From: Sulfurovum sp.
GTDB lineage: Bacteria; Campylobacterota; Campylobacteria; Campylobacterales; Sulfurovaceae
DNA: 64,000 bases
Assembly (NCBI RefSeq): GCF_015493435.1
Contig: NZ_WGDD01000029.1
Coordinates: 1 to 64,000 of the forward strand
Reading direction: 5' to 3'
The notes beneath the pieces are model-generated. The model did not search any database. It was not told the origin of the DNA and saw only the letters and a program-made list of their open reading frames with translations. Positions 1-64,000 of the stretch are shown one piece after another. Positions within the stretch are counted from its first letter, which is position 1. Each line of letters opens with the position of its first letter. The translations under genes and the position numbers were made by a program.

Positions 1-554
1 TGCAGAAGCAGCAGCGTAAACGGTGCGAAAAGAAGCTGCCCCATCACATTGCCAAACCACCATGAAAGCAGCGATTTCAGGAACTCTGCAGAATCTATGA
101 TTCCTCCCGCAAGCAGTGACAGGTTGCCGACAAGCGCACTGAAAGGCTGCAGCACCAAAACCACGATCAGCGTAAGCCCTGTCACATCCCTGAGTCTGCG
201 AAGTTTCGTATCTATGCCGTAGAAATTGAAGAGCGATACAGCCATGACCGCTTCGATCGAATTGCCTGCCGAAATACCCAGTGCAGGGACCAGCCCAAGC
301 CCGTTACTAAGCGCTACGGCAAGCTGTCCGAGAAAGATACCGGGCCATACTCTCTTGCCAAAATAGAGTACCGAACCCAGCGCTATACCTTCCGCTGCAA
401 AAATGACGATTGTCACGACAGAGTGTTCCATAGAAACGGCAAAACTGAACTTGGCTGAGACAAGATAGAGCAGCGCTATCGAAAGTACAAGCAACCAATA
501 GTGCATATGGGACAAGTTGTCACGCTTCATTGTGCCGATAATAGTTTTCATCAT
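1..554 (-). CDS. MASE1-type membrane sensor protein, N-terminal part (cut by window edge)
   Basis: The frame runs open from an ATG at 554 to the window start, giving about 184 residues. It holds several hydrophobic segments, with the stretch FAAEGIALGSVLYFGKR followed by VWPGIFLG, which resembles the MASE1 integral membrane sensory domain (usual pattern W/A-P-x-G-I-A-L..., then W-P-G-I-F-L-G). AAGGG lies about 6 bases before the ATG; the next codon is also ATG. MASE1 domains usually sit at the N terminus of histidine kinases or diguanylate cyclases, but the output domain lies outside the window. The gene is divergent from an OmpR-type response regulator at 683, so a sensor kinase paired with that regulator is a reasonable inference, not a proven one. 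Confidence 0.7.
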   Translation of the reverse strand, partial: MMKTIIGTMKRDNLSHMHYWLLVLSIALLYLVSAKFSFAVSMEHSVVTIVIFAAEGIALGSVLYFGKRVWPGIFLGQLAVALSNGLGLVPALGISAGNSIEAVMAVSLFNFYGIDTKLRRLRDVTGLTLIVVLVLQPFSALVGNLSLLAGGIIDSAEFLKSLLSWWFGNVMGQLLFAPFTLLLL

Positions 555-682
555 TTCAACCCTTCATGAGTACCGCTACCTAATCATACAATAGAAATCT
601 CAACTAAATTACACTAAAATCTGTTAAATCTGTATTTTACCCTAAATGGCAATACAGCATCAATATCGGAGAATCACTAAGT

Positions 683-1345
683 ATGCGAAAAATAAAAATA
701 CTTCTCATCGAAGATGATGAAGATGCAGCCAATATAATATGCGAATATTTCGAAAATTACGGTTTTAAGATAACGGCCGTTTTCAGTGTAAGTGACGGAT
801 TGTCTTATCTGAACAACGATGCATTCGATGTTTTGCTGCTTGATTTGAGCCTACCCGATTTCGACGGATATGAAGTGCTCAAAAACATCAAAGACCGTAT
901 CGCCGTACCGGTGATCGTGGTCAGTGCATACAGCGACAAACATACCAAACTGACAGCATTCAGATATGGTGCTTCCGACTATATGGTAAAACCGCTGGAC
1001 CTGGACGAACTTGAAGCCAGAATATGGGTACACACAGGCAGAAGCAGAGGTATAGATATCGAAGAAAAAAAGAAGATATTCGAAATTAGGGAAAACAGCA
1101 TACTGTACAAGGGTAAAAGACTAGATCTTACTTCGACTGAATACGGCATACTCTCCATGCTGGTGAAGAATATAAACACCACTGTCAGCAGAGAAAAACT
1201 GATGGCATCCGTCTCCGCTGTCAGTTCACACAGATCCCTCGACAACCACATCAAAAATATCAGAAAAAAGATTGAAGACAACGGGAATAGACCGAAATAT
1301 TTGAAAACGGAATATGGTGTGGGATATAAACTGGCAGAAAATTAA
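683..1345 (+). CDS. OmpR/PhoB-family response regulator
   Basis: The 220-residue protein has a receiver domain (about 1-118) and a C-terminal winged-helix domain (about 128-218). The receiver shows the acidic pair D11/D12, the phospho-acceptor D54 in LLLDLSLPDFDG, S81 in the switch position and K103 in the conserved KP dipeptide. The effector domain has the OmpR pattern LTSTEYGILSMLV and, near its end, the recognition helix region HIKNIRKKIE followed by TEYGVGYKL. It is a transcription factor switched by phosphorylation, most likely by the divergently encoded MASE1 protein if that is a kinase. Its targets cannot be read from the sequence. Confidence 0.93.
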   Translation: MRKIKILLIEDDEDAANIICEYFENYGFKITAVFSVSDGLSYLNNDAFDVLLLDLSLPDFDGYEVLKNIKDRIAVPVIVVSAYSDKHTKLTAFRYGASDYMVKPLDLDELEARIWVHTGRSRGIDIEEKKKIFEIRENSILYKGKRLDLTSTEYGILSMLVKNINTTVSREKLMASVSAVSSHRSLDNHIKNIRKKIEDNGNRPKYLKTEYGVGYKLAEN

Positions 1346-1405
1346 AAATTAAAAGTTAGAAATTGTAGAAAATTTCTGATTTGCAGTAAATTTGAGGATT
1401 GTTGA

Positions 1406-1495
1406 GAGGGAGCATACGATCAAGTATACCCCACTTACGCTTTAGCGACAGGGGTATCGGCATTTAGTACCAGATGTGACCGAACAAACTCCCTC
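1406..1495. other. Multi-arm inverted-repeat element downstream of tsf
   Basis: In the gap between the response regulator and tsf, four nested or side-by-side inverted repeats are visible: an outer 7-bp pair GAGGGAG (1406-1412) with CTCCCTC (1489-1495), ATACCCC (1426-1432) with GGGGTAT (1451-1457), an inner CGCT-TT-AGCG (1438-1447), and TCGG/CCGA (1457-1460 with 1480-1483). A further ATAC/GTAT pair (1414-1417, 1424-1427) competes with the second. It could be a complex terminator or a small structured RNA at the tsf 3' end. It is not a recognisable tRNA: the T-loop consensus is missing. No clear T-run follows on either strand. Confidence 0.3.
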
Positions 1496-1518
1496 AAAGA
1501 TGCGGTAAAGCAGGAGTT

Positions 1519-2580
1519 TTATGCCATTTGCTTGGCTACTTCAGCTGCGAAATCCTCTTCTTCAACCTCAATACCTTCACCCACTTCAAGTCTCACGAAG
1601 TGTACGATCTCAGCAGAACCGCCGGCTGCTTTTGCTTTCTCCTGAACATACTCAAGTACTGTCTTGCTGTCATCCATAACGAATTTCTGGTCAAGCAGAC
1701 ACTGTTCCTGATCCAGGGTAGTATTGTCAGAGATAAATCTTGCCAGTTTGCCGGGAAGGATCCTGTCCCAGATCTTTTCAGGTTTTCCTTCGGCAGCGAG
1801 TTCTGCTTTAAGCACCTCTTCGGCAGCAGCCATGACTTCATCAGTCAATTGACTCATAGAGATATACTGCGGAATATTCTTTTCTGTTTTACCCAAACGT
1901 CTAAGCTCTTCATTCTCTTTTTCAATCGCTACAATTCTTCCTTTGGTCTCTTCCTCTACAAATTGAGGATCAAAGTCTTTATAGGAAAGTGTACTTGGAG
2001 ACATCGCAGCTGCATGCATTGCTATTTCTTTGAGTACAGGAGTCATCGCTTCCGCTGTTTTTTCCGAATCACACTTCGCTTCGATGATCACACCGTTCTG
2101 TGCGTTTGAGTGAACATAACCGTTTACCGCAGTCGTTTCATCTCCAACGAGAAGAGCTGCTCTTCTTACCACAAGTTTTTCACCGATAACCGCAATTTGC
2201 TGGGAAAGAAAATCAGCGAACGGCTCACCGTTGATCGTTGAATTGTTGATCGCTTCCGCATCAGCAAGATTGTTCTCGAACGCATGGTTTACAACGGTAT
2301 CCATCAATGCTTTGAATTTGTCGTTCTGTGCAACGAAGTCCGTCTGTGAATTGATCTCGACGATTACGGCTTTATGCCCTTCGACTTTTACACCGATCGC
2401 ACCTTCCGCCGCTACTTTTCCTGCTTTTTTAGCCGCAGCACCCATACCCTGGTCTCTCAACCATTCAACGGCTTTGTCCATATCGCCGTCCGCTTCGGTC
2501 AATGCCTTTTTACAGTCCATCATTCCTGCATCGGTCATTTCTCTGAGTTTTTTGATATCTTTAGGTCCAAAGTTTGCCAT
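1519..2580 (-). CDS. tsf: Translation elongation factor Ts
   Basis: Guanine-nucleotide exchange factor for EF-Tu, acting in the cytoplasm. The 353-residue product opens with the conserved N-terminal module (LREMTDAGMMDCKKAL, then AVEWLRDQGMGAAAKKAGKVAAEGAI) and has the EF-Tu contact segment INSQTDFVAQNDKF near residue 75-90. It is longer than the E. coli protein (283 residues), as known for epsilonproteobacteria, with the extra length in the core and coiled-coil region. It starts 2 bases after the rpsB stop, so the two genes form the usual rpsB-tsf operon. Confidence 0.98.
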   Translation of the reverse strand: MANFGPKDIKKLREMTDAGMMDCKKALTEADGDMDKAVEWLRDQGMGAAAKKAGKVAAEGAIGVKVEGHKAVIVEINSQTDFVAQNDKFKALMDTVVNHAFENNLADAEAINNSTINGEPFADFLSQQIAVIGEKLVVRRAALLVGDETTAVNGYVHSNAQNGVIIEAKCDSEKTAEAMTPVLKEIAMHAAAMSPSTLSYKDFDPQFVEEETKGRIVAIEKENEELRRLGKTEKNIPQYISMSQLTDEVMAAAEEVLKAELAAEGKPEKIWDRILPGKLARFISDNTTLDQEQCLLDQKFVMDDSKTVLEYVQEKAKAAGGSAEIVHFVRLEVGEGIEVEEEDFAAEVAKQMA

Positions 2581-2582
2581 GA

Positions 2583-3617
2583 TTACGCCTCCGCCAATTC
2601 TTTTGCAGATGCTACTGCATCTCTGAAGTTTCCTTTGAAACTGTACTTCTCTTCCATCACGTTGATCTGCTCATCCGTCATGTTCGCTACATCACTGAAT
2701 GTGTAGAAACCTTCGTCATTGAGTTTGCCTGCATAGACTTTGCCGACACCTGCGATCTTGGTAAGATCATCACCTTTTTTTTCTGCCGCTTCTGCTTTGG
2801 GTGCTGCTTTCTCTTCAGCGAGTTTTTCTACTTCAGCTTCTGTCGCCGGTGCTGCTTTTTCTTCTGCCGCTGCTTCAGCCATGACTGCTTCCATCTCGCC
2901 TGCACTCACTTCTTCTGCTTCACCGCCGTTTGCTTCTGCGTATGCCGCTTTACCTTCAATGATCGCTTCAGCCATCTCTTTACAGAAAAGGTTGATAGAT
3001 CTAATCGCATCGTCGTTTCCGGGGATAGGATAGTCGATCACATCAGGATCACAGTTCGTATCAAGCGGTGCAACCACTTTCATTCCCATTCTTTTTGCCT
3101 CTTTGACGGCAATATTTTCTTTAACAGCATCAATAACGAACATCATATCCGGAAGTTTTTTCATATGTCTGAAACCTTCGAGATATGAGCTCAGTTTTTC
3201 TTTCTTTCTCAAAAGCATCAATGCTTCTTTTTTAGTCAGCATATCAAGCTGGCCGTTCTCTTCCATTTGCTCGATGATCTCAAGTTTTCTGATAGACTTT
3301 TTCATAGTCGGGTAGTTTGTCAGCATACCGCCGAGCCATCTTGTCGCCACGTAAGGCATACCACATCTTTCGGCATGCTCTTTTACTGCCTGTCGCGCCT
3401 GTTTTTTGGTCCCCACGAAAAGAACTGTTTGTCCCTGGGCAGCTGCATCTCTTACTACATTGTATGTATATTTGAAATATCTAAGTGTTTTTTGAAGGTC
3501 GATAATATAAATGTTCTTTCTTGCACCGAAAATGAATTTCTTCATTTTTGGATTCCATCTTCTTGTCTGGTGTCCGAAGTGTACTCCACACTCCAATAAG
3601 TCTTTCATTGTTACCAT
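2583..3617 (-). CDS. rpsB: 30S ribosomal protein S2 with acidic linker and C-terminal helix-hairpin-helix tail
   Basis: Small-subunit ribosomal protein. Residues 1 to about 225 match S2 throughout ([20 protein letters not shown] at the start, FVGTKKQAR, later DTNCDPD and [11 protein letters not shown]). The start is set by AAGGAGACAAA just before the ATG. Length is 344 residues, about 90-100 more than typical S2. The extra part is an Ala/Glu/Lys-rich linker (about 228-280) and then a compact segment beginning [20 protein letters not shown], which reads like a helix-hairpin-helix fold (G-V-G-x-x-x-A-x-x-L) of the kind appended to some other ribosomal proteins such as L21. The role of the tail is unknown. 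Confidence 0.97.
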
Positions 3618-3809
3618 TTTGTCTCCTTGGTATAATCATAATAGAATATTTACGCTGTAAATACTCAGTTAAAAGCATCGCTTCATCACTTGGTTTGATC
3701 CGCTGTAGTCCTCAATGTTCATCCTGAATGATCAGGATCACACAACCGTGCAAGGAATAACTACATGTGTTTTGCTTACCCTCATCAGAGAATAAGGAAC
3801 GCGATTATA
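3618..3809 (-). promoter_or_regulatory. Candidate rpsB-tsf promoter and long 5' leader
   Basis: The stretch 3618-3955 has no gene. For the rpsB-tsf operon the best -10 is TATAAT (3804-3809, minus strand); no good -35 is visible, as is common in this phylum. This would give a leader of about 180 bases. The leader contains a perfect hairpin ATCCTGA-N4-TCAGGAT (3721-3738). S2 genes in several bacteria are autoregulated through leader structure, so an S2-responsive leader is a possible reading, not shown here. Confidence 0.4.
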
Positions 3810-3913
3810 CCGAAATGTTTTTGAAGATTGTTTGAAACGGGTGAAATTCGTTCTCTGATATGTGGTGCCGCCGGGAGACGGTCACCCTGTACGACATTCA
3901 CTATGCACGGTAG

Positions 3914-3935
3914 GGTGCTGTACCCCTACAGCACC
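3914..3935. terminator. Perfect 9-bp hairpin, likely bcp terminator
   Basis: GGTGCTGTA-CCCC-TACAGCACC is a perfect inverted repeat with a 4-base loop, about 20 bases past the bcp stop. Only a short T-run (ATTTTG) follows on the plus strand and none on the minus strand, so its termination strength is uncertain. It also resembles other intergenic palindromes in the window (19286, 22838, 24475). Confidence 0.45.
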
Positions 3936-3955
3936 ATTTTGCGTATGAAGAGCAA

Positions 3956-4426
3956 TTAATGCTTCTGCAGTTCTTCAAGCTTCACTTTCACTTCATCTAC
4001 ATGCCCTTTAACCTTGACCTTCTCCCACTTTGCGGCTATCTTGCCGTCAGGATCGATAATAAATGTAGAACGGACCACGCCCATATACTCACGTCCGTAA
4101 TTCTTTTTCAGCTGCCAGACACCAAATGTCTGGCAAAGTTCTTTCTCTTCATCGGAGAGAAGCGTGATCTTGAGATCTTTTTTCTCTATAAAATTTCTGT
4201 GTTTCCGGGGAGAATCCGGACTGACACCCAGAACAATGGCTTTCAGCCCTTCAAAATCAGGCAGGGCAGCGGTAAAATCACACGCTTCTGTTGTACAGCC
4301 CGGGGTATTGTCCTTCGGGTAAAAGTAAAGTACGATCCATCTTCCTTTGATATCTCTCAGACAAATCTCTTCTTCATCCTGGTTCGGCAGACAGAAATCA
4401 GGTACAGTATCACCAATATTTAACAT
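3956..4426 (-). CDS. bcp: Thioredoxin-dependent thiol peroxidase (Bcp/PrxQ-type peroxiredoxin)
   Basis: Cytoplasmic peroxiredoxin reducing hydrogen peroxide and organic hydroperoxides. The 156-residue protein has the family signature around the peroxidatic cysteine, FYPKDNTPGCTTEACDF, with C44 (peroxidatic) and C49 (candidate resolving cysteine of the PrxQ subgroup, five residues on). The AhpC/TSA fold features PDFCLPNQD at the start and STFIIDPDGKI near the end are present. AAAGGAAAAAC precedes the ATG. It stands alone, with its own short upstream gap and a hairpin downstream. Confidence 0.95.
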   Translation of the reverse strand: MLNIGDTVPDFCLPNQDEEEICLRDIKGRWIVLYFYPKDNTPGCTTEACDFTAALPDFEGLKAIVLGVSPDSPRKHRNFIEKKDLKITLLSDEEKELCQTFGVWQLKKNYGREYMGVVRSTFIIDPDGKIAAKWEKVKVKGHVDEVKVKLEELQKH

Positions 4427-4542
4427 GTTTTTCCTTTTATTTTTAATTTTTAACTGTTCACTTGTAATTCATCTGGTAGTATAACAAAAATGAAATGTAG
4501 GGTGGATTGTATGACCGCACCAGCCACATAACAAGGCAGCCA

Positions 4543-4746
4543 ATGAACAAAACAAAAAAAGAACTGCTTGCAGAAATAGAAAAACTGATCGCATACGGCA
4601 AGGAAGACCCCGCCATCAACCCCGATCTGCTCGCCTACCTCTCTGAAGAAGACCTCATCTCCATCAAAAAAACACTTTTACAGCGCGTGGGGAACCTTTC
4701 TGAAGAAGACAAAACCTGGCTGGAGCAGTTCAGGAAGTATGAATAG
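4543..4746 (+). CDS. Small charged hypothetical protein
   Basis: A 67-residue protein if started at the ATG at 4543; an upstream in-frame ATG at 4507 is possible but its leading residues (YDRTSHITRQP) look non-coding. AAGG lies 7 bases upstream. It is highly charged and helical (KKELLAEIEKL, then LSEEDLISIKKTLLQRVG) and has no signal peptide or membrane segment. Its 3' end overlaps the convergent siroheme reductase gene by 17 bases. I do not recognise a family. Confidence 0.6.
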   Translation: MNKTKKELLAEIEKLIAYGKEDPAINPDLLAYLSEEDLISIKKTLLQRVGNLSEEDKTWLEQFRKYE

Positions 4747-6382
4747 CCGATACATCGTCCCATAATGCATGCTTCATGGCATCGATACTCTTTACATACA
4801 TCTCATCTTCGTCAAACAGAGGGAACCCGGGCTGTTGCCTCAACTGGTGGTACAGTTTTTCTTCCGGAATATGCTCCAGAATGATTTCCTCCTTCAAATA
4901 AAGTTTTGAGAGAAACCACAGCATGACAAAACCGCTGCTGAGCGGTGCAAGACGATGCAGGGAAAACGCTTCAAAATCATTCTCCCCGCTGTTCTCAAAC
5001 TCTTCAATGACCGCTTCGATCAGTCCCTTGAGATAAATCAGAGGAACTACAGGGAAAATAAGTCGCGCAGGTGATCCGCACCGGCTGTATATCCCGCCGA
5101 TAAAAACCCTTGCCGCTTTCTGTGTCTCTCCAAATACATTGGTACGCAGCCCCACCAGCCCGATATCGGCATGATGATGTCTGCCGCAGCCTTTCAGACA
5201 TCCGCTGAATCCGATCTGTATCTGGTATTTTTCTATCTTCTCCAGCGGAAGATATGAAACATCCGACTTGACATCCCACAGAGAAAGTGCACAGTAGTGG
5301 CTTCCTGCACATGCCGTTACGTTGGATGCACCCTTTATGGTTTCAAAAGGCACCCGTTTCTCTTTGAGTCCCAGAAGATACAGGTTCTGGTCCGTACCGA
5401 TCCGCAATGCAAGTGCCTCTTTCTCTGCATAGGCCAGTACTGCCTTCAGTACCTTGATGTCAAGGACACCGAATCTGCTCTGACAGCAGTAGCCGTATGT
5501 GCCGTTTTTCAGTTCCCGGTAGGCAGAGGGTGCATTTTTCTGTATTTGAAGCGTACCGCCTTTGGAAATCTTTTTGGGATAAAATTCGGCGATACGGGCT
5601 GCAAATACTTCCAGGCCGATCTCTTCAAGCAGGTGGTAGAGCCTGGTCTTTGAACGGCTTCCCCTCAGTCCGTACTTCCTGTAGGCACGGGCAACAGCTT
5701 CAAACATCAGCGGGACATCTTCGGGCAGAACAAACATATCGGCATGCTGCGCCGTTTCAGAATTTTTGCCGCCAAGGTAAAGATTGAACCCCTGCATCCC
5801 GTCTTTTTCTGCAAGCCCGAAAAAAAGATCATTCGAAAAGAATGAAACATGTGTACTCTGTGTACCGCAAATAGCCGTATTGAATTTTCGGGGCAGCATC
5901 CCCATCCATTCCCGACGGTTCAGAAAGATATTCTGCATCTGCTCTATCATTGCATATGTCTCTATTTGGCTGTTTTTTTCCAGTCCGTCATAGGGATCGG
6001 TGACGATATTCCGAAAATTGTCTGTCAAAGTTTGCAACGTGGTGATATCGGCCTTTTGAAGCAACTCCCACACTTCCAGAACATTGTCGGCAGCAAGCCC
6101 GTGCAGTTCCAGCTGCGCCCGTGCGGTAATGAGAAGTTCCAGCTTATACCGCTCTGCCGTATCTGCAAGGACATGCAATACTTTCCGGCTGACCCTTCCT
6201 CCTGCAATACGCATACGCAACATAAATTTTTCAGGATTCAGTTTGATATTGTAGATCCCGTAGTTTTTGAGGTAAAACCGTGTTTCTTCATTTAAGTCTG
6301 AAAGATCAAGGCTTTCGAGTTTCTCGCGAAAATCATACGGCAAAAGAAGCGTTTTGGCTCTTTCTATTTTATTTTGTTTCAT
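4730..6382 (-). CDS. Siroheme/4Fe-4S nitrite or sulfite reductase
   Basis: Six-electron reductase of the ferredoxin-nitrite/sulfite reductase family, cytoplasmic and probably assimilatory. From the ATG at 6382 it is 550 residues. The siroheme-coupled 4Fe-4S cluster ligands are visible: C358 and C364 (CAGSHYC) and C395 and C399 (GCLKGCGRHHHADIGLVG). Duplicated ferredoxin-like half-domains are seen (for example RMRIAGGRVSRKVLHVL and LALRIGTDQNLYLLGL). Nitrite versus sulfite cannot be decided from motifs alone; the setting in a nitrate-respiring locus mildly favours nitrite. The start is uncertain (ATGs at 6382, 6406 or 6466, none with a strong ribosome site). With 6382 it overlaps the protease gene stop by 14 bases, suggesting coupling. 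Confidence 0.85.
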   Translation of the reverse strand: MKQNKIERAKTLLLPYDFREKLESLDLSDLNEETRFYLKNYGIYNIKLNPEKFMLRMRIAGGRVSRKVLHVLADTAERYKLELLITARAQLELHGLAADNVLEVWELLQKADITTLQTLTDNFRNIVTDPYDGLEKNSQIETYAMIEQMQNIFLNRREWMGMLPRKFNTAICGTQSTHVSFFSNDLFFGLAEKDGMQGFNLYLGGKNSETAQHADMFVLPEDVPLMFEAVARAYRKYGLRGSRSKTRLYHLLEEIGLEVFAARIAEFYPKKISKGGTLQIQKNAPSAYRELKNGTYGYCCQSRFGVLDIKVLKAVLAYAEKEALALRIGTDQNLYLLGLKEKRVPFETIKGASNVTACAGSHYCALSLWDVKSDVSYLPLEKIEKYQIQIGFSGCLKGCGRHHHADIGLVGLRTNVFGETQKAARVFIGGIYSRCGSPARLIFPVVPLIYLKGLIEAVIEEFENSGENDFEAFSLHRLAPLSSGFVMLWFLSKLYLKEEIILEHIPEEKLYHQLRQQPGFPLFDEDEMYVKSIDAMKHALWDDVSAIHTS

Positions 6383-7820
6383 TTCGAAGGTCGATCGATC
6401 TGTCATACTCGATATTGTACTTTTGCAGTATATCTGCCTGTTTTTTCTGTGCATCTTCCCTGTCAATCACCATACGTACCCCGTCTTTGTCTTCGAGAAT
6501 AATATATTTTCCCTGATCGGTACTGAGTCTTTCAAAAAAGGTTTGAAAGCTGTCAAAAGTCTCACCGTTGAGCTTCTCTATGGGCCACATGCCGACATTG
6601 TTGTTCCCGCGGCTGATATCCGAAGCAAGCACCTTTAGGAGTACTACCACTTCTTTTTTCTTTTTGGTGGGCCACTGTGTCGCAAAATAACTCAGGGCCA
6701 GCCTGTTCCTGTTGGTAGAAAGCAGCAGGTTCCTTGTCAAAGGAGAAAAGACATATCCTCCGTAAATATAATAGGTCGGCATCACATCATAACGGGTGGT
6801 CTTCACCAGGAGAATATCATCTGCCGTATGGGTCAAGTTGGCATCTATCTGCATTTTTTTTCCTTGACGCACAATATCGAGCTTTACTGTCTGAAACATT
6901 TGATCTCTATCCACATAATAGTTAAAGTCCGTATATTCATGCGGCCGGAAAGCGATTGTTCCGTCATTTTCAATTTTGTGACCGTCAATAGCCGTAAGGA
7001 TGTCTCCCTTCCGGGCCACACCGTTAAGCGAGGAGTTGTAAACGATCTCTGCGATCAATTTGCCCGTTTCATTTTCATCCAGGTGATAATAGTGCCTGAG
7101 TGCCGGATTCTCCATATTTTGTGTTGTCAAACCAAGATCGGCAAATCCGTCACACTTCCCGTCTTTGACATCTTTCAGAAAATGTTTGACCATAATAACC
7201 GGTACCAGATAGCCAATATTCTGCGATCGCCTGATCACCTGCATGACCACACCGATGATCTTGCCGTTTGACAGTGCCGGTCCGCCGCTGTTGCCGGGGT
7301 TGACTGCCGCATCGACCTGGATCGCAAGGAACGATTCTCCGCTGTGTGCATACCGGTGGTGTTCTATGCGTGATACCACACCGATGGTCGCAGAGAGCGT
7401 ACTGCCTCCCATCGGATAACCGTACACAACGATCTTCTGCTCTATATTGGGCAGTTTTCCGAACTGCAGCGGCGTCACTCCCTTGAAAAATGCTTCATCT
7501 TTCACCTCAAGCAGTGCAAGGTCCGCCTGATGTGACACAAATTTAACCTTGGCGATATAGCGCTTTCTCTGTCCGTAGCGCTCAACCTCTATAAAAGTAT
7601 GGTTCTCTACGACATGGGCATTGGTTAAAATACGGTGACCCGAAATAATGGCACCTGAACCTGTTGAACTTCTGGTGGAACTGTTCCAGGGCTCCTGATA
7701 GTTGAGCACCTTGGAAACCGTATAAATTTTGACAATTGCCTGCTTGGTAATGTCTTCCTGTTGAAGACTGGCTGTCAGAGACAAGGTACTTAACAATACC
7801 GCTAAAATCATTTTTATCAT
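6369..7820 (-). CDS. Deg/HtrA-like trypsin-type serine protease
   Basis: Exported chymotrypsin-fold protease, 483 residues from the ATG at 7820. That start has AAGGA 7 bases upstream and overlaps the DUF523 stop as ATGA. A hydrophobic signal segment (about 1-18) points to the periplasm. The catalytic triad is visible as H69 (LTNAHVV), D100 (QADLALLEV) and S178 (NPGNSGGP). After the protease domain comes a PDZ-like part (NSSLNGVARKGDILTAIDGHKI, about 270-290) and a further C-terminal domain of about 150 residues, an arrangement like plant Deg9-type proteins more than classic DegP. Likely role: envelope protein quality control. Confidence 0.9.
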   Translation of the reverse strand: MIKMILAVLLSTLSLTASLQQEDITKQAIVKIYTVSKVLNYQEPWNSSTRSSTGSGAIISGHRILTNAHVVENHTFIEVERYGQRKRYIAKVKFVSHQADLALLEVKDEAFFKGVTPLQFGKLPNIEQKIVVYGYPMGGSTLSATIGVVSRIEHHRYAHSGESFLAIQVDAAVNPGNSGGPALSNGKIIGVVMQVIRRSQNIGYLVPVIMVKHFLKDVKDGKCDGFADLGLTTQNMENPALRHYYHLDENETGKLIAEIVYNSSLNGVARKGDILTAIDGHKIENDGTIAFRPHEYTDFNYYVDRDQMFQTVKLDIVRQGKKMQIDANLTHTADDILLVKTTRYDVMPTYYIYGGYVFSPLTRNLLLSTNRNRLALSYFATQWPTKKKKEVVVLLKVLASDISRGNNNVGMWPIEKLNGETFDSFQTFFERLSTDQGKYIILEDKDGVRMVIDREDAQKKQADILQKYNIEYDRSIDLRNETK

Positions 7821-8275
7821 TTTTTTTCCTTGCATGGGTGGGTGACAAATACTTCCGCATCAACGGATTCAATACCTCTTCTGAGTGCCTCTTTTGCCAT
7901 AAGTCCCGCTTCTTTGTCACTGACAAGCACTTTGTCTCTGTTATAAAGCTTTGCAGAGCATACCCCGCAGCTCGGACTCCTGTCTTTTCCGACAAAAAGT
8001 GCAATATCGGGATGTTCATTGAAAAAATGTTCGGCATATGCTTCCACTTCACAGCCAAGATCCGTACCGTCTCTGTTGGAAAGTGCTTTTATCCCCCTGG
8101 GTGTCTCGGTCAGATCCATCGTTGGCCGGGGGCTTCCAAACGCAAAATCTTCGGGGCAGAAGGGTATGACTTCATCTCCTTCCAGTTTTTTGATAACGGC
8201 ATCATTACGGTTGTCTGTCGCATCATAACGGCATTTTTTTCCCAGCAGACAGGCTGAAACGGCAACTTTTTTCAT
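7817..8275 (-). CDS. DUF523 domain protein
   Basis: 152 residues matching the DUF523 family from end to end: VSACLLGKKCRYDATDNRND at the start, FCPEDFAFGSPRPTMDL in the middle, and a Cys-rich end (GKDRSPSCGV, then VTHPCKEKK). The family has conserved cysteines and no established biochemical function. It sits in a run of same-strand genes, ending inside the start of the protease gene (ATGA overlap) and beginning 3 bases after the DUF420 gene stop, so it is probably co-transcribed with both. Confidence 0.88.
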   Translation of the reverse strand: MKKVAVSACLLGKKCRYDATDNRNDAVIKKLEGDEVIPFCPEDFAFGSPRPTMDLTETPRGIKALSNRDGTDLGCEVEAYAEHFFNEHPDIALFVGKDRSPSCGVCSAKLYNRDKVLVSDKEAGLMAKEALRRGIESVDAEVFVTHPCKEKK

Positions 8276-8278
8276 CGC

Positions 8279-8767
8279 TTAGAACACAAACAGCAGCAGG
8301 TAGACCCAGATTCCCGTGAGAGAAGTCAGGGAAATACCTATGAACGTACGTATACCGGCCCGTTTGTGCACATAGGAATCCACACCCGGAAGCAGCCCTC
8401 CGCGCCTGTAGCTTTTTTGTGCCGCAAGCAGTGTACTCGACCATATGCCCAGTGTCACTACAGCAATAACAATATGGAGCACCAGCACTGCCAGCAGATA
8501 ATGATGTGACACATGTGTACCTTGTACCAGTGCTTCATATCCGCCTGCCAGACGCACACCATATTCAAAATATCCCACTACGATCAGAGAGAGCACAAAA
8601 ATAGTACTCTGCATTATCCTGTGCAGCGTATAATGATGGTATCTGGCAACAAAGATTGCCAGACCGACAAGCAGTGGCAGAAGTGCCACGATCAGTGTAA
8701 CAAAATCCATAAAGAAGGGAGCTCTGGTCCCTAAAAATCCGGGTTGAAACATATAGTCCATATCCAT
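8279..8767 (-). CDS. DUF420-family integral membrane protein
   Basis: 162 residues with four hydrophobic segments. The His-containing pattern (RYHHYTLHRIMQSTIFVLSL, then HVSHHYLLAVLVLHIVIAV) matches the DUF420 (YozB-like) family, which is often linked with heme-copper oxidase or cytochrome assembly loci. Conserved His residues at membrane helix ends suggest heme or metal interaction, but no activity is established. It lies between the aldehyde dehydrogenase gene (3 bases after its stop) and the DUF523 gene, probably in one transcript. Confidence 0.8.
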   Translation of the reverse strand: MDMDYMFQPGFLGTRAPFFMDFVTLIVALLPLLVGLAIFVARYHHYTLHRIMQSTIFVLSLIVVGYFEYGVRLAGGYEALVQGTHVSHHYLLAVLVLHIVIAVVTLGIWSSTLLAAQKSYRRGGLLPGVDSYVHKRAGIRTFIGISLTSLTGIWVYLLLFVF

Positions 8768-8770
8768 CCT

Positions 8771-10192
8771 TTAGCAAATCACAACGGATTTGATCTCTGT
8801 AAATTCTTCCAGGGCCCATTTCGGACCTTCGCGTCCCACACCGGAGAATTTGGATCCGCCGTAAGGCTGTACATCAAAACGCAGGGTCGGGATATCATTG
8901 ATCACCACACCCCCGCACTGTGCCTCGTCAATAAAAGTCCGTGTCATTTTCAGGTCGTTCGTAAAAATGGAAAACTGCAGTCCGTAGGGAGAATCATTCA
9001 TCTTCTCTACCGCTGTCTCATAATCGGGTACAGCCACCAGGCTGACGATAGGGGCAAACACTTCTTCGCAAATAATCTTCATCTCATCTGTTACATCTGC
9101 CATGACCGTGGGAGGGAAGAGACCGTCGACTTCTTTTCCTCCTGCAATGACCCTTGCCCCTTCCGCTTTGGCTGATGCTATCCAGTTCCCGGCTCTTTCT
9201 TTGGATTCACTGTCGATCAACGGCCCCATGAACGTATCCTCTTCATAAGGTGAGCCCACTTTGAGTTTTGCCGTCTCCTCTGCAATGAGCGTCGCGAACT
9301 CTCCATACACTTCCGCATTGACATATATCCTCTGCAGAGAAATACAGACCTGTCCGGAATTATAGAAAGCACCAAAGGCACAGCGCTGTGCTGCCAGTTT
9401 AAGATCGGCACTTTTATCAATATATGTCGCGGCATTCCCTCCCAGTTCAAGACTGACCTTTTTAATACCCGCCTGGGACATGATAATGTGGCCGACCGGT
9501 ACAGAACCCGTAAAAGAAATAACCCGCGGAATACTGCTTTTCACCAGGGTGGAACCGACCTCTGCATCACCATAAACAACAGACAAAGCATCTTTGACCG
9601 CATAGGGTGATGTCACAAAAAGTCTGGCCAGCATATACGCAGTCATCGGTGCTTCAGGGGTAGGTTTGAGTACAACCGTGTTTCCCGCTCCCAATGCCGG
9701 TGCAATTTTGTGTGCGACAAGGTTCAAAGGGAAATTAAACGGAGTGATACAGGCAACAACGCCTACAGGTTCGCGTTTAAAATAGGCAAGTGTCTTCTTT
9801 CCGCTTGGCATAATATCTGTAGGAATGGTCTCTCCGGAAAGACCGGCAAGTTCAAGAACCGTCAGTTTGATCGTCTCGATACACCGATCTACTTCTATAC
9901 GCGAAAAAGCAATGGGTTTTGCCACTTCTTTTGTCAGTGTCAAGGCAAAAGCCTCTTTGTTCTCGTGAAGTTTTTCTGCCACATCTTCCAGCCAGAGGAT
10001 ACGCTGTGAAAGCGGTGTTCCTGCTGCTGTTTTCGCTGCATTTCGGGCAATCTTCAGTGCCCGTGTCGTATCGTCTGCTGTACATGCCTGCGCGATGCTT
10101 ACAACATTATTGTCATAGGGACTGCGGCGCTCTGTCTTGTCCGTTTTTGTCTCTTCCGTTGAACCGAAAAATATTTTTGCTTCATCAAACAT
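8771..10192 (-). CDS. NAD(P)-dependent aldehyde dehydrogenase
   Basis: Cytoplasmic ALDH-superfamily enzyme of 473 residues oxidising an aldehyde to the acid. Visible are the cofactor and catalytic segments PFNFPLNLVAHKIAPALGAG, KPTPEAPMTA, the GSVPVG nucleotide loop, the general base in LELGGN, and the nucleophilic cysteine in NSGQVCISLQRI (about residue 282). The C-terminal PYGGSKFSGVGREGP is typical. It resembles lactaldehyde/GapN-type members, but substrate cannot be told from sequence. It is first in the short operon with the DUF420, DUF523 and protease genes. Confidence 0.92.
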   Translation of the reverse strand: MFDEAKIFFGSTEETKTDKTERRSPYDNNVVSIAQACTADDTTRALKIARNAAKTAAGTPLSQRILWLEDVAEKLHENKEAFALTLTKEVAKPIAFSRIEVDRCIETIKLTVLELAGLSGETIPTDIMPSGKKTLAYFKREPVGVVACITPFNFPLNLVAHKIAPALGAGNTVVLKPTPEAPMTAYMLARLFVTSPYAVKDALSVVYGDAEVGSTLVKSSIPRVISFTGSVPVGHIIMSQAGIKKVSLELGGNAATYIDKSADLKLAAQRCAFGAFYNSGQVCISLQRIYVNAEVYGEFATLIAEETAKLKVGSPYEEDTFMGPLIDSESKERAGNWIASAKAEGARVIAGGKEVDGLFPPTVMADVTDEMKIICEEVFAPIVSLVAVPDYETAVEKMNDSPYGLQFSIFTNDLKMTRTFIDEAQCGGVVINDIPTLRFDVQPYGGSKFSGVGREGPKWALEEFTEIKSVVIC

Positions 10193-10263
10193 TGCATCAC
10201 CTCTAAGATAAATTAGTTTGATTATAGCAAAAAAAAATGTAGGGTCGATTGACAGATTGGGGA

Positions 10264-10506
10264 TTACTTCTTTTTTGTCGTGTGACTGCAGGATGCACTG
10301 TCGCGGTAGCTCTTCTTCAGTACAAATTTGTGAATCATATCTTTGATCATCAGTAACAGACAGTAGACCCAGAGGATATCAATAATGATATTGTCTTTGT
10401 AGTCCAGTCCGAAACGGAGCACCGGCCATCCTATCAGGATAAGATACTTCATATAATAGAAGAAAAGGATGCCTACCCCGTAAATCTCCCTCAGAATCTT
10501 TAACAT
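10264..10506 (-). CDS. Small two-helix membrane protein downstream of the nap operon
   Basis: 80 residues from the ATG at 10506, chosen because GGGAGGAG sits 4 bases upstream; a longer frame reaching 10683 would run through a region of palindromes and overlap the preceding gene. There are two hydrophobic segments (about 9-30, GVGILFFYYMKYLILIGWPV, and 39-58) and a basic, Ser/Thr/Lys-rich tail ending with a lone Cys and His. It lies in the same direction after napD and the 104-residue gene. No family recognised. Confidence 0.65.
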   Translation of the reverse strand: MLKILREIYGVGILFFYYMKYLILIGWPVLRFGLDYKDNIIIDILWVYCLLLMIKDMIHKFVLKKSYRDSASCSHTTKKK

Positions 10507-10522
10507 TTTACTCCTCCCAAAA

Positions 10523-10567
10523 TGCGACCAGTCGCATGAGCTAACTGCTGAAGTTGACACAGTGTCA
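10523..10567. promoter_or_regulatory. Two short palindromes upstream of the small membrane protein gene
   Basis: TGCGAC-CA-GTCGCA (10523-10536) and TGACAC-A-GTGTCA (10555-10567) are perfect inverted repeats within 32 bases, between the end of the nap cluster and the ribosome site of the gene at 10506. They could be operator sites or RNA hairpins attenuating read-through from nap. Neither matches a consensus I know with certainty. Confidence 0.3.
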
Positions 10568-10600
10568 GCGTAGTCTTTTGGACTTTGTTCAAAAGGCGTC

Positions 10601-10915
10601 CTATTCAGATGAAAAGTTCGGTGTTCCGTCAGGCATATGGGCTTCACCGTCTTTTTGGGCTTCCTGTTCAGCTTCATAGGCATTCATCTGCATGCGCACC
10701 TCATTGATCTGCTCAGGAGTGACATTGTCGTCACTTGACCAGATCACTTCCACTGCACCGCCATACTCTTTGCCCAATTCTTCTATCTTGTCTGCATATT
10801 CATACACATCCAGACAGATCTCCGGTTCTGCATTTTCTTTCATGGTATCTGTCACTTCAATGTACCATCTTCCCAGGGGGCTTGTCCTGATCACCGATTC
10901 AAATATGCCTGCCAT
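10601..10915 (-). CDS. Nap-associated hypothetical protein
   Basis: 104 residues, acidic, no signal peptide or membrane segment. It starts 1 base after the napD stop, so it belongs to the nap transcript. Predicted to be a small soluble alpha/beta protein (RWYIEVTDTMKENAEPEICLD, then YGGAVEVIWSSDDNVTPEQI) with an Asp/Glu-rich, low-complexity end. I do not recognise the family. Position suggests a role in NapA maturation or nap function, by inference only. Confidence 0.7.
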   Translation of the reverse strand: MAGIFESVIRTSPLGRWYIEVTDTMKENAEPEICLDVYEYADKIEELGKEYGGAVEVIWSSDDNVTPEQINEVRMQMNAYEAEQEAQKDGEAHMPDGTPNFSSE

Positions 10916-10916
10916 C

Positions 10917-11276
10917 TTAGAAGCCCAACTTTTTATGTCTCAGGTCACCGTGGTATTCAACATCTCTGACATCGATCTCTTCATCCTGAAGCACATCCGG
11001 TACCGGATTTTCCGCTTCGAGTTTTTTCACTTCCGCATCCAATTCATCTTCCTGGTATGTCATCATCATATCAGCTGCGATCACATACGCAAGCCGCTGT
11101 ATCTTTATCAGCTTTTCAATCTCTTCTTCTACCCCTTTGCCTTCAACCGTGACAATGATCTTTCCCTTTTCTTTGTCGTGCAGATGATAGTCCGCATAAT
11201 CCGCCTCCTTAAAAACCTCTACCAGGTCATCAATGTGTTTCGGCAGAGCTTGCACTACAATACTTGATACATTCAT
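10917..11276 (-). CDS. napD: NapD, chaperone for NapA
   Basis: Cytoplasmic chaperone that binds the Tat signal of NapA during cofactor insertion. The 119-residue protein opens with the family pattern MNVSSIVVQALP, followed by a ferredoxin-like fold region (GKIIVTVEGKGVEEEIEKLIKI) and the AADMMMTYQEDEL segment that lies at the end of NapD proteins. It has a C-terminal extension of about 40 charged residues beyond the usual length (80-110). Its place last among the recognised nap genes fits the epsilonproteobacterial order napAGHBFLD. Confidence 0.9.
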   Translation of the reverse strand: MNVSSIVVQALPKHIDDLVEVFKEADYADYHLHDKEKGKIIVTVEGKGVEEEIEKLIKIQRLAYVIAADMMMTYQEDELDAEVKKLEAENPVPDVLQDEEIDVRDVEYHGDLRHKKLGF

Positions 11277-11288
11277 TTGTTCTCCTTT

Positions 11289-12242
11289 TTATTGCTTCAT
11301 ATCCCACACCATAACATGCGTATCATCACTGGCGGAATAAAGTCTGTTTTCATTTTGAAAAATAATAACATTAAGTGTACTCTTTTGACCTTTAAGCACA
11401 GCCAATTTTGACTTGCTGAAAGTGTTATATATGGAAATATCGTTATTTTCATCCATGGCAAAGGCCACTTTTCTTGCACTGGGGCTCAGTGCCGTAGCGT
11501 AGATAAAAAAATCTCCAAGAATATACGACCCTTTCCCTGTCTGCACATCATAAATGGCTCCTCTTCTGTCTTTGCCCGCTGCGGCAACCGTACCTTTTTT
11601 AAAAGCTACCTTATACACATTGTCAAGGTTTTGTCCCTGCAGGGTTTTTATTATTTTTCCGCTTTTGACATCAATGACTGTCAGTATTCCGCTCTCACAG
11701 GCAAAAACAGCCTTCGACCTGTCTTCATCCAATGCAAAGTCAGAAAATTTTGATTCACCAAGTACGACGCGATACAGTTCTTTGTTGCTTGTCGTATCCA
11801 ACAGTGCCGCTTCATCTCCCAGGTATCCGAGTAAAATATGGGTTTTATCAACAAAACGGGCCTTAATAATGACTTTTTGATCCTTGGGAGAAAATAACTG
11901 TTTCAGTTTTCCGTCATAAAGAAACAGATTGGAATAACCGCCTTTTCCACTGTCACTAAGCAGCAGGTATTCATCACCGATACGATCTGCACTCAGAATC
12001 CTTGCAGGGATCACATCTCCCATAAAGTCTTTTATATCGGGAATAGAAATCTCTTTAATCTTTTTGTATTCCGGCACACTGTATACTTCAATATGGCCAT
12101 TGTCAGTGGCAATAACCAGACTGTTCTCCGAAAGTACCATATCTTTTGCCAAACCGTTGATCTTGATCTCATGGACAGGTGTGAATGTCGGCACCGCCCA
12201 TAGCGCCACTGCAATCAGCCATAGGAGCAGATGGCGTATCAT
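11289..12242 (-). CDS. napL: NapL-like WD40/beta-propeller periplasmic protein
   Basis: 317 residues with an N-terminal signal segment (HLLLWLIAVALWAVPTF), so probably periplasmic. The remainder is a run of WD40-like blades, for example NGHIEVYSVPEYKKIKEI, KSGKIIKTLQGQNLDNVYKV and the final LYSASDDTHVMVWDM. NapL of Campylobacter and Wolinella is a predicted beta-propeller of this sort encoded between napF and napD; its role is not firmly established. It overlaps the preceding gene's stop by 4 bases (ATGA) and ends 12 bases before napD. Confidence 0.85.
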   Translation of the reverse strand: MIRHLLLWLIAVALWAVPTFTPVHEIKINGLAKDMVLSENSLVIATDNGHIEVYSVPEYKKIKEISIPDIKDFMGDVIPARILSADRIGDEYLLLSDSGKGGYSNLFLYDGKLKQLFSPKDQKVIIKARFVDKTHILLGYLGDEAALLDTTSNKELYRVVLGESKFSDFALDEDRSKAVFACESGILTVIDVKSGKIIKTLQGQNLDNVYKVAFKKGTVAAAGKDRRGAIYDVQTGKGSYILGDFFIYATALSPSARKVAFAMDENNDISIYNTFSKSKLAVLKGQKSTLNVIIFQNENRLYSASDDTHVMVWDMKQ

Positions 12243-12577
12243 ACCATCCCCTCAACCATATCCAGTATCAATGCCGCGATCTCATCACCATTCAGGTTAG
12301 ACTTGACTCCGTACAGGTCATGTTCGGAAGCCACAAAGTTTTCAAAAGCGTCATTTGCTTCAAGCTTTTCAATAAGGGGGGCCATCTTCTCTTCGCCCAA
12401 AGCATTCTGCACAGGTTCAGCAATATAGATAATAAAATTATAGTCTTCAAAATCAAACTCAAACTCTTCTGAATCATAATCTTCTTCATTTTCGTCAACA
12501 TTTAACAAATGTCGTATCTCAATATCTTTATCTTCCAGTTTTTCAAATAATTTCGGGTATTGCTCTTCTAAATTCAT
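12239..12577 (-). CDS. Acidic nap-operon protein of unknown function
   Basis: 112 residues, strongly acidic (a run of Asp/Glu with EDYDSEEFEFDFEDYNF near residues 32-49), soluble, no cysteine cluster or signal peptide. Its ends overlap both neighbours by 4 bases (napF stop and napL start), so it is translated as part of the nap operon. No known Nap subunit matches. A protein-protein adaptor or chaperone role would fit the charge pattern but is speculation. Confidence 0.75.
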   Translation of the reverse strand: MNLEEQYPKLFEKLEDKDIEIRHLLNVDENEEDYDSEEFEFDFEDYNFIIYIAEPVQNALGEEKMAPLIEKLEANDAFENFVASEHDLYGVKSNLNGDEIAALILDMVEGMV

Positions 12578-13104
12578 ACTAAATCCTCTTCATTTTTTAA
12601 TGCATACACGCTATAACTTATTGCCTGTGTCGGACAACGCGATATACAGAACCCGCAGGCACTGCACTTTTCATTATCGATCACGGGATTGAATAATCCG
12701 TTAAATAAAATAGCATCATCAATACACGGTTCCTTGCAGGCATAGCAGATCACACCATCATGTGCCACACATGCTTCTGTAGAAATGCGAAATACCGCAT
12801 TCAAATAGGCAGAGGTCCCTTCATTTTCCAATGAAAGAACCCCTGCATCACAGGCTTCGGCACACGCATCACAGAAAGTACAGCCATTCTGCCTGAATGT
12901 CAGCGCAGGTATACCGTCCTCCGCTATAAAAATGATCTTTTCATCACAGGAAGTAACACAGGCTTGGCTTTCGCAGCCAGGACACTCGCTCTGAAAAAGA
13001 GATTCACTGCTTCCATAAGGCGGCCGTACCCAAAGAGGAGTTTCCTCCCTGGTCTGCCGCAGCGGTTTGACAAAAGACTTAAAAAAATCTCTTCTGTCTG
13101 CCAC
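12574..13104 (-). CDS. napF: NapF-type polyferredoxin
   Basis: Cytoplasmic iron-sulfur protein linked to NapA maturation or electron supply. The 176 residues carry four cysteine groups: CPGCESQACVTSC, CTFCDACAEACDAG, CYACKEPC and CSACGFCISRCPTQ; the last two canonical 4Fe-4S motifs are clear, the first and third are looser. The start MADRRDFFKSF, with an RR near the N terminus, is typical of NapF. It abuts napB (1-base overlap at 13104) and overlaps the next gene by 4 bases. Confidence 0.92.
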   Translation of the reverse strand: MADRRDFFKSFVKPLRQTREETPLWVRPPYGSSESLFQSECPGCESQACVTSCDEKIIFIAEDGIPALTFRQNGCTFCDACAEACDAGVLSLENEGTSAYLNAVFRISTEACVAHDGVICYACKEPCIDDAILFNGLFNPVIDNEKCSACGFCISRCPTQAISYSVYALKNEEDLV

Positions 13105-14069
13105 TATTTTACACCTTCATCCATCATATTGGCAAGATTGGAATGTGATTTGAATTTACCGGTAAGTCCAGCCGGTTTAAATGTATTTCCTACAGCTGTT
13201 TTCACATCAGCCTGCGGTGCATGGCATTGAGTACAATTGTATCTTCCCTGATAAAGGTGGTTCAGTTTTTTGACTTTGGCCAGTTTGATATCTCCGACAT
13301 TACCCATATCACCTTTTGCAATACCGACTACTTTGCCTTCTTTGACCAATTCTCCGTTTTTGTAGACAGTGGTCGGTCTGTAGTTCGTGAAGTGAGACGG
13401 AGGAATAGGCGTAGCCCCTACACTTTTGGCAACATCCGGCATATGACATCCAAGACACTGGTTATTTTTTCTGGTGATCGGAAGCATTCCGTCTACAGAG
13501 TGGGGAATCATTGGCGGTGCATTGACATAGGCCCGCTCAAACTTTGGTGCAGCACCCGGTGCAGGCCTGTCATATTTGATCTTTGCCGGTTCAATATTTT
13601 CATTGAACAGTGTAGATTTTCTCAAACCAAGAGTTGTAGTACTGACCACTTTCTTGTTGCCGAGATCTTCTTTTTTCAATCTTTGGGGAGTACATACTTT
13701 GGCATTAATGTCGATCACTTTTGCCTGTGCAACCGCTGCTGCCGATGCATGTGCTGTCGCTTTGTCCGTTGCTGTTCCGGCACCGCTTTTAATAGCATCG
13801 GCAATGGCTTTCATATCTGCATTGGATAAAGAAGCGACCTGCCCTTTCATAAGACCTTTCATCGCTCCGCCGTACGTACCGGCTTTATAGCCTTTCAAAG
13901 CAACCAGAATATCTGCCTTGCTCATATCTTTTACGATCTTTGATTTTCCCATTGCGTGTTTTTCAAAATGCTGTCCGTGACAGCCTGCACACGCTGCAGT
14001 ACTTACTGCATAAGATGCAGAAGATGCAAGCAGTGAACCAAGCGCAATTACCTTTATAACTTTTGTCAT
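13104..14069 (-). CDS. napB: NapB with an N-terminal class I cytochrome c fused: predicted triheme electron-transfer subunit
   Basis: From the ATG at 14069 (ribosome site AAAGGAGAAGAA) the protein has 321 residues, about twice the usual NapB. After a signal peptide (about 1-21) comes a cytochrome c553-like domain with heme motif CAGCH (27-31) and MKGLMKG/LSNADMKAIADAI features. An Ala-rich linker (about 96-120) leads to an ordinary NapB diheme domain with CLGCH (205-209) and CTQCH (279-283), and His residues at 190, 226 and 271 as candidate distal ligands. It is periplasmic and should feed NapA from NapGH. A longer frame to 14174 overlaps napH and lacks a ribosome site, so I reject it. Confidence 0.93.
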   Translation of the reverse strand: MTKVIKVIALGSLLASSASYAVSTAACAGCHGQHFEKHAMGKSKIVKDMSKADILVALKGYKAGTYGGAMKGLMKGQVASLSNADMKAIADAIKSGAGTATDKATAHASAAAVAQAKVIDINAKVCTPQRLKKEDLGNKKVVSTTTLGLRKSTLFNENIEPAKIKYDRPAPGAAPKFERAYVNAPPMIPHSVDGMLPITRKNNQCLGCHMPDVAKSVGATPIPPSHFTNYRPTTVYKNGELVKEGKVVGIAKGDMGNVGDIKLAKVKKLNHLYQGRYNCTQCHAPQADVKTAVGNTFKPAGLTGKFKSHSNLANMMDEGVK

Positions 14070-14079
14070 TTCTTCTCCT

Positions 14080-14892
14080 TTAATGTTTCGTTTTATTTGT
14101 AAAACTTCTAATTCCAAATCCCAAAGCATCATCGTTACAGACATCGATGCACCGACCGCAGTTGGTACACTCACCGTCTGTGACTGAAATGCTCTCTTTG
14201 TTTATCATATGCAAAACCTGATTTTCGGGACAGACGATTTTACATTCCATGCATGCCGTACAGGCTTCATGGTCGTGTTTCACCCTGATAATGCTTGTTT
14301 TGCCTATGAGTGAATAGGTCGCTCCCAAAGGACACAGGTGTCCGCACCAGCCGTTCTTGACCCCGAAGAGGTCAAACAGGAAGATCGCAATCACCACTGA
14401 GATCCCTGCACCGAAACCAAAGATAATACCTCTTTGCATAATAGTGATAGGGCTCAGCACTTCAAATGCTGCAACACCCACTATGGCAGAAACGATCAAT
14501 CCCAGCACCATGATCCAGTAGCGTGCCCGTCTTTTGAGGAAACGGTAGTTCACTTCTTCTTTATCTAAATTCAGTTTACGTCTAAGCCAGTTGGCCAGGT
14601 CCGTCACCATATTGATGGGACATACCCAGCTGCAAAAAGCTCTTCCTCCCACTACCATATAGAAAAGGGTAATGATCAATGCTCCCAAAAGCACATCGGA
14701 CCCCAACACAAAACCTGTGGCTAAAACCTGCAGGGTCGTATAGGGATCAGCCAGAGGGATCACACCAAAAAGCAGAGAGGATCCGAACGTACCTTTCAAA
14801 ATAGTCCAACCATAGGCATTTGCCCCAAAATAAAGCACCAAAAGCCCGATCTGAGTTACCCGTCTGAGGAGTAGATACTTTATATTTTTCAT
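14080..14892 (-). CDS. napH: NapH, membrane quinol dehydrogenase subunit
   Basis: 270 residues with four to five membrane segments and four cysteine groups. AFCSWVCPINMV and WCGHLCPLGA are the membrane-side CxxxCP motifs of NapH-type quinol dehydrogenases; two 4Fe-4S ferredoxin motifs follow at the C terminus (CTACMECKIVCPENQ and CTNCGRCIDVCNDD). With NapG it oxidises menaquinol and passes electrons to NapB and NapA. It overlaps napG by 1 base and is followed after 10 bases by napB. Confidence 0.96.
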   Translation of the reverse strand: MKNIKYLLLRRVTQIGLLVLYFGANAYGWTILKGTFGSSLLFGVIPLADPYTTLQVLATGFVLGSDVLLGALIITLFYMVVGGRAFCSWVCPINMVTDLANWLRRKLNLDKEEVNYRFLKRRARYWIMVLGLIVSAIVGVAAFEVLSPITIMQRGIIFGFGAGISVVIAIFLFDLFGVKNGWCGHLCPLGATYSLIGKTSIIRVKHDHEACTACMECKIVCPENQVLHMINKESISVTDGECTNCGRCIDVCNDDALGFGIRSFTNKTKH

Positions 14893-15725
14893 TAGTACTC
14901 TACTCCTTTGTTCAAATAATCCATTGGCGATTCTTCGCTTCGTTTTGTTTTAGTCTCTATTTTGTTCAGGTTGCGTTCACCTACCCGCTGCTGGTCTTTT
15001 TTGTCCCAGCCTTTGACATAGTGGTCACCCGCTCTTCCCATAGAGTACTCCCGGGGGAGTACAAAGATAGCCGGTTTTTCCGTCACGCATGCTTTTTCGC
15101 ACAGTCCGCATCCCGTACAGACATCAGAATGAACGATCGGCAGCAAAAATGCATGTTTGCCCGTACGATCGTTTTTCTGATAATCCAGTGTCAGTGCCTC
15201 ATCGAGCAATGGACAGGCTCTGTAGCAGGCATCGCACTGCAATCCCCAGTAGGCGATACAGGATTCTTTGTGCACTATGGCCAATCCCATCCTGGCTTTA
15301 TTGATGTCAAGCTCTTTTTTCGCATTAAGCAGGCTCGGCATATCCAGTGCACCAGAGGGGCAGACAGGTACACACGGTATGTCATCGCACATATAGCAGG
15401 GGACATCTCTTGGCGCAAAAAAAGGCGTTCCGATCAGTTTGTTGTCACCGCCTTTTGCCATTTTCAATGTTCCCGGCCTCTGCTTGCCTGTCTCTTTGTC
15501 AATATTGGTATCACGGTTAACACATGCCTCGGCACACATACCACACTTGATACATGCCTTGAGGAAATCTTCTTCAGGCAGTGCTCCGGGCGGTCTGAGT
15601 ATCAGTTTTGCCGCCTTTGCTTCATCAGTATATCCACTCCACAACAATCCACCAAGAGCTGTCAGGCCTACACTTTGAAGGGTTGTTGCCATGAACTTTC
15701 GTCTATTGTTGCTGGAGTTTGCCAT
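14892..15725 (-). CDS. napG: NapG, periplasmic ferredoxin-type subunit
   Basis: 277 residues, starting with a twin-arginine type leader (NNRRKFMATTLQSVGLTALGG) for folded export. Four 4Fe-4S cysteine groups are visible: CIKCGMCAEAC, CYMCDDIPCVPVCPSGA, CIAYWGLQCDACYRACP and CTGCGLCEKAC. NapG forms the quinol dehydrogenase with NapH in Campylobacterota, which lack NapC. It begins 4 bases after napA and ends at the first base of the napH start. Confidence 0.96.
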   Translation of the reverse strand: MANSSNNRRKFMATTLQSVGLTALGGLLWSGYTDEAKAAKLILRPPGALPEEDFLKACIKCGMCAEACVNRDTNIDKETGKQRPGTLKMAKGGDNKLIGTPFFAPRDVPCYMCDDIPCVPVCPSGALDMPSLLNAKKELDINKARMGLAIVHKESCIAYWGLQCDACYRACPLLDEALTLDYQKNDRTGKHAFLLPIVHSDVCTGCGLCEKACVTEKPAIFVLPREYSMGRAGDHYVKGWDKKDQQRVGERNLNKIETKTKRSEESPMDYLNKGVEY

Positions 15726-15729
15726 CTAA

Positions 15730-18573
15730 TTACGCCTTTGTGATTTTAACTGCACATTTTTTGTAGTCTGTCTGTTTGGACATTGGACATGTTGCATCCA
15801 GACATACTTTGTTGATAAAGACTTTTTCATCGAACCACGGTACAAATACCAGCCCTTGAGGCGGTCTGTTACGTCCACGAGTCTCAACTCTTGCTTTCAC
15901 TTTACCTCTTCTTGATTCAACCCAGGCAAGCTCACCTCTTTTGAGACCTTTTGCTTTGGCATCCTTTGGATTCATGTAGCAAAGTGCTTCAGGAACCGCA
16001 CGGTAGAGTTCAGGGACTCTCATCGTCATCGTACCAGAGTGCCAGTGCTCAAGTACACGTCCGGTACATAACCATGTGTCATACGTTTCATCCGGCATTT
16101 CCGGCGGATCCATATATGGTCTTGCAAAGATCTTCGCTTTATTAGGCAGCGGTTTTTTCTTTTTGTTCTTAATACCCATAAGGTCACCTTTTGGCAACGC
16201 TTTCGCCAATGGGCCGTAGAAGGCAAAATCACCACCCGGATTTGCTTTTGCCGCATACGGATCGTACTTGACATTATAACGCCACTGCGTCTCTTTGCCG
16301 TCAACCACCGGCCATTTGAGCCCTCTTACTCTCTGATACACTACGAACGGTGCCAGGTCGTGCCCGTGTCCTCTACCGAAGCTTGCATATTCTTCCCAGA
16401 GATACTGGTGGATCATGAAGCCATACCCTTTGAATACTTTTCCGTCTGAACCGACCACATTTCTGCTGTCCCCGAGACATTCAGAGTTATCATACCCTTT
16501 TTGCGGGAATTTATTGAGGTCGATCGGATATTTCTTCTTCGCTCTCGCATTGGCATAAAGGATCTCATACATCGTTGTATTGTCATTGTAACCGAGTTTT
16601 TTGGCATCTTTGCGGACATCAGGCAGTTTCTTTCCGTTTCTGAGTGTATATGGTCCCCACAGATCTTTGACGGTAAATCTTTTTGAGAACTCCACCCACT
16701 GCCAGGTATCTGACATTGCATGACCAACCGGCAGTACCTGCTGTCTCCAGTGCTGTGTACGTCTTTCGGCATTTCCGTACGCACCCCACTTCTCATAGAT
16801 CATTGCTGAAGGAAGTACAAGGTCGGAAACCATTGCAGAAATACCCGGATATCCGTCAGAAGTAACGATAAAGTTGTCCATCTCACGCGCTGCTTTGATC
16901 CAGTGCTTTGCAGAAGCGGAATCCTGGTAGGCATTACAGACGTTGACCCATGCGAACTTGACGACACCGTCTTCGATATCTCTGTGGATCTTCATAATAT
17001 GCTGGTTTCCTACAGGGTTAAGTGTTCCTGGAGGAACATGCCATGTTTTTTCTGCATGCGCTCTGTGTTTAGGGTTTTTCACCATCATATCCGCAGGCAG
17101 TCTGTGACAGAAAGTACCTACTTCTCTTGCTGTACCGCACGCTGAAGGCTGACCTGTCAGAGAGAAAGCTCCAGAACCCGGTTTCGCCTGTTTGTTCAGC
17201 ATGAAGTGTACATTGTAAGAGAGTGTATTATCCCATGATCCTCTGGTATGCTGGTTCATACCCATCGTCCAGAAGGAAACAACCTTTCTGTCTTTTTCAA
17301 GGTAGAGGTCTGCCAGCATTTGAAGCTTTTTCTTAAAGCTTTCAAGTGATTCGTTCGGATCACCTTTGCAGATCTTGGCTACATAGTCAAGGGTATAGGG
17401 TTCAAGTGATTTCTTATAATCCTCAAATGAGATCTCCCAGTGTTTGAGGGTACCGGCAGTGTTTTTCATCACTTCACCCTCTTTTTTACCGTACGGTGCC
17501 AATGCAGGAGCTTCTTTTGCAGAGATTTTTTTCGCCATTTCTTTATTGATGGTCTGCATTTCAAGCGCACTGTATTTTCCGGCACTGCCGTCAGCTCTTA
17601 CAGGTGTAAGTGATTTTTCACCCGCTCGCCTCATACCATAACCGATATTGACCGGTCCAACAGCAAAAACCATATGCTTATTGACAAAATCCCAATCAAT
17701 AATATCTTCTGTTCCGCCACCTTTTTTATCGCGGTAGACGATCTCTCTGGCAAGATAGTTCCACAGAGCGAGGTCTGTGTTCGGAGAGAAAATAATATTG
17801 AAGTCACTAAGATCACAGCTTCGGTGTGTATACGTTTGGATATTGACTACTTTTACTTTGTCCGGGTTGGAAAGTTTTCTGTCCGTAACCCGTGACCAGA
17901 GGATCGGGTGCATTTCTGCCATGTTTGATCCCCATGCTACGATAGTATCTGTGATTTCGATATCGTCATAACATCCTGAAGGCTCATCCATACCGAAGGT
18001 TTGGTAGAACCCGACAACCGCTGATGCCATACAGTGACGTGCGTTCGGATCGATCGCGTTGGATCTGAATCCGCCTTTCATCATTTTCTGGGCTGCATAT
18101 CCTTCCATGATCGTATATTGACCCGAAGCAAATACCGCTACACCCTCCGGACCTTTTTCTTTCAATGCTTTTTTGGCATATTTTTCCATTTCATCAAACG
18201 CACGTTTCCATGAAACAGGTCTGAATTTGCCGTGTTTGTCAAACTCACCTTTGTCATTCATTCTGAGAAGCGGTGTTTTCAGTCTGTCAGCACCATACAT
18301 GATCTTTGCATTAAAATACCCCTTAATACAGTTAAGACCCCTGTTGACAGGCGCTGCCGGGTCACCCTTGACCGCTACGATTCTACCTTCTTTGGTTGCA
18401 AGCATGATCCCGCATCCTGTACCACAGAAACGACATGCTGCCTTATCCCATCTCCAATCCTTCTGCGCATCTGTCGCTGCAGCTTCAAGACTGGACGGAA
18501 CAGCGATTCCAACAGCGCTGGCCGCAGATGCTGCCGCTGCACTTTTTAGAAATTCTCTTCTATTCAAAGCCAT
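15730..18573 (-). CDS. napA: NapA, periplasmic nitrate reductase catalytic subunit
   Basis: Molybdopterin (bis-MGD) nitrate reductase of 947 residues. The ATG at 18573 has GGAGG upstream (GGAGGAAGTAAT); a longer frame to 18666 adds a non-signal-like start. The leader [13 protein letters not shown] (RR at 5-6) is a Tat signal. The 4Fe-4S cluster ligands are C47, C50, C54 and C82 (CRFCGTGC...NC), and C181 in [10 protein letters not shown] is the expected molybdenum ligand. It is the first gene of the nap operon, preceded by an Fnr-type palindrome. Size and inserts fit the epsilonproteobacterial NapA group (about 925-945 residues). Confidence 0.98.
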
Positions 18574-18705
18574 ATTACTTCCTCCGTAAATTGATTTTTG
18601 GTTCTGCGTCAAAAACCCTCTCAATATCCCGGATTGCCGAAATATTAAGAGAGCTTTCACGCACAACTACGTATATAGTTTATCACAGCATCGTTGCGAA
18701 AAAAG

Positions 18706-18719
18706 ATGATTTATATCAA
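18706..18719 (-). promoter_or_regulatory. Fnr-type box upstream of napA
   Basis: ATGAT-TTAT-ATCAA on the plus strand (TTGAT-ATAA-ATCAT in the napA direction) matches the Fnr consensus at 9 of 10 positions. A possible -10 TAAACT lies at 18677-18682, putting the box centre near -42. The box is bracketed by a wider inverted repeat, TTTATCACA (18679-18687) and TGTGATAAA (18733-18741). Intergenic 18574-18877 holds only this promoter region. Confidence 0.65.
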
Positions 18720-18877
18720 GAGAAGTAAATAATGTGATAAATCTGACACATAAGTAACGATTTAATTGGGAGTAAAACTATCTTAGATAAATTATAAAGA
18801 TGGAGTTTGAAATAAGTGTAAAATATATTGATGAAAACAGGAGAAAAAGACTCCTCTTTTCATGCGGCTAATCATGT

Positions 18878-19186
18878 CTACATCCCGCCCAGGGCCTGTT
18901 TGACATTGTCGTGTGCCATTGAAATATTCCATGCCGGTTCCCAGACAACTTCAACCTCAACTTCACCCACATCTTCTATGCGTTCTACCGCTTCTTTTAC
19001 CCAGGTAGTGATCATTTGATGCAGGGGACATCCCTGCGTAGAAAGGGTCATGATGACATGTACGTTGCAATTCTCATCAATGATCGCATCATAAATAAGT
19101 CCCATTTCTACCAGGTTGAATCCCACTTCAGGGTCGATGACTGTAGAGATCGCATCAAAAACCACTTCTTTTGTAATACTGCACAT
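18878..19186 (-). CDS. DUF59/MIP18-family metal-sulfur cluster assembly factor
   Basis: 102 residues of the SufT/PaaD-like family: VIDPEVGFNLVEMGLIYD near the start and MTLSTQGCPLHQMI with the conserved Cys (about residue 52) in the middle. Such proteins help Fe-S cluster delivery in the cytoplasm. It stands next to genes for many Fe-S enzymes (Nap, NirJ-like, siroheme reductase), which fits. No partner suf genes are in the window. Confidence 0.88.
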   Translation of the reverse strand: MCSITKEVVFDAISTVIDPEVGFNLVEMGLIYDAIIDENCNVHVIMTLSTQGCPLHQMITTWVKEAVERIEDVGEVEVEVVWEPAWNISMAHDNVKQALGGM

Positions 19187-19285
19187 ATCTTTTTCCTTTG
19201 TTTCTTGAGGGAATCAAGTGATTTATCATTCATTGTCCTGCAACAAATTACAAATCATCAGACCCTTCTATATTATTAACTACCT

Positions 19286-19314
19286 GTAGGTTGGGGTGAG
19301 ACACCCCGACCTAC
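19286..19314. repeat. Intergenic hairpin of the GTAGGTTGG type, possible terminator
   Basis: Two 13-base arms (GTAGGTTGGGGTG and CACCCCGACCTAC) with a 3-base AGA loop form a strong hairpin with one mismatch, 3 bases past the stop of the NnrS-like gene. The same theme, GTAGGTTTGG...CCAAACCTAC with GTGAGAC in the loop, appears at 22693-22799, so this is a repeated palindrome that may also end transcription. Confidence 0.5.
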
Positions 19315-19317
19315 GCA

Positions 19318-20553
19318 TTATTTTCCGTATGCCAGCATTTTTCTCATAGTTATGAAGAGAAAAATCGCTCCGGCAAAGAGGAAACTTGCTCCGCCTTTAA
19401 AAAGCATGTCACTTTCAAAAAGCAATCCAAGTCCTCCCAGTACCACACCTGAAGCCGTAAACCAGAACATCATGGATGCTCCCTCTTTGGAATACATTTC
19501 ATGCAGCATAGGTACTTTTTCTTTTCCTACCAGAGGGGCAAAACGTTCAAACCAGACCAGGAACGGCACGATCTTGTAAAGATGCCCTGTGATCATAGAA
19601 GCAATGAAACCCAGCAGAATAAACCATACTGATGCATGCAGGATGCTCTCTTTTCCGCTCATAAAATAGACCAGCCCGAGCACAATGGAAACTATCAGTG
19701 TACCAAAAGCGAAGATCATTGACTTCGCCCAGATATCCATCTCTTTTCGTACGGTCAGTCTGGCAATGATATAAATTTGCCAGATATAGAAAAAAACACC
19801 CAGCATATTGAGAGCATAGCCAATATACATGAGCCACTCCTGAGCAAAGAGCGCCCCTGCGAAAACAATACCGACACCGGTAATGACCAGCTTGAATGCC
19901 CTGTTTATCGCTGTTTCTTCAAAACCGTGTGCCAGTGAGAACATAGGTATGAGGATCAGCGACAAGCCGATGATCGTCAGCACAACATAGCCCCCAAGTA
20001 CGGCATAAACATGGGCTTTGAGCATCAGTGGCACATTGATGCCAAGGTCTCCGCTCAGGCCCAGTGCAATGGCAAAGCCGGTAAGAATACCCAGCAGCAG
20101 ATAGCCGTTGCTCCAGGCAACTGTCTTGATCGTCAGTGTACGAATGGTTGTTTTCCTGAGCGTAGCTACATTCTCCACTGCAAAAATGATCATGGCAACG
20201 AGTACCAGCAACCCTCCGTAGGGAAGAATACCCGGCATAAGCCAGAAGCCCGCCACCATCAGCGAAGCACCGACCAGCAGCAGAGGAAAAATAACATAAT
20301 AGACATCCACAACCGCGTGCCCCGCTTCAAGCACTACGGGAATAAGCTGCGCCATGGCACCAAAAATGATCATCATCACGAAACCCAGCAGAAAAAGATG
20401 GATCCACCCTGCTACATTCATTTGTGCATAAGAGAATGTCGGCTCAAAAAAGAGCAGTGCCAACATCGAGAGCAGATAAAAGATCACACCGGCACTGAAA
20501 AAGGGAGATATCAGCTTTAACGGCGGCGCAAAATCACTGGAAATAGCTTTCAT
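19318..20553 (-). CDS. Polytopic membrane protein, NnrS-like/heme-copper oxidase-like
   Basis: 411 residues and about 12 hydrophobic helices. A motif recurs three times: a helix starting with His and ending in a Pro, H52 to P72 (WIHLFLLGFVMMIIFG...LIP), H181 to P203 (AHVYAVLGGYVVLTIIG...LIP) and H306 to P330 (LHASVWFILLGFIASMITG...IVP). This recalls heme-binding NnrS or oxidase subunit I folds, but the full oxidase ligand set is absent. It begins 5 bases after a DUF2249-like gene with a perfect Fnr box, so it is likely induced with denitrification, possibly in NO tolerance. The family name is not certain. Confidence 0.65.
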   Translation of the reverse strand: MKAISSDFAPPLKLISPFFSAGVIFYLLSMLALLFFEPTFSYAQMNVAGWIHLFLLGFVMMIIFGAMAQLIPVVLEAGHAVVDVYYVIFPLLLVGASLMVAGFWLMPGILPYGGLLVLVAMIIFAVENVATLRKTTIRTLTIKTVAWSNGYLLLGILTGFAIALGLSGDLGINVPLMLKAHVYAVLGGYVVLTIIGLSLILIPMFSLAHGFEETAINRAFKLVITGVGIVFAGALFAQEWLMYIGYALNMLGVFFYIWQIYIIARLTVRKEMDIWAKSMIFAFGTLIVSIVLGLVYFMSGKESILHASVWFILLGFIASMITGHLYKIVPFLVWFERFAPLVGKEKVPMLHEMYSKEGASMMFWFTASGVVLGGLGLLFESDMLFKGGASFLFAGAIFLFITMRKMLAYGK

Positions 20554-20558
20554 CTAAC

Positions 20559-20900
20559 CTACCCGTGACAAGCAGCATCATTGAGGTCTGCGTTTTCACT
20601 CTCTCCCGATTTATACGAAAAGATCAGTTTTACACGCCCATCGTCCATTTTTTCTGTTGCTATATCGTAATTCTCACCGATCTTGTCAAGCAGTCCCATT
20701 GGTTTTTTATGATTGATCATCACTACTTTTTTGTTGGGACCATCTATCATTTTAAGTCCTGCCATGGCATTGACCATCGGTTCAGGCGGTCCGCATTTGG
20801 AAGTATCGAATTCAAAATACTGTGTTTCACCTATGGTATAAGTAAAGAAAGGTACTGTTGCACCGGGTACTTCTATGGATTGTTTGTTTAATTCAGACAT
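20559..20900 (-). CDS. DUF2249/TusA-like small protein
   Basis: 113 residues. The core FDTSKCGPPEPMVNAMAGLK followed by VVMINHKKPMGLLDKIGENY matches the DUF2249/TusA fold (Cys-x-x-P-x-P near the first helix, then H-x-x-P before the second). It ends with an AACHG tail. DUF2249 proteins are often encoded with NO-detoxification or denitrification genes. It is the first gene of a two-gene operon with the NnrS-like protein and has a perfect Fnr box upstream. Biochemical function unknown; sulfur or redox handling through C36 is possible. Confidence 0.7.
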   Translation of the reverse strand: MSELNKQSIEVPGATVPFFTYTIGETQYFEFDTSKCGPPEPMVNAMAGLKMIDGPNKKVVMINHKKPMGLLDKIGENYDIATEKMDDGRVKLIFSYKSGESENADLNDAACHG

Positions 20901-20948
20901 AATTACTCCTATTTGGTTTTTGTCATTGTAATGACTTATGTTTAAAAT

Positions 20949-20970
20949 AATCTTGATTTATATCAAGATT
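20949..20970 (-). promoter_or_regulatory. Perfect Fnr-type palindrome for the DUF2249 operon
   Basis: AATCTTGAT-TTAT-ATCAAGATT is a perfect 22-base dyad containing the full TTGAT-N4-ATCAA consensus (20953-20966). A -10 TACAAT (minus strand, 20925-20930) places the predicted start at about 20918 and the box centre at -41.5, the class II activator position. Confidence 0.8.
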
Positions 20971-20989
20971 ATGTCAAATAATGTCAAAA

Positions 20990-21556
20990 TCATTTAAAAT
21001 TCTTTTTGAAGTATTCTTCCGCCAGTGTATCAAAATACTTCATGCGTTCTTTGCCCTTGGGCATCGTCTTGCGCAACGCTTTCATCTTTTTAAGAAAGTC
21101 ACCGACAGAATCGGGAATGATCCTCTCAAAATGACGGCGGATATATTTGGCGAATGCCGGTGAAGCTCCCCCTGTCGAGAAAGCGATGGTCAGATCATCC
21201 TTCTTCACATAGGAAGGGAAAATAAAATCACAATAGTCCGTATTGTCCACGGAATTCACCAGTATTCTGCTGCCTCGAGACTCTTCGTAGACCGCTTTAT
21301 GCAGATCTACCGTATCGGTCGCTACAATGACAATATCAAAACCCTGAATATCCCCTTCTTTATATGCCCGCGGGTAAAATGTCAGGCAGTGGTCCTTTAT
21401 AAGAATGCTCGCCTCTGTACTGACCTCGGATGCGATCAGAGTGATCTCTTTGGTAAAATCCAGCAGTTTTTCAAGTTTTTCGACAGCGATAGTACCGCCG
21501 CCTACGACCAGAACTTTGAGATCCTGCATATCCATGAACATGGGGAAGTAAGACAT
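20990..21556 (-). CDS. Precorrin-2 dehydrogenase/sirohydrochlorin ferrochelatase-like (SirC/Met8 type)
   Basis: 188 residues. The NAD-binding start (LKVLVVGGGTIAVEKLEKLLDF) and the segments DIVIVATDTVDLHKAV and IAFSTGGASPAFAKYIR are typical of the CysG N-terminal/Met8 family, which turns precorrin-2 into sirohydrochlorin and, in some members, siroheme. It supplies the siroheme reductase and the nirDL/nirJ-type pathway encoded next door. It is divergent from the nirDL-like gene, with a shared Fnr box between them. Confidence 0.9.
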   Translation of the reverse strand: MSYFPMFMDMQDLKVLVVGGGTIAVEKLEKLLDFTKEITLIASEVSTEASILIKDHCLTFYPRAYKEGDIQGFDIVIVATDTVDLHKAVYEESRGSRILVNSVDNTDYCDFIFPSYVKKDDLTIAFSTGGASPAFAKYIRRHFERIIPDSVGDFLKKMKALRKTMPKGKERMKYFDTLAEEYFKKNFK

Positions 21557-21613
21557 TGTGTTCCTTTACGTCAATTGTGTATCATAATTTAACAGAAGTT
21601 TAGCACATTTGCT

Positions 21614-21627
21614 TTGATATGTATCAA
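21614..21627. promoter_or_regulatory. Fnr-type box between sirC-like and nirDL-like genes
   Basis: TTGAT-ATGT-ATCAA is a perfect match. For the rightward gene, TATATC at 21650-21655 gives a start near 21662 and a box centre at -41.5. For the leftward gene, TATGAT (21581-21586) gives about -46, less ideal. Rightward activation is the better supported reading. Confidence 0.75.
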
Positions 21628-21678
21628 TCTTTGCTACACTAATACTCACTATATCTATATCCGGAGATTTTAACCCCT

Positions 21679-22671
21679 ATGCAAGACGAATTACTATACC
21701 AAATGCAAAATGCTTTTCCCATGACACAGCAGCCTTTTAAAGAGATCGCAGCTGCCATGAATACGACTGAAGAAGAAGTGCTTTCCACTGTACAGAGACT
21801 CAAAGATGAAAAAATCATCCGCCAGACTTCCGCTATTTTCGATACCAAGCGTCTCGGATACAAGTCATCACTGGTTGCTTTCAAAGTCGCTGAAGAAAAA
21901 ATAGATGAAGCCGCACAGACCATCAATGCCCACCCCGGGGTCAGCCACAATTACCTCAGGAACCATGACTACAATATCTGGTTCACCATGGCCGTCGCAC
22001 CCGACAGCACACTGGGGCTGGAGAAGACCATCGAGATCCTCAAAGAGCAGACAGGGGCGGACGATGCCATCATTCTGCCGACGCTGAAGATGTTCAAGAT
22101 CTCAGTCAAGATGGACACCACGGGGAAACGCGCCAAGAAAGAAAAGGTCAAAAAAACGGCACACAAAGCCATTGAACTGACACCCCGGCACATCGCCGTC
22201 ATCAAAGAACTGCAAAAAGATATTGCCGTCACTTCCGAACCCTACAAAGAGGCAACGGAAAAACTGGATTTGAGCTATGACGAGTTCTTCGGGATCGCCA
22301 ACGAGCTGAAAGAGAGTGGTGTCATGCGCCGTTTCGCCACCATTCTCAACCACAGAAAAGCCGGTTTCGGCGCCAACGCCATGTCCGTCTGGTCCGTACC
22401 AGAGGAGAAAGGAGAGGAGATCGGCCGGCAAATGGCGGAATTCTCGGCCGTCAGCCATTGCTACCTCCGCCCCTCCTACCCCGACTGGCCCTACAACCTC
22501 TTCGCCATGGTTCATGCCAAAACACAGGAAGAGTGCGACACCCTCATAGAAGAAATGGCCAAAGAGAGCGGCCTGAGCGAGTACGGAAAACTCTATTCAA
22601 CGGTAGAATTCAAAAAACAGCGTCTGGTCTATTTTGACGATGCGTTCAGGGAGTGGGAAGAAAGCGTGTGA
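21679..22671 (+). CDS. Siroheme decarboxylase, fused NirD-L/AhbA-B type (Lrp/AsnC-like)
   Basis: 330 residues made of two homologous halves, each with an Lrp-like winged helix and a ligand-binding domain. The halves carry the siroheme decarboxylase signatures SHNYLRNHDYNIWFTM (about 90-105) and SHCYLRPSYPDWPYNLFAMVH (about 258-278). Such proteins convert siroheme to 12,18-didecarboxysiroheme on the way to heme d1 (NirDLGH) or to heme b by the Ahb route. With the SUMT and NirJ-like genes nearby, heme d1 synthesis is the likelier pathway. Fusion of both halves in one chain resembles NirDL. Confidence 0.88.
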   Translation: MQDELLYQMQNAFPMTQQPFKEIAAAMNTTEEEVLSTVQRLKDEKIIRQTSAIFDTKRLGYKSSLVAFKVAEEKIDEAAQTINAHPGVSHNYLRNHDYNIWFTMAVAPDSTLGLEKTIEILKEQTGADDAIILPTLKMFKISVKMDTTGKRAKKEKVKKTAHKAIELTPRHIAVIKELQKDIAVTSEPYKEATEKLDLSYDEFFGIANELKESGVMRRFATILNHRKAGFGANAMSVWSVPEEKGEEIGRQMAEFSAVSHCYLRPSYPDWPYNLFAMVHAKTQEECDTLIEEMAKESGLSEYGKLYSTVEFKKQRLVYFDDAFREWEESV

Positions 22672-22692
22672 TCTAATATTTATATTGGATTC

Positions 22693-22799
22693 GTAGGTTT
22701 GGCCATGCCAAACGTCAAAAGAAAATCCAAATCTATATCTCAATATTCAATCATCAAGCATTCAAACCGGGATTTGACGTTTGGTGAGACCAAACCTAC
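22693..22799. repeat. 107-bp inverted-repeat element
   Basis: Two 27-base arms (22693-22719 and 22773-22799) are inverted copies except for the five-base centre of each arm. Each arm itself contains a hairpin GTTTGG-N5-CCAAAC, one with centre CCATG and one with TGAGA. The second arm shares the GTGAGAC/CCTAC theme with the hairpin at 19286. It lies in the 22672-22926 gap, which contains no gene. Confidence 0.6.
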
Positions 22800-22837
22800 A
22801 AAAAACCGATACAACGGAAAGGAAATAGGCATTCCCG

Positions 22838-22865
22838 CGCAGGGTGCGTAGTCACGCACCCTGCG
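22838..22865. repeat. Perfect 12-bp stem palindrome
   Basis: CGCAGGGTGCGT-AGTC-ACGCACCCTGCG is a perfect inverted repeat with a 4-base loop. A shorter copy of the same core (GGTGCGT-N4-ACGCACC) is at 24475-24492. No T-run follows on either strand, so it looks like a REP-type repeat more than a simple terminator. Confidence 0.6.
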
Positions 22866-22885
22866 AAAACACAAAAGGTTAGCGA

Positions 22886-22905
22886 TGTTATCTCCCCCGA
22901 TAACA
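22886..22905 (-). terminator. Hairpin downstream of the Crp/Fnr gene
   Basis: TGTTATC-TCCCCC-GATAACA is a perfect 7-bp stem beginning 22 bases beyond the regulator stop. In that direction it is followed by CTAACCTTTTGTGTTTT, a broken T-run. This supports a moderate intrinsic terminator. Confidence 0.45.
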
Positions 22906-22926
22906 CCAAAACAGTCAACCTCTGTT

Positions 22927-23628
22927 CTACTCTTTATACCCTATCTGCTCTTTAAAATGTGCAATACAGTTCGTACAATCTTTGATCGTATTGGTTTCAA
23001 CGATAGTATAGAGTGCTTCCTCATGTTCAACAATGACCTTCTGGTCTTTCACGCTGATGATTCCCTCTTTTTTAAACTTGGTCAAAATACGCGAAAAGGT
23101 TTCAGGGGTCAGGTTGAGCATCGAAGCGATCTCATTGTTTTTCAGTCTGTGAAAAAGCGGAAGCTTCTGCATCATCAGATCAGCCACTTTTGCTTCTGAG
23201 GAGAGTACGGTCTCTTTATGTACCAAAGCAGAAAGCAGTGCCACTTTCCCGGTAAGCGATTTGATGATCTCAAGGGAAAAAGCCGGATTGTTCAAGTGTT
23301 TGTAGACAAAGTCAAAGGGTAAAAGCCCCATCGTGCCATCGGTAAGGAATTCACAGGTTGCAGGAAAAGGCTGGTTTTCAAAACAGGCATATTCACCGAT
23401 CATTGCAGGAGCACTCAGACGGTTTATCTGTATTTGCGTTCCTTTGGGTGTCGTTTTGTAGAGTTTGATACTCCCGTCCAATAAAATATGCAGATACTTG
23501 CTTTCATCCCCTTCATAAAAAACAATACTGTCTTTGGAGTATTGTTTCATATGTGTCTGATCATAGAGCTCTTTGAGGTTAGACTCAGACAGGGATGCAA
23601 ACATCTCTATCTCTTCAAGTTTATACAT
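22927..23628 (-). CDS. Crp/Fnr-family transcriptional regulator
   Basis: 233 residues: a cyclic-nucleotide-like beta-barrel (about 20-110), a dimer helix and a C-terminal winged helix. The recognition helix LTPETFSRILTKFK carries E176, S179 and R180, the E-x-x-S-R pattern by which Fnr, Anr and Dnr contact TTGAT half-sites. It lacks the N-terminal Cys cluster of oxygen-sensing Fnr, so NO or redox sensing of Dnr type is a better guess. A C-terminal tail holds a Cys pair (C218, C221). It sits among nir/nor-type genes and is the likely regulator of the boxes seen across the window. Its own promoter has no such box. Confidence 0.9.
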   Translation of the reverse strand: MYKLEEIEMFASLSESNLKELYDQTHMKQYSKDSIVFYEGDESKYLHILLDGSIKLYKTTPKGTQIQINRLSAPAMIGEYACFENQPFPATCEFLTDGTMGLLPFDFVYKHLNNPAFSLEIIKSLTGKVALLSALVHKETVLSSEAKVADLMMQKLPLFHRLKNNEIASMLNLTPETFSRILTKFKKEGIISVKDQKVIVEHEEALYTIVETNTIKDCTNCIAHFKEQIGYKE

Positions 23629-23723
23629 ATTATGTACCTCTTTCGTTTCACTTAGAGGCTACTATACTGTAAAAAGATAAAATTTGTCCCATATAAAAAA
23701 TATACTGTAGAAAAAATGCCCGC

Positions 23724-24461
23724 CTATGCCTTTTCGAACCAGCTGAGCTGTTCACGCAGTTTGACGACCTCGCCTACGACTATGAGTGCCGGGGTAGGAA
23801 GGTCTTTGGCTTTTTCATAAATGTCTTCCAGTGTTCCGACCACCGTTTTCGCCTCTGCTGTCGTTCCCTTGCTGATGACTGCCACAGGATATTCTTTGGG
23901 TTTTCCGATACCGATGAGTTTTCTGCAGATCACTTTGAGCCGGTGCAGTCCCATAAGAAAGATGATCGTATCGTCACTTTTGTAATTTTCCCAGGGGATC
24001 TGTGACTGATCTTTGTTTTTTGACTCATGTCCCGTCACTACCCTGAACGAAACCGTAATACCGCGGTGTGTGACCGGGATGCCGGCATATTCCGGTACAG
24101 CGATCGCCGATGTCACTCCCGGAATGAACTCGAACCTGATGTTCCTTTCCCGCAGATATATTCCCTCTTCACCGCCGCGTCCGAATACAAAAGGGTCTCC
24201 GCCCTTCAAGCGTACGACATTTTCATACTTGAGCGCCGCCTGATAGATCGCTTCGTTGATCTCTTCCTGGGGAAGCGTATGATGGGAATCTTCTTTCCCC
24301 ACATAAATGAATTCACATCCGTTTTTTGCCTCTTTGAGAATTTCAGGATTGGCCAGTCTGTCATAAATGATCACATCCGCTTCTTTCACCACACGAAGCG
24401 CTTTGACAGTCAATAATTCAATATCGCCCGGACCTGCTCCCGTTAAATAGACTTTACCCAT
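23724..24461 (-). CDS. cobA: Uroporphyrinogen-III C-methyltransferase (SUMT)
   Basis: SAM-dependent methylation of uroporphyrinogen III to precorrin-2, the first step toward siroheme and heme d1. From the ATG at 24461 (AAAAGGA upstream) the protein is 245 residues. Signatures are GKVYLTGAGPGDIELLTVKA at the start, VRLKGGDPFVFGRGGEE (about 85-100), EFIPGVTSAIAVPEYAGIPVTHR and TIIFLMGLHRL. A longer frame reaching 24491 runs into a palindrome and is rejected. It precedes the regulator gene and follows the nirJ-like gene on the same strand. Confidence 0.94.
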   Translation of the reverse strand: MGKVYLTGAGPGDIELLTVKALRVVKEADVIIYDRLANPEILKEAKNGCEFIYVGKEDSHHTLPQEEINEAIYQAALKYENVVRLKGGDPFVFGRGGEEGIYLRERNIRFEFIPGVTSAIAVPEYAGIPVTHRGITVSFRVVTGHESKNKDQSQIPWENYKSDDTIIFLMGLHRLKVICRKLIGIGKPKEYPVAVISKGTTAEAKTVVGTLEDIYEKAKDLPTPALIVVGEVVKLREQLSWFEKA

Positions 24462-24474
24462 CTTCATCCTTTTC

Positions 24475-24492
24475 GGTGCGTGATGACGCACC
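24475..24492. repeat. Short palindrome related to the one at 22838
   Basis: GGTGCGT-GATG-ACGCACC, perfect 7-bp stem, followed by CTGCC. Core and flank match the 22838-22865 element, supporting a repeat family. It lies just upstream of the SUMT ribosome site, between it and the nirJ-like gene. Confidence 0.5.
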
Positions 24493-24523
24493 CTGCCTGT
24501 TTATTTTTCATCTTCATCCTTCG

Positions 24524-25654
24524 TCAATTGTCAACTGCTGTCTGTTCTTCAGTCAAATAGCACGACGGGTCTTCCGCCCACATGTCTCCGTATATTGCGT
24601 AGGCACGGCTTCGTGAGCCACCGTTGCAAATATCGATATAGCGGCATTCAGCACATTTCCCGCCAAGCTCCCTGGGGTGGATACGCAGTTTTTGCAGCAG
24701 TTCCGTCGGTTCGTTCGTCCAGATATCCGAGAAATCCTGCGTGAGGATATTGCCGATCTTCAGAGGGAAGAAAGGATCAGGTTTTACAAAACCTTCAGAG
24801 TCGATATTCAGCAGCTTTCGTCCCGCAGAATTGCCTCCCCATGCGATCAGCCTTTGTTTCATCTCATCTGCATACTGCGGATATTTTTGGGCGAACCTGT
24901 CGTAAAACAGAATCGCATCCATTTCCATGTTGCCTGTCACAATTTCAATATCTCTGCCGCTTTCGTGGTATTCAAACGCTTTGTCCAAAATATAATTGAC
25001 TGCTGTGATACGCTGCTCTTTACTGAGGTCCATTTCGAGGTTTTCGAGTCCACGTCCGCTGTAAACCAGGTGCGAAATATACACTTTGGGAATATTGTGC
25101 TGTTCGGCAAGTTCAAAAATGAACGGCAGGTCATCATAGGTATCTTTGGTAATGGTGAACCGGATACCCACTTTGGTCTTGCCAAAGGAATTGAGCAGAT
25201 CGACCGCTTTCATCGATTCGACAAAAGAACCTTTAAGTCCTCTGAAAGTGTCATGTACCTCCGGCGAACCGTCAATACTGATACCCACATAATCGAATGT
25301 ATCGAGGATTTTTTCTGCATTGCTCTGTTTGACATACAGCCCGTTTGTCGACAAATAAGTCACGATACCCAGTTCTTTACAGCGTGCGGCAATGTCAAAC
25401 AAGTCTTTTCTCGTCAGAGGCTCACCCCCGGAAAAAATAAGAAATTTGACGCCATTGGCTTTCAGTTTTGGCAGCGTCTCCATAATATTCCCGGTGGTCA
25501 AAGTATCTACGGCATCAAGATCCGCCTTGGAATAGCAGTGCAGACAGGAGAGATTGCATCGGTTGGTAAAGTTCCAGATGGCAATACTGCCGTCAAGCAC
25601 CCGTGCAGGTTTCTCTTCGGTAACAGACTTCAGCAGGTTGGATAGTCTAAACAT
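24524..25654 (-). CDS. nirJ: NirJ-like radical SAM protein (heme d1 synthesis)
   Basis: 376-residue radical SAM/SPASM enzyme. The SAM cluster motif is C33-x3-C37-x2-C40 (RCNLSCLHCYS), with the GGEP motif at about 75-79 (FSGGEPLTRKDLF). The C-terminal cysteine set (GKCAECRYIDICNGGSRSRA, then DPSCYLT) fits auxiliary cluster binding. The GNILTQDFSDIW segment is typical of NirJ/AhbC/AhbD relatives. NirJ removes propionates from didecarboxysiroheme in heme d1 synthesis. AhbC/AhbD of the alternative heme route are close homologues, so the exact reaction is an inference from neighbours (cytochrome c upstream, siroheme decarboxylase, SUMT). Confidence 0.82.
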   Translation of the reverse strand: MFRLSNLLKSVTEEKPARVLDGSIAIWNFTNRCNLSCLHCYSKADLDAVDTLTTGNIMETLPKLKANGVKFLIFSGGEPLTRKDLFDIAARCKELGIVTYLSTNGLYVKQSNAEKILDTFDYVGISIDGSPEVHDTFRGLKGSFVESMKAVDLLNSFGKTKVGIRFTITKDTYDDLPFIFELAEQHNIPKVYISHLVYSGRGLENLEMDLSKEQRITAVNYILDKAFEYHESGRDIEIVTGNMEMDAILFYDRFAQKYPQYADEMKQRLIAWGGNSAGRKLLNIDSEGFVKPDPFFPLKIGNILTQDFSDIWTNEPTELLQKLRIHPRELGGKCAECRYIDICNGGSRSRAYAIYGDMWAEDPSCYLTEEQTAVDN

Positions 25655-25977
25655 TATTTGCTCTCTTTGTGGCTAGGTTTGTAGGACAAAATATACGCTG
25701 TGATCGCTTTGAGTTCTTCGGGAGTCAGTTTGAAGGGAGGCATTGCATTGCGTTTGTATCCGAATATTTTGGAAACCGCTGCGGGGTCGGCGATCATTGC
25801 CTGGATCTCTTCGGCATTCCTTTTGGAAGCAATTTCTGCAAACGGCGGCCCGAAAGCCACGGCAGTCTGGTGATGGCATCCCCAGCAGTATGTTTCAAAA
25901 ACTTTTTTACCGCTCTGTGCATATGCAGAAGAAGAGAGCGCCAGGACGGTTAAAAATACTATGATGCTTTTTGTCAT
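25654..25977 (-). CDS. Periplasmic monoheme cytochrome c (c55x type)
   Basis: 107 residues from the ATG at 25977 (AAGGA 7 bases upstream). Signal peptide with AYAQ cleavage region near residue 20, then heme motif CWGCH (31-35) and a Met-ligand region KRNAMPPFKLTPEEL. It overlaps the nirJ-like gene by 1 base. Small cytochromes of this kind (NirC/NirM-like) accompany cd1 nitrite reductase systems. A close relative is encoded at 58137, sharing the K-x-F-G-Y-x-x-N-A-M-P pattern. Confidence 0.9.
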   Translation of the reverse strand: MTKSIIVFLTVLALSSSAYAQSGKKVFETYCWGCHHQTAVAFGPPFAEIASKRNAEEIQAMIADPAAVSKIFGYKRNAMPPFKLTPEELKAITAYILSYKPSHKESK

Positions 25978-26060
25978 CTTTTTATCCTTCATTCATGTGA
26001 TAGAATCATAAGATAATAACAGTTTTTTAATGCTTAAAAGTTGATTTAACGCAAGAAGTA

Positions 26061-26150
26061 TCAGTGATTATTGTCATCATCCATCACAAAGCCGACAACA
26101 AGCAGTCCTATCACAAAAGCGATCACCAGTCCAATATACAAATATGCCAT
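26061..26150 (-). CDS. 29-residue single-helix membrane microprotein
   Basis: An ATG at 26150 opens a 29-codon frame ending with TGA at 26061-26063. The product starts MAYLYIGLVIAFVIGLLVVG, one transmembrane helix, then an acidic tail with three Asp. It begins 3 bases after the stop of the upstream membrane gene, in the same direction and just before the cytochrome c gene. The hydrophobic pattern and tight spacing suggest a real gene, perhaps a small subunit of a respiratory complex, like CcoQ-type peptides. No strong ribosome site is present, so translation may rely on coupling. Confidence 0.55.
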   Translation of the reverse strand: MAYLYIGLVIAFVIGLLVVGFVMDDDNNH

Positions 26151-26153
26151 TTG

Positions 26154-26660
26154 CTATTCTGCCATTTTGCGGTGTGCTTTTGCCATTTTTTTAAACCGGC
26201 TTTTATCTTCAATAGAATGAAAACCACTGTCGGGAATATAGTGAAAATAGGGATATTTGTAAAGCATCATGGCATTATCCAGTACAATGATTTCATCGAT
26301 CTCGTCCCAGGGCCACTGTACGCGCCCTTCTTTTCCTTTGATCTCAAAGCCCTCATCACTGACATCAATAAAGATCGTTTTGTCTCTGAAAGAAGATGTT
26401 TCAAAAGCGCTTTCGGCCCGTTTTCTGGCAATGATCTTTTTACCGTAATACCAGTATACAAGTACGATAGAAGAGAACAACAGAAGAGAAAAATCGCCTT
26501 TTTTGAGTGCGGCTACCACACCAAACTGCAATATAGCGATAAACAGCCATCCGATATAGCGTTTGGCAGAGTGCTCAAACTGGTATTTGTAGGAAGATTC
26601 AAACAGTTTTTTGACATTTTCCCTGTTCCAGGTATAGCGTATGTGTATCGGTTCAGACAT
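26154..26660 (-). CDS. Membrane protein with YcxB-like domain
   Basis: 168 residues from the ATG at 26660 (GGAG upstream; a GTG at 26669 is an alternative). Two hydrophobic segments (about 38-78) are followed by a beta-rich C-terminal region (TIFIDVSDEGFEIKGKEGRVQWPWDEIDEI) matching the YcxB-like C-terminal domain found in small membrane proteins. Function unknown. It overlaps the stop of the preceding gene by 8 bases and lies between the NO reductase genes and the nirJ/cytochrome genes. Confidence 0.65.
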   Translation of the reverse strand: MSEPIHIRYTWNRENVKKLFESSYKYQFEHSAKRYIGWLFIAILQFGVVAALKKGDFSLLLFSSIVLVYWYYGKKIIARKRAESAFETSSFRDKTIFIDVSDEGFEIKGKEGRVQWPWDEIDEIIVLDNAMMLYKYPYFHYIPDSGFHSIEDKSRFKKMAKAHRKMAE

Positions 26661-27258
26661 GTTCGTCACACTCCTCTATGAGAAGATCGGACTTTCGGAT
26701 ACATCCTTCTTTTTCCAGGCGGGAGAGCATCTCCAGGGTCTCTTCATACATTTTTTCATAGATCGCTTTGTTTCTGGCGAATTTTTTCTGTTCTTTCTTC
26801 CCGTACCAGTACGCCACGGCAACAGAAGAAGCGAATATGCCGTAGATCAGCCCCTGCCAGGCTTTAAGATTTAGCAGTACGATGAAGTACTGTACGGAAA
26901 AGAGTACAAAGAATTCGATTGAAAAGATGATCACAAGTATGGCGCTTTGTTCAAAATCAAGGGTGTATTTTTCCAGCTCTCTGAGTTGTGCCAGATTGGT
27001 ATTGATCTTGTCTGCCGTGTTCATGCACTCATCTTTTAAATCACCGGTCTCTATATCTCTGAGGTGAATATTGCTTAAATTGTATTCGACATTGGTCTGC
27101 ATATAATCCTGAAGGAGTTGGGGGTGTGTTCCGAGAATATCAAGGATCTCTGTTTCGCTGACCCTGTTTTTGCCTGCGATCTTCTGAACGTCCTGCAGTA
27201 CAAGGTCGTAAAGACCTACCGTTCTGATTTCGCGGGCAACTCTGTCTAAATGTATCAA
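26653..27258 (-). CDS. Two-helix membrane protein with coiled regions, unknown function
   Basis: 201 residues: a charged helical N-terminal half (about 1-105), two adjacent hydrophobic segments (about 108-150, AILVIIFSIEFFVLFSVQYF and GLIYGIFASSVAVAYWYG), and a charged C-terminal helix ending in Cys/Asp/Glu/His. This hairpin-in-membrane layout with cytoplasmic ends resembles small regulatory or assembly membrane proteins, but I recognise no family. It follows the NO reductase catalytic gene by 52 bases on the same strand and is translationally coupled to the YcxB-like gene. Confidence 0.65.
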   Translation of the reverse strand: MIHLDRVAREIRTVGLYDLVLQDVQKIAGKNRVSETEILDILGTHPQLLQDYMQTNVEYNLSNIHLRDIETGDLKDECMNTADKINTNLAQLRELEKYTLDFEQSAILVIIFSIEFFVLFSVQYFIVLLNLKAWQGLIYGIFASSVAVAYWYGKKEQKKFARNKAIYEKMYEETLEMLSRLEKEGCIRKSDLLIEECDEHV

Positions 27259-27310
27259 CTGCTTTTCCCTTATTGCTCACAGCAGAAAAGTTCTGCTGTG
27301 GTTTTTTACC

Positions 27311-29002
27311 TTAATTGTTTGCAAAGGCAGGATCGTCTGCCGGTTCAAGCTCTTCCTCAATGCCGTAAGAGGCTGTCGGGTCTTTTGCCGGAGAAAAGAT
27401 GCCTATCAAGCCTTTGAGACCGACACTCATGATAATATTGTACAGGAAGAGTGCCCAGGCAAGCAGCAGCATGGAACCGAAGATAGCTGCAAACACCATG
27501 TCCGGGTTAAACTGTCCGTTTACATAAAGGTGACGTCTTAACATTCCGTCAAGCCCTGCCATCCCCATAAAGGCACCCATACCGATACCACCGATGAGAT
27601 GAAGCCAGAAGTGTGCATTTGAGAGTTTATGCGAATAGAGCTTCGTATTGTTTGTCACCAGCGGCCACAGGACATATACGGCACTGTAAAGTGTCATATA
27701 CAGTCCGACGATCAGAGCAATGTGCACATGTGCACCGATGATCCACTGGGTATTGTGCAGTACCCTGTTCATTCCCATATCTGCCTGAATGATAGCTGCC
27801 GGAACAGCCAGACCAAAACCGACCATACCGCCAAGCAGATACTTGAGTTCCATTGTCATTTTAAGCGGCCTTGCTTTCCAGAGTGTTACCAGAGTAATGA
27901 AAAGTGCCAATCCCTGCGTCAGCAATTCAAAAGCAGTCACCATTTCACCGGAGATCAGTTTCATCATTTCCGGCTGTCCCTGGTCTCCCAGCAGGTGGTG
28001 GGACCAGACCATCCAGGAGACGAGCAGTTCAAGCATCAGCGCCGCTCTTGCCACGTTCTCCATAAAGAGCTTCTGCCCTGTGATCAGCATCGCAAGCAAA
28101 TACCATGAACCCGCTACATAAATAAGTACCAGACCGTCGGCGACAAGGTCAAGCCCCCACCAGAAAAAGTTCTTGTAGAGCAGTGCATCGATTGCAGTGA
28201 CATCAAGCGCATGTCCGCTGGCATCAAAAACCAGATAGATCAAAATCAGAATACCTGCCCCCAGGATCACCAGGGCATCAAGGAAGGTATCGACCGTACC
28301 GCGGAAGATCGCCACAACAGGAAGTGCCAGGGCCGGCTCTTTGCTGTACGGCTGTTTCCCGCGTAACTTGTTGACCAGGTTGAGCATACCGTCAATACCG
28401 AAACCGGAGATAAGCAGTTCTTTGAGTGTTTTGTTCTTATGAATACCGACACGGGCAAAAATCGTCGCATAAATATTGTAGATAAACCCTAAAGTTCCTA
28501 CCATGATCAAAGCAACACCGATGATAAATACGATCCCTCCGACTACTTTGAACTGGTGGGTATCTGCAGGAAGCGGCCAGTAGAGTGTATAGAGCGGTGC
28601 ATATTGCCATACGAAGGCTGCAATCCAGGCAAGTGCTGTTCCGATCGTGATCAGAAGCCAGACAAAATTGGCAAGCTTAATGCTGTAAAGCGGCTTCTTT
28701 GTCAGATACGGCACTAGGAACATGAAAGCCCCGAAAACAAGCTGATACGTCGAACCGAAGATACCGACGATCGGGTGTACGGTCATGATGGAAAAGAAAT
28801 GCTCCGGATGGAAAAACTGTCCCGGCAGCGGGTTGAGCGGTACCTTCCCTACTTCCACCATTCTCATGATCATCCCTTCAAGTGCAACCAGACCATAAAA
28901 GAGGAATGCCATAACTACTGAACGAAGTGTCACTTTTTGGAGTGCATTCAGACTGTTATGGTCAAAATTCGTCCCCTCTTTAAGATTATGCATAAAACTC
29001 AT
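27311..29002 (-). CDS. Heme-copper superfamily NO reductase-like catalytic subunit, divergent active site
   Basis: 563 residues, about 14 membrane helices. Candidate heme ligands are visible: H76 (MTVHPIVGIFG) and H427 for the low-spin heme, H425 for the high-spin heme (GAHVHIAL), and the metal-site pair H335-H336 (VWSHHLLGD). At the place where NorB has a His and Glu (W-W-x-x-H-L-W-V-E-G) this protein reads WWGLDLVADG, with D285 and D289. It lacks the Tyr-His oxidase pattern and has NorB-like length, so NO reduction is the likely activity, in the divergent NOR groups of the superfamily. It is co-transcribed with its subunit II (4-base overlap). Confidence 0.8.
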   Translation of the reverse strand: MSFMHNLKEGTNFDHNSLNALQKVTLRSVVMAFLFYGLVALEGMIMRMVEVGKVPLNPLPGQFFHPEHFFSIMTVHPIVGIFGSTYQLVFGAFMFLVPYLTKKPLYSIKLANFVWLLITIGTALAWIAAFVWQYAPLYTLYWPLPADTHQFKVVGGIVFIIGVALIMVGTLGFIYNIYATIFARVGIHKNKTLKELLISGFGIDGMLNLVNKLRGKQPYSKEPALALPVVAIFRGTVDTFLDALVILGAGILILIYLVFDASGHALDVTAIDALLYKNFFWWGLDLVADGLVLIYVAGSWYLLAMLITGQKLFMENVARAALMLELLVSWMVWSHHLLGDQGQPEMMKLISGEMVTAFELLTQGLALFITLVTLWKARPLKMTMELKYLLGGMVGFGLAVPAAIIQADMGMNRVLHNTQWIIGAHVHIALIVGLYMTLYSAVYVLWPLVTNNTKLYSHKLSNAHFWLHLIGGIGMGAFMGMAGLDGMLRRHLYVNGQFNPDMVFAAIFGSMLLLAWALFLYNIIMSVGLKGLIGIFSPAKDPTASYGIEEELEPADDPAFANN

Positions 29003-29610
29003 TTCCCACCTCCTTTTTTACAGCCTACAACTTGAACAAGATTTTTTACCAGCATCAAGTCCTTTCCGTCTTCCGTATATTGTTTAGGCCCGGAATATTC
29101 TGTAGATGTCAGATCAAATGAACCGTTATGGTTAAAGGTCCATAGAATATCATTTGAATCCAGAATTCCATTGACGTCCGTTCCCGGATTGACCTGCATT
29201 TGCATCACCATGGAACCATCCTGCCTGAAAAGTCCGAAACCGTACACCAGGTCCCTGCTGTGCACATCGAATCTGATCGTCTGTCCACACTGTACTACGA
29301 TCTTTTTGGGCAGACCGATCCACTTGTGGTTTTCTACCTCAAATTCATACTTGGCATCCGCTTTGATGTTTTGCCTGTCTATATCCTGTGAAACCCACGG
29401 AATAGTATTGTATGTAAAAATATGGTGTCCGACACCGCCTGCGACCAAAAATGCCATATACCAGTAAAACGGTATTCTAAAGACTGATTTTGCTTCTTTT
29501 CTGGTCAGGTTGTACCCGAACCATGCCACAACAGAAATAATCATTGCTGCATAGATCGTATATGCTACCCAGTGAAAAGACAATAACTCAGCCGAGTTTG
29601 TAAATGTCAT
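28999..29610 (-). CDS. NO reductase-like subunit II with cupredoxin domain, no heme c
   Basis: 203 residues: two N-terminal membrane helices (about 15-33 and 47-64) and a periplasmic cupredoxin-like domain similar to oxidase subunit II (VVQCGQTIRFDVHSRDLVYGFGLF...). No CxxCH heme motif, unlike NorC. The CuA loop (C-x-E-x-C-x3-H) is replaced by LTSTEYSGPKQYTE, so CuA is unlikely. The only Cys residues are in QCGQ and VVGCKKGGG. The start has GAGGAGGGG upstream, and a perfect Fnr box lies 64 bases further. How electrons enter is unclear. Confidence 0.8.
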   Translation of the reverse strand: MTFTNSAELLSFHWVAYTIYAAMIISVVAWFGYNLTRKEAKSVFRIPFYWYMAFLVAGGVGHHIFTYNTIPWVSQDIDRQNIKADAKYEFEVENHKWIGLPKKIVVQCGQTIRFDVHSRDLVYGFGLFRQDGSMVMQMQVNPGTDVNGILDSNDILWTFNHNGSFDLTSTEYSGPKQYTEDGKDLMLVKNLVQVVGCKKGGGK

Positions 29611-29646
29611 TTTTCCCCTCCTCTTGTATTTTTATCTGTAATGCTA

Positions 29647-29687
29647 ATTATAGTAAGCTCTTATAGGAAAAAATTGATTCAAATCAA
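29647..29687 (-). promoter_or_regulatory. nor promoter with Fnr-type box at -41
   Basis: TTGAT-TCAA-ATCAA (29674-29687) is a perfect match. TATAAT (minus strand) is at 29647-29652, giving a start near 29640 and a box centre at about -40.5. There is no good -35, as expected for an activator-dependent class II promoter. Confidence 0.8.
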
Positions 29688-29789
29688 GTATCTATACAGG
29701 ATATTGATTATTTTTTATACAATTAGTGGATTTATTATTAATCTAAATTATGATTATGGTTAAAAATTGACCATGCCTGTTTTTACGTT

Positions 29790-30461
29790 CTATTGATACA
29801 GTTTATTTTTATTGTGCTGTTTTTGCTGTCCGCGACTGCACAGTATCCAGACAAGGGTGGTCCAGAAAATTCCGAGTCCCGCCCCGCCAAGGACATCACT
29901 GAGCCAATGTATATTCAGGTAGATACGCGTAAAGGCAATGGTCACAGGCCAGAGAATACAGGCAAACAAAAGAAATATACGCGGCAATCCCGTATCGACT
30001 CTGTTGACAAAAACAACATAAAGGGAAAAAGCCAGTACCGTTGCCATAGTCGCATGTCCGGAAGGGAACGAATACGTCATCAGGTCAAGAAGTCTTGTAT
30101 CGGGACGGGCCCTCTGAACACTGAATTTAAAGACATTGAACAGCAGTACGGCACCGGCAAAGGAGTACAGAAAGAAACGAAGCTCACTATACCATTTTCT
30201 GTACCACAGAAAGGTACTGACAGCTGCAAAAACAATTGTACTTGCAAACAAGCCGTTAAGATCGGTCACAAAGATGATAAGCTTTGTCCATGCAGGGGTT
30301 TGCAGTTCAGACATATGCAGACTGACCCATTTGTCCGCCTTGAGTATCGGACCGTTGTTAAGGACATTCGTCAGCATGTACACAAAAAGGACAAATCCTG
30401 ACAGGCTGAAAAGTATGCGCCATCTGTTTTTGTGCAGGAATGCTTTTCGCTCTGTTTTCAT
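29790..30461 (-). CDS. PAP2-family membrane phosphatase
   Basis: 223 residues with about six membrane helices and the three PAP2 phosphatase motifs: KFSVQRARPD (K-x6-R-P), YSFPSGHATM (P-S-G-H) and RIYLNIHWLSDVLGG (R-x5-H-x3-D). It probably dephosphorylates a lipid phosphate such as phosphatidylglycerol phosphate or undecaprenyl pyrophosphate at the outer face of the inner membrane. It starts 1 base after the patatin-like gene stop, so the two form an operon on lipids. Confidence 0.92.
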   Translation of the reverse strand: MKTERKAFLHKNRWRILFSLSGFVLFVYMLTNVLNNGPILKADKWVSLHMSELQTPAWTKLIIFVTDLNGLFASTIVFAAVSTFLWYRKWYSELRFFLYSFAGAVLLFNVFKFSVQRARPDTRLLDLMTYSFPSGHATMATVLAFSLYVVFVNRVDTGLPRIFLLFACILWPVTIAFTRIYLNIHWLSDVLGGAGLGIFWTTLVWILCSRGQQKQHNKNKLYQ

Positions 30462-30462
30462 T

Positions 30463-31347
30463 TCAGCGCTTTTCCAAATGCTCTCTGGCGATCAGCCTTC
30501 CCAGCTGTATCAGTTCATATGCTTTGTTGAATTCGTAAAAACCGCAGGCATTGTTCGGAATGCCGATGATGATATCGGGGGCATAGCCTGCCATTTTGCT
30601 TTCCATAATGGCATTCTGCATAATATCGATCGTATGTCCCATTATGTCAAACATATCCATTTCATCAAAATCATTGGTCTTCTCTCTGGCGAACAGCTCT
30701 TCCGCCTTTCTGGCCATCTGTAAAAAAATATCCTGCATGCCGCTTGCTTTTTCCTGTTCTTTCTCGGGAATATCGAGCTGGTACTTTTTGGAGATATTGG
30801 CGGAAAGGTTCACCGCAATGGTCATCTGGGTATCATCCGCTACCGTAGGGGCAATAGGCAGAGGATTGAGTATCCCGCCGTCTACCAGATGACGCGCACC
30901 GATCTGCTTGGGAGTAAAGATCGTCGGAATGGCGATCGAAGCTCTGAGTGCTTCTACGAGTTTCCCTTTCTGCAGCCAGACTTCTTTCTGCCTGATAAGA
31001 TCTGTCGCTACCGCGGTAAAAGGGATGGGAAGCTCTTCTATAAGTACATCTCCCACCATCTCTTCGATCACGTCAAATACTTTCTCTCCCTGTATGATAC
31101 CTGTTCCCGTGAAAGAAAAATCAACCAGTTTCGCCACATCGAACAGATCAAGTCCCAATACCCACTTTTTGTAGGCATCCAGCTTGCCGCAGGCATACAG
31201 CCCGCCGATAAGCGCTCCCATGGAAGAACCCGAAACCGACTTGATATTGTAACCGTATTTGAGCAGTTCCTCTATGACACCTATGTGCGCATACCCCCTC
31301 GCACCGCCGCTTCCAAGGACCAGTGATATTGTTTCTTTTTTTGACAT
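30463..31347 (-). CDS. Patatin-like phospholipase, RssA type
   Basis: 294 residues from the ATG at 31347, which has AAGGAAAAAGT upstream; an in-frame longer version to 31500 overlaps the ABC permease gene and is rejected. Patatin signatures are the oxyanion loop GSGGARG (about 10-16), the nucleophile serine in GSSMG and the aspartate of DGG (HLVDGGILNPLPI). No signal peptide. Likely cytoplasmic lipid acyl hydrolase, coupled to a PAP2 gene. Confidence 0.92.
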   Translation of the reverse strand: MSKKETISLVLGSGGARGYAHIGVIEELLKYGYNIKSVSGSSMGALIGGLYACGKLDAYKKWVLGLDLFDVAKLVDFSFTGTGIIQGEKVFDVIEEMVGDVLIEELPIPFTAVATDLIRQKEVWLQKGKLVEALRASIAIPTIFTPKQIGARHLVDGGILNPLPIAPTVADDTQMTIAVNLSANISKKYQLDIPEKEQEKASGMQDIFLQMARKAEELFAREKTNDFDEMDMFDIMGHTIDIMQNAIMESKMAGYAPDIIIGIPNNACGFYEFNKAYELIQLGRLIAREHLEKR

Positions 31348-31361
31348 ATACTTTTTCCTTT

Positions 31362-31392
31362 TTAAACCCGGGTTTAAGTATTGTATCACAAT
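31362..31392 (-). promoter_or_regulatory. Palindrome and possible promoter upstream of the patatin gene
   Basis: A perfect 16-base palindrome TTAAACCC-GGGTTTAA (31362-31377) sits 15 bases before the patatin start. Immediately upstream is ATTGT-ATC-ACAAT (31380-31392), which contains TACAAT in the minus direction, a possible -10. If so, the palindrome would cover the transcript start and could be a repressor operator. Confidence 0.3.
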
Positions 31393-31429
31393 ATACTGTA
31401 CTGAAAACTGCCCTTCAAATGAAAATTGT

Positions 31430-32512
31430 TTAAAACAGTTTCCCGATCTTTCTGAACCCGTACCAGTATAAAAGCACTCCCAAAACCAAAACACCGCCAA
31501 AATAGGGAAGAAGATCTACAAATGCCGTACCTCTGAAAAAGATGCTCTCACTCCCTTCAATATAGTAGCGCAGCGGTGAAAACAGGGAAAGGAACTGCAA
31601 TATCGGATGCATGGCATAGATCGGAGTCCAGGCACCGCTGAGGAAGATCAGGGGCATCATGATGATAATGGAGAGCTGTGCGACCTGCATCGTGCTTTTG
31701 GAGACCGCTGCAACGAAAAGACCGATACCTGCACTGGAAAAAGAGTAGAAGAAGGTCAGCAGTATAAATGCCCAGAACGAACCGTTCATCGGCGTATTGA
31801 AAGCACCGAATATCACAAAACCGAGTGCCAGAATCACACCGGCCATTACGATCATCACCTGTGAGAGCGATTTGGCCAGAATGATCAGCTTGGGGTCTAC
31901 CGGCATCAGCAGCATAATATCCCAGGTTCCCTCTTCTTTCTCGCGGACAAAGACCACCGCTGTGAGTATGACGATCAGCAGGGTCGTGACAGAGAGCATT
32001 TCGGTCAGAGCCATAAAAGTATGGTTATCCGCATTTTGATTAAAGAGTTTATGGGACTTGATGACGACGGGAAAATTCGGTTTGGAAAAATCCATCACGA
32101 TATTTTGAAGATAACCGAGCGTTGTAAAGCTTTGGCTTGCCGCTGTCGCATCGAGCAGAAGATTGAGCTGTGCCTTCCTGCCCTGGCGGAAATCTTTTTC
32201 AAAATCCTGGTCGAAGAGTATACCGACCAGAATTTCCTTGTTGAAGATGGCCCGGCTGAGCGCTTTCTGTGAATTGAAACGCCGGGGCTTGAGAAACTCA
32301 GGTCTGTGCAGGTGCGAGAGTATCTTCCGGCTGATACCTCCTCCGGTATCATCCACATACCCTATTTTCACGTTTCGGGGTTTGATCTGGATCCCTTTTC
32401 CTGCAATATAGATATCTGCTGTAAAGGCATAGAGCACCACTGCTACCAGTCCGGCAGAACGCAAAAAGCCAAAGATCTCTTTGCCGAAGACCACCCAGAA
32501 AACACGGTTCAT
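31430..32512 (-). CDS. ABC-2 type exporter permease
   Basis: 360 residues with one N-terminal helix, a large periplasmic domain (about 45-175) and five to six C-terminal helices, the ABC-2/YhhJ-YbhR layout. The segment WDIMLLMPVDPKLIILAKSL and LSGAWTPIYAMHPILQFLS match the family. It is the last gene of the large efflux operon and overlaps the next permease by 4 bases. The pair forms the membrane part of an exporter driven by the double ATPase at 33624. Confidence 0.92.
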   Translation of the reverse strand: MNRVFWVVFGKEIFGFLRSAGLVAVVLYAFTADIYIAGKGIQIKPRNVKIGYVDDTGGGISRKILSHLHRPEFLKPRRFNSQKALSRAIFNKEILVGILFDQDFEKDFRQGRKAQLNLLLDATAASQSFTTLGYLQNIVMDFSKPNFPVVIKSHKLFNQNADNHTFMALTEMLSVTTLLIVILTAVVFVREKEEGTWDIMLLMPVDPKLIILAKSLSQVMIVMAGVILALGFVIFGAFNTPMNGSFWAFILLTFFYSFSSAGIGLFVAAVSKSTMQVAQLSIIIMMPLIFLSGAWTPIYAMHPILQFLSLFSPLRYYIEGSESIFFRGTAFVDLLPYFGGVLVLGVLLYWYGFRKIGKLF

Positions 32513-33627
32513 TTCAGCTCCTTTTTCAGCAAAGCAGTTCCCAGAAGAAGCAGGATCACGGCATAAAGGATAAGAATTCCCAGATATTCAGCCGTTTTGG
32601 CGGAAGCAAGCCCTTTCCCGGCCAGAAAGCAGTCATAGACGATATGGTTGAAATACATGACCGGAAAGAGATGCGCTTCGATATAGGATCCGCCTGCCAT
32701 GGAAGAGATCGGCATCAGGATACCCGAATAGAGAAACCCCGGAATGATCGTAATAATGATCGTCAGTACCACGGCAACGATCTGCCGGCTGGTAATAACC
32801 GAGATCAGCATACCGATAGAAAGGCTGATCAGGATATAAATCTCGGCTGCGAACCAATAGAGCGAAAAACTTCCCCGAAAAGGTACATCAAAAACTTCTG
32901 TCGCCCAGAGAAAAAGAATGAAGATATTGAGCGAATGCAGCAGAAATGCTGGTATCAGTTTTGCTGCGAGAAATTCGCTCCTGCTCAGCGGTGAAGCATA
33001 AAAATTGAATATCGTACCCCGTTCTTTCTCTTTGACGATCATCAGTGCTGAAAGTATCGCCGGCGCCACCAGCAATACCAGGCCTATCAGACCGGGAACA
33101 ATGGCATTCTCGTCACGCATCGCCTGATTGAACAGGTTGCGGCTGTTGATACTGATCAGTCCGCCATGGCTGCCCAGCGATCCGGCCACACTCTGTGCGG
33201 CATTGAGAACGACTCCTTGAACATAATTTTCCATCGTCATTCCTCTGTTTGGAAATGCCCCGTCAACAAAAACACCGATCTCGCTCTTCTGTCCATGCAG
33301 CAGGCGTTTTTCGAACGACGCAGGGATAATGACGATAATATCCGTTTTAGCCTGCTTGATGCGGTGCAGAGCTTCAGCTTCGCTCATCTGTGTAACCGTT
33401 GTATCGAAGTATTTCGAATGCTCGAATTTGGCTGTCAGCATCCTCGAAAAATGGCTCTGGTCGTTATCGATGACTAAGGTACGGGCATGAGTCACTTCCA
33501 TGCGGATCCCGTACCCGAAAAGCAGCAGGATCATACTGGGAAGCAGATAGACCATTATAATCATCTTCGTCCGGAGCAATTCCGTGAACTCTTTGAGCAT
33601 ATAAGCTTTGACGACAGAAAGGTTCAT
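32509..33627 (-). CDS. ABC-2 type exporter permease, second
   Basis: 372 residues, same layout as its neighbour: N-terminal helix (about 22-40), extracytoplasmic domain, and six helices from about 175 on. The segment ERGTIFNFYASPLSRSEFLAAKL is the conserved coupling region of YhhJ/YbhS-type permeases. It overlaps the ATPase gene by 4 bases and the other permease by 4 bases, so dosage is coupled. Confidence 0.92.
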   Translation of the reverse strand: MNLSVVKAYMLKEFTELLRTKMIIMVYLLPSMILLLFGYGIRMEVTHARTLVIDNDQSHFSRMLTAKFEHSKYFDTTVTQMSEAEALHRIKQAKTDIIVIIPASFEKRLLHGQKSEIGVFVDGAFPNRGMTMENYVQGVVLNAAQSVAGSLGSHGGLISINSRNLFNQAMRDENAIVPGLIGLVLLVAPAILSALMIVKEKERGTIFNFYASPLSRSEFLAAKLIPAFLLHSLNIFILFLWATEVFDVPFRGSFSLYWFAAEIYILISLSIGMLISVITSRQIVAVVLTIIITIIPGFLYSGILMPISSMAGGSYIEAHLFPVMYFNHIVYDCFLAGKGLASAKTAEYLGILILYAVILLLLGTALLKKELK

Positions 33628-35264
33628 GTTTCGCTCCTGTAGTAGCTCAGAAAAATATCTTCAAAATTTTTCGCATCCGGGTGCCCGGCATAGAGCGCTT
33701 CGACTGTATCATCCGCGATCTTCCTGCCCTGGCGCATGAGAACAACACGGTCACAGTACTCTGCTTCACTCATATAATGCGTCGTGATCAAAATGGAAAT
33801 ACCCCAGGACGCTTTGAGCCTGTGCAGCATTTCCCAGAACTGGGCTCGCGCGATCGTATCGACACCCGATGTCGGCTCATCCAAAAAAAGAACGACCGGC
33901 TCATGCAGCAGTGCCGCTGCTACGGAAAAACGCTGGTTGATCCCCAACGGCAGTTCATTCGGCGAATGGTCCATGTAGTCATTGAAACCAAGTTCACGCG
34001 CATATCGGTTGATACGTTTGATCGCTGTGGAGAGGGGAATACGGTGCATATTGGCAAAATAGATCAGGTTTTCCCTGACTGTCATATCTTTGTAAAGGGC
34101 GAAATGCTGGCTGACATACCCTATCTTAGCTTTGAGTGCCTGGCGGTCATCACTGCTGCGGATGCTTTTTCCCAGCAGTGTCAGCCCACCTTCATCTATG
34201 GGATAGAGCCCCAGAAGCATCTTGATAAAAGTCGTTTTGCCCGCACCGTTGGCCCCCAGAAGTCCCACGATTTCTCCGCCTTTGAGTCTCATATCGATAT
34301 GATCGTTCGCCGTAAAATCACCAAAACGTTTTGTCAGCCCTCTGGCCTCCATCACCGTTTCCGGAATTTCGGTTTTGCTTTCCCGTGCCTCTATCTCCAG
34401 CCTGGGCAGTGTGCGCTTTTTTCTGAGTGCATTGACAAAAAAGAGAGCTTCGAGCGTCGGTTCAACATGGGGAGAGGGCAGAGGATCAAGACTGTAGCTT
34501 CGTTTATCGAAACTGAAGCAGGCTGTATCTGAACTGCTTTTTTCAGGACACTTTCCCGCTTCGAAGGTATACTCCCTGACTGAATCTATCAGTGTCTCTC
34601 CCGTTCCCATGGCGATGATCTCCCCCTCGTCAAAAAGCAGTATCCGGTCCATTTTGGCCGCCTCCTGCATATAGGCTGTACTGACCAGAGCGATCGTCCC
34701 TTCCTCTTTGCGTATGCTGTCGAGAATATCCCACAGCTCCAGACGGCTAAGCGGATCGACCCCGGTGGTAGGCTCGTCAAGTATCAGCAGTTTCGGACGG
34801 TGCAGCAGGGTACAAATGAGGGAAAGTTTCTGCATCATTCCACCGCTGAGTTTGCCTGCCTGACGGTCAGCAAAATCCGAAAGTCCCGCCATATGCAGCA
34901 ATTTCTGACGATAGTCCCTGAATGCCGCATCCTGCCGGAGACTTCGTATGTGGGCAAAAAAGTCCAGGTGTTCAGCCACGGTAAGCGTCTCATAGAGTAC
35001 CAGACCGATCCCCTGCGGCATAAGACCGAATTCTGTTTTAAGGGCTTCTGCTTCTTTGGGAGAACGATAAACCCTGCCCCCGTAGCTGACTTCCCCTTCA
35101 AAACGAAGCACTCCGGCAACAGCATGCATCAAAGAGCTTTTCCCCGCACCGTCCGCACCGATCATTCCAATGATCTCACCGGCTTTGGCGTCAAAGGAAA
35201 CTTTTCTGATCGCCACCTTTTTTTTGTAGGAGACGGTAACATCCCGTACTTCAAGACCGGCCAT
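33624..35264 (-). CDS. Double ABC ATPase (YbhF/RbbA-like) of the exporter
   Basis: 546 residues with two ABC domains. Domain 1 has Walker A GADGAGKSS (about 35-43), signature LSGGMMQKL and Walker B LLILDEPTTGVD. Domain 2 has GANGAGKTT (about 335-343) and VVLFLDEPTSGVD, but its signature reads LPLGINQRF in place of LSGGxxQR, so the second site may be degenerate. It energises the two ABC-2 permeases downstream. It overlaps the MFS gene by 14 bases. Confidence 0.93.
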   Translation of the reverse strand: MAGLEVRDVTVSYKKKVAIRKVSFDAKAGEIIGMIGADGAGKSSLMHAVAGVLRFEGEVSYGGRVYRSPKEAEALKTEFGLMPQGIGLVLYETLTVAEHLDFFAHIRSLRQDAAFRDYRQKLLHMAGLSDFADRQAGKLSGGMMQKLSLICTLLHRPKLLILDEPTTGVDPLSRLELWDILDSIRKEEGTIALVSTAYMQEAAKMDRILLFDEGEIIAMGTGETLIDSVREYTFEAGKCPEKSSSDTACFSFDKRSYSLDPLPSPHVEPTLEALFFVNALRKKRTLPRLEIEARESKTEIPETVMEARGLTKRFGDFTANDHIDMRLKGGEIVGLLGANGAGKTTFIKMLLGLYPIDEGGLTLLGKSIRSSDDRQALKAKIGYVSQHFALYKDMTVRENLIYFANMHRIPLSTAIKRINRYARELGFNDYMDHSPNELPLGINQRFSVAAALLHEPVVLFLDEPTSGVDTIARAQFWEMLHRLKASWGISILITTHYMSEAEYCDRVVLMRQGRKIADDTVEALYAGHPDAKNFEDIFLSYYRSET

Positions 35265-36405
35265 AGCGGCTCCCTATGAAGATCAAAGCCAAAAGCGAAG
35301 TCCCTGTCAGAGAAAAAAGCAGGGCTGCCTGCATACTGAAATGTTCCCAGATCAGCCCGCTCAGATAGGCACCTGCTGCACCAAAAAGCGCCACACCTGC
35401 ATAGAAAACACCATAAACTGATCCTCGGTTGTCAGCCTGCTGTGAAATAAAAGCACGGTTGGCATTGAGAGAAGCAACAGTAAATAGTCCGAGAAAAGCG
35501 TAGGCGACCCAGGTGAAAACGGGGTCTTGAAAGTACAACAGACCCTGTGCGACCACCCCACAGGTATAGGCAAATGCCAGCACACGTTTCGCACCTGTTT
35601 TGTCAATAAAAACACCGAAAGTATAGCTGGTCAGGGTCTGTGTCGCAGTCGAAACGACAAAGAGCAGCGGAATCACAGTTGTTGCTATGCCTATCTCTTT
35701 TGCCTGCATCGTAAAAAATGCATCACTGAAAGCAAAAAGCAGAAAAAGAAAATAGAAAAGCAGAGAGCCAATGGTTTTCCTGTCTTTCTGTGTCAGGGTG
35801 AATGCCTGCGTCGAAAACGACTCGGATCGGGGGATATCCCGCACGAAGAATGCTACCAGCACAAGCCCTATGAGTCCCGGTATCAGAGTCGCGTAGAAGA
35901 TGGTCCGCATCACTGTTTCACTCTGGCCAAAATACCACAGGAGGCTAAAAAGGATCAGTGTTCCGCTGAGTTCACCGGCAATATCCATCGTTTTGTGAAA
36001 CCCGAAAGTCTTGCCTGAAGCATTGGCTTTGCTGTAGCTTGAGATCATCAGGTCTTTGGGAGCGGAACGAAGTCCTTTGCCCACTCTTTCAAATGCCTTG
36101 AGCAAAGCAATACTTTTATAGCCGTGTGTCGCTCCGATGAGCGGTTTGCTCACAGCCGAAAGGGCATACCCTCCGACAACCAGCGGTTTGACGATACCAT
36201 ACCTGTCCGAGACATAACCCGAAACGAGACGCAGCGCATAGGAAACAAAAGTCGCAATGGCAACGATCAGCCCCAGTTTGTCCATCCCTTCATGCAGCAC
36301 TACTACGACAAAAATAGGCAAAATAGGATTGATCATGGCCGATGCCATGTCGGTAAAGAAACTTACCCATCCCAGCATCACCACATTTTTGTCGATGTTT
36401 TTCAT
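35251..36405 (-). CDS. MFS transporter
   Basis: 384 residues and about 12 hydrophobic helices. MFS features include GLIVAIATFVSYALRLVSGYVSDRYGIVKPLV (the loop 2-3 G-x3-D-R motif) and the second-half counterpart FGVFIDKTGAKRVL. Substrate unknown; it resembles drug-resistance-type carriers. Its place inside an RND/ABC efflux operon, overlapping HlyD by 4 bases and the ATPase gene by 14, suggests export of the same class of compounds. Confidence 0.88.
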   Translation of the reverse strand: MKNIDKNVVMLGWVSFFTDMASAMINPILPIFVVVVLHEGMDKLGLIVAIATFVSYALRLVSGYVSDRYGIVKPLVVGGYALSAVSKPLIGATHGYKSIALLKAFERVGKGLRSAPKDLMISSYSKANASGKTFGFHKTMDIAGELSGTLILFSLLWYFGQSETVMRTIFYATLIPGLIGLVLVAFFVRDIPRSESFSTQAFTLTQKDRKTIGSLLFYFLFLLFAFSDAFFTMQAKEIGIATTVIPLLFVVSTATQTLTSYTFGVFIDKTGAKRVLAFAYTCGVVAQGLLYFQDPVFTWVAYAFLGLFTVASLNANRAFISQQADNRGSVYGVFYAGVALFGAAGAYLSGLIWEHFSMQAALLFSLTGTSLLALIFIGSRYGRS

Positions 36406-37559
36406 AAGACCGGTATCTCATCCAGTGATTTCGGCAACCCTTTGCCGTCTATGGTGACGACACCGATAGCGGGTATCCCCAGTTTCAGAAGCGGATCGAC
36501 TTTCAGCGGCTTGAGATGGACGGCAAAAACCCGCTGTATGCGGTCTGAACGCACGCTTACCTCTTTGGGTGTGAACTCCGCCTGCTGTGCCACATTGACC
36601 ACACTGGCTTCGATGGGTCTGTCAGGGTAGGCATCGAGGAAGATCACCGCTTTGTCGCCCAGCTTGATCCGGCCGTTCTGCAGGGTATCGACAAAGATCT
36701 TCAGATAGAGCGAATGCGGGTCGATCAGCGTCGCTACCGGCATCCCTGCACCGACCACTTCTCCCACGCTGGCGATCTTCTCTACCGTAAAACCGTCTAT
36801 CGGCGATCGGAGTGTCAACGAGGCGATAATGGCATCCACCTGTGCTTTCGATGCTTCTTCTGCCTTGATCGTATCTTTGAATGCCTCAATGGAAGATTCA
36901 AGGGAAAATATCTTCTTTTGCGATGCTTCTGCTTCTGCTACAGCACTTTGGGCAACCGCAATCGCTGCTGTAAGCTCATTGCGCTCCAGCAGCAGCGCTT
37001 TGTATTTGTCATGTTCGGTATCGACTTTGAGTTTGGAAATTTCAAAGGCATGGGGATCGATCGCCTTGCTTTTGTAAAGAAAAACCGAACGTTTATGGTC
37101 TTTTTCGGCCTGGGCCAGTACTTTCTGCTGTGCTTTGATGTTCTCTTCAAGGACTTTCTGCTTCGTTTGTGCAGATTTCAACTGTTCCTTTGCTTTTTTG
37201 AGCCCGGCAGGTACAGCTGTTCTGGCGATCTCCAATTCGATCTTTTTGGCTTCAAGTGTTTTTTTCAGTGCTTCTATCTGTGCCTCTATTTGTGCTTTTT
37301 GCGCTTGATATTCTTTGCTCGAAAGTATGGCTATGACCATTCCCTTTGTCACGGCCACCCCGTCACTGACATAAATCTTTTCGATGCGGCCGGGATACTT
37401 GGTATTGAGATTGATCAAATCACCATCGATCCGCCCGGTACCCTCCACCAGATTTGAAGGCAGTACTTTGGGATGCAGCTTCTGATAGATCATCACTGCG
37501 GCAACAGCAATGAGCGCAACAGCCAAAAACCCTATCCAGTATTTTTTAATGATTTGCAT
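36402..37559 (-). CDS. HlyD-family membrane fusion protein
   Basis: 385 residues: one N-terminal membrane anchor (about 8-25), a biotinyl/lipoyl-like barrel (NLNTKYPGRIEKIYVSDGVAVTKG), a long coiled coil rich in Ala, Glu, Lys and Gln (about 85-235) and the returning half-barrel (LTLRSPIDGFTVEKIASVGEVVGAGMP). It links an inner-membrane exporter to TolC. In this operon it is the probable partner of the ABC-2 exporter, like YbhG with YbhFSR. Confidence 0.92.
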   Translation of the reverse strand: MQIIKKYWIGFLAVALIAVAAVMIYQKLHPKVLPSNLVEGTGRIDGDLINLNTKYPGRIEKIYVSDGVAVTKGMVIAILSSKEYQAQKAQIEAQIEALKKTLEAKKIELEIARTAVPAGLKKAKEQLKSAQTKQKVLEENIKAQQKVLAQAEKDHKRSVFLYKSKAIDPHAFEISKLKVDTEHDKYKALLLERNELTAAIAVAQSAVAEAEASQKKIFSLESSIEAFKDTIKAEEASKAQVDAIIASLTLRSPIDGFTVEKIASVGEVVGAGMPVATLIDPHSLYLKIFVDTLQNGRIKLGDKAVIFLDAYPDRPIEASVVNVAQQAEFTPKEVSVRSDRIQRVFAVHLKPLKVDPLLKLGIPAIGVVTIDGKGLPKSLDEIPVL

Positions 37560-37570
37560 TTTGGTCCTTC

Positions 37571-37816
37571 TTAGAGTATGGGCTCTTCCATCGTGTACAA
37601 TGTTTCTTTCATAGCCTCAGTCTGCAACTCGATGACCCTGGCTGCATCCTGCAACCCCTGGTTGTAGTAGTATGCACCGATCTCGCTGCCGAAGAATTCC
37701 AGGAGGAACTCTGCATCGAACTGGCCTATCTCTTCTCCGAGTTCACGGTTGAAATAGGCTTTGATCCTGCCGACAAGCACTTTTTTCTCTTCCGGGCCGA
37801 ATACTCTCTGTTCCAT
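37571..37816 (-). CDS. DUF2164 protein
   Basis: 81 residues. KKVLVGRIKAYFNRELGEEI followed by GQFDAEFLLEFFGSEIGAYYYNQGLQDA matches the DUF2164 family throughout. It is a small soluble helical protein with no known function. It starts directly after the RND pump stop (no gap) and ends 11 bases before the HlyD gene, so it is translated with the efflux system. Confidence 0.85.
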   Translation of the reverse strand: MEQRVFGPEEKKVLVGRIKAYFNRELGEEIGQFDAEFLLEFFGSEIGAYYYNQGLQDAARVIELQTEAMKETLYTMEEPIL

Positions 37817-40800
37817 CTAATCTACCTTTCCTACTTCATAGAATTTTCTAAACCACCTGTCCAGAGGGATAATCATTCTGTACATGACCGGTACGACCAG
37901 CAGGGTCAGAAGCATCGAACTTAAAAGTCCGCCGATAATGGCGATGGACATCGGTGCTTTGGTTTCACTCCCCAAGCCGTTTCCGAGTGCCAGAGGCAGC
38001 ATGGCGAAAACCATGGCGATCGTGGTCATAAGGATCGGCCGGAGTCTCTTTTCTCCTGCCTCGATCAGAGCATTGTCTGCATCTTTTCCGTGCTGCATGG
38101 CATGGTTGGCAAAATCGACCAGCAATACAGCGTTTTTTCCTACCATACCCATCAGGAGCATAAACCCTATCATAACAAAAAGACTGAACTGCAATCCGCT
38201 AAGATAGAGTGCCAGCATTACCCCGATGATACTCAAGGGCAGAGCTATCATAATAATAACCGGCTGGATCAAAGATTCATACAGGATTGCCAGGATGATG
38301 AACATCAGGATGACAGAAAGTCCTATGGCCATACCAAATGCCTTGCCTGTTTTTTCCATTTCTTCGGCAAATCCGGTAAAGCGGTAGCTTACACCCTGCG
38401 GCAGCAGTTTTTGGATACCTGCACGGGTATAGTTCACTGCACCGCCAAGATCCAGTCCGAAAAGATCGGAGAACACGGTCACCTGACGCTGACGGTCGTA
38501 GTGGTTGATCGTCGCCAGTGATTTTGACTTGGTGAACTTCACCAGTCCGTCAAGGTAGACCAGCTTGCCGTTGGCTGCACGAAGCTGTATCTTTTTGATA
38601 TCAGCAAGAGAAACACGTTCTTTGTCTGGAAAACGCAATGTAATGTTATACTGCTTTCCTTTCTGTTCAAAGTAGGAGATCTCCAGATCACTTGAAAAAG
38701 CTGTGGCAATGGCATTGGCGATCTGTGAAGCAGAGATACCCAGTCTGTTGGCATTTTCTCTGAGTATATTGATATCTATTTCAGGTTTTCCGCTATCCAG
38801 GTTGGTATCGATATCTACAAAACCTTTTTTCTTTGCCAGATAGTCCGTCAGGTTCTTCGCTGCTGTTTTGAGCTCTTTGAAAGAATCCGATTTCAGAACG
38901 ATCTGATACGGCACCGTTACCCCGGCCCCTTTGATGGAAGGGATGGCCGCAGCGGTAATGAACATCTTTTTTTTGTAAGGTTCCAGTTTTTTTCTAAACT
39001 GCTGAATGATCTCTTCCTGGTTAAGCTTTCTTTTGCTCTTGTCTGTCAGTTTCACATAGATTTTTGCTTTATTTTTTTCCTGTGCCGTGTTGTAGCCCAC
39101 ACTCAGTGTAGTGTAAACAACATTCGGATTTTTTTTGACCAGGTTTTCTATTTCTTTTGACTCCCTGATCATCTGTGCCAGACTGATACCCGCATCTGCC
39201 TTCATTTTGATTTCAAATTCCGATTTGTCTTCTTTGGGAATGAAATCCATACCGATCTTCGGAAAAAGTGCCAGTGAGGCAAAAAAGATAAGAAATACTA
39301 ATAGGAGTGTCACTGTTTTGAAACGCAGTACCAAACGCAGAATACGCTCATAAATCCGTTCCATTGCTTTAAAGAACGGCTCGGTAATATCATAGAATCT
39401 GCTCTCTCCCTTTTTCAGGGTACGCGCACTCAGACTCGGAATGAAGCTCAATGCGACAGAATAGGAGATAATGATCGCAAAACCGACGGTCATCGCAAAA
39501 CTTTCAAAGAATTTACCCACGATACCACTCATGAAGGAGACCGGGATGAAAACAGCCAGAAGCATTGCGGAAATCGCCATAATGGTAAAGGCCATCTCTT
39601 TGGTCCCTTCATATGCTGCCTGGAATTTGCCCATGCCGGCTTCCATCTTCTTATAAATATTTTCAATGACAACGATGGCATCATCAATAATGATACCGAT
39701 TGCAAGCGTCAGCCCGATCAGTGTCATTTTGTTCAGATCGAATCCCATATAGTCCATCAGTGCAAACGTACCGAAGATAGATGTGGGAATAGAAAGTGCC
39801 GAAACAAAAGTGATGGTGAAGTTACGCAGGAAAAGAAAGATGATAAGCACGGCAAGAATAGAACCGTAGATAAGGTCGAACTTGACATCTTCAAGCGAAT
39901 TGATAATAAAAGGCGAAGTATCGTTCAGCACTTTTACTTCAAAATTATCCCCGGCCATTTTTCTGAGTTCAGGTACTGTTTCTTTCACTTTTTTGGTAAT
40001 GTCAATGGTATTGGTACCCGATATTTTCTGTACTTCGAGCATGACACCCTGTTTGCCGTTGTAGGAGGCATAACTCTTTGCGTCACTGAGCGTATCAACC
40101 ACTTTCGCAATATCTTTCAGTCTGATATTGTCTTTAATGAAAATATTTTTCAGCTGCTCCACGCTCAAAGCATCCGCTTTAGTCTTGAGTACATACTCCC
40201 TGGTCTTTGTGATCAGCTTTCCGCCTCCGACTTTTACATTCTCACGTTTGACGATCGCATTGAGCTCGCTGACAGTGATACCGAATTTGTTCAGCAGGTC
40301 AGGATTGGGAAAGATTTTGATCTCACGGTCTTTGTACCCGATGATATTAATGGCACCCACGCCGTTGATCTTCTGCAGTTCGGGTTTGACTTTCTCATCG
40401 GCAAAACGCATGACTTCTCTGATGTTGTGCTTTTTGGCAGCCACAAAGATATTGATGATAGGAGCCCCGCCAATATCGAGCTTGCTTACCAGAGGCATCT
40501 TGGCATCCATAGGCAGAAGTACTGCGGCTACTTTATCCCGTACATCGTTGGTCGCTTCATTAATGTCACGTTCCAGAAAAAACTTTACCATAACCACGGA
40601 AACACCTTCCGAACTGGTAGAGGTAATGCTGTCAATCCCCCCGATACGGGAAATGGCTTCTTCTATCTTATCTGTAACCTGTGACTCAATAGTGCTTGAT
40701 TCTGCACCCGGATAGACCGTTTTAATGGTGACAATGGGAAAATCGATATTGGGGAAGAGTGCCGAAGGCATCGATTTGAAACTCATCCATCCAAATATGA

Positions 40801-40858
40801 TCAGAGTCGCCACATACATCAGTGTGGTAATGGGTCTGTTGATGGCTAATTTATACAT
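37817..40858 (-). CDS. RND (HAE1/AcrB-type) efflux pump
   Basis: 1013 residues with the RND layout: helix 1 near the N terminus, porter domain, helices 2-6 (about 330-540), second porter domain, helices 8-12. The proton-relay Asp pair is visible in GIIIDDAIVVIENIYKKME (about residue 400). Other family segments are VYPGAESSTIESQVTDKIEEAI and GMVGKNAVLLVDFANH. It exports hydrophobic compounds, with the adaptor at 40868 and TolC at 41575 encoded just upstream. Confidence 0.96.
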   Translation of the reverse strand: MYKLAINRPITTLMYVATLIIFGWMSFKSMPSALFPNIDFPIVTIKTVYPGAESSTIESQVTDKIEEAISRIGGIDSITSTSSEGVSVVMVKFFLERDINEATNDVRDKVAAVLLPMDAKMPLVSKLDIGGAPIINIFVAAKKHNIREVMRFADEKVKPELQKINGVGAINIIGYKDREIKIFPNPDLLNKFGITVSELNAIVKRENVKVGGGKLITKTREYVLKTKADALSVEQLKNIFIKDNIRLKDIAKVVDTLSDAKSYASYNGKQGVMLEVQKISGTNTIDITKKVKETVPELRKMAGDNFEVKVLNDTSPFIINSLEDVKFDLIYGSILAVLIIFLFLRNFTITFVSALSIPTSIFGTFALMDYMGFDLNKMTLIGLTLAIGIIIDDAIVVIENIYKKMEAGMGKFQAAYEGTKEMAFTIMAISAMLLAVFIPVSFMSGIVGKFFESFAMTVGFAIIISYSVALSFIPSLSARTLKKGESRFYDITEPFFKAMERIYERILRLVLRFKTVTLLLVFLIFFASLALFPKIGMDFIPKEDKSEFEIKMKADAGISLAQMIRESKEIENLVKKNPNVVYTTLSVGYNTAQEKNKAKIYVKLTDKSKRKLNQEEIIQQFRKKLEPYKKKMFITAAAIPSIKGAGVTVPYQIVLKSDSFKELKTAAKNLTDYLAKKKGFVDIDTNLDSGKPEIDINILRENANRLGISASQIANAIATAFSSDLEISYFEQKGKQYNITLRFPDKERVSLADIKKIQLRAANGKLVYLDGLVKFTKSKSLATINHYDRQRQVTVFSDLFGLDLGGAVNYTRAGIQKLLPQGVSYRFTGFAEEMEKTGKAFGMAIGLSVILMFIILAILYESLIQPVIIMIALPLSIIGVMLALYLSGLQFSLFVMIGFMLLMGMVGKNAVLLVDFANHAMQHGKDADNALIEAGEKRLRPILMTTIAMVFAMLPLALGNGLGSETKAPMSIAIIGGLLSSMLLTLLVVPVMYRMIIPLDRWFRKFYEVGKVD

Positions 40859-40867
40859 CTGCCTGCC

Positions 40868-41578
40868 CTATTTTGCATCGGGAAGGATAATGTATCCGTC
40901 CCCAAACAGTCCCGGGGTGAAATCTTTCGCTTCTATTTCCGCCCTGATCTTTCTATTCGCATTGTCCGCATACGGATACACCTTGCTGATCTTGCCTGTA
41001 TAGACAGTTGCATCACCATCTACACTGTACCTGAACGTCAGGCCCGGTTTCAACACTCTCCAGTATTTCTGGTCGACAGAAAGTATCAGTTTTCTCTCCC
41101 TGAGACTTTGTATTTTCATAACCGTTCTGATCATTGCACCGCTGACTGCATCTCCGGCTTCCACACTTTTTGCATAGATCACGCCGTCGAAAGGTGCCCT
41201 CAGAAGAGTCTTCTCATAAAGTGCCTGATGATAATCAAGCTGTGCCTTGGCCTGTTCGTATTTAAAAGCATACTGGTCGAACTTTGCTGCATCAACCAGT
41301 TTCCTTACTTCAACCTGACGACCATAATCACGTTTGGCATACTTAAGTACCGTCCGGGCAATGGCAAGCGATGCTTTAAAATCACTGTTTTCCAGGGAAA
41401 CCAGTACATCCCCCTTTTTCACCACTGAAGCTACATCCGCATTTACTTTATCGACAATACCTGTTGCCGTAAATGCCAGATCGGCATGATGTTTGGCTTC
41501 CACATTGAATGTCGCATAGATCTCTTTTGCCTGAAGGCTCAAGGCCAGCAACATTAGACTCAACAGTATTTTTGTCAT
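40868..41578 (-). CDS. Short RND periplasmic adaptor
   Basis: 236 residues, shorter than AcrA-type adaptors (about 380). Signal peptide (about 1-17), half barrel (GIVDKVNADVASVVKKGDVLVSLENSDF), a reduced helical hairpin (about 70-125), the returning barrel (RAPFDGVIYAKSVEAGDAVSGAM) and a beta-barrel domain. The C-terminal membrane-proximal domain is minimal. It overlaps TolC by 4 bases and ends 9 bases before the pump, forming the tripartite set. Confidence 0.9.
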   Translation of the reverse strand: MTKILLSLMLLALSLQAKEIYATFNVEAKHHADLAFTATGIVDKVNADVASVVKKGDVLVSLENSDFKASLAIARTVLKYAKRDYGRQVEVRKLVDAAKFDQYAFKYEQAKAQLDYHQALYEKTLLRAPFDGVIYAKSVEAGDAVSGAMIRTVMKIQSLRERKLILSVDQKYWRVLKPGLTFRYSVDGDATVYTGKISKVYPYADNANRKIRAEIEAKDFTPGLFGDGYIILPDAK

Positions 41579-42834
41579 CGTATAAACTCCCTGGGATCTT
41601 TCCCTGCATAATAGTAATAGATTGATTTCTTGACTTCGTAATCATAGACTGTATCTTTGTAGCGTGCCTCTGCCAGTGTTTTGGTAGCAAGAGCATCCAA
41701 AAAGGCGATATCATCGGCCAGCCCGACTTCAAATTTCTCTTTCAAAACGCTATAAGTGCTTGTCGCTGCCTTGAGAGCAGATTTGGCACTTTTCATTTTT
41801 TCTTTGGTTGTATTCATGCCTTTTCGCGCCAGTCTGAAATTCATCTTCTGTTCCCGTTTGGCCTGATCCAGCTGTGAAAGCAGTGCCATTTTTCTGTACT
41901 TGACCGCTTCACTCTCTTTTGACATTTTACCCTTGTCAAAAAGTCGCATATTCACCGATACGCCTATCTTGTTCTGATGATCCACCAAAAATCCGTCTCC
42001 GCTGAATCCGGGCAGCGGAATATTGACCTGGTCATCAAAATGCGACCGGTGATATGTGTCTGAAAGATTGACCTGCGGCAGATAGCCCGCATCGATGGCT
42101 TTGGCATTTTCACCGACAGCATTGGCATTTGCCTGAAGTATTTTAATGGTTTCAAACCATTCAAAATGCACTTTTCCCGGTTCAAGAAAATAATTTCGTT
42201 TCAAATGCCTGGCGGGTAGGCCGCTGATCAGCTTCAGGTTCTCTTCGCTGGTCTCGATGGAGAGTTTTGTATTTTCAATGCTATACTGGTTGTTCTCGTA
42301 GACCGACTGGAGTTTGTCGACCTGTTCCTCTGTTGCCAAACCTGTCAGTTTGAATTTCTTGACACGGATGATCTGCGCTTTGAGCTCTCTGGAACGCTCT
42401 TGCAGGGCATGCAGTGTCGCCTTGAGACTCTTGATACCGTAGTAGTGCCGTGTTATTTCAAGCGTGATGCTTTTCTCAAATGCCGTTTTTTCAAACAGTG
42501 AAGCTTCATGTTCAAAACCCTTGCTTCTTAAAATAGCATCTTTCCTTCCGCCGTCATACAGGTTCAGGTTTGCAGAAATAAACGCATTTCCCGTCTGTCC
42601 CGGACTTACGATATAGTTGGGAGACAGGAAACTGTAGTCCGCCCCGATATCCACAGTAGGCCAGTAGGCACTTTTTGCCGCCTCTATCTCCTGTTCTTTT
42701 GATTTGACATTGAGGGCTTTGGCCTTGATCAGACCGTTGGTCCTTCCCGCCTGGTCGATAAAGTTCTTCAAGCCGTAACTTTGTGCCAGCACAAACAGCG
42801 GCAGGCACAGCAGTAATATGATTCTCATTTGCAC
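41575..42834 (-). CDS. TolC-family outer membrane efflux protein
   Basis: 419 residues with a signal peptide (about 1-17) and two repeats of long amphipathic helices alternating with short strands, as in TolC (for example ALNVKSKEQEIEAAKSAYWP and AKREQKMNFRLARKGMNTTKE). ISANLNLYDGGRKDAIL and VSVNMRLFDKGKMSKES are the strand/turn segments of the two halves. It is the outer-membrane channel for the efflux systems downstream. It overlaps the TetR gene by 10 bases. Confidence 0.94.
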   Translation of the reverse strand: MQMRIILLLCLPLFVLAQSYGLKNFIDQAGRTNGLIKAKALNVKSKEQEIEAAKSAYWPTVDIGADYSFLSPNYIVSPGQTGNAFISANLNLYDGGRKDAILRSKGFEHEASLFEKTAFEKSITLEITRHYYGIKSLKATLHALQERSRELKAQIIRVKKFKLTGLATEEQVDKLQSVYENNQYSIENTKLSIETSEENLKLISGLPARHLKRNYFLEPGKVHFEWFETIKILQANANAVGENAKAIDAGYLPQVNLSDTYHRSHFDDQVNIPLPGFSGDGFLVDHQNKIGVSVNMRLFDKGKMSKESEAVKYRKMALLSQLDQAKREQKMNFRLARKGMNTTKEKMKSAKSALKAATSTYSVLKEKFEVGLADDIAFLDALATKTLAEARYKDTVYDYEVKKSIYYYYAGKDPREFIR

Positions 42835-43412
42835 TCCTTGACTATGATAATATCCAGTAAATGATCGATCTCCTGTTTCACATCGCAGGTCTTCAAACGT
42901 GAATCCACAATAACCCCTGTCGCGAACAGTACCAGCGAACCGGCAGAACCGGACATCTGGGCATTCAACTCCCCGGAACGTACACCGGCTTCAAGAATGT
43001 TGTTCAGTATGAACAAAAAGCGCTCTCTGCACGCTTCACTGAAATCCAGCATTGCTCTGGTCTCCTGCATCAGAGAAATGGCAAGAAACTCTTTATAGAT
43101 GCCGAGGTGCTTCCGTGCTGTTTCATTCTCGAACAGCAAATAGAAAAAATGGAACAGTTTTTCTTTTGTGGACATTTCCGACCGGCTGATCTCTTCAAGT
43201 CTCTTTTCATGCTCAACGATAAAAGTCTGCATGATCTCAAAAACGATATCTTCCTTGTTCTCAAAATATTCGTAGATCGTTCCTTTGCCCACACCGGCGG
43301 TTTTGGCGATCTGTGAAATGGTCAGTTCGCCTATGCCGTGCTCAAGCAGCAGTGCCCTGCAGGAAAGTGCAATATTCCTGCGTTTTTCCTCTTTGTTTAC
43401 AATAATTGCCAT
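42825..43412 (-). CDS. TetR-family regulator of the efflux operon
   Basis: 195 residues. The N-terminal helix-turn-helix ELTISQIAKTAGVGKGTIYEYFENKEDIV (about 27-55) is a standard TetR domain; the C-terminal helical ligand domain is divergent, as usual. It is the first gene of the efflux operon and overlaps TolC. A palindrome just upstream is a likely operator, suggesting autorepression of the whole operon, relieved by a pump substrate. Confidence 0.94.
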   Translation of the reverse strand: MAIIVNKEEKRRNIALSCRALLLEHGIGELTISQIAKTAGVGKGTIYEYFENKEDIVFEIMQTFIVEHEKRLEEISRSEMSTKEKLFHFFYLLFENETARKHLGIYKEFLAISLMQETRAMLDFSEACRERFLFILNNILEAGVRSGELNAQMSGSAGSLVLFATGVIVDSRLKTCDVKQEIDHLLDIIIVKECK

Positions 43413-43427
43413 CTGTATCCTTTTGAC

Positions 43428-43454
43428 TGACCGTCGGTCAATTTAAAAATTATA
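43428..43454 (-). promoter_or_regulatory. Promoter and TetR-type operator of the efflux operon
   Basis: TGACCG-T-CGGTCA (43428-43440) is a perfect 13-base palindrome 16 bases before the TetR start, within a wider TTGAC...GTCAA. TATAAT (minus strand) lies at 43449-43454, so the palindrome covers the predicted transcript start. This is a classic place for a repressor. Confidence 0.7.
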
Positions 43455-43543
43455 GTGACTTTTGCTTTAGAAAATCTGAAGTAAGATTTTAAATTTTCGG
43501 GGACTTATAGAGAAGAACGGGGGAAACAGGCATATCCGGAAGG

Positions 43544-44479
43544 TCAGAAACGCCAGCCCAGTGTCATACCGCCCCAGCGTTTATGACGCTGCCCGTTGAC
43601 ATGGGTGGACTTGATCGTATAGGCATAGATAAAAGAGCCGTACATCAAGTGGAAAGCCCCCTGCCATCCGGTACTTCCATGCATCGGTTTCAGGTGGTAG
43701 CCCTCATCGATCCCCTCATCAACAATGTAATAGTTATGTATAGCACTGGCAAAGACACCAAAAGAGATATCCCAGTTAAAACCTTCCGAACCGCCTTCAT
43801 TCAGCAGATAACTCTCGTCGCCCACCGTAAAACTTCCTGCCGTCATAAAACTTTTTTGCACCACACTGCTCAGCCTCAGCGTTACCGAGGTCAATGCTCC
43901 CGTATAGAAATTGCCAAGTTCCCCCCGGACATTCCCAATGGCATCCCATTTGTATCCATACAACAGGTCGTAGGGATCTGTTTTGTAGGCGAACTGGTAC
44001 GACACACCGGCCGTCACTTGATTGCCGAGCTGGGTATCCCAGCCTTTGAAAGGGTCATTTCCCCAGATATGGTGAAAAAATGTCTGAAGCTGCTCGGCAT
44101 GTGTCACGGGCCCTACCGCACCGAAATTGATACCGAATTCATGAAAATAATTGTCCGTTGATTTATAGAGGAGAAAGTTGAATCTGGCATAGCCGGCATA
44201 GGGCAGATCATCCCATTGGGGTGTTGTGATCTCACCATTGACGGGGGTAAACATTTGATGGGTAAAAGAGACTGCCAGATTGCTTTGTTCTTCGGGGAAA
44301 AAAGTATCCAGAAAGTCTGTTGCATTGGCATCACTCATATAGGTCAGGAAGATCCCGTCTGTATAGTGGCTGTCCTCGTCTTTCGTGCCGAAAAAATCGT
44401 TTTCCAGGGTAAAAGCAAGCGTTCCGGCATAGAGCATATGTACAAATAACAGGCAGGTATAAAATATTTTTTTCAGCAT
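43544..44479 (-). CDS. LpxR-like lipid A deacylase (DUF2219) outer membrane protein
   Basis: 311 residues with a signal peptide (about 1-19) and a beta-barrel. The family start TLENDFFGTKDEDSHYTDGIFLTY matches LpxR/DUF2219 (T-x-E-N-D...Y-T-x-G). Later segments with alternating residues and a final aromatic (TLGWRF) fit an outer membrane barrel. LpxR removes the 3'-acyloxyacyl group of lipid A; whether this homologue does so is inferred. Single gene, no operon partners. Confidence 0.85.
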   Translation of the reverse strand: MLKKIFYTCLLFVHMLYAGTLAFTLENDFFGTKDEDSHYTDGIFLTYMSDANATDFLDTFFPEEQSNLAVSFTHQMFTPVNGEITTPQWDDLPYAGYARFNFLLYKSTDNYFHEFGINFGAVGPVTHAEQLQTFFHHIWGNDPFKGWDTQLGNQVTAGVSYQFAYKTDPYDLLYGYKWDAIGNVRGELGNFYTGALTSVTLRLSSVVQKSFMTAGSFTVGDESYLLNEGGSEGFNWDISFGVFASAIHNYYIVDEGIDEGYHLKPMHGSTGWQGAFHLMYGSFIYAYTIKSTHVNGQRHKRWGGMTLGWRF

Positions 44480-44543
44480 GTACGATCCTCCATGACTTAA
44501 GATAAACCCAAATTATATCCCCGTCTGCTTAAACAGGCATGCT

Positions 44544-45626
44544 TTATTTGATCTTATACGGGACAGGATCCCCTTCAAGCGTCTTCAGAAAGGCCACCAC
44601 ATCATCTATCTGCTCGGGAGTGAATTCGTTGCCCAGCTGGTATTTGCTCATGATGCGCACCGCTTCTTCTATCTTGTCTACTGCACCATTATGAAAATAG
44701 GGGGCTGTCCGGGTGATATTCCGCAAAATGGGCACTCTGAACCTCAAATTGTCGTTACGTCCCAGAAAACCGCCTTTGTTCGCAAAAGGAAAAGGACTGG
44801 TCCGAATGGAAAGACGGGGTTCAAAAAGCAGCCCCAAATAGTCTCCTGCATAATGCCTGAGCGGAAATTTCTGTATGCTCTGCCCGCCGACGCTCATACC
44901 GGTATGGCATCCGCTGCACCCTTGGGTGACAAAAAGGGTCATTCCGCGTTTGGCTGCAGGGGAAATGGCCTGGTCATCACCTTCGAGAAAACGGTCGTAG
45001 GCACCGCGTGTCAGCAGCGTACGCTCATAGGCACCGATAGCTTTTCGCACATTCTCAAACGTAATATTGCTGTCACCAAAGACCGTTTCAAACTGCTGCC
45101 GCATTGCAGCATCGACATTGAGCCGTGCCTCTACCTCTCGGGGTGTCATATTCATCTCGAACGGGGCCTGCACCGGTCCGCCCGCCTGCTCCTCGACATC
45201 TTTGGCCCGACCATTCCAGAATTGTGCTTTTGCCAAGGCAGCATTGAACACGGTCGGGGAGTTCAGGTGATGCGGGTTTGCTCTGCCGTGATAACCGATA
45301 GCCGTCGGCAGATTGTCATCACCGCCTTCATTCAAAATGTGGCAGCTCGCACAGTTGATGGTATTGTCACGTGAAAGACGGGTATCGAAGAAAAGCTGTT
45401 TTCCCAGTGCGATTTTTGCTTTGCCCAAAGGGTTTTTCGGATTATCCGAAGCTTTCAGCATCCCTTCATACGTCTTGGGTACAGACACAAGGTTGTGGTT
45501 TGCCGCTGCCTTTCTGAGCTGTGCATCGGTCAGCCTGACAGTGTGTTTATGTAGCATAAACGGCAGAGATATAATGAACATCAGTACCAAAAACGTGATC
45601 GTCACCGGATGAAGTAATTTTTTCAT
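44544..45626 (-). CDS. Diheme cytochrome c peroxidase (CcpA/MauG family)
   Basis: 360 residues: N-terminal hydrophobic anchor or signal (about 9-25), then two c-type heme sites, CASCH (92-96) and CSGCH (237-241). Family segments include GKQLFFDTRLSRDNTINC, NSPTVFNAA, WNGRAKDVEEQA and RNITRTAPYFHNGAV. It reduces hydrogen peroxide in the periplasm with electrons from a small cytochrome. It lacks a typical cleavage site, so it may stay membrane-anchored. Confidence 0.94.
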   Translation of the reverse strand: MKKLLHPVTITFLVLMFIISLPFMLHKHTVRLTDAQLRKAAANHNLVSVPKTYEGMLKASDNPKNPLGKAKIALGKQLFFDTRLSRDNTINCASCHILNEGGDDNLPTAIGYHGRANPHHLNSPTVFNAALAKAQFWNGRAKDVEEQAGGPVQAPFEMNMTPREVEARLNVDAAMRQQFETVFGDSNITFENVRKAIGAYERTLLTRGAYDRFLEGDDQAISPAAKRGMTLFVTQGCSGCHTGMSVGGQSIQKFPLRHYAGDYLGLLFEPRLSIRTSPFPFANKGGFLGRNDNLRFRVPILRNITRTAPYFHNGAVDKIEEAVRIMSKYQLGNEFTPEQIDDVVAFLKTLEGDPVPYKIK

Positions 45627-45641
45627 AGTATATCCTCGTAT

Positions 45642-46454
45642 CTAAATACCGAAAGTCTTTTTTACTTTCTGTTCAAATGCTTTGTCACTTAATTTTTTTC
45701 TTAACGGTACAAAATGCTCTGCTTCCGTACCAACCGGTACGAAGATATCCACATTTTCATCTTCTATAATTTTTTTGACTGCTTCAGCGATAGGCTGCGG
45801 ATCCGGCCCGTCATTGATTGCCTGTGCTACTATAGGTACAAAATGTGTTACCAACTCTTTGTAGGGTGAATTTCCCGCTGTTGTAGCCACATTTGCAACC
45901 AGTCCTTCTTTAACGAAATTCGTACCAAAAAGTCCCGATTGGATAGAGTGTACCCTGACATTATAAGGCAAAGTCTCAAAACGCAAGGAATCTACAATCC
46001 CTTCCACAGCATATTTGCTTGCATTATAGTGTGACAGAAGAGGTAATCCCATTTTACCTAAAAATGAAGAGATATTAATCACAACACCCGATTTTGCTGT
46101 CCTCATGTGAGGCAACACTTCTCGTGTTGTCCTGAGAAGGCCAAAAACATTGACATTGAACTGGTCAAACATCTCTTCATCTGTACCATCCTCTACAGTT
46201 GAGAGCAGTCCATATCCTGCATTATTGACCAGTACATCAATTCTGCCTTCGTTTTCAATCATCATTTCAACTGCCTGTTTGATAGAATCTGTTTTTGTTA
46301 CATCCAAATAGATTGGCTTCAAATTAGCTTTCGATCTTAGACTTTTAGCCTTTCTGCTGCCTGCATAAACAATATATCCATTCTCTGAAAGAAACTCCGA
46401 TATACGTTTTCCCATCCCAGAACTTGATCCAGTTACCAACACTACTTTTGACAT
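45642..46454 (-). CDS. Short-chain dehydrogenase/reductase
   Basis: 270 residues, NAD(P)-dependent SDR: cofactor loop VTGSSSGMGKRI (about 6-17), NNAGYG (about 79-84), catalytic Ser in NISSFLGKMG and the Y-x-x-x-K pair in SHYNASKYAVEGI (about 149-161). A near-copy lies at 47493, sharing the EEMFDQFNVNVFG segment. Substrate unknown. It has its own promoter with AraC-type direct repeats, and an AAAGGATGTCAT ribosome site. Confidence 0.93.
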   Translation of the reverse strand: MSKVVLVTGSSSGMGKRISEFLSENGYIVYAGSRKAKSLRSKANLKPIYLDVTKTDSIKQAVEMMIENEGRIDVLVNNAGYGLLSTVEDGTDEEMFDQFNVNVFGLLRTTREVLPHMRTAKSGVVINISSFLGKMGLPLLSHYNASKYAVEGIVDSLRFETLPYNVRVHSIQSGLFGTNFVKEGLVANVATTAGNSPYKELVTHFVPIVAQAINDGPDPQPIAEAVKKIIEDENVDIFVPVGTEAEHFVPLRKKLSDKAFEQKVKKTFGI

Positions 46455-46486
46455 ATGACATCCTTTTTTATCATTTTGATAAGTTC

Positions 46487-46558
46487 AGTATATAAAATGT
46501 GAGAATACAAATCAAGATGTTTTTAGCATAAAAAGAATTTTCTTTTAGCACAAAAAGA
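46487..46558 (-). promoter_or_regulatory. SDR promoter with AraC-type tandem direct repeats
   Basis: For the SDR at 46454, -10 TATACT (46487-46492) and -35 TTGATT (46510-46515) are 17 bp apart. Just upstream are two direct copies of TTTTAGCAyAAAAAGA (46521-46536 and 46543-46558), 22 bp apart, two helical turns, differing at one base. This is how AraC-family activators usually bind, and an AraC gene is directly upstream. Confidence 0.65.
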
Positions 46559-46571
46559 TTTTTATGCTGAT

Positions 46572-47483
46572 TTAGTGCATCAAATCCTTGGGATAAACAC
46601 CATAATTTAAAAAAAAGAGTTTTGAGAAATATCCCTGATGCCTGTAGCCTACTTTTTTTGCAATTTCGCCAATGGTAAGGTCTTCTTCTTTTAAAAGAAT
46701 ATTTGCTTCCTCCAGCCGCAGTTTCTGTACATAGGCGTGGATAGTAGTATTGTATACTTTTTTAAAAACTTTTTTGAGTTTGGAGGCATTGGTTGCACAG
46801 AGATGCGCCAAGCCCTCGACCGTGGGAGGATCAATAAAATCTTTCAGCAATATTGACTTTGCTTTACGGGCCAATGCCAATGTCTCTTCCGTAACGTCAT
46901 CAACAATATCAAGCAAAGAGAACCGGTGTATCATGAATTCGATCACCTGATGTTCAGCACGTATACTCTGCATCGTATCTTTGTGTGACACATGCAGTAT
47001 TCTATTGATTCTGTAAAGTGCCAAAGCATCTATCGGTAGAGTATTGATACGCTCCAGAGAAACGTCATACTGCATTTTGTCATAAAGAAAATCAATCGGC
47101 TCCTGTCTGTTTCCGCTCAAATAGCGTTTTAGAAAAAAATCTGCAATAAACAGAATGAAAATATCCGATGTTTTCTGCTCTGCTATATAGAGAAGCATAT
47201 CCTGTCTTGATGAAGAAAAGATGACAATATTTCCCTCTTTGACACTCTCCTGACGGTCAGACAAATGGTCTTCTATCATCAGTGTTCCCTGTTTGGCCAT
47301 TACGATCATCACCATCCTGTCAAGGTTCTTCAGTCTCAGTACTTCTGTGCACTCTTCTGATCTGTTTTCAAGAAAAACAATCCCGTTGGAGATGTCTACC
47401 CTCTGTCTATAGGTATTTCTGCTTTTGCATATCTCTGTGACTTTATAGCGCCTTTCCGTAATATTAAAAAAGAAACTGTCCAT
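46572..47483 (-). CDS. AraC-family transcriptional regulator
   Basis: 303 residues. The C-terminal AraC DNA-binding domain has two helix-turn-helices: VEGLAHLCATNASKLKKVFKKVY (about 216-240) and LTIGEIAKKVGYRHQGYFSKLF (about 267-290). The N-terminal half (about 1-190) resembles the substrate-sensing region of AraC regulators without a clear family. It lies between two SDR paralogues on the same strand, 9 bases after one of them, and probably activates the SDR at 46454. Confidence 0.92.
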   Translation of the reverse strand: MDSFFFNITERRYKVTEICKSRNTYRQRVDISNGIVFLENRSEECTEVLRLKNLDRMVMIVMAKQGTLMIEDHLSDRQESVKEGNIVIFSSSRQDMLLYIAEQKTSDIFILFIADFFLKRYLSGNRQEPIDFLYDKMQYDVSLERINTLPIDALALYRINRILHVSHKDTMQSIRAEHQVIEFMIHRFSLLDIVDDVTEETLALARKAKSILLKDFIDPPTVEGLAHLCATNASKLKKVFKKVYNTTIHAYVQKLRLEEANILLKEEDLTIGEIAKKVGYRHQGYFSKLFFLNYGVYPKDLMH

Positions 47484-47492
47484 CCATTTTTC

Positions 47493-48308
47493 CTAAAGGT
47501 TATAACAAGCTCTTACTCTGCGCTCAAAATCTTCATCGCTCAACTCTCTTTTCATAGGAATAAATTTTTTGGCTTTATCTCCTGCTGTTCTGCGCGCAGG
47601 AAAATCACTTTTTTCTATAATGTCCAAAATCATTTGCGCTATTTCCACTGTATTATTACCACTGTTTATCTGCTCTACGATCAAAGGAGCCAAAGTAGCT
47701 ACCATGTGGGCATAAGGTGAATCTTCTTTAAAGGTCTCAGGGTTGGTCACAAGGTTATCTCTAGCAAAATTAGTATTAAAAAACCCGGGCATAATTGAAT
47801 GTACACGAATATTGAAATCTTTCAATTCATACCTCAGAGAATCCGTTATCCCCTCTACTGCATATTTGCTGGCATTGTAAAAAGTGAAAAGGGGCAACCC
47901 GATCTTTCCCAAAAAAGAGCTGATATTGATAATTATCCCTTCATTTTGTATGCGCATTTTCGGAATGACTGCCTTGCAGACACGCAAAACACCAAAAACA
48001 TTAACATTGAACTGATCAAACATTTCCTGCTCTGTAGCATCTTCCACCGTTGAGACCAGTCCATACCCTGCATTGTTCACAAGGACATCAATACGTTCTA
48101 TAAATCCGATACTTTCGGCAATACTTTTTGGATCAGTGATATCCAAATGTACCGGACGTATCTTCTTCGACTGGATATCAAAAAGTTTGTGCGGTGTTCT
48201 TGAACCTGCATAGACAATAAAACCTTTTTTTGCCAAAGCAATCACTGATGCTCTTCCCATACCGCTGCTGGATCCTGTAACAAGAACTGTTTTTTGTTCA
48301 TTTAACAT
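47493..48308 (-). CDS. Short-chain dehydrogenase/reductase, paralogue
   Basis: 271 residues from the ATG at 48308. SDR motifs are VTGSSSGMGRAS near the start, NNAGYG, NISSFLGKIG and FYNASKYAVEGI. It is clearly a duplicate of the gene at 45642 (shared VEDATEQEMFDQFNVNVFG type segments and VRACYNL/VKKTFGI ends). The start is chosen by alignment with the paralogue; no ribosome site is present, and TATAAT ends only 6 bases upstream, which suggests a leaderless transcript. It probably forms an operon with the AraC gene. Confidence 0.9.
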   Translation of the reverse strand: MLNEQKTVLVTGSSSGMGRASVIALAKKGFIVYAGSRTPHKLFDIQSKKIRPVHLDITDPKSIAESIGFIERIDVLVNNAGYGLVSTVEDATEQEMFDQFNVNVFGVLRVCKAVIPKMRIQNEGIIINISSFLGKIGLPLFTFYNASKYAVEGITDSLRYELKDFNIRVHSIMPGFFNTNFARDNLVTNPETFKEDSPYAHMVATLAPLIVEQINSGNNTVEIAQMILDIIEKSDFPARRTAGDKAKKFIPMKRELSDEDFERRVRACYNL

Positions 48309-48314
48309 AGATCG

Positions 48315-48320
48315 ATTATA
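48315..48320 (-). promoter_or_regulatory. Possible -10 box of a leaderless transcript
   Basis: TATAAT in the minus direction within GATTATAATCG, 6 bases before the SDR ATG at 48308. A start about 7 bases downstream would coincide with the ATG. No convincing -35 is visible. Confidence 0.35.
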
Positions 48321-48439
48321 ATCAAAAGCACACATTAAAGTCTTGATAAACATCAAACACGATCTTTTCGTACAATATGCTATCACTCTTTACATGCTTT
48401 GTGGCATAATTAGAATACTCTGATTATGGACATACTATT

Positions 48440-49840
48440 ATGATACGAAAACACATCACAGAACAGACAGCTATTTTCTTCAGTGTTACCAAATGGGTAT
48501 TTTTATCTTCCGTTGTCGGTGTCATCATTGGTGCCGTTGTGACACTTTTTCTCAATATTCTGGGGTATGCGGAAGACTCCCGTTCTTTTCTGCCGTTCCA
48601 CTACTATTATGTACTTCCTTTTGCACTGCTGCTCACGGTATGGTTAGTGAATACTTTTGCCCCTTCTGCGGAAGGACACGGTACGGAAAAAGTGATTGAA
48701 GCCGTACATAAACAGGATGGAAAGATCAATTTAGCGGTGATCCCCATTAAGCTTTTTGCCACGGTGGTCAGTATTTTTGCCGGTGCCTCTGTCGGTAAAG
48801 AGGGTCCCGGAGCACAGATTGGTGCAGGTGTGGCCTCTGCACTTTCCGATCTTTTCAGGTTTACCAAACAGGACCGCAAAAAACTCGTCATCTGCGGTAT
48901 CAGCGCAGGCTTTGCCACTGTTTTCGGTACCCCTGTGGCAGGAGCGATCTTCGGGGTGGAAGTACTCATTATCGGTGTGATCCTCTATGATGTACTGCTC
49001 CCTTCCTTCATTGCAGGTTTTGCCGCATTCACCACTGCACAGTTCCTCGGGATCAAATATACTTATTATAATCTGCACTTTTATCAGAATATCTCTCTTG
49101 ATATGGGACTGATCGCCAAAGTTATTCTTGCCGCACTCTTTTTCGGTTTTGTTTCCGACCTTGTGATCACTTCCGTCTCCCTGACTGCCTCATATATCAA
49201 AAAGATCAAGGTCAGTGCCTATACAAAGGCATTTGTGGGAGGGGTGATCATTGTCGTGTTGACACTGATATTCGGTGAAGAATATATTGGCCTCGGGCTT
49301 GATACCATCAGCGATGTGATCAACCCTGACCCGCTTTTCGGCACAGATGTACACTGGTATACTTTTTTGCTCAAAACCGTATTCACTTCCCTCTCCCTGG
49401 GTGCCGGAGGAAGCGGCGGTATTATTACTCCCATATTCTACATCGGTGCGACCAGCGGCCATGCTTTCGGAGCACTGCTTGCCCCGGAACATGTTGTGCT
49501 CTTCTCTGCACTCGGATTTGTCAGTGTACTTTCTGCTACGACCAACACACCCATTGCATCAACGATCATGGCAGTTGAACTCTTTGGGATCGATATCGCG
49601 CACTATGCTGCACTCGGTGCCGTAATCAGCTTTTTGATCTCCGGGCATCGAAGTATCTTCTCTTCCCAGATACTGGCAATGAAAAAATCTGAAATGCTCT
49701 CGGTAAAAATCGGTGAGGAAGTGGAACACATCAATATAGACCTCGAAGACAGTGAAAGGCATAAGATCAGCAAACTCAAAGACAGGCTGCATATCAAACG
49801 GGAAATACTGAAAAACCGCAAACGGGCAAAAAAAGACTAA
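48440..49840 (+). CDS. CLC-family chloride channel/antiporter
   Basis: 466 residues with about ten membrane helices. The selectivity-filter segment GKEGPGAQIGAG (119-130) holds E121, the gating glutamate position of CLC proteins, with Lys in place of the usual Arg of GREGP. Further motifs are ISAGFATVFGTPVAGAIFGVEVL and LGAGGSGGIITP. Presence of both glutamates suggests a chloride/proton antiporter. A charged C-terminal helix (about 425-466) lacks CBS domains. Divergent from the SDR/AraC unit. Confidence 0.95.
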   Translation: MIRKHITEQTAIFFSVTKWVFLSSVVGVIIGAVVTLFLNILGYAEDSRSFLPFHYYYVLPFALLLTVWLVNTFAPSAEGHGTEKVIEAVHKQDGKINLAVIPIKLFATVVSIFAGASVGKEGPGAQIGAGVASALSDLFRFTKQDRKKLVICGISAGFATVFGTPVAGAIFGVEVLIIGVILYDVLLPSFIAGFAAFTTAQFLGIKYTYYNLHFYQNISLDMGLIAKVILAALFFGFVSDLVITSVSLTASYIKKIKVSAYTKAFVGGVIIVVLTLIFGEEYIGLGLDTISDVINPDPLFGTDVHWYTFLLKTVFTSLSLGAGGSGGIITPIFYIGATSGHAFGALLAPEHVVLFSALGFVSVLSATTNTPIASTIMAVELFGIDIAHYAALGAVISFLISGHRSIFSSQILAMKKSEMLSVKIGEEVEHINIDLEDSERHKISKLKDRLHIKREILKNRKRAKKD

Positions 49841-49852
49841 AACGGTTTTTTG

Positions 49853-51088
49853 CTAAAAACGCTTCTTCATATGCACGATGGGCTTCGTATCTTCAAGCAG
49901 GAGATTGGGCTCTATAAAAGGAGCCAGCTGCGCTATAAAATTCATCAGTGACATCACAGGACTGGCATAAAAGAATTTGATCTTGTTATTGTACTGCCAA
50001 AGCCGGTCGGCATACTGGTAGATACGATAGGGTGTATCACCGATATTATCTCCGTTTTTGTCAAATCCCTCATAGCGGTCCCAGTAATTGTATGCGATAC
50101 GGTTTTCTCCGTTCCCTGTTCCCTTGATATCTTTGACCACATCATCTATATTCCCGAATATTCTGTTTCCTGTCATGGTATTGTTCCGGATGGTCGAGTG
50201 AAAATGAAATGCTTCTTTGTTGTAAGAGATGGTATTGTTCCGGAAATAACGCTTCATCCCTTTTTCATGTCCTTTGGTATCAATATAAAATGCTTTGGCA
50301 TTGAAACTGACTTTATTATGTATGAACCTGACAGAACCGCCGCCCTGAATGACCACGGCTATACCGGCCACTCCTCTGCAGCTGAGTATTTCATTGTCTG
50401 AAATATTCGTCTCCTGTGAAGCTTCCAACATTATACCGGTTGCATTGTAGGCAAAATGGTTGTTTTCAATGGTTGTCCGTCTGCTTCTTTCTATCGCCAG
50501 TCCGTGTCTGCTTTGAGAGATACTGTTCCCGCTGAACAGTATCTCCTGCGAAAATGCCAGGGTGATATCTCTGCTCTTTTCAACAGTGTTGTTTCGGATT
50601 TCAATACGGCTGCTGTTCCATACTTTAAGTGCATTGCCCCGCAACGGAACGGGGTTGCCGTTGGATGTGATGAAATTGTAGGTAATATTGCTGTCTCTGA
50701 CACTCTGCATATTGATCCCGTAGAGGCTGTTGCGTATTGTACATTTTGTGACATGGCAGTGATCGGCCTGCTTCAGGGTAATCGCAGCATCAAGTGTCGT
50801 CATCCGGGTACCGCTGTCGGTGACGGTAAGGTTGTCAAGTGTCACCTGTGACCCTGTAATGCTGATCACATTGCCCTGCTTGTCACCCTGAATGATGACA
50901 CCAGGTTCTTTTCCCCGAAGGGTAAGAGGCTTGTCAATACTGATATTTCCCCGGTACGTGCCTGCCGCCAAGGTGATGGTTGCGTAAGGTGCAGTACGAT
51001 CTATGGCGTCCTGGAGAACATTCGCATACACAGGACATACAGTAAAAAACAGCCCGGAAAGAAAAAATATCAAACTTTTTTGTATCAT
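49853..51088 (-). CDS. nosD: NosD-like periplasmic protein, isolated from other nos genes
   Basis: 411 residues: signal peptide (about 1-22) and a right-handed beta-helix of CASH repeats (for example ITLKQADHCHVTKCTIRNSL, NSSRIEIRNNTVEKS). The C-terminal NYWDRYEGFDKNGDNIGDTPYR and the FIEPNLLLEDTKPI end are characteristic of NosD, needed for copper-site maturation of nitrous oxide reductase. No nosZ, nosF, nosY or nosL is in the window, so it is either a detached or extra copy, or serves another enzyme. Confidence 0.87.
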   Translation of the reverse strand: MIQKSLIFFLSGLFFTVCPVYANVLQDAIDRTAPYATITLAAGTYRGNISIDKPLTLRGKEPGVIIQGDKQGNVISITGSQVTLDNLTVTDSGTRMTTLDAAITLKQADHCHVTKCTIRNSLYGINMQSVRDSNITYNFITSNGNPVPLRGNALKVWNSSRIEIRNNTVEKSRDITLAFSQEILFSGNSISQSRHGLAIERSRRTTIENNHFAYNATGIMLEASQETNISDNEILSCRGVAGIAVVIQGGGSVRFIHNKVSFNAKAFYIDTKGHEKGMKRYFRNNTISYNKEAFHFHSTIRNNTMTGNRIFGNIDDVVKDIKGTGNGENRIAYNYWDRYEGFDKNGDNIGDTPYRIYQYADRLWQYNNKIKFFYASPVMSLMNFIAQLAPFIEPNLLLEDTKPIVHMKKRF

Positions 51089-51163
51089 ATAAAAGTATAT
51101 TTATTTTGATATTTGATATGGTTGATTTCAAGCAAGCCGAACAGGAAAAAGTTTCGGCCTGTT

Positions 51164-51670
51164 CTAAATTTTTCTTAAAAATGCCAAAAATCCCCGGATA
51201 ATATCAATCGGTTCCGGAGGACATCCCGGAATATGGTGTGCAATGGGGAGGTGCTCTCCTGCCGGTGCGTTAATGGCAAAAGTCTTTTCAAAAGGTGCCT
51301 CCATCACGGGACAGGCACCAAGAGAAATCACCCATTTGGGTTCAGGTATCTGCCTGTAGGCATCAAGGACATGAGGAGTCATATTGAACGTTGTGACACC
51401 GCTGAGCAGCATCACATCTGCATGCCTCGGACTGGCAACGAAGTAAATGCCCAGCCTCTCCAGATCATAGTAGGGATTGGAGAGCGCATTGCATTCGGCT
51501 TCGCAGGCATTGCAGCTGCCGCTGTCCACCATACGGATCGCCAGAGAGCCGGCAAACTTCTTCTTTACAAGATTTTTCATCTCTTTACGAATAATCCGGA
51601 GTTCTTTGTCGATCTCCGGGTTTTCTGTCAAAGTACCTGTTTTAAAGCGTCGGTTCCAAAATCGTATCAT
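51164..51670 (-). CDS. NuoB/HyfI-like Fe-S subunit of an Ehr-type complex
   Basis: 168 residues. The N2-type 4Fe-4S ligands are kept: C53 and C56 (GSCNACEAEC), C120 (LGACPV) and C150 (PGCPPEP). This is the small-subunit family of complex I and group 4 hydrogenases. It is the last gene of a six-gene operon whose large subunit lacks NiFe ligands, so it likely relays electrons in a hydrogenase-related complex, not hydrogenase itself. Confidence 0.88.
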   Translation of the reverse strand: MIRFWNRRFKTGTLTENPEIDKELRIIRKEMKNLVKKKFAGSLAIRMVDSGSCNACEAECNALSNPYYDLERLGIYFVASPRHADVMLLSGVTTFNMTPHVLDAYRQIPEPKWVISLGACPVMEAPFEKTFAINAPAGEHLPIAHHIPGCPPEPIDIIRGFLAFLRKI

Positions 51671-51700
51671 AAGTCATATTCCATTACAAGTCAATTTTCA

Positions 51701-53068
51701 TTACAGGTCGTTCCCTGCATAACTGAGATCACAGCTCTTGTTGATAAGAGGAAAATCAGCAATAATGTTTCCCGGCATCATCAGATGAAGGGCCTGCCAG
51801 TTGACAAAGCTCGGGTCACGAACAAAGAAACGCTCGATCACTCCCTCTTTGATCTCTATACTCATGAAAAGCTCACCGATGGAACTCTCTGCAAAGCTGA
51901 AATACTCTCCGTCTGTTACCGTACCCACATTCATGCTTTCACATGTTTCCACGGTAAAATTCTGCATCATTTCCAGTGTATTCTTCATCTCTTCCAGTCT
52001 GATTTTGAACCGGGCTGAAACATCACCGCTTTTTTGCGTCTGCAACGCAAAACCGTGTTCAAGATAGAACGGCTCATTCCTTTGGTCAAGTGCAAGACCG
52101 GAAGCACGTGCCACAATGCCTACCGTATCGTACTTAACAGCTTTTTTAAGCTTGAGGATACCGGTAGTATCGAATCTGTCCCAGAGGGAAGGGATATCGA
52201 TAATCCATGCTTCAAAGAATGCGATGGCTTCATTTAGCGTGTCAAGGTACGCTTTCATTGCTTCATTGTCAAGGCTGTGGCTTTCGAAGTCTATGGCACC
52301 AAAGCCGAAACGGTGTCCGGTGATTTTCTTGAGTTCGCGTCTTGCCTCTTCGGAAAGTTTGGAACCAAAGGCAAGTGCCGCACCGAAACCGGCATCATTG
52401 GGGATAAAACCAAGATCAGTCAAGTGGTGGACAGTACGTTCAAGCTCCAGCAGCAGGGCATGGTATTTTCTGTTGTCCAGGGGGAGTTCTCTGTCTGTCG
52501 CCTGAAGCACAATATCTCTCCAAGCCGTCTGGTAGGCAATGCTCTCATTGCCGCTGATACGTTCTATGACCGGTTTTGCCTCAAAAAGTGTCTTGCCCTC
52601 CAGCATTTTTTCGATAGCACGGTACTTGTAAAAATGCCGTACTTCCTGGTGAAGCATATCTTCCCCTGCCTGTGAAAACTGGAAATGGCCCGGCTCAATA
52701 ATACCCGCATGAATGGGACCTACGGCCACTTCAAAAACGCCATCGCCGCCTATAGCTTCATATTTATAGGGTTTGTAGTCATCCGGCTCCAGGGTTCTCT
52801 CGCGAAAATCTTTCCGCATCGGGTAAATATCTCCGGGAAAGCGTTCCTGATGGACAAGCGGACGGTTGTCAAAGGCATCTTCGATAATGATGCCGTAGTC
52901 ATCATGCATCTTACGCTCGAACCAGATGGCGGCAGGATGGGTTTTGGTAAGGGTTTTGATACGCGGATCACGTTTGGATACCTGTTCTCTATGTATTTCT
53001 TCATCCCATACGGTAACGATCTCAAAGTTATTTTCAGCTTCTTTGGCATAACGGGCGATCAGTCTCAT
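51701..53068 (-). CDS. NuoCD/HyfG-like large subunit lacking all NiFe cysteines (Ehr-type)
   Basis: 455 residues. The first part (about 1-90) is a shortened NuoC-like end (PAAIWFERKMHDDYGI...YPMRKDF), the rest NuoD/hydrogenase large subunit (VGPIHAGIIEPGHFQF). Where group 4 hydrogenases read R-I-C-G-x-C, this protein reads RISGNES (170-176), with S172 and E175. The C-terminal D-P-C-x-x-C is D447-L-S449-Y-A-G452. All four NiFe ligands are therefore missing, so it is not a hydrogenase; such proteins are named Ehr. It overlaps its neighbour by 4 bases. Confidence 0.9.
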   Translation of the reverse strand: MRLIARYAKEAENNFEIVTVWDEEIHREQVSKRDPRIKTLTKTHPAAIWFERKMHDDYGIIIEDAFDNRPLVHQERFPGDIYPMRKDFRERTLEPDDYKPYKYEAIGGDGVFEVAVGPIHAGIIEPGHFQFSQAGEDMLHQEVRHFYKYRAIEKMLEGKTLFEAKPVIERISGNESIAYQTAWRDIVLQATDRELPLDNRKYHALLLELERTVHHLTDLGFIPNDAGFGAALAFGSKLSEEARRELKKITGHRFGFGAIDFESHSLDNEAMKAYLDTLNEAIAFFEAWIIDIPSLWDRFDTTGILKLKKAVKYDTVGIVARASGLALDQRNEPFYLEHGFALQTQKSGDVSARFKIRLEEMKNTLEMMQNFTVETCESMNVGTVTDGEYFSFAESSIGELFMSIEIKEGVIERFFVRDPSFVNWQALHLMMPGNIIADFPLINKSCDLSYAGNDL

Positions 53069-54480
53069 GTGATACTCCTCAGGTAATCAAGTGATGACGG
53101 TAAAAGCAGGGCAGCAAGACAAAGTGCAAAAATGACCAGTGCAAAGAGTTCACTGGCATATACTTTTTTCTCCTCCTCTTTGCCTTCATATTTCATCGAC
53201 TGATAGATCGCCACAAAGCGGTAGAAGATCACAGAAAGGAGGATCAGCAGCAACAGGATCGCTCCGATCATCGCCAACATATGGTCACTGTGCTTGGCTG
53301 TCTCGATCATGGCGCCAAATCCGTACAATTCACTGAAAAACATAGGGCTTGGCGGTAACGAAATGATTGCCAGCAAAAAAAGTGAAACAAGTACCCAGAA
53401 GAGCTGTCCTTTTTTACCTTTGTATCCCCTCAAAGCACCGGCAATACGGTATTTTCCATTGGATTCCAATACACCGGTAGAAAGAAAAAGTGCCGGTTTC
53501 AAAAAGGCATGCGCCCCAAAATGAAGCAGGGCGGCAAACGTACCGCCACTCACCCAGAAAAGTGCGATCAGTGCCATATGCTCAATACCCGAAAGAGAGA
53601 AAAGGCGCATGAAATCCTTGGCACGGAAAATGAGAAAGGAAACAATAAAAATAGTCAGAAGCGTATAGACAAAAACAAACCCGAAAAGATGTGTATAGTT
53701 AACTTCCATGGCAATTTGGCTGAAACGAAAAAATCCAATGATCACCGCAGATTCCAAAATACCGCTGAAAAGTGCTGCCACAGGGTAAAAAGAGGCACGT
53801 TCAATATTTGCCAGCCAGAGGTTCATAGGGAAAAAGCCCATTTTGACGAACATACCGACCGTTGCAATGGCAAAGCCCATTTCAAACAGAAACGGCGAGG
53901 GAATCTCTTTGGCATGGGAAAGCAGGAGATCGAACTGCATGGCATCTTCTCCTAAAATGGGTTTGGCACTTGCATACATAAGAATAATGCCGAAAAGTAC
54001 CAGAGAAATGGCAATGGCACCGACGATCATATAATTCCACGCCTCTTTGTGGGCAGCACGGGTATGGTTGGTTTTGATCATATACACCGTTGAGAGCGTA
54101 GCAAGTTCCAGTCCTATCCAGTAGACACCCATATGGTTGGAGAGAATGGAAACCGTCAGCCCTACCCAGAAAATGGCAAAAAACCGGTAAAAGCGACGGT
54201 AGGCATTGGCTGAGACTTTCACATGCTTGTCCAGTGTCAAAAGAGCCAATGTCACTCCAATACCGACAATGGATGAAACCAGCAATATATACGTGTCCAG
54301 TTTGTCCGCAACCAGGTAACTGCCTATAAGTGCATAGGGTTTAGGCAGCATAAAGAGCTTGATGATCGGCAGCAGGATCGCAAAAGAGCTGACCGGCAAC
54401 AGGAACTTCGCTTTTTTGTTTTTAAAAAAGCTGACGATGAACATAATCAGTGCAGGCAGCACAAGCAGCGTAAGCATCAT
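53065..54480 (-). CDS. HyfF/NuoN-like antiporter subunit
   Basis: 471 residues with about 14 helices. Matches the Mrp-antiporter/NuoLMN family by LLTLDKHVKVSANAYRRFYRFFAIFW, SNHMGVYWIGLELATLSTVYMI (the conserved Glu in helix 5) and the loop with AWNYMIVGAIAIS. It would pump protons or sodium in the complex. Overlaps the HyfE-like and HyfG-like genes by 4 bases each. Confidence 0.88.
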   Translation of the reverse strand: MMLTLLVLPALIMFIVSFFKNKKAKFLLPVSSFAILLPIIKLFMLPKPYALIGSYLVADKLDTYILLVSSIVGIGVTLALLTLDKHVKVSANAYRRFYRFFAIFWVGLTVSILSNHMGVYWIGLELATLSTVYMIKTNHTRAAHKEAWNYMIVGAIAISLVLFGIILMYASAKPILGEDAMQFDLLLSHAKEIPSPFLFEMGFAIATVGMFVKMGFFPMNLWLANIERASFYPVAALFSGILESAVIIGFFRFSQIAMEVNYTHLFGFVFVYTLLTIFIVSFLIFRAKDFMRLFSLSGIEHMALIALFWVSGGTFAALLHFGAHAFLKPALFLSTGVLESNGKYRIAGALRGYKGKKGQLFWVLVSLFLLAIISLPPSPMFFSELYGFGAMIETAKHSDHMLAMIGAILLLLILLSVIFYRFVAIYQSMKYEGKEEEKKVYASELFALVIFALCLAALLLPSSLDYLRSIT

Positions 54481-55073
54481 GAGTGCATCTCCTCTCCATG
54501 GAACAACAGGTTGATGACCACGATCGCCATGAGCAGGTCAAAGAAAATACCCAGTTCGACCAGCATCGGCATACCGTCTGTAGCAGTAATCCCCAGTAGA
54601 AAAAGGGCATTTTCCATACTGAGAAAACCGATGATCTTGGGTGCGACATTGCGGTGTTCCATCATCAGCAGCAGAGAAAGGAAAAGCGAGGAGATACTGA
54701 TGGCAACATAATTGGCATTGCCGTGGATCATATGCGTGATCGGTTCCGCAAGGTAAAAGGTAAAGACCAGGATCGCCGGAATCAGAATGATGGCATACTG
54801 TACTTTGATCTCCGGCTGTATCTGGCGGACAAAGTTGAATTTATGGCTGAGGTTCTTCAGCAGATAGGGAATACCGATCGACTTGATAAGAATGGTGACA
54901 GCACCGGTAATAAGCATCGCCCTGTCATCAAGTTCCTGTCCTATCAGCAAAGCGAGAATGCCAAGCATCAGTGAATTGAGCGAATACCAGAGTATGAGAC
55001 GGTACAGCCTTGACGTAAACAGTGCAACGATCAGTGTTGCCAAAAAAAGTCCTATGAGAAAATCAACACTCAT
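54477..55073 (-). CDS. HyfE-like membrane subunit
   Basis: 198 residues, six helices. The pattern (ILIKSIGIPYLLKNLSHKFN, then LFLSLLLMMEHRNVAPKIIGFLSMENALFLLGI) fits HyfE, which combines NuoK-like helices with an additional region. It keeps the conserved Glu in EN/ME positions of the NuoK part. It overlaps the HyfF-like gene by 4 bases and starts 2 bases after the HyfC-like stop. Confidence 0.85.
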   Translation of the reverse strand: MSVDFLIGLFLATLIVALFTSRLYRLILWYSLNSLMLGILALLIGQELDDRAMLITGAVTILIKSIGIPYLLKNLSHKFNFVRQIQPEIKVQYAIILIPAILVFTFYLAEPITHMIHGNANYVAISISSLFLSLLLMMEHRNVAPKIIGFLSMENALFLLGITATDGMPMLVELGIFFDLLMAIVVINLLFHGEEMHS

Positions 55074-55075
55074 TC

Positions 55076-55996
55076 CTACGCTCCGAGTACATAAAAGGTG
55101 ATCAGTGATAAAAAGGCAAAGACAATAGCAATGCCGAGCAGGTTGGGCACTTTAAAGAGCCTCAGTTTTGCCGTATTGACTTCGATAAGTGCTACTGCGG
55201 CAGCAATGGCAAAGAGTTTGAAAAAGAAAACAGCCACTGCTGCAGGTATACTGTACTGAAGCCCGAAAGGCAGGAACAAAGAAGCAAAAAGAGAGGCAAA
55301 GATCACAAATTTTACCGATGCCGCCGTTTCTATGATCGCCAGGTAAACCCCCGTAATGTCGAGGATCATCGCTTCATGTACCATGGTCAGTTCAAGATGC
55401 GTTTCCGGATTGTCCACAGGGATACGCCCGTTCTCGGCAATAAGCAGGATAAAAAAACTGATCGCGGCAAAAAGAAAACTTGCCATATGCTCTTTCGGAA
55501 AGTGTGCTGCCAGGTTGACCCCTGCTTGTCCGACACCCAAATCACCCGCCATCATCGAAACGCTGAAAACCGTCAATATCATAGCCGGTTCCACCAGTGC
55601 CGCAATGAAAGCTTCGCGGGAACTGCCCATACCGCCAAAAGCACTGGCACTGTCCAGTCCGAGCAGCATTAAAAAGAACGTTGACAGGGCAAGCAGACCT
55701 GTAATGGTAAAAGCATCGACAAAACTGACATAAAAAGCACCGTGAACAATGGGTGGCAGGAAAAAGAGTGTGACCAGCAGCGGCGAGAGTACCAAAAACG
55801 GAGCTACCCGCGTAATATTGCTTGCCTCCTGGGAAATCAGGGTCTCTTTCTGTATCAGTTTGGCAAAATTTCTGTACCCCTGAAAAAGAGAGACAGGTTT
55901 TTTATACAACAGTTGCATTTTTAATGCCTTGATAAAAGAAAGCAATATCGGTGCGATCAGCAGCAGCGCCGCAATGGTGAGCAGATAGGCAATCAT
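55076..55996 (-). CDS. HyfC/NuoH-like membrane subunit
   Basis: 306 residues, eight helices. The NuoH signature areas are ALKMQLLYKKPVSLFQGYRNFAKLI (quinone-side loop) and the acidic segment ENGRIPVDNPETHLELTMVHEA, shared by HycD/HyfC. This subunit links the soluble arm to the antiporter-like helices. It overlaps the HyfB-like gene by 4 bases. Confidence 0.92.
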   Translation of the reverse strand: MIAYLLTIAALLLIAPILLSFIKALKMQLLYKKPVSLFQGYRNFAKLIQKETLISQEASNITRVAPFLVLSPLLVTLFFLPPIVHGAFYVSFVDAFTITGLLALSTFFLMLLGLDSASAFGGMGSSREAFIAALVEPAMILTVFSVSMMAGDLGVGQAGVNLAAHFPKEHMASFLFAAISFFILLIAENGRIPVDNPETHLELTMVHEAMILDITGVYLAIIETAASVKFVIFASLFASLFLPFGLQYSIPAAVAVFFFKLFAIAAAVALIEVNTAKLRLFKVPNLLGIAIVFAFLSLITFYVLGA

Positions 55997-57876
55997 TTTT
56001 TATCTCCTATAATCAGTACTTTGATTGAGATGATCATCACCGTTCCTTCCAGTACCAGCGTCGCCCAGGAGAATTCATGGGCAAAAATACGATAGCTGAA
56101 CAATACAGTCAGCATCAGGTTGAAGATCATTGCTGCATAACGGGTCTGTTCAAAATGGGACAGACGGTAGACCCAGTAGCTGATGAGGTTTGCCGTTTTG
56201 GCCACACTGCTGTACAGGCTTGCTTCAAAAAGCGGTTTGACATGTACTTCATAGTGGGAATCACTGAATTTGCTGCTGTATCCCTCAATACTCTCTTTGG
56301 AAAAATGTTCATCTGGTTTGTAGAGCCAGTTGAAAAACCGTCTGATCGGCCCGGCAAAACCTGTAGCAGAGTACTGGGTACGTGCCGAGGTACGGTAGCC
56401 GCAGCTCCATGTGTGATGAATACGTTCTTTGACATTCAGTACCTTGTATCCGACCATCATAAGTACCGTTACCCCAAGGAGTGCTGCAAGCAGAATAAGC
56501 GGCGAGACAACACCGCCGTTAATGCCTGCGGAGTGCATATGCCAGATACCGTCCGGAAATATCTTTGCATAAACAGAAGCATGCCCCAAACCACTCAGTA
56601 CTTTGTCAAACCAGCCAATGTAAAATGGCGTAAAGAGCATCAGGGAGATCACTACCAGGGCCATGAGTATCATGCCAAAACGCATAAGAAAATTGACTTC
56701 ATGGGCATGTTTGGCATTGGTACTTCTATGAAGACCAAGAAAGGAAATGCCGTAAGCTTTGACAAAACAGGCGATCGCCAGTCCCCCGGTCATCGCCAGT
56801 GCAAAAACAGCAAAAGGGATTGCCAGTTTGAGCGAAGTGTTGTCCATGTGACTTGAGCTCAGCATGGACTGAAAGATCATCCATTCACTCAGAAAGCCGT
56901 TGGTAGGCGGCAGTGCGGAAATGGAAATGGAAGCAAGCAGAAACGTCAAAGCGGTCACCGGCATCGATTTGATAAGCCCACCGTACTTTTCGATGTTTTT
57001 GGTATGGGTCTGGTGCAGTACACTCCCTGCTCCCATAAAAAGCAGCGATTTGAAACTCATATGGTTAAAGGTATGGAAAAGTGCCGCAATAAAGGCAAAA
57101 GAACTCAACACCTTTAGCCCCATACTCTCAAAGATCATTCCCATCCCAAAACCGATCAGAATAATACCGATATTTTCAATGGAGTGATTGGCAAGCAGTG
57201 CTTTGATATCATGTTCACTCAGGGCATAGAGCACCCCGATGAGCGATGAAAGTGATCCGATAACAAGAATAAGCACGCCCCACTCCAGCGGCCAGGGATA
57301 CAGCACATCAAACAAAAAGCGGAACATCCCGTAAATTGCCACCTTGAGCATCACCCCGCTCATCAAGGCAGAAACGGGGCTAGGTGCCGCAGGGTGGGCA
57401 TAGGGCAGCCAGACATGCAGAGGTACGGCACCGGCTTTACTTAAAAAACCCAGTACCATAAAGAAAAACAGCAGTGTCGGATAGGCAAATTTCGCAGCCA
57501 TATCGTGCATCGCTGAAAATCCGAGCTCCAGATCACCGTCTGTAATAATGAGAAAGAAGAGCAACAGAAAAACAAACCCAAAATGGGTCATAAAAAAGTA
57601 GAACCGTGCTGCATCAATGGTTTTTTTTTCTTTGGCTTCCGTCAATATCAGCTGCCAGCTGGTCAAACTCATCAACTCCCAGAAAAACAGGAATACCAAT
57701 GCATTGGCAGAAACAACCACACCGAGCATGGAAAGAATAAACGTAAAATAATGCAGCTGATAATGTGCTTTACGTTCAATATGGGGAAGGTACCCGGAGG
57801 AGTAAAAAAGGTTGGGGACTGCACCCAACAGGATAAGCGCAACAAATACCAAAGAGAGGGTGTCAAACTGAAACAT
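55993..57876 (-). CDS. HyfB/NuoL-like antiporter subunit
   Basis: 627 residues, about 16 helices, the first gene of the Ehr-type operon. Antiporter motifs: FLFFWELMSLTSWQLILTE (conserved Glu), GFLSKAGAVPLHVWLPYAHPAAPSPVSALMSGVMLKVAIYGM (Lys positions) and SIENIGIILIGFGMG. The C-terminal part (about 480-627) has a soluble-looking insert with WSCGYRTSARTQYSATGFA, as in HyfB. It should translocate ions. The operon promoter lies in 57877-58136, which holds a TATAAT at 57972 (minus strand) and an Fnr box at 58034. Confidence 0.9.
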   Translation of the reverse strand: MFQFDTLSLVFVALILLGAVPNLFYSSGYLPHIERKAHYQLHYFTFILSMLGVVVSANALVFLFFWELMSLTSWQLILTEAKEKKTIDAARFYFFMTHFGFVFLLLFFLIITDGDLELGFSAMHDMAAKFAYPTLLFFFMVLGFLSKAGAVPLHVWLPYAHPAAPSPVSALMSGVMLKVAIYGMFRFLFDVLYPWPLEWGVLILVIGSLSSLIGVLYALSEHDIKALLANHSIENIGIILIGFGMGMIFESMGLKVLSSFAFIAALFHTFNHMSFKSLLFMGAGSVLHQTHTKNIEKYGGLIKSMPVTALTFLLASISISALPPTNGFLSEWMIFQSMLSSSHMDNTSLKLAIPFAVFALAMTGGLAIACFVKAYGISFLGLHRSTNAKHAHEVNFLMRFGMILMALVVISLMLFTPFYIGWFDKVLSGLGHASVYAKIFPDGIWHMHSAGINGGVVSPLILLAALLGVTVLMMVGYKVLNVKERIHHTWSCGYRTSARTQYSATGFAGPIRRFFNWLYKPDEHFSKESIEGYSSKFSDSHYEVHVKPLFEASLYSSVAKTANLISYWVYRLSHFEQTRYAAMIFNLMLTVLFSYRIFAHEFSWATLVLEGTVMIISIKVLIIGDKK

Positions 57877-58033
57877 AAGGGTTCCGCTCCAAACAATGCA
57901 AATTAAACTATGGGTTCGGTGGGAGTACCATCGGACGGGGAGGGCTTTTGTGAGTCCTGAAAATTTGATGTATTATACCGGATAAGCGCTTAAAGAAATT
58001 CTTTTCACAAATAGGAGTAATTTTATCCTATTA

Positions 58034-58102
58034 TTGATCCATATCAAGAAAACATACTTTCAATTCCGATATATTTCGAGAAATATTAACTAGGACTATA
58101 TT
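58034..58102. promoter_or_regulatory. Fnr-type box and promoter for cytochrome c, possibly also the Ehr operon
   Basis: TTGAT-CCAT-ATCAA (58034-58047) is a perfect match. For the rightward cytochrome gene TATATT (58070-58075) gives a start near 58082 and a centre at -41.5. Leftward, the Ehr -10 (TATAAT, 57972-57977) would put the box at about -75. The rest of the 57877-58136 gap holds no gene. Confidence 0.7.
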
Positions 58103-58136
58103 TATCTTAATTAAACCAAATAGAAGGAATCTGTTT

Positions 58137-58475
58137 ATGAAACGAATGCTGTTGCTACTCACATTTTTAATAAGTGTACACCTGCAAGCCAATGTAGAAA
58201 AAGGAAAAGCCGTCTATGCCGCGAATTGTGCGATCTGCCATACTGTAAACGGCGGACGGGCGTTGGGGCCGGACTTTAATATCGTCTCCTACACCAGAAG
58301 AAAAGCAGAGATAGCACAATATGCAAAAGACCCCTATTCGATGTATAAAAAATTCGGATACAGTGCCAATGCCATGCCCACACTTCCGCTGGAAGATAGC
58401 GAATTTAAAGATGTCGCTGACTATATCAGTTCTTTGCAGCCTTTTAAAAAATGGATGATAAAGAAAAAGAATTAA
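58137..58475 (+). CDS. Periplasmic monoheme cytochrome c
   Basis: 112 residues: signal peptide (about 1-18), heme motif CAICH (31-35), GGRALGPDFNIV and a Met-ligand region SANAMPTLPLED. It is a close relative of the cytochrome at 25654 (shared K-x-F-G-Y and N-A-M-P). AGAAGGAA lies 8 bases before the ATG. Likely an electron carrier to a nitrite/NO-type reductase under Fnr-type control. Confidence 0.92.
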   Translation: MKRMLLLLTFLISVHLQANVEKGKAVYAANCAICHTVNGGRALGPDFNIVSYTRRKAEIAQYAKDPYSMYKKFGYSANAMPTLPLEDSEFKDVADYISSLQPFKKWMIKKKN

Positions 58476-58525
58476 TGCTTCGTAAGACTCTTGAATAGGG
58501 CGTAAACGGAACACACCTTCTGAAA

Positions 58526-59203
58526 CTATGCCCGCCAAACTACGTTCAGCCCAGAAGAAAGCTGTGATCTGTCAAGGGAAGTTTTTTCTTCCTTCACTTT
58601 TCCTATTGTATGTTCCGTAAAAACGAATGGCTGCAGATAATATGTACCCCGGTATCCTCTTTTGAGCAAATCTTTGATGATCCTGTTGATCTCTGTTACT
58701 CTTAACAGATTACTGTGAACTGTTGTTCTCACCTCAAAATCAAACTGCTTTTGTATCAAAAGATTCAGTGTCTTTGAAAAACGGTCAAAATGTTTGTTTT
58801 TTGTTATCTCATAATATTTCTCTTTGGGTGCTTTATAATCAAGTGCAATATAATCCACCAGTTCGTTCTCTACCAATACTTTGACCATTTCGGGATTTAA
58901 TCCATTGGTATCCAGCTTGATCTTGAAGTTTAACTGCTTGATCTTTTTGCAGAATTCTACGAGACCATCAAAAAGTGTAGCTTCTCCTCCGGAAAGGACC
59001 ACTGCTTCCAAAAGCCCTATTCTGCTTTGCAAAAATGCTATAGCTTCCTCTTCAGTACGCTTCCCTTCACCCAATACAATCTCTTTATTGTAGCAATAGA
59101 CACAGCGCATATTGCACCTGGCAAACCAGAAAATGGCTGCCAGATGATCCGGGTAGTCCAAAGCGGTAAAAGGTGTAATGTCATAAAGTGGTTTATGCGA
59201 CAT
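58526..59203 (-). CDS. nrdG: Anaerobic ribonucleotide reductase activating protein
   Basis: Radical SAM activase, 225 residues from the ATG at 59203. The SAM cluster motif is C30-x3-C34-x2-C37 (RCNMRCVYCYN), with VLSGGEATLFDGL as the GGE motif. It generates the glycyl radical of the class III reductase. The ATG lies inside the 3' end of the small glycyl-radical ORF (11-base overlap), so translation is coupled. A TTG at 59278 would add 25 residues read from the overlapping ORF and is less likely. Confidence 0.9.
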   Translation of the reverse strand: MSHKPLYDITPFTALDYPDHLAAIFWFARCNMRCVYCYNKEIVLGEGKRTEEEAIAFLQSRIGLLEAVVLSGGEATLFDGLVEFCKKIKQLNFKIKLDTNGLNPEMVKVLVENELVDYIALDYKAPKEKYYEITKNKHFDRFSKTLNLLIQKQFDFEVRTTVHSNLLRVTEINRIIKDLLKRGYRGTYYLQPFVFTEHTIGKVKEEKTSLDRSQLSSGLNVVWRA

Positions 59204-59366
59204 TGTTGTGTGATTTTTTTTCAAGAAAAAATTTTCTCTCCTGATGTTCACCTTTTTTGCCGATATTAAAACTCTCAACCGGTCTGTGGTAACCCATTAC
59301 CCTCGTATAAACAATACATTTTGTTCGTTCTTCTCTGTGTTTGTCAAGTATTTCAATCTGTTTCAT
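59193..59366 (-). CDS. Separate 57-residue glycyl-radical peptide of the class III ribonucleotide reductase
   Basis: An ATG at 59366 (AAGGAGAAGCA upstream, very strong) opens a 57-residue frame. Its centre TRVMGYHRPVESFNIGKK, with G25 in R-V-M-G-Y, and the following GEHQERKFF match the C-terminal glycyl-radical segment of NrdD (R-V-x-G-Y-x-R-P-V-x-x-x-N-x-G-K-x-x-E-x-x-x-R). The long NrdD at 59494 ends before this segment. It thus appears to carry the radical glycine in trans. It overlaps nrdG by 11 bases. Confidence 0.85.
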   Translation of the reverse strand: MKQIEILDKHREERTKCIVYTRVMGYHRPVESFNIGKKGEHQERKFFLEKKSHNNVA

Positions 59367-59487
59367 TGCTTCTCCTTAAAAATATATCTACGCATTTCTG
59401 TGCATGATCCACTAAAATATCGATCTCTTCTTTGCCGGCATGATCTATATGCATGCCGCAAACTACCGGAAGATCCTTCCCCTGCAC
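59353..59487 (-). CDS. Possible 33-44 residue ORF between nrdD and the glycyl-radical peptide
   Basis: In the same frame as nrdD, after two TGA codons, a GTG at 59487 or ATG at 59454 opens a frame to a TGA at 59353-59355. The product contains VVCGMHIDHAGKEEIDILVD and AQKCVDIFLRR, a balanced amphipathic pattern with two Cys and two His. It overlaps the start of the glycyl-radical ORF by 14 bases. The composition looks coding, but no ribosome site or family is clear. Confidence 0.45.
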   Translation of the reverse strand: MQGKDLPVVCGMHIDHAGKEEIDILVDHAQKCVDIFLRRSNETD

Positions 59488-59493
59488 TGATCA

Positions 59494-61590
59494 TCAGCTT
59501 GCCTTTTGCAGAATTTCTTCATCACATTTGGGACAATACTCATATTCCCCCGAAAGGTAACCATGTTTTTCACAAATGGAAAATGTCGGTGTCACCGTAA
59601 TATACGGCAATCTGAAATTGCTGATGACATTCCTCACCAGTTTTCTGGCTGCTTCCGGTGAGCTGATCTTTTCTCTCATATACAAATGCAGCACGGTTCC
59701 GCCTGTATATTTGCACTGCAGGTCATCCTGCAGCATCAATGCTTCAAAAGGATCATCCGTATAGAATACAGGAATTTGGGAAGAATTGGTATAGTAATTG
59801 TTCTCTCTGCTCCCAGCCTGAATGATATCCGGATACCTTTTGATGTCTTCTCTGGCAAAACGGTATGTCGTACCTTCTGCCGGTGTAGCTTCCAGATTAT
59901 AAAGATTACCGGATCGTTCCTGGAACTCTTTGAGCTGATCTCTCATAAAATCAAGGATCCTCAGTGCCAGCTCTTCTCCAAAGGTATCGGCTATCGTATG
60001 CTTGTCATCAGAGAAATTTCGTATCATTTCATTCATCCCGTTGACCCCGATAGTAGAAAAGTGATTGTTAAACCCCGGAAGGTACCTTGCTGTATAGGGG
60101 TAAAGACCTCTATCGTACATTTCCTGGATGAATATCCTTTTTTTCTCAAGTGTTGAGTAGGCATATTCCATCAGTTTGGTGAGCTTTGCAAAAAGTTTCT
60201 CTTCATCTCCCGCATACAGATATCCCAGTCGTGCCATGTTGAGGGTCACAACACCGATACTCCCCGTCATTTCGGCACTCCCGAACAGGCCTCCGCCTCT
60301 TTTGAGCAATTCGCGAAGATCAAGCTGCAGCCTGCAGCACATACTTCGTACATGCCCGGGTTTATATGCCTCTTCATTGGGTATCAATGCTCCCTCTTCA
60401 TTTCTCACATACTGACTGCCTATAAAGTTTTGAAAATAAGACGATCCTATCTTTGCTGTATTTTCAAAAAGAATATCGGTATTTTCTCCATACCAGTCAA
60501 ACTCTTCAGTGATGTTTACGGTAGGAATAGGAAAGGTGAAAGGCTGTCCGCTCTTGTCTCCTTCAGTCATCACCTCATAATAGGCTTTGTTGACAAGATT
60601 CATCTCAGCTTGAAAATCTTTATAGGTCATACTTTCCAGAGAACTTATATTTTCATTTCTTTGTTTTGCACTCTGCAGCAAATCTTCATCCTCCAATCCA
60701 TAAAAGAGATGCTTTTGGTTTCTTGTCGGTATTTGATCTTTCAGGTCAGAGGGAACTGTCCAGTCTATGGTAATATTGGTAAAAGGACTCTGCCCCCATC
60801 GTGCCGGAACATTGAGGTTGTACACAAAGCTTCTTATGGCTTTTTTGATCTCATCGTAAGTAAGCCTGTCTTTAAACACATAAGGTGCCAGATAAGTATC
60901 AAAGGAAGAAAAGGCCTGTGCCCCGGCCCATTCGCTCTGTAGAATACCCAGAAAATTTGCCATTTGTCCCAGTGCCTCCCTGAAATGGGAGGGGGCCCTG
61001 CTCTCTACTCTCCCCCGTACACCGTTAAATCCTTCATCCAAAAGCACTCGCAGGCTCCATCCTGCACAATATCCGGTCAGACAATCCAGGTCATGGATAT
61101 GATAATCCCCGTCCCGGTGTGCATAACCCTCTTCTTTGGAGTAGATCGTGTCCAGCCAAAAATTGGCGATCACCTTGCCTGCCGTATTATTGACAAGTCC
61201 GGCATTGGAATAGCCTGTATTGGAGTTGGCATTGATCCTCCAGTCTGCTTTATCGATATACTCTTTGATCGTCTGTGTGGAGTTGACATAAGTCGTATCT
61301 TCATCCAGTCCCAGAATCTGTTCTCTTTGGATCTTGTGCATATGGCGGTAGAGCATAAATGATTTCATCACTTCAAAATACCCATGCTCATAAAGTACTT
61401 TTTCTATGTTGTCCTGAACCTCTTCGACAGAAATTTCATCTCTCTCTTTAATCCTATCCATTAATTCCGAAAAAACACTCTTGTCATACGCTTTTACTTC
61501 ACTTTCAAATGCTTTTTTAATGGCATCCTCAATTTTGAAAGGTACGAATTTTTGAGAATTCCCATCCCTTTTTATAATTGTTTTTATCAT
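59494..61590 (-). CDS. nrdD: Class III ribonucleoside-triphosphate reductase, large part without glycyl-radical site
   Basis: 698 residues: ATP-cone (about 1-90, IKRDGNSQKFVPFKIEDAIKKAF), then the NrdD barrel (GDYHIHDLDCLTGYCAGWSL, SPFTNITIDWTVP). The thiyl-radical cysteine region is MCCRLQLDLREL followed by GSAEMTGSIGVVTLNMARLG. The C-terminal zinc-type region (FSICEKHGYLSGEYEYCPKC) is present, but the protein stops at DEEILQKAS with no R-V-x-G-Y motif. That motif is on the separate ORF at 59193. Two Fnr-type boxes lie upstream. Confidence 0.95.
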   Translation of the reverse strand: MIKTIIKRDGNSQKFVPFKIEDAIKKAFESEVKAYDKSVFSELMDRIKERDEISVEEVQDNIEKVLYEHGYFEVMKSFMLYRHMHKIQREQILGLDEDTTYVNSTQTIKEYIDKADWRINANSNTGYSNAGLVNNTAGKVIANFWLDTIYSKEEGYAHRDGDYHIHDLDCLTGYCAGWSLRVLLDEGFNGVRGRVESRAPSHFREALGQMANFLGILQSEWAGAQAFSSFDTYLAPYVFKDRLTYDEIKKAIRSFVYNLNVPARWGQSPFTNITIDWTVPSDLKDQIPTRNQKHLFYGLEDEDLLQSAKQRNENISSLESMTYKDFQAEMNLVNKAYYEVMTEGDKSGQPFTFPIPTVNITEEFDWYGENTDILFENTAKIGSSYFQNFIGSQYVRNEEGALIPNEEAYKPGHVRSMCCRLQLDLRELLKRGGGLFGSAEMTGSIGVVTLNMARLGYLYAGDEEKLFAKLTKLMEYAYSTLEKKRIFIQEMYDRGLYPYTARYLPGFNNHFSTIGVNGMNEMIRNFSDDKHTIADTFGEELALRILDFMRDQLKEFQERSGNLYNLEATPAEGTTYRFAREDIKRYPDIIQAGSRENNYYTNSSQIPVFYTDDPFEALMLQDDLQCKYTGGTVLHLYMREKISSPEAARKLVRNVISNFRLPYITVTPTFSICEKHGYLSGEYEYCPKCDEEILQKAS

Positions 61591-61619
61591 ATATACGGCT
61601 CCCGGCTTAACGTTCAGAC

Positions 61620-61661
61620 ATTATAATAGAAGCTGGGGAAAAAGGCTTTGACAATTGTCAA
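61620..61661 (-). promoter_or_regulatory. nrdD promoter with proximal Fnr-like box
   Basis: TTGAC-AATT-GTCAA (61648-61661) is a perfect dyad with C/G instead of T/A at the fifth position. TATAAT (minus strand) at 61620-61625 gives a start near 61613 and a box centre at -41.5. Confidence 0.7.
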
Positions 61662-61705
61662 TAAATGAAGGAATTTTATTTTAAACCTGTTGATTTTATT
61701 TTTTT

Positions 61706-61719
61706 TTGATTGAGATCAA
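61706..61719 (-). promoter_or_regulatory. Distal Fnr-type box upstream of nrdD
   Basis: TTGAT-TGAG-ATCAA, perfect consensus, centred 58 bp upstream of the proximal nrdD box (about -99.5). It lies in the 145-base gap between nrdD and the GAPDH-family gene, close to the latter's stop codon. Confidence 0.65.
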
Positions 61720-61735
61720 TCAATTTATTTGTATA

Positions 61736-62740
61736 TTAGGCTATGGATTTTGCCATATCAACCAGTCTTTTGGCATATCCATACTCATTATCCTGCCATG
61801 CCGATACTCGCAGAAGGTCTTCTCCTGCCATAGCAGTAAAAGGGAGGTTGACCACTGCACTGTAGGGGTTCTGTATATAGCTGTCCGAACCGATAGGGCT
61901 ATGTGTAGTACCTAGTATCGTTTCATAGCCTGACCTTGCCTCTGTCTCAAACCGCTGATTGACCTCATCTTCAGTAGAATGCCCCTCCAATCGGATACTC
62001 AAATCATAGAGTGTCACAGCCGGTATGGGAACACGTATGCTTTTAGCTTGCATTTTATCCCTTAAATGCGGAAAAAAATAAGCCGTTGCCCGGGCAGCAC
62101 TGCTCATAAGGGGAATCGTATTTAGCGTAGCAGATCGTGTTCTGCGTATATCCCGGGAATAGTGTTTGTTGTCAAGCAGGTTTTGATAGCTCGTATAACT
62201 GTGATACATACTCATTATAGCCCCCTGTATCCCAAAATGTTTATCCACTATTTGAAACAGTGGGACAATAGCATTTGCAGAACAACTGGAGTTTGAGATT
62301 ATGGATTCCCCGTTATAACGCTTATGGTTCACTCCGTAAATATAGGTTGGCATATCATCTGATGCAGGTGCAGACACGATCACTTTTTTTGCCCCATTTT
62401 TGATCAAAGGCATATTAGACTCTGCCGTTAAGAACATCCCGCTGCATTGCAGCACCACATCTACCTCGAGTGATCGCATGTCCATCTTCTCAGAATTTGA
62501 TTCGGAAAAAAGTTTCACTTCTTTTTCATCCACAAAGAGTGTATTGTCCTCTACTTTTATCGTATATGGCAAGGTAGGGTAAATAGAGTCATATTTTAAA
62601 AGATATGCCATCTGTTCATAGCTGTAGAGATCATTAATACCAACCAGTTCCACACTGCTCTCTTCAAGTATGATACGTGCAGCACTTCTGCCTATTCGCC
62701 CAAATCCATTGATAAAAATCCGCACTTTCCTCTCATTCAT
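61736..62740 (-). CDS. Glyceraldehyde-3-phosphate dehydrogenase family protein
   Basis: 334 residues. NAD-binding start FINGFGRIGRSAARII, the acidic residue in GINDLYS, the catalytic Cys in ISNSSCSANAIVPL (the second Cys of the usual SCTTNC is missing), the catalytic His in MSMYHSYTSYQNLLD and the final WQDNEYGYAKRL are all visible. It could be glycolytic GapA, a gluconeogenic copy or an Epd-like enzyme. It is divergent from nrdB and has its own Fnr-like box, so it may be the copy used when oxygen is absent. Confidence 0.88.
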   Translation of the reverse strand: MNERKVRIFINGFGRIGRSAARIILEESSVELVGINDLYSYEQMAYLLKYDSIYPTLPYTIKVEDNTLFVDEKEVKLFSESNSEKMDMRSLEVDVVLQCSGMFLTAESNMPLIKNGAKKVIVSAPASDDMPTYIYGVNHKRYNGESIISNSSCSANAIVPLFQIVDKHFGIQGAIMSMYHSYTSYQNLLDNKHYSRDIRRTRSATLNTIPLMSSAARATAYFFPHLRDKMQAKSIRVPIPAVTLYDLSIRLEGHSTEDEVNQRFETEARSGYETILGTTHSPIGSDSYIQNPYSAVVNLPFTAMAGEDLLRVSAWQDNEYGYAKRLVDMAKSIA

Positions 62741-62783
62741 TATCTCTTCCTTCCCTCTTCTTCACTGCTTTTCTCATAATTCG

Positions 62784-62825
62784 AGTATAGTCAACAATAT
62801 TATTTTTGTTCTTGATACTTGTCAA
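62784..62825 (-). promoter_or_regulatory. Promoter and Fnr-like box for the GAPDH-family gene
   Basis: TTGAT-ACTT-GTCAA (62812-62825) has one mismatch to the dyad. TATACT (minus strand) at 62784-62789 gives a start near 62777 and a centre at -41.5. Confidence 0.65.
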
Positions 62826-62828
62826 AAC

Positions 62829-62870
62829 TTGACACTTATCAACGGATTTAAAAATCTAACAGGATAAAAT
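62829..62870 (+). promoter_or_regulatory. Promoter and Fnr-like box for nrdB
   Basis: TTGAC-ACTT-ATCAA (62829-62842) lies 17 bp from the leftward box. TAAAAT at 62865-62870 gives a start near 62877 and a centre at -41.5. Each of the two boxes thus serves one of the divergent genes. Confidence 0.65.
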
Positions 62871-62899
62871 GATAGACTTACACATTACAGGAGAACTTC

Positions 62900-63913
62900 A
62901 TGGATGTCAAACACTATTACAACCCCCACGGTGAAGAGATACTCGACGAAAAGATTTATGGCGGTTCCCCCACGGGATTTGTCGATTTCAACCGTTCCAA
63001 ATACCGATGGGACAGCAATATTTATGACCTGATGAATGCCAACACCTGGTTCCCCAGCGAAGTCAATACTTCTACAGAAAAGAAGAACTTCGAAGGCCTT
63101 ACAGAGAATGAACAGTCCATCTACAAAATGACCTTTGCACAGTTGAGCTTCAACGATTCGGCACAGGAGGAGTACCTCAGCGACTTCAGACGCCTGGCAA
63201 ACAACCGTCTGGTTAAGTCGGTGATCTCCCTTCAGATCATGCAGGAGGTCAACCACTCCAAATCGTATGCGGTACTGCTCGATGCCTGCGGGAATTCCGA
63301 AGAAGTCTTCAACCTGTACAAATATGATGCCGCCCTTAACAAAAAGAACCAGCAGGTTGCCGAACAGTTTGCCAAATATATCGACGGGGGTTCTGCGGAC
63401 AAGATGCTGCTCTCTGCTATGGCAAGTGTGAATCTCGAAGGAATCTACTTCCTGCTCGGTTTCTCCTATATCTACCTGCTGGGAGACAAAGTACCCGGTG
63501 CAAGAGATATGATCAAGTTCATCGCCCGGGACGAACTCAATACACACCTGCCCCTTTTTGCCAACATCTTCAAGACCATACAGAAAGAGAACAATATTGC
63601 GGCATCCACCATAGATGCAGCTTACAGGATGATCGGAGATGCCGTCAAGATCGAATTGGAATACGGACACTACCTTCTCGACCAGTTCCCCATTATGGGA
63701 GTGACGCATGAACTCATGGAGCAGACGGTATACAACTACGCCAATGACCGCCTTAAAAAAATAGGACTCGATCCTGTTTTTGATGAGAGTGCAACAACCT
63801 ATCTTCAGAAACTGGTCACCAAACATCTGGAAATGAACGAAGTCAAAAGCAATTTCTTCGAAAGCAACGTATCGAACTATGCCAAATCAAGCATTGACCT
63901 GAACGACTTCTGA
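62900..63913 (+). CDS. nrdB: Aerobic ribonucleotide reductase beta subunit
   Basis: 337 residues, the metal/radical subunit of class I reductase. Visible are E116 and H119 with the radical tyrosine Y123 (EVNHSKSY), E180 (ASVNLEG), and E212 with H216 in RDELNTHLP; E60 is a likely first ligand. The E-x-x-x-H spacing in the last motif is one residue longer than the E-x-x-H of most relatives. GGAGAACTTC precedes the ATG. The alpha subunit is not in the window. Confidence 0.93.
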   Translation: MDVKHYYNPHGEEILDEKIYGGSPTGFVDFNRSKYRWDSNIYDLMNANTWFPSEVNTSTEKKNFEGLTENEQSIYKMTFAQLSFNDSAQEEYLSDFRRLANNRLVKSVISLQIMQEVNHSKSYAVLLDACGNSEEVFNLYKYDAALNKKNQQVAEQFAKYIDGGSADKMLLSAMASVNLEGIYFLLGFSYIYLLGDKVPGARDMIKFIARDELNTHLPLFANIFKTIQKENNIAASTIDAAYRMIGDAVKIELEYGHYLLDQFPIMGVTHELMEQTVYNYANDRLKKIGLDPVFDESATTYLQKLVTKHLEMNEVKSNFFESNVSNYAKSSIDLNDF

Positions 63914-64000
63914 TGATGACACCCGAAGCATTCCTTCCCTACCTCAAATGTGTAGGTACCGGCCCGAAACGAAATCGCGACTTGAGCAAAGAAGAGATGA
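63913..64000 (+). CDS. TrpD-like (anthranilate phosphoribosyltransferase family) protein, N-terminal part
   Basis: An ATG at 63913 overlaps the nrdB stop (TGATG). The 29 residues before the window edge include FLPYLKCVGTGPKRNRDLSKEE, which resembles the helical N-terminal domain of TrpD2/YbiB-type proteins. Cut by the window end; assignment is based on this short segment only. It is probably translationally coupled to nrdB. Confidence 0.5.
   Translation, partial: MMTPEAFLPYLKCVGTGPKRNRDLSKEEM

Follow-up and report, generated by a model that had tools for sequence, protein, structure and literature searches.

One gene in the window (the whole 64,000-nucleotide stretch of Sulfurovum sp. DNA that was analysed) very probably encodes the catalytic subunit of a gNOR-type NO reductase, partnered by a subunit II that lacks copper A, in a Sulfurovum-like complete denitrifier. 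The reading frame runs from ATG to stop on the minus strand, a strand that the original prediction had not given (Table 1). Its product matches Pfam COX1 over residues 24–510 (E = 2.8e-50) and over almost its whole length the predicted model is similar to heme-copper oxidases and to NO reductases; against the cNOR structure 3o0r_B the comparison gave a VIA Z of 30.0 and an rmsd of 3.5 Å with 408 aligned. The active-site pLDDT of the AlphaFold model is low, about 50–57, and the predicted model confirms the fold and nothing beyond the fold. The nearest public match, at 97% identity, is from a Sulfurovum MAG; the host genome of the window is 2.16 Mb. A scan of viral contigs found no relatives.

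Table 1. The gNOR genes and their neighbours in the window.
Feature	Position	Strand	Remarks
Subunit II (norH-like)	28999..29610	-	membrane anchor and cupredoxin domain without copper-A ligands (Y123, S169, S173); 4-base overlap with the catalytic gene start
gNOR catalytic subunit (norG-like), 563 aa	27311..29002	-	heme-copper fold; D285 and D289 in helix VI, H335-H336, H425, H427, H76
orf201, immediately downstream of gNOR; a small, conserved membrane protein	26653..27258	-	part of clade-1 gNOR operons; missing where a genome has no gNOR
Membrane protein with a YcxB domain, fourth in the gene run	26154..26669	-	often, not always, kept
Small cytochrome c, next gene	25654..25992	-	not kept next to gNOR at other loci
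NirJ-like radical SAM protein (heme d1 pathway)	24524..25654	-	
Uroporphyrinogen-III C-methyltransferase (CobA type)	23724..24491	-	
Crp/Fnr-family regulator	22927..23628	-	
Siroheme decarboxylase NirDL-like protein	21679..22671	+	
Periplasmic nitrate reductase NapA	15730..18666	-	

Helix VI of the protein carries the motif WWGLDLVADG, with Asp at 285 and 289, in place of the HLWVE signature that supplies a metal His and a Glu in cNOR and qNOR. Both Asp residues, the retained H335-H336, H425 and H427, and H76, the expected second His of the low-spin heme, were each found in 104/104 distinct homologues, so that neither a sequencing error nor chance can account for them. The homologues had been picked by other motifs of the protein (HP[IM][VI]GIFG / YAPLYTLY) and not by the helix-VI motif; all are from Campylobacterota and they form two clades, which share about 80–97% and about 63% identity with the window protein. 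The motif and the four His residues stand as the original prediction had read and numbered them. Oxygen reductases of the B family have three metal His and a crosslinked Tyr; here Asp is found at both positions, in the alignment register discussed below.

The register of helix VI was examined by several comparisons. A profile of the family aligned with seven B-family oxidases at E = 1e-24 and placed D285 on the metal His. With 24 cNOR sequences the match was weak (E = 1e-4) and ungapped, D285 falling on the His and D289 on the Glu, and a comparison with a single qNOR gave the same pairing at a non-significant score. The position of D289 is Tyr in the oxidases and Glu in cNOR and qNOR. When helix VI was scored ungapped, D285 came first or tied first against 7/7 cNOR and qNOR sequences; the scoring was undecided against the A and B families and preferred L284 against cbb3. 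Searching the PDB with the single sequence (phmmer) gave just two weak matches. Both MAFFT and the one comparison with cbb3 place the gap such that helix VI shifts by one residue, which would put Leu284 at the His position and leave the lost ligand replaced by no protein residue. This misalignment is unlikely, as the two Asp are invariant and spaced i, i+4 exactly as are His/Tyr and His/Glu, the B-family and cNOR profiles and the one qNOR sequence give D285 as the His, and L284 itself is not fully invariant among the homologues. Because the spacing of the two invariant Asp fits both pairs and the literature gives D for gNOR, D285 is assigned, with moderate confidence and from alignment, to the metal-His position of helix VI. 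The original prediction, which had named a misaligned motif as grounds for its own rejection, thus keeps its Asp at the position of one of the three metal His where profiles are used, though MAFFT and cbb3 shift it by one; two residues are changed rather than the one it had proposed. We do not equate E359 with E280 of cNOR, the loop lengths leaving that alignment ambiguous.

By profile, ba3-type oxidases came out as the closest relatives in the PDB. A tree of 25 sequences showed gNOR as a separate clade which, with the A and B families, was split from cbb3, cNOR and qNOR (98/97 support); the tree has long branches, and either A or B could be the sister of gNOR. The literature groups gNOR among enzymes related to B-family oxidases, its reduction of NO being proposed rather than shown for any member (PMC11388526), and gives the active-site residue as D for gNOR in Sulfurimonas and Sulfurovum (PMC8756737), with Persephonella also listed. 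In the literature eNOR, sNOR and bNOR are likewise NO reductases related to B-family oxidases in which the Tyr is replaced, and are set apart by the residue described: Gln in eNOR, Asn in sNOR and bNOR (older name CuANor) and Asp in gNOR. The window protein has Asp at this Tyr/Glu position (D289, in register with the cNOR Glu by profile), is one of two subunits of which the second is of cupredoxin type, and belongs to a family occurring in both Sulfurimonas and Sulfurovum; the best 80 loci of a genome scan are all from Campylobacterota, including Sulfurimonas indica and Sulfurovum. It is the only Asp-type protein among the three heme-copper proteins of its genome. No difference was found from gNOR (norGH) of Sulfurimonas, Sulfurovum, Persephonella and Methylomirabilis, which shares the active-site Asp, the cupredoxin subunit II, the absence of copper A and the genera. 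The divergent NOR group with altered ligands that the original prediction had left unnamed is accordingly gNOR. The family, one of deep-sea sulfur bacteria, has been named and its Asp listed already, and it is apparently biochemically uncharacterised.

The likeness to cNOR (NorBC) extends to the heme-copper fold, an acidic residue four positions after that of the third ligand, and the presence of both enzymes in denitrifiers and in this genome. However, cNOR has His and Glu at the two positions and a cytochrome c subunit, and falls in a separate clade; the neighbour of the window gene is a cupredoxin subunit and not NorC, the true NorCB of the genome being encoded elsewhere. The protein is NO-reductase-like by proposed function and is no NorB. 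The description as an NO reductase-like subunit thus holds for the function proposed, while NorB, from whose cNOR/qNOR clade the protein is excluded, was the wrong closest comparator.

Subunit II gave no significant match to Pfam, but its profile aligned with B-type subunit II using hhalign (E = 1.6e-10), and a subunit II is present in 80/80 of the best genome-scan loci. In 106 sequences none of the copper-A ligands is left: Y123 stands where ba3 has its His, and S169 and S173 (Ala in 11) where it has the two Cys. The Glu and Tyr between the Cys positions are kept, so that STEYSG takes the place of the ba3 motif CNEYCG. In the catalytic subunit, the ba3 K-channel positions Y237, Y244, Y248, T312 and T315, mapped ungapped, read D, V, W, L and F, and S309 reads T. 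The loss of the channel agrees with the published view that gNOR has no conserved channel (PMC8756737, PMC8906906). The enzyme norGH has been described as quinone-oxidising and non-electrogenic (PMC8906906); the loss of copper A fits electrons being taken from the quinone pool by gNOR (PMC8906906), and gNOR probably pumps no protons.

The ba3-type (B-family) cytochrome c oxidase is thus the closest solved relative by profile, with both subunits I and II homologous, and the window enzyme differs from it by the change of the metal His and of the crosslinking Tyr to Asp, by the loss of the K channel and copper A, and by one extra residue ahead of the proximal His in helix X. A profile far closer to ba3 oxidases than to cNOR and a subunit II of B type would also suit a divergent B-family oxygen reductase that has kept O2 chemistry with altered ligands. 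This is very unlikely given that the crosslinked Tyr is Asp in 104/104 homologues, one metal His and most K-channel residues are gone, a cbb3 oxidase is there to handle oxygen in this genome, and the occurrence of gNOR tracks that of nitrite reductase.

For a gNOR, the likely reaction would be as follows. Membrane quinol would reduce the low-spin heme (H76/H427) and the electrons would then reach the high-spin heme (H425). Two NO would be converted to N2O at the high-spin heme and an adjacent non-heme metal bound by H335, H336 and D285, with D289 acting as a further metal ligand or as a proton relay. With its carboxylates, this site would prefer iron to copper.

The host genome contains two d1-type genes, one of them for a NirS-type cytochrome d1, together with genes for NapA, NosZ and a cbb3 oxidase. 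A canonical norCB (WVIHLWVEA) lies beside nirS at positions 73034-74509 of the same contig (C29), ∼44 kb from gNOR. On paper the host is a complete denitrifier, and gNOR seems to be its second NO reductase. In a set of 60 related genomes (13 with gNOR, 47 without), d1-type genes (NirS/F) were found in 12/13 of the former and 12/47 of the latter (Fisher p 2e-5), counts that are uncorrected for shared ancestry. A cNOR-like gene is present in 12 of the 13 gNOR genomes. The sister genome G035 keeps an intact cNOR, and its gNOR survives only as a remnant broken by stops and frameshifts (C33:28287-31769). With a cNOR already in the genome and gNOR broken in G035, gNOR is dispensable in some lineages. 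Several relatives (G008, G021, G033, G034 and others) have another NorB-like family, with about 40% identity to cNOR.

The altered metal ligands, the cNOR alongside, the patchy distribution and the decay in one sister genome could also point to another NO-handling enzyme, either an NO dismutase or an NO-detoxifying protein without energy conservation. We consider this quite unlikely: putative NO dismutases group with qNOR (PMC3413370) and the window protein does not. A role in detoxification, which would use the same conversion of NO to N2O, may still apply.

Returning to gNOR and its genes, subunit II, gNOR, orf201 and often a YcxB-domain gene run in the same order at most loci. The orf201 product gave no significant match to Pfam. 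It is encoded in 11/13 gNOR genomes and 0/47 others (p 2e-10), and the two gNOR genomes lacking it both belong to the second gNOR clade. Its role may be that of a third subunit or of a factor in assembly. The cited gNOR literature does not mention the orf201 and YcxB neighbours. More speculatively, and with considerable doubt on our part, gNOR might have a carboxylate-rich non-heme metal site of two His and two Asp. Where cNOR is loaded by the NorQ/NorD system, the larger gNOR clade might instead need orf201 as a dedicated third membrane protein, perhaps with the YcxB protein, to assemble the enzyme or to let electrons in.

Some further observations were made on the surrounding genes. A YcxB-domain protein follows orf201 at many gNOR loci and its sequence is poorly conserved. 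The small cytochrome c was considered as a dedicated donor to gNOR and dropped, since it adjoins gNOR in few loci. Within the denitrification cluster, a 411-aa polytopic membrane protein (19318-20553, minus strand) without a Pfam or NCBIfam match is encoded beside a DUF2249-like gene (20559-20900).

Vent and sediment Campylobacterota commonly carry gNOR, an NO-reductase family still known from sequence alone and one which surveys using norB only would miss. If gNOR does reduce NO, at a metal with two His and one or two Asp as ligands, then an oxygen-reductase-like site would have become an NO reductase by a route other than that of cNOR.
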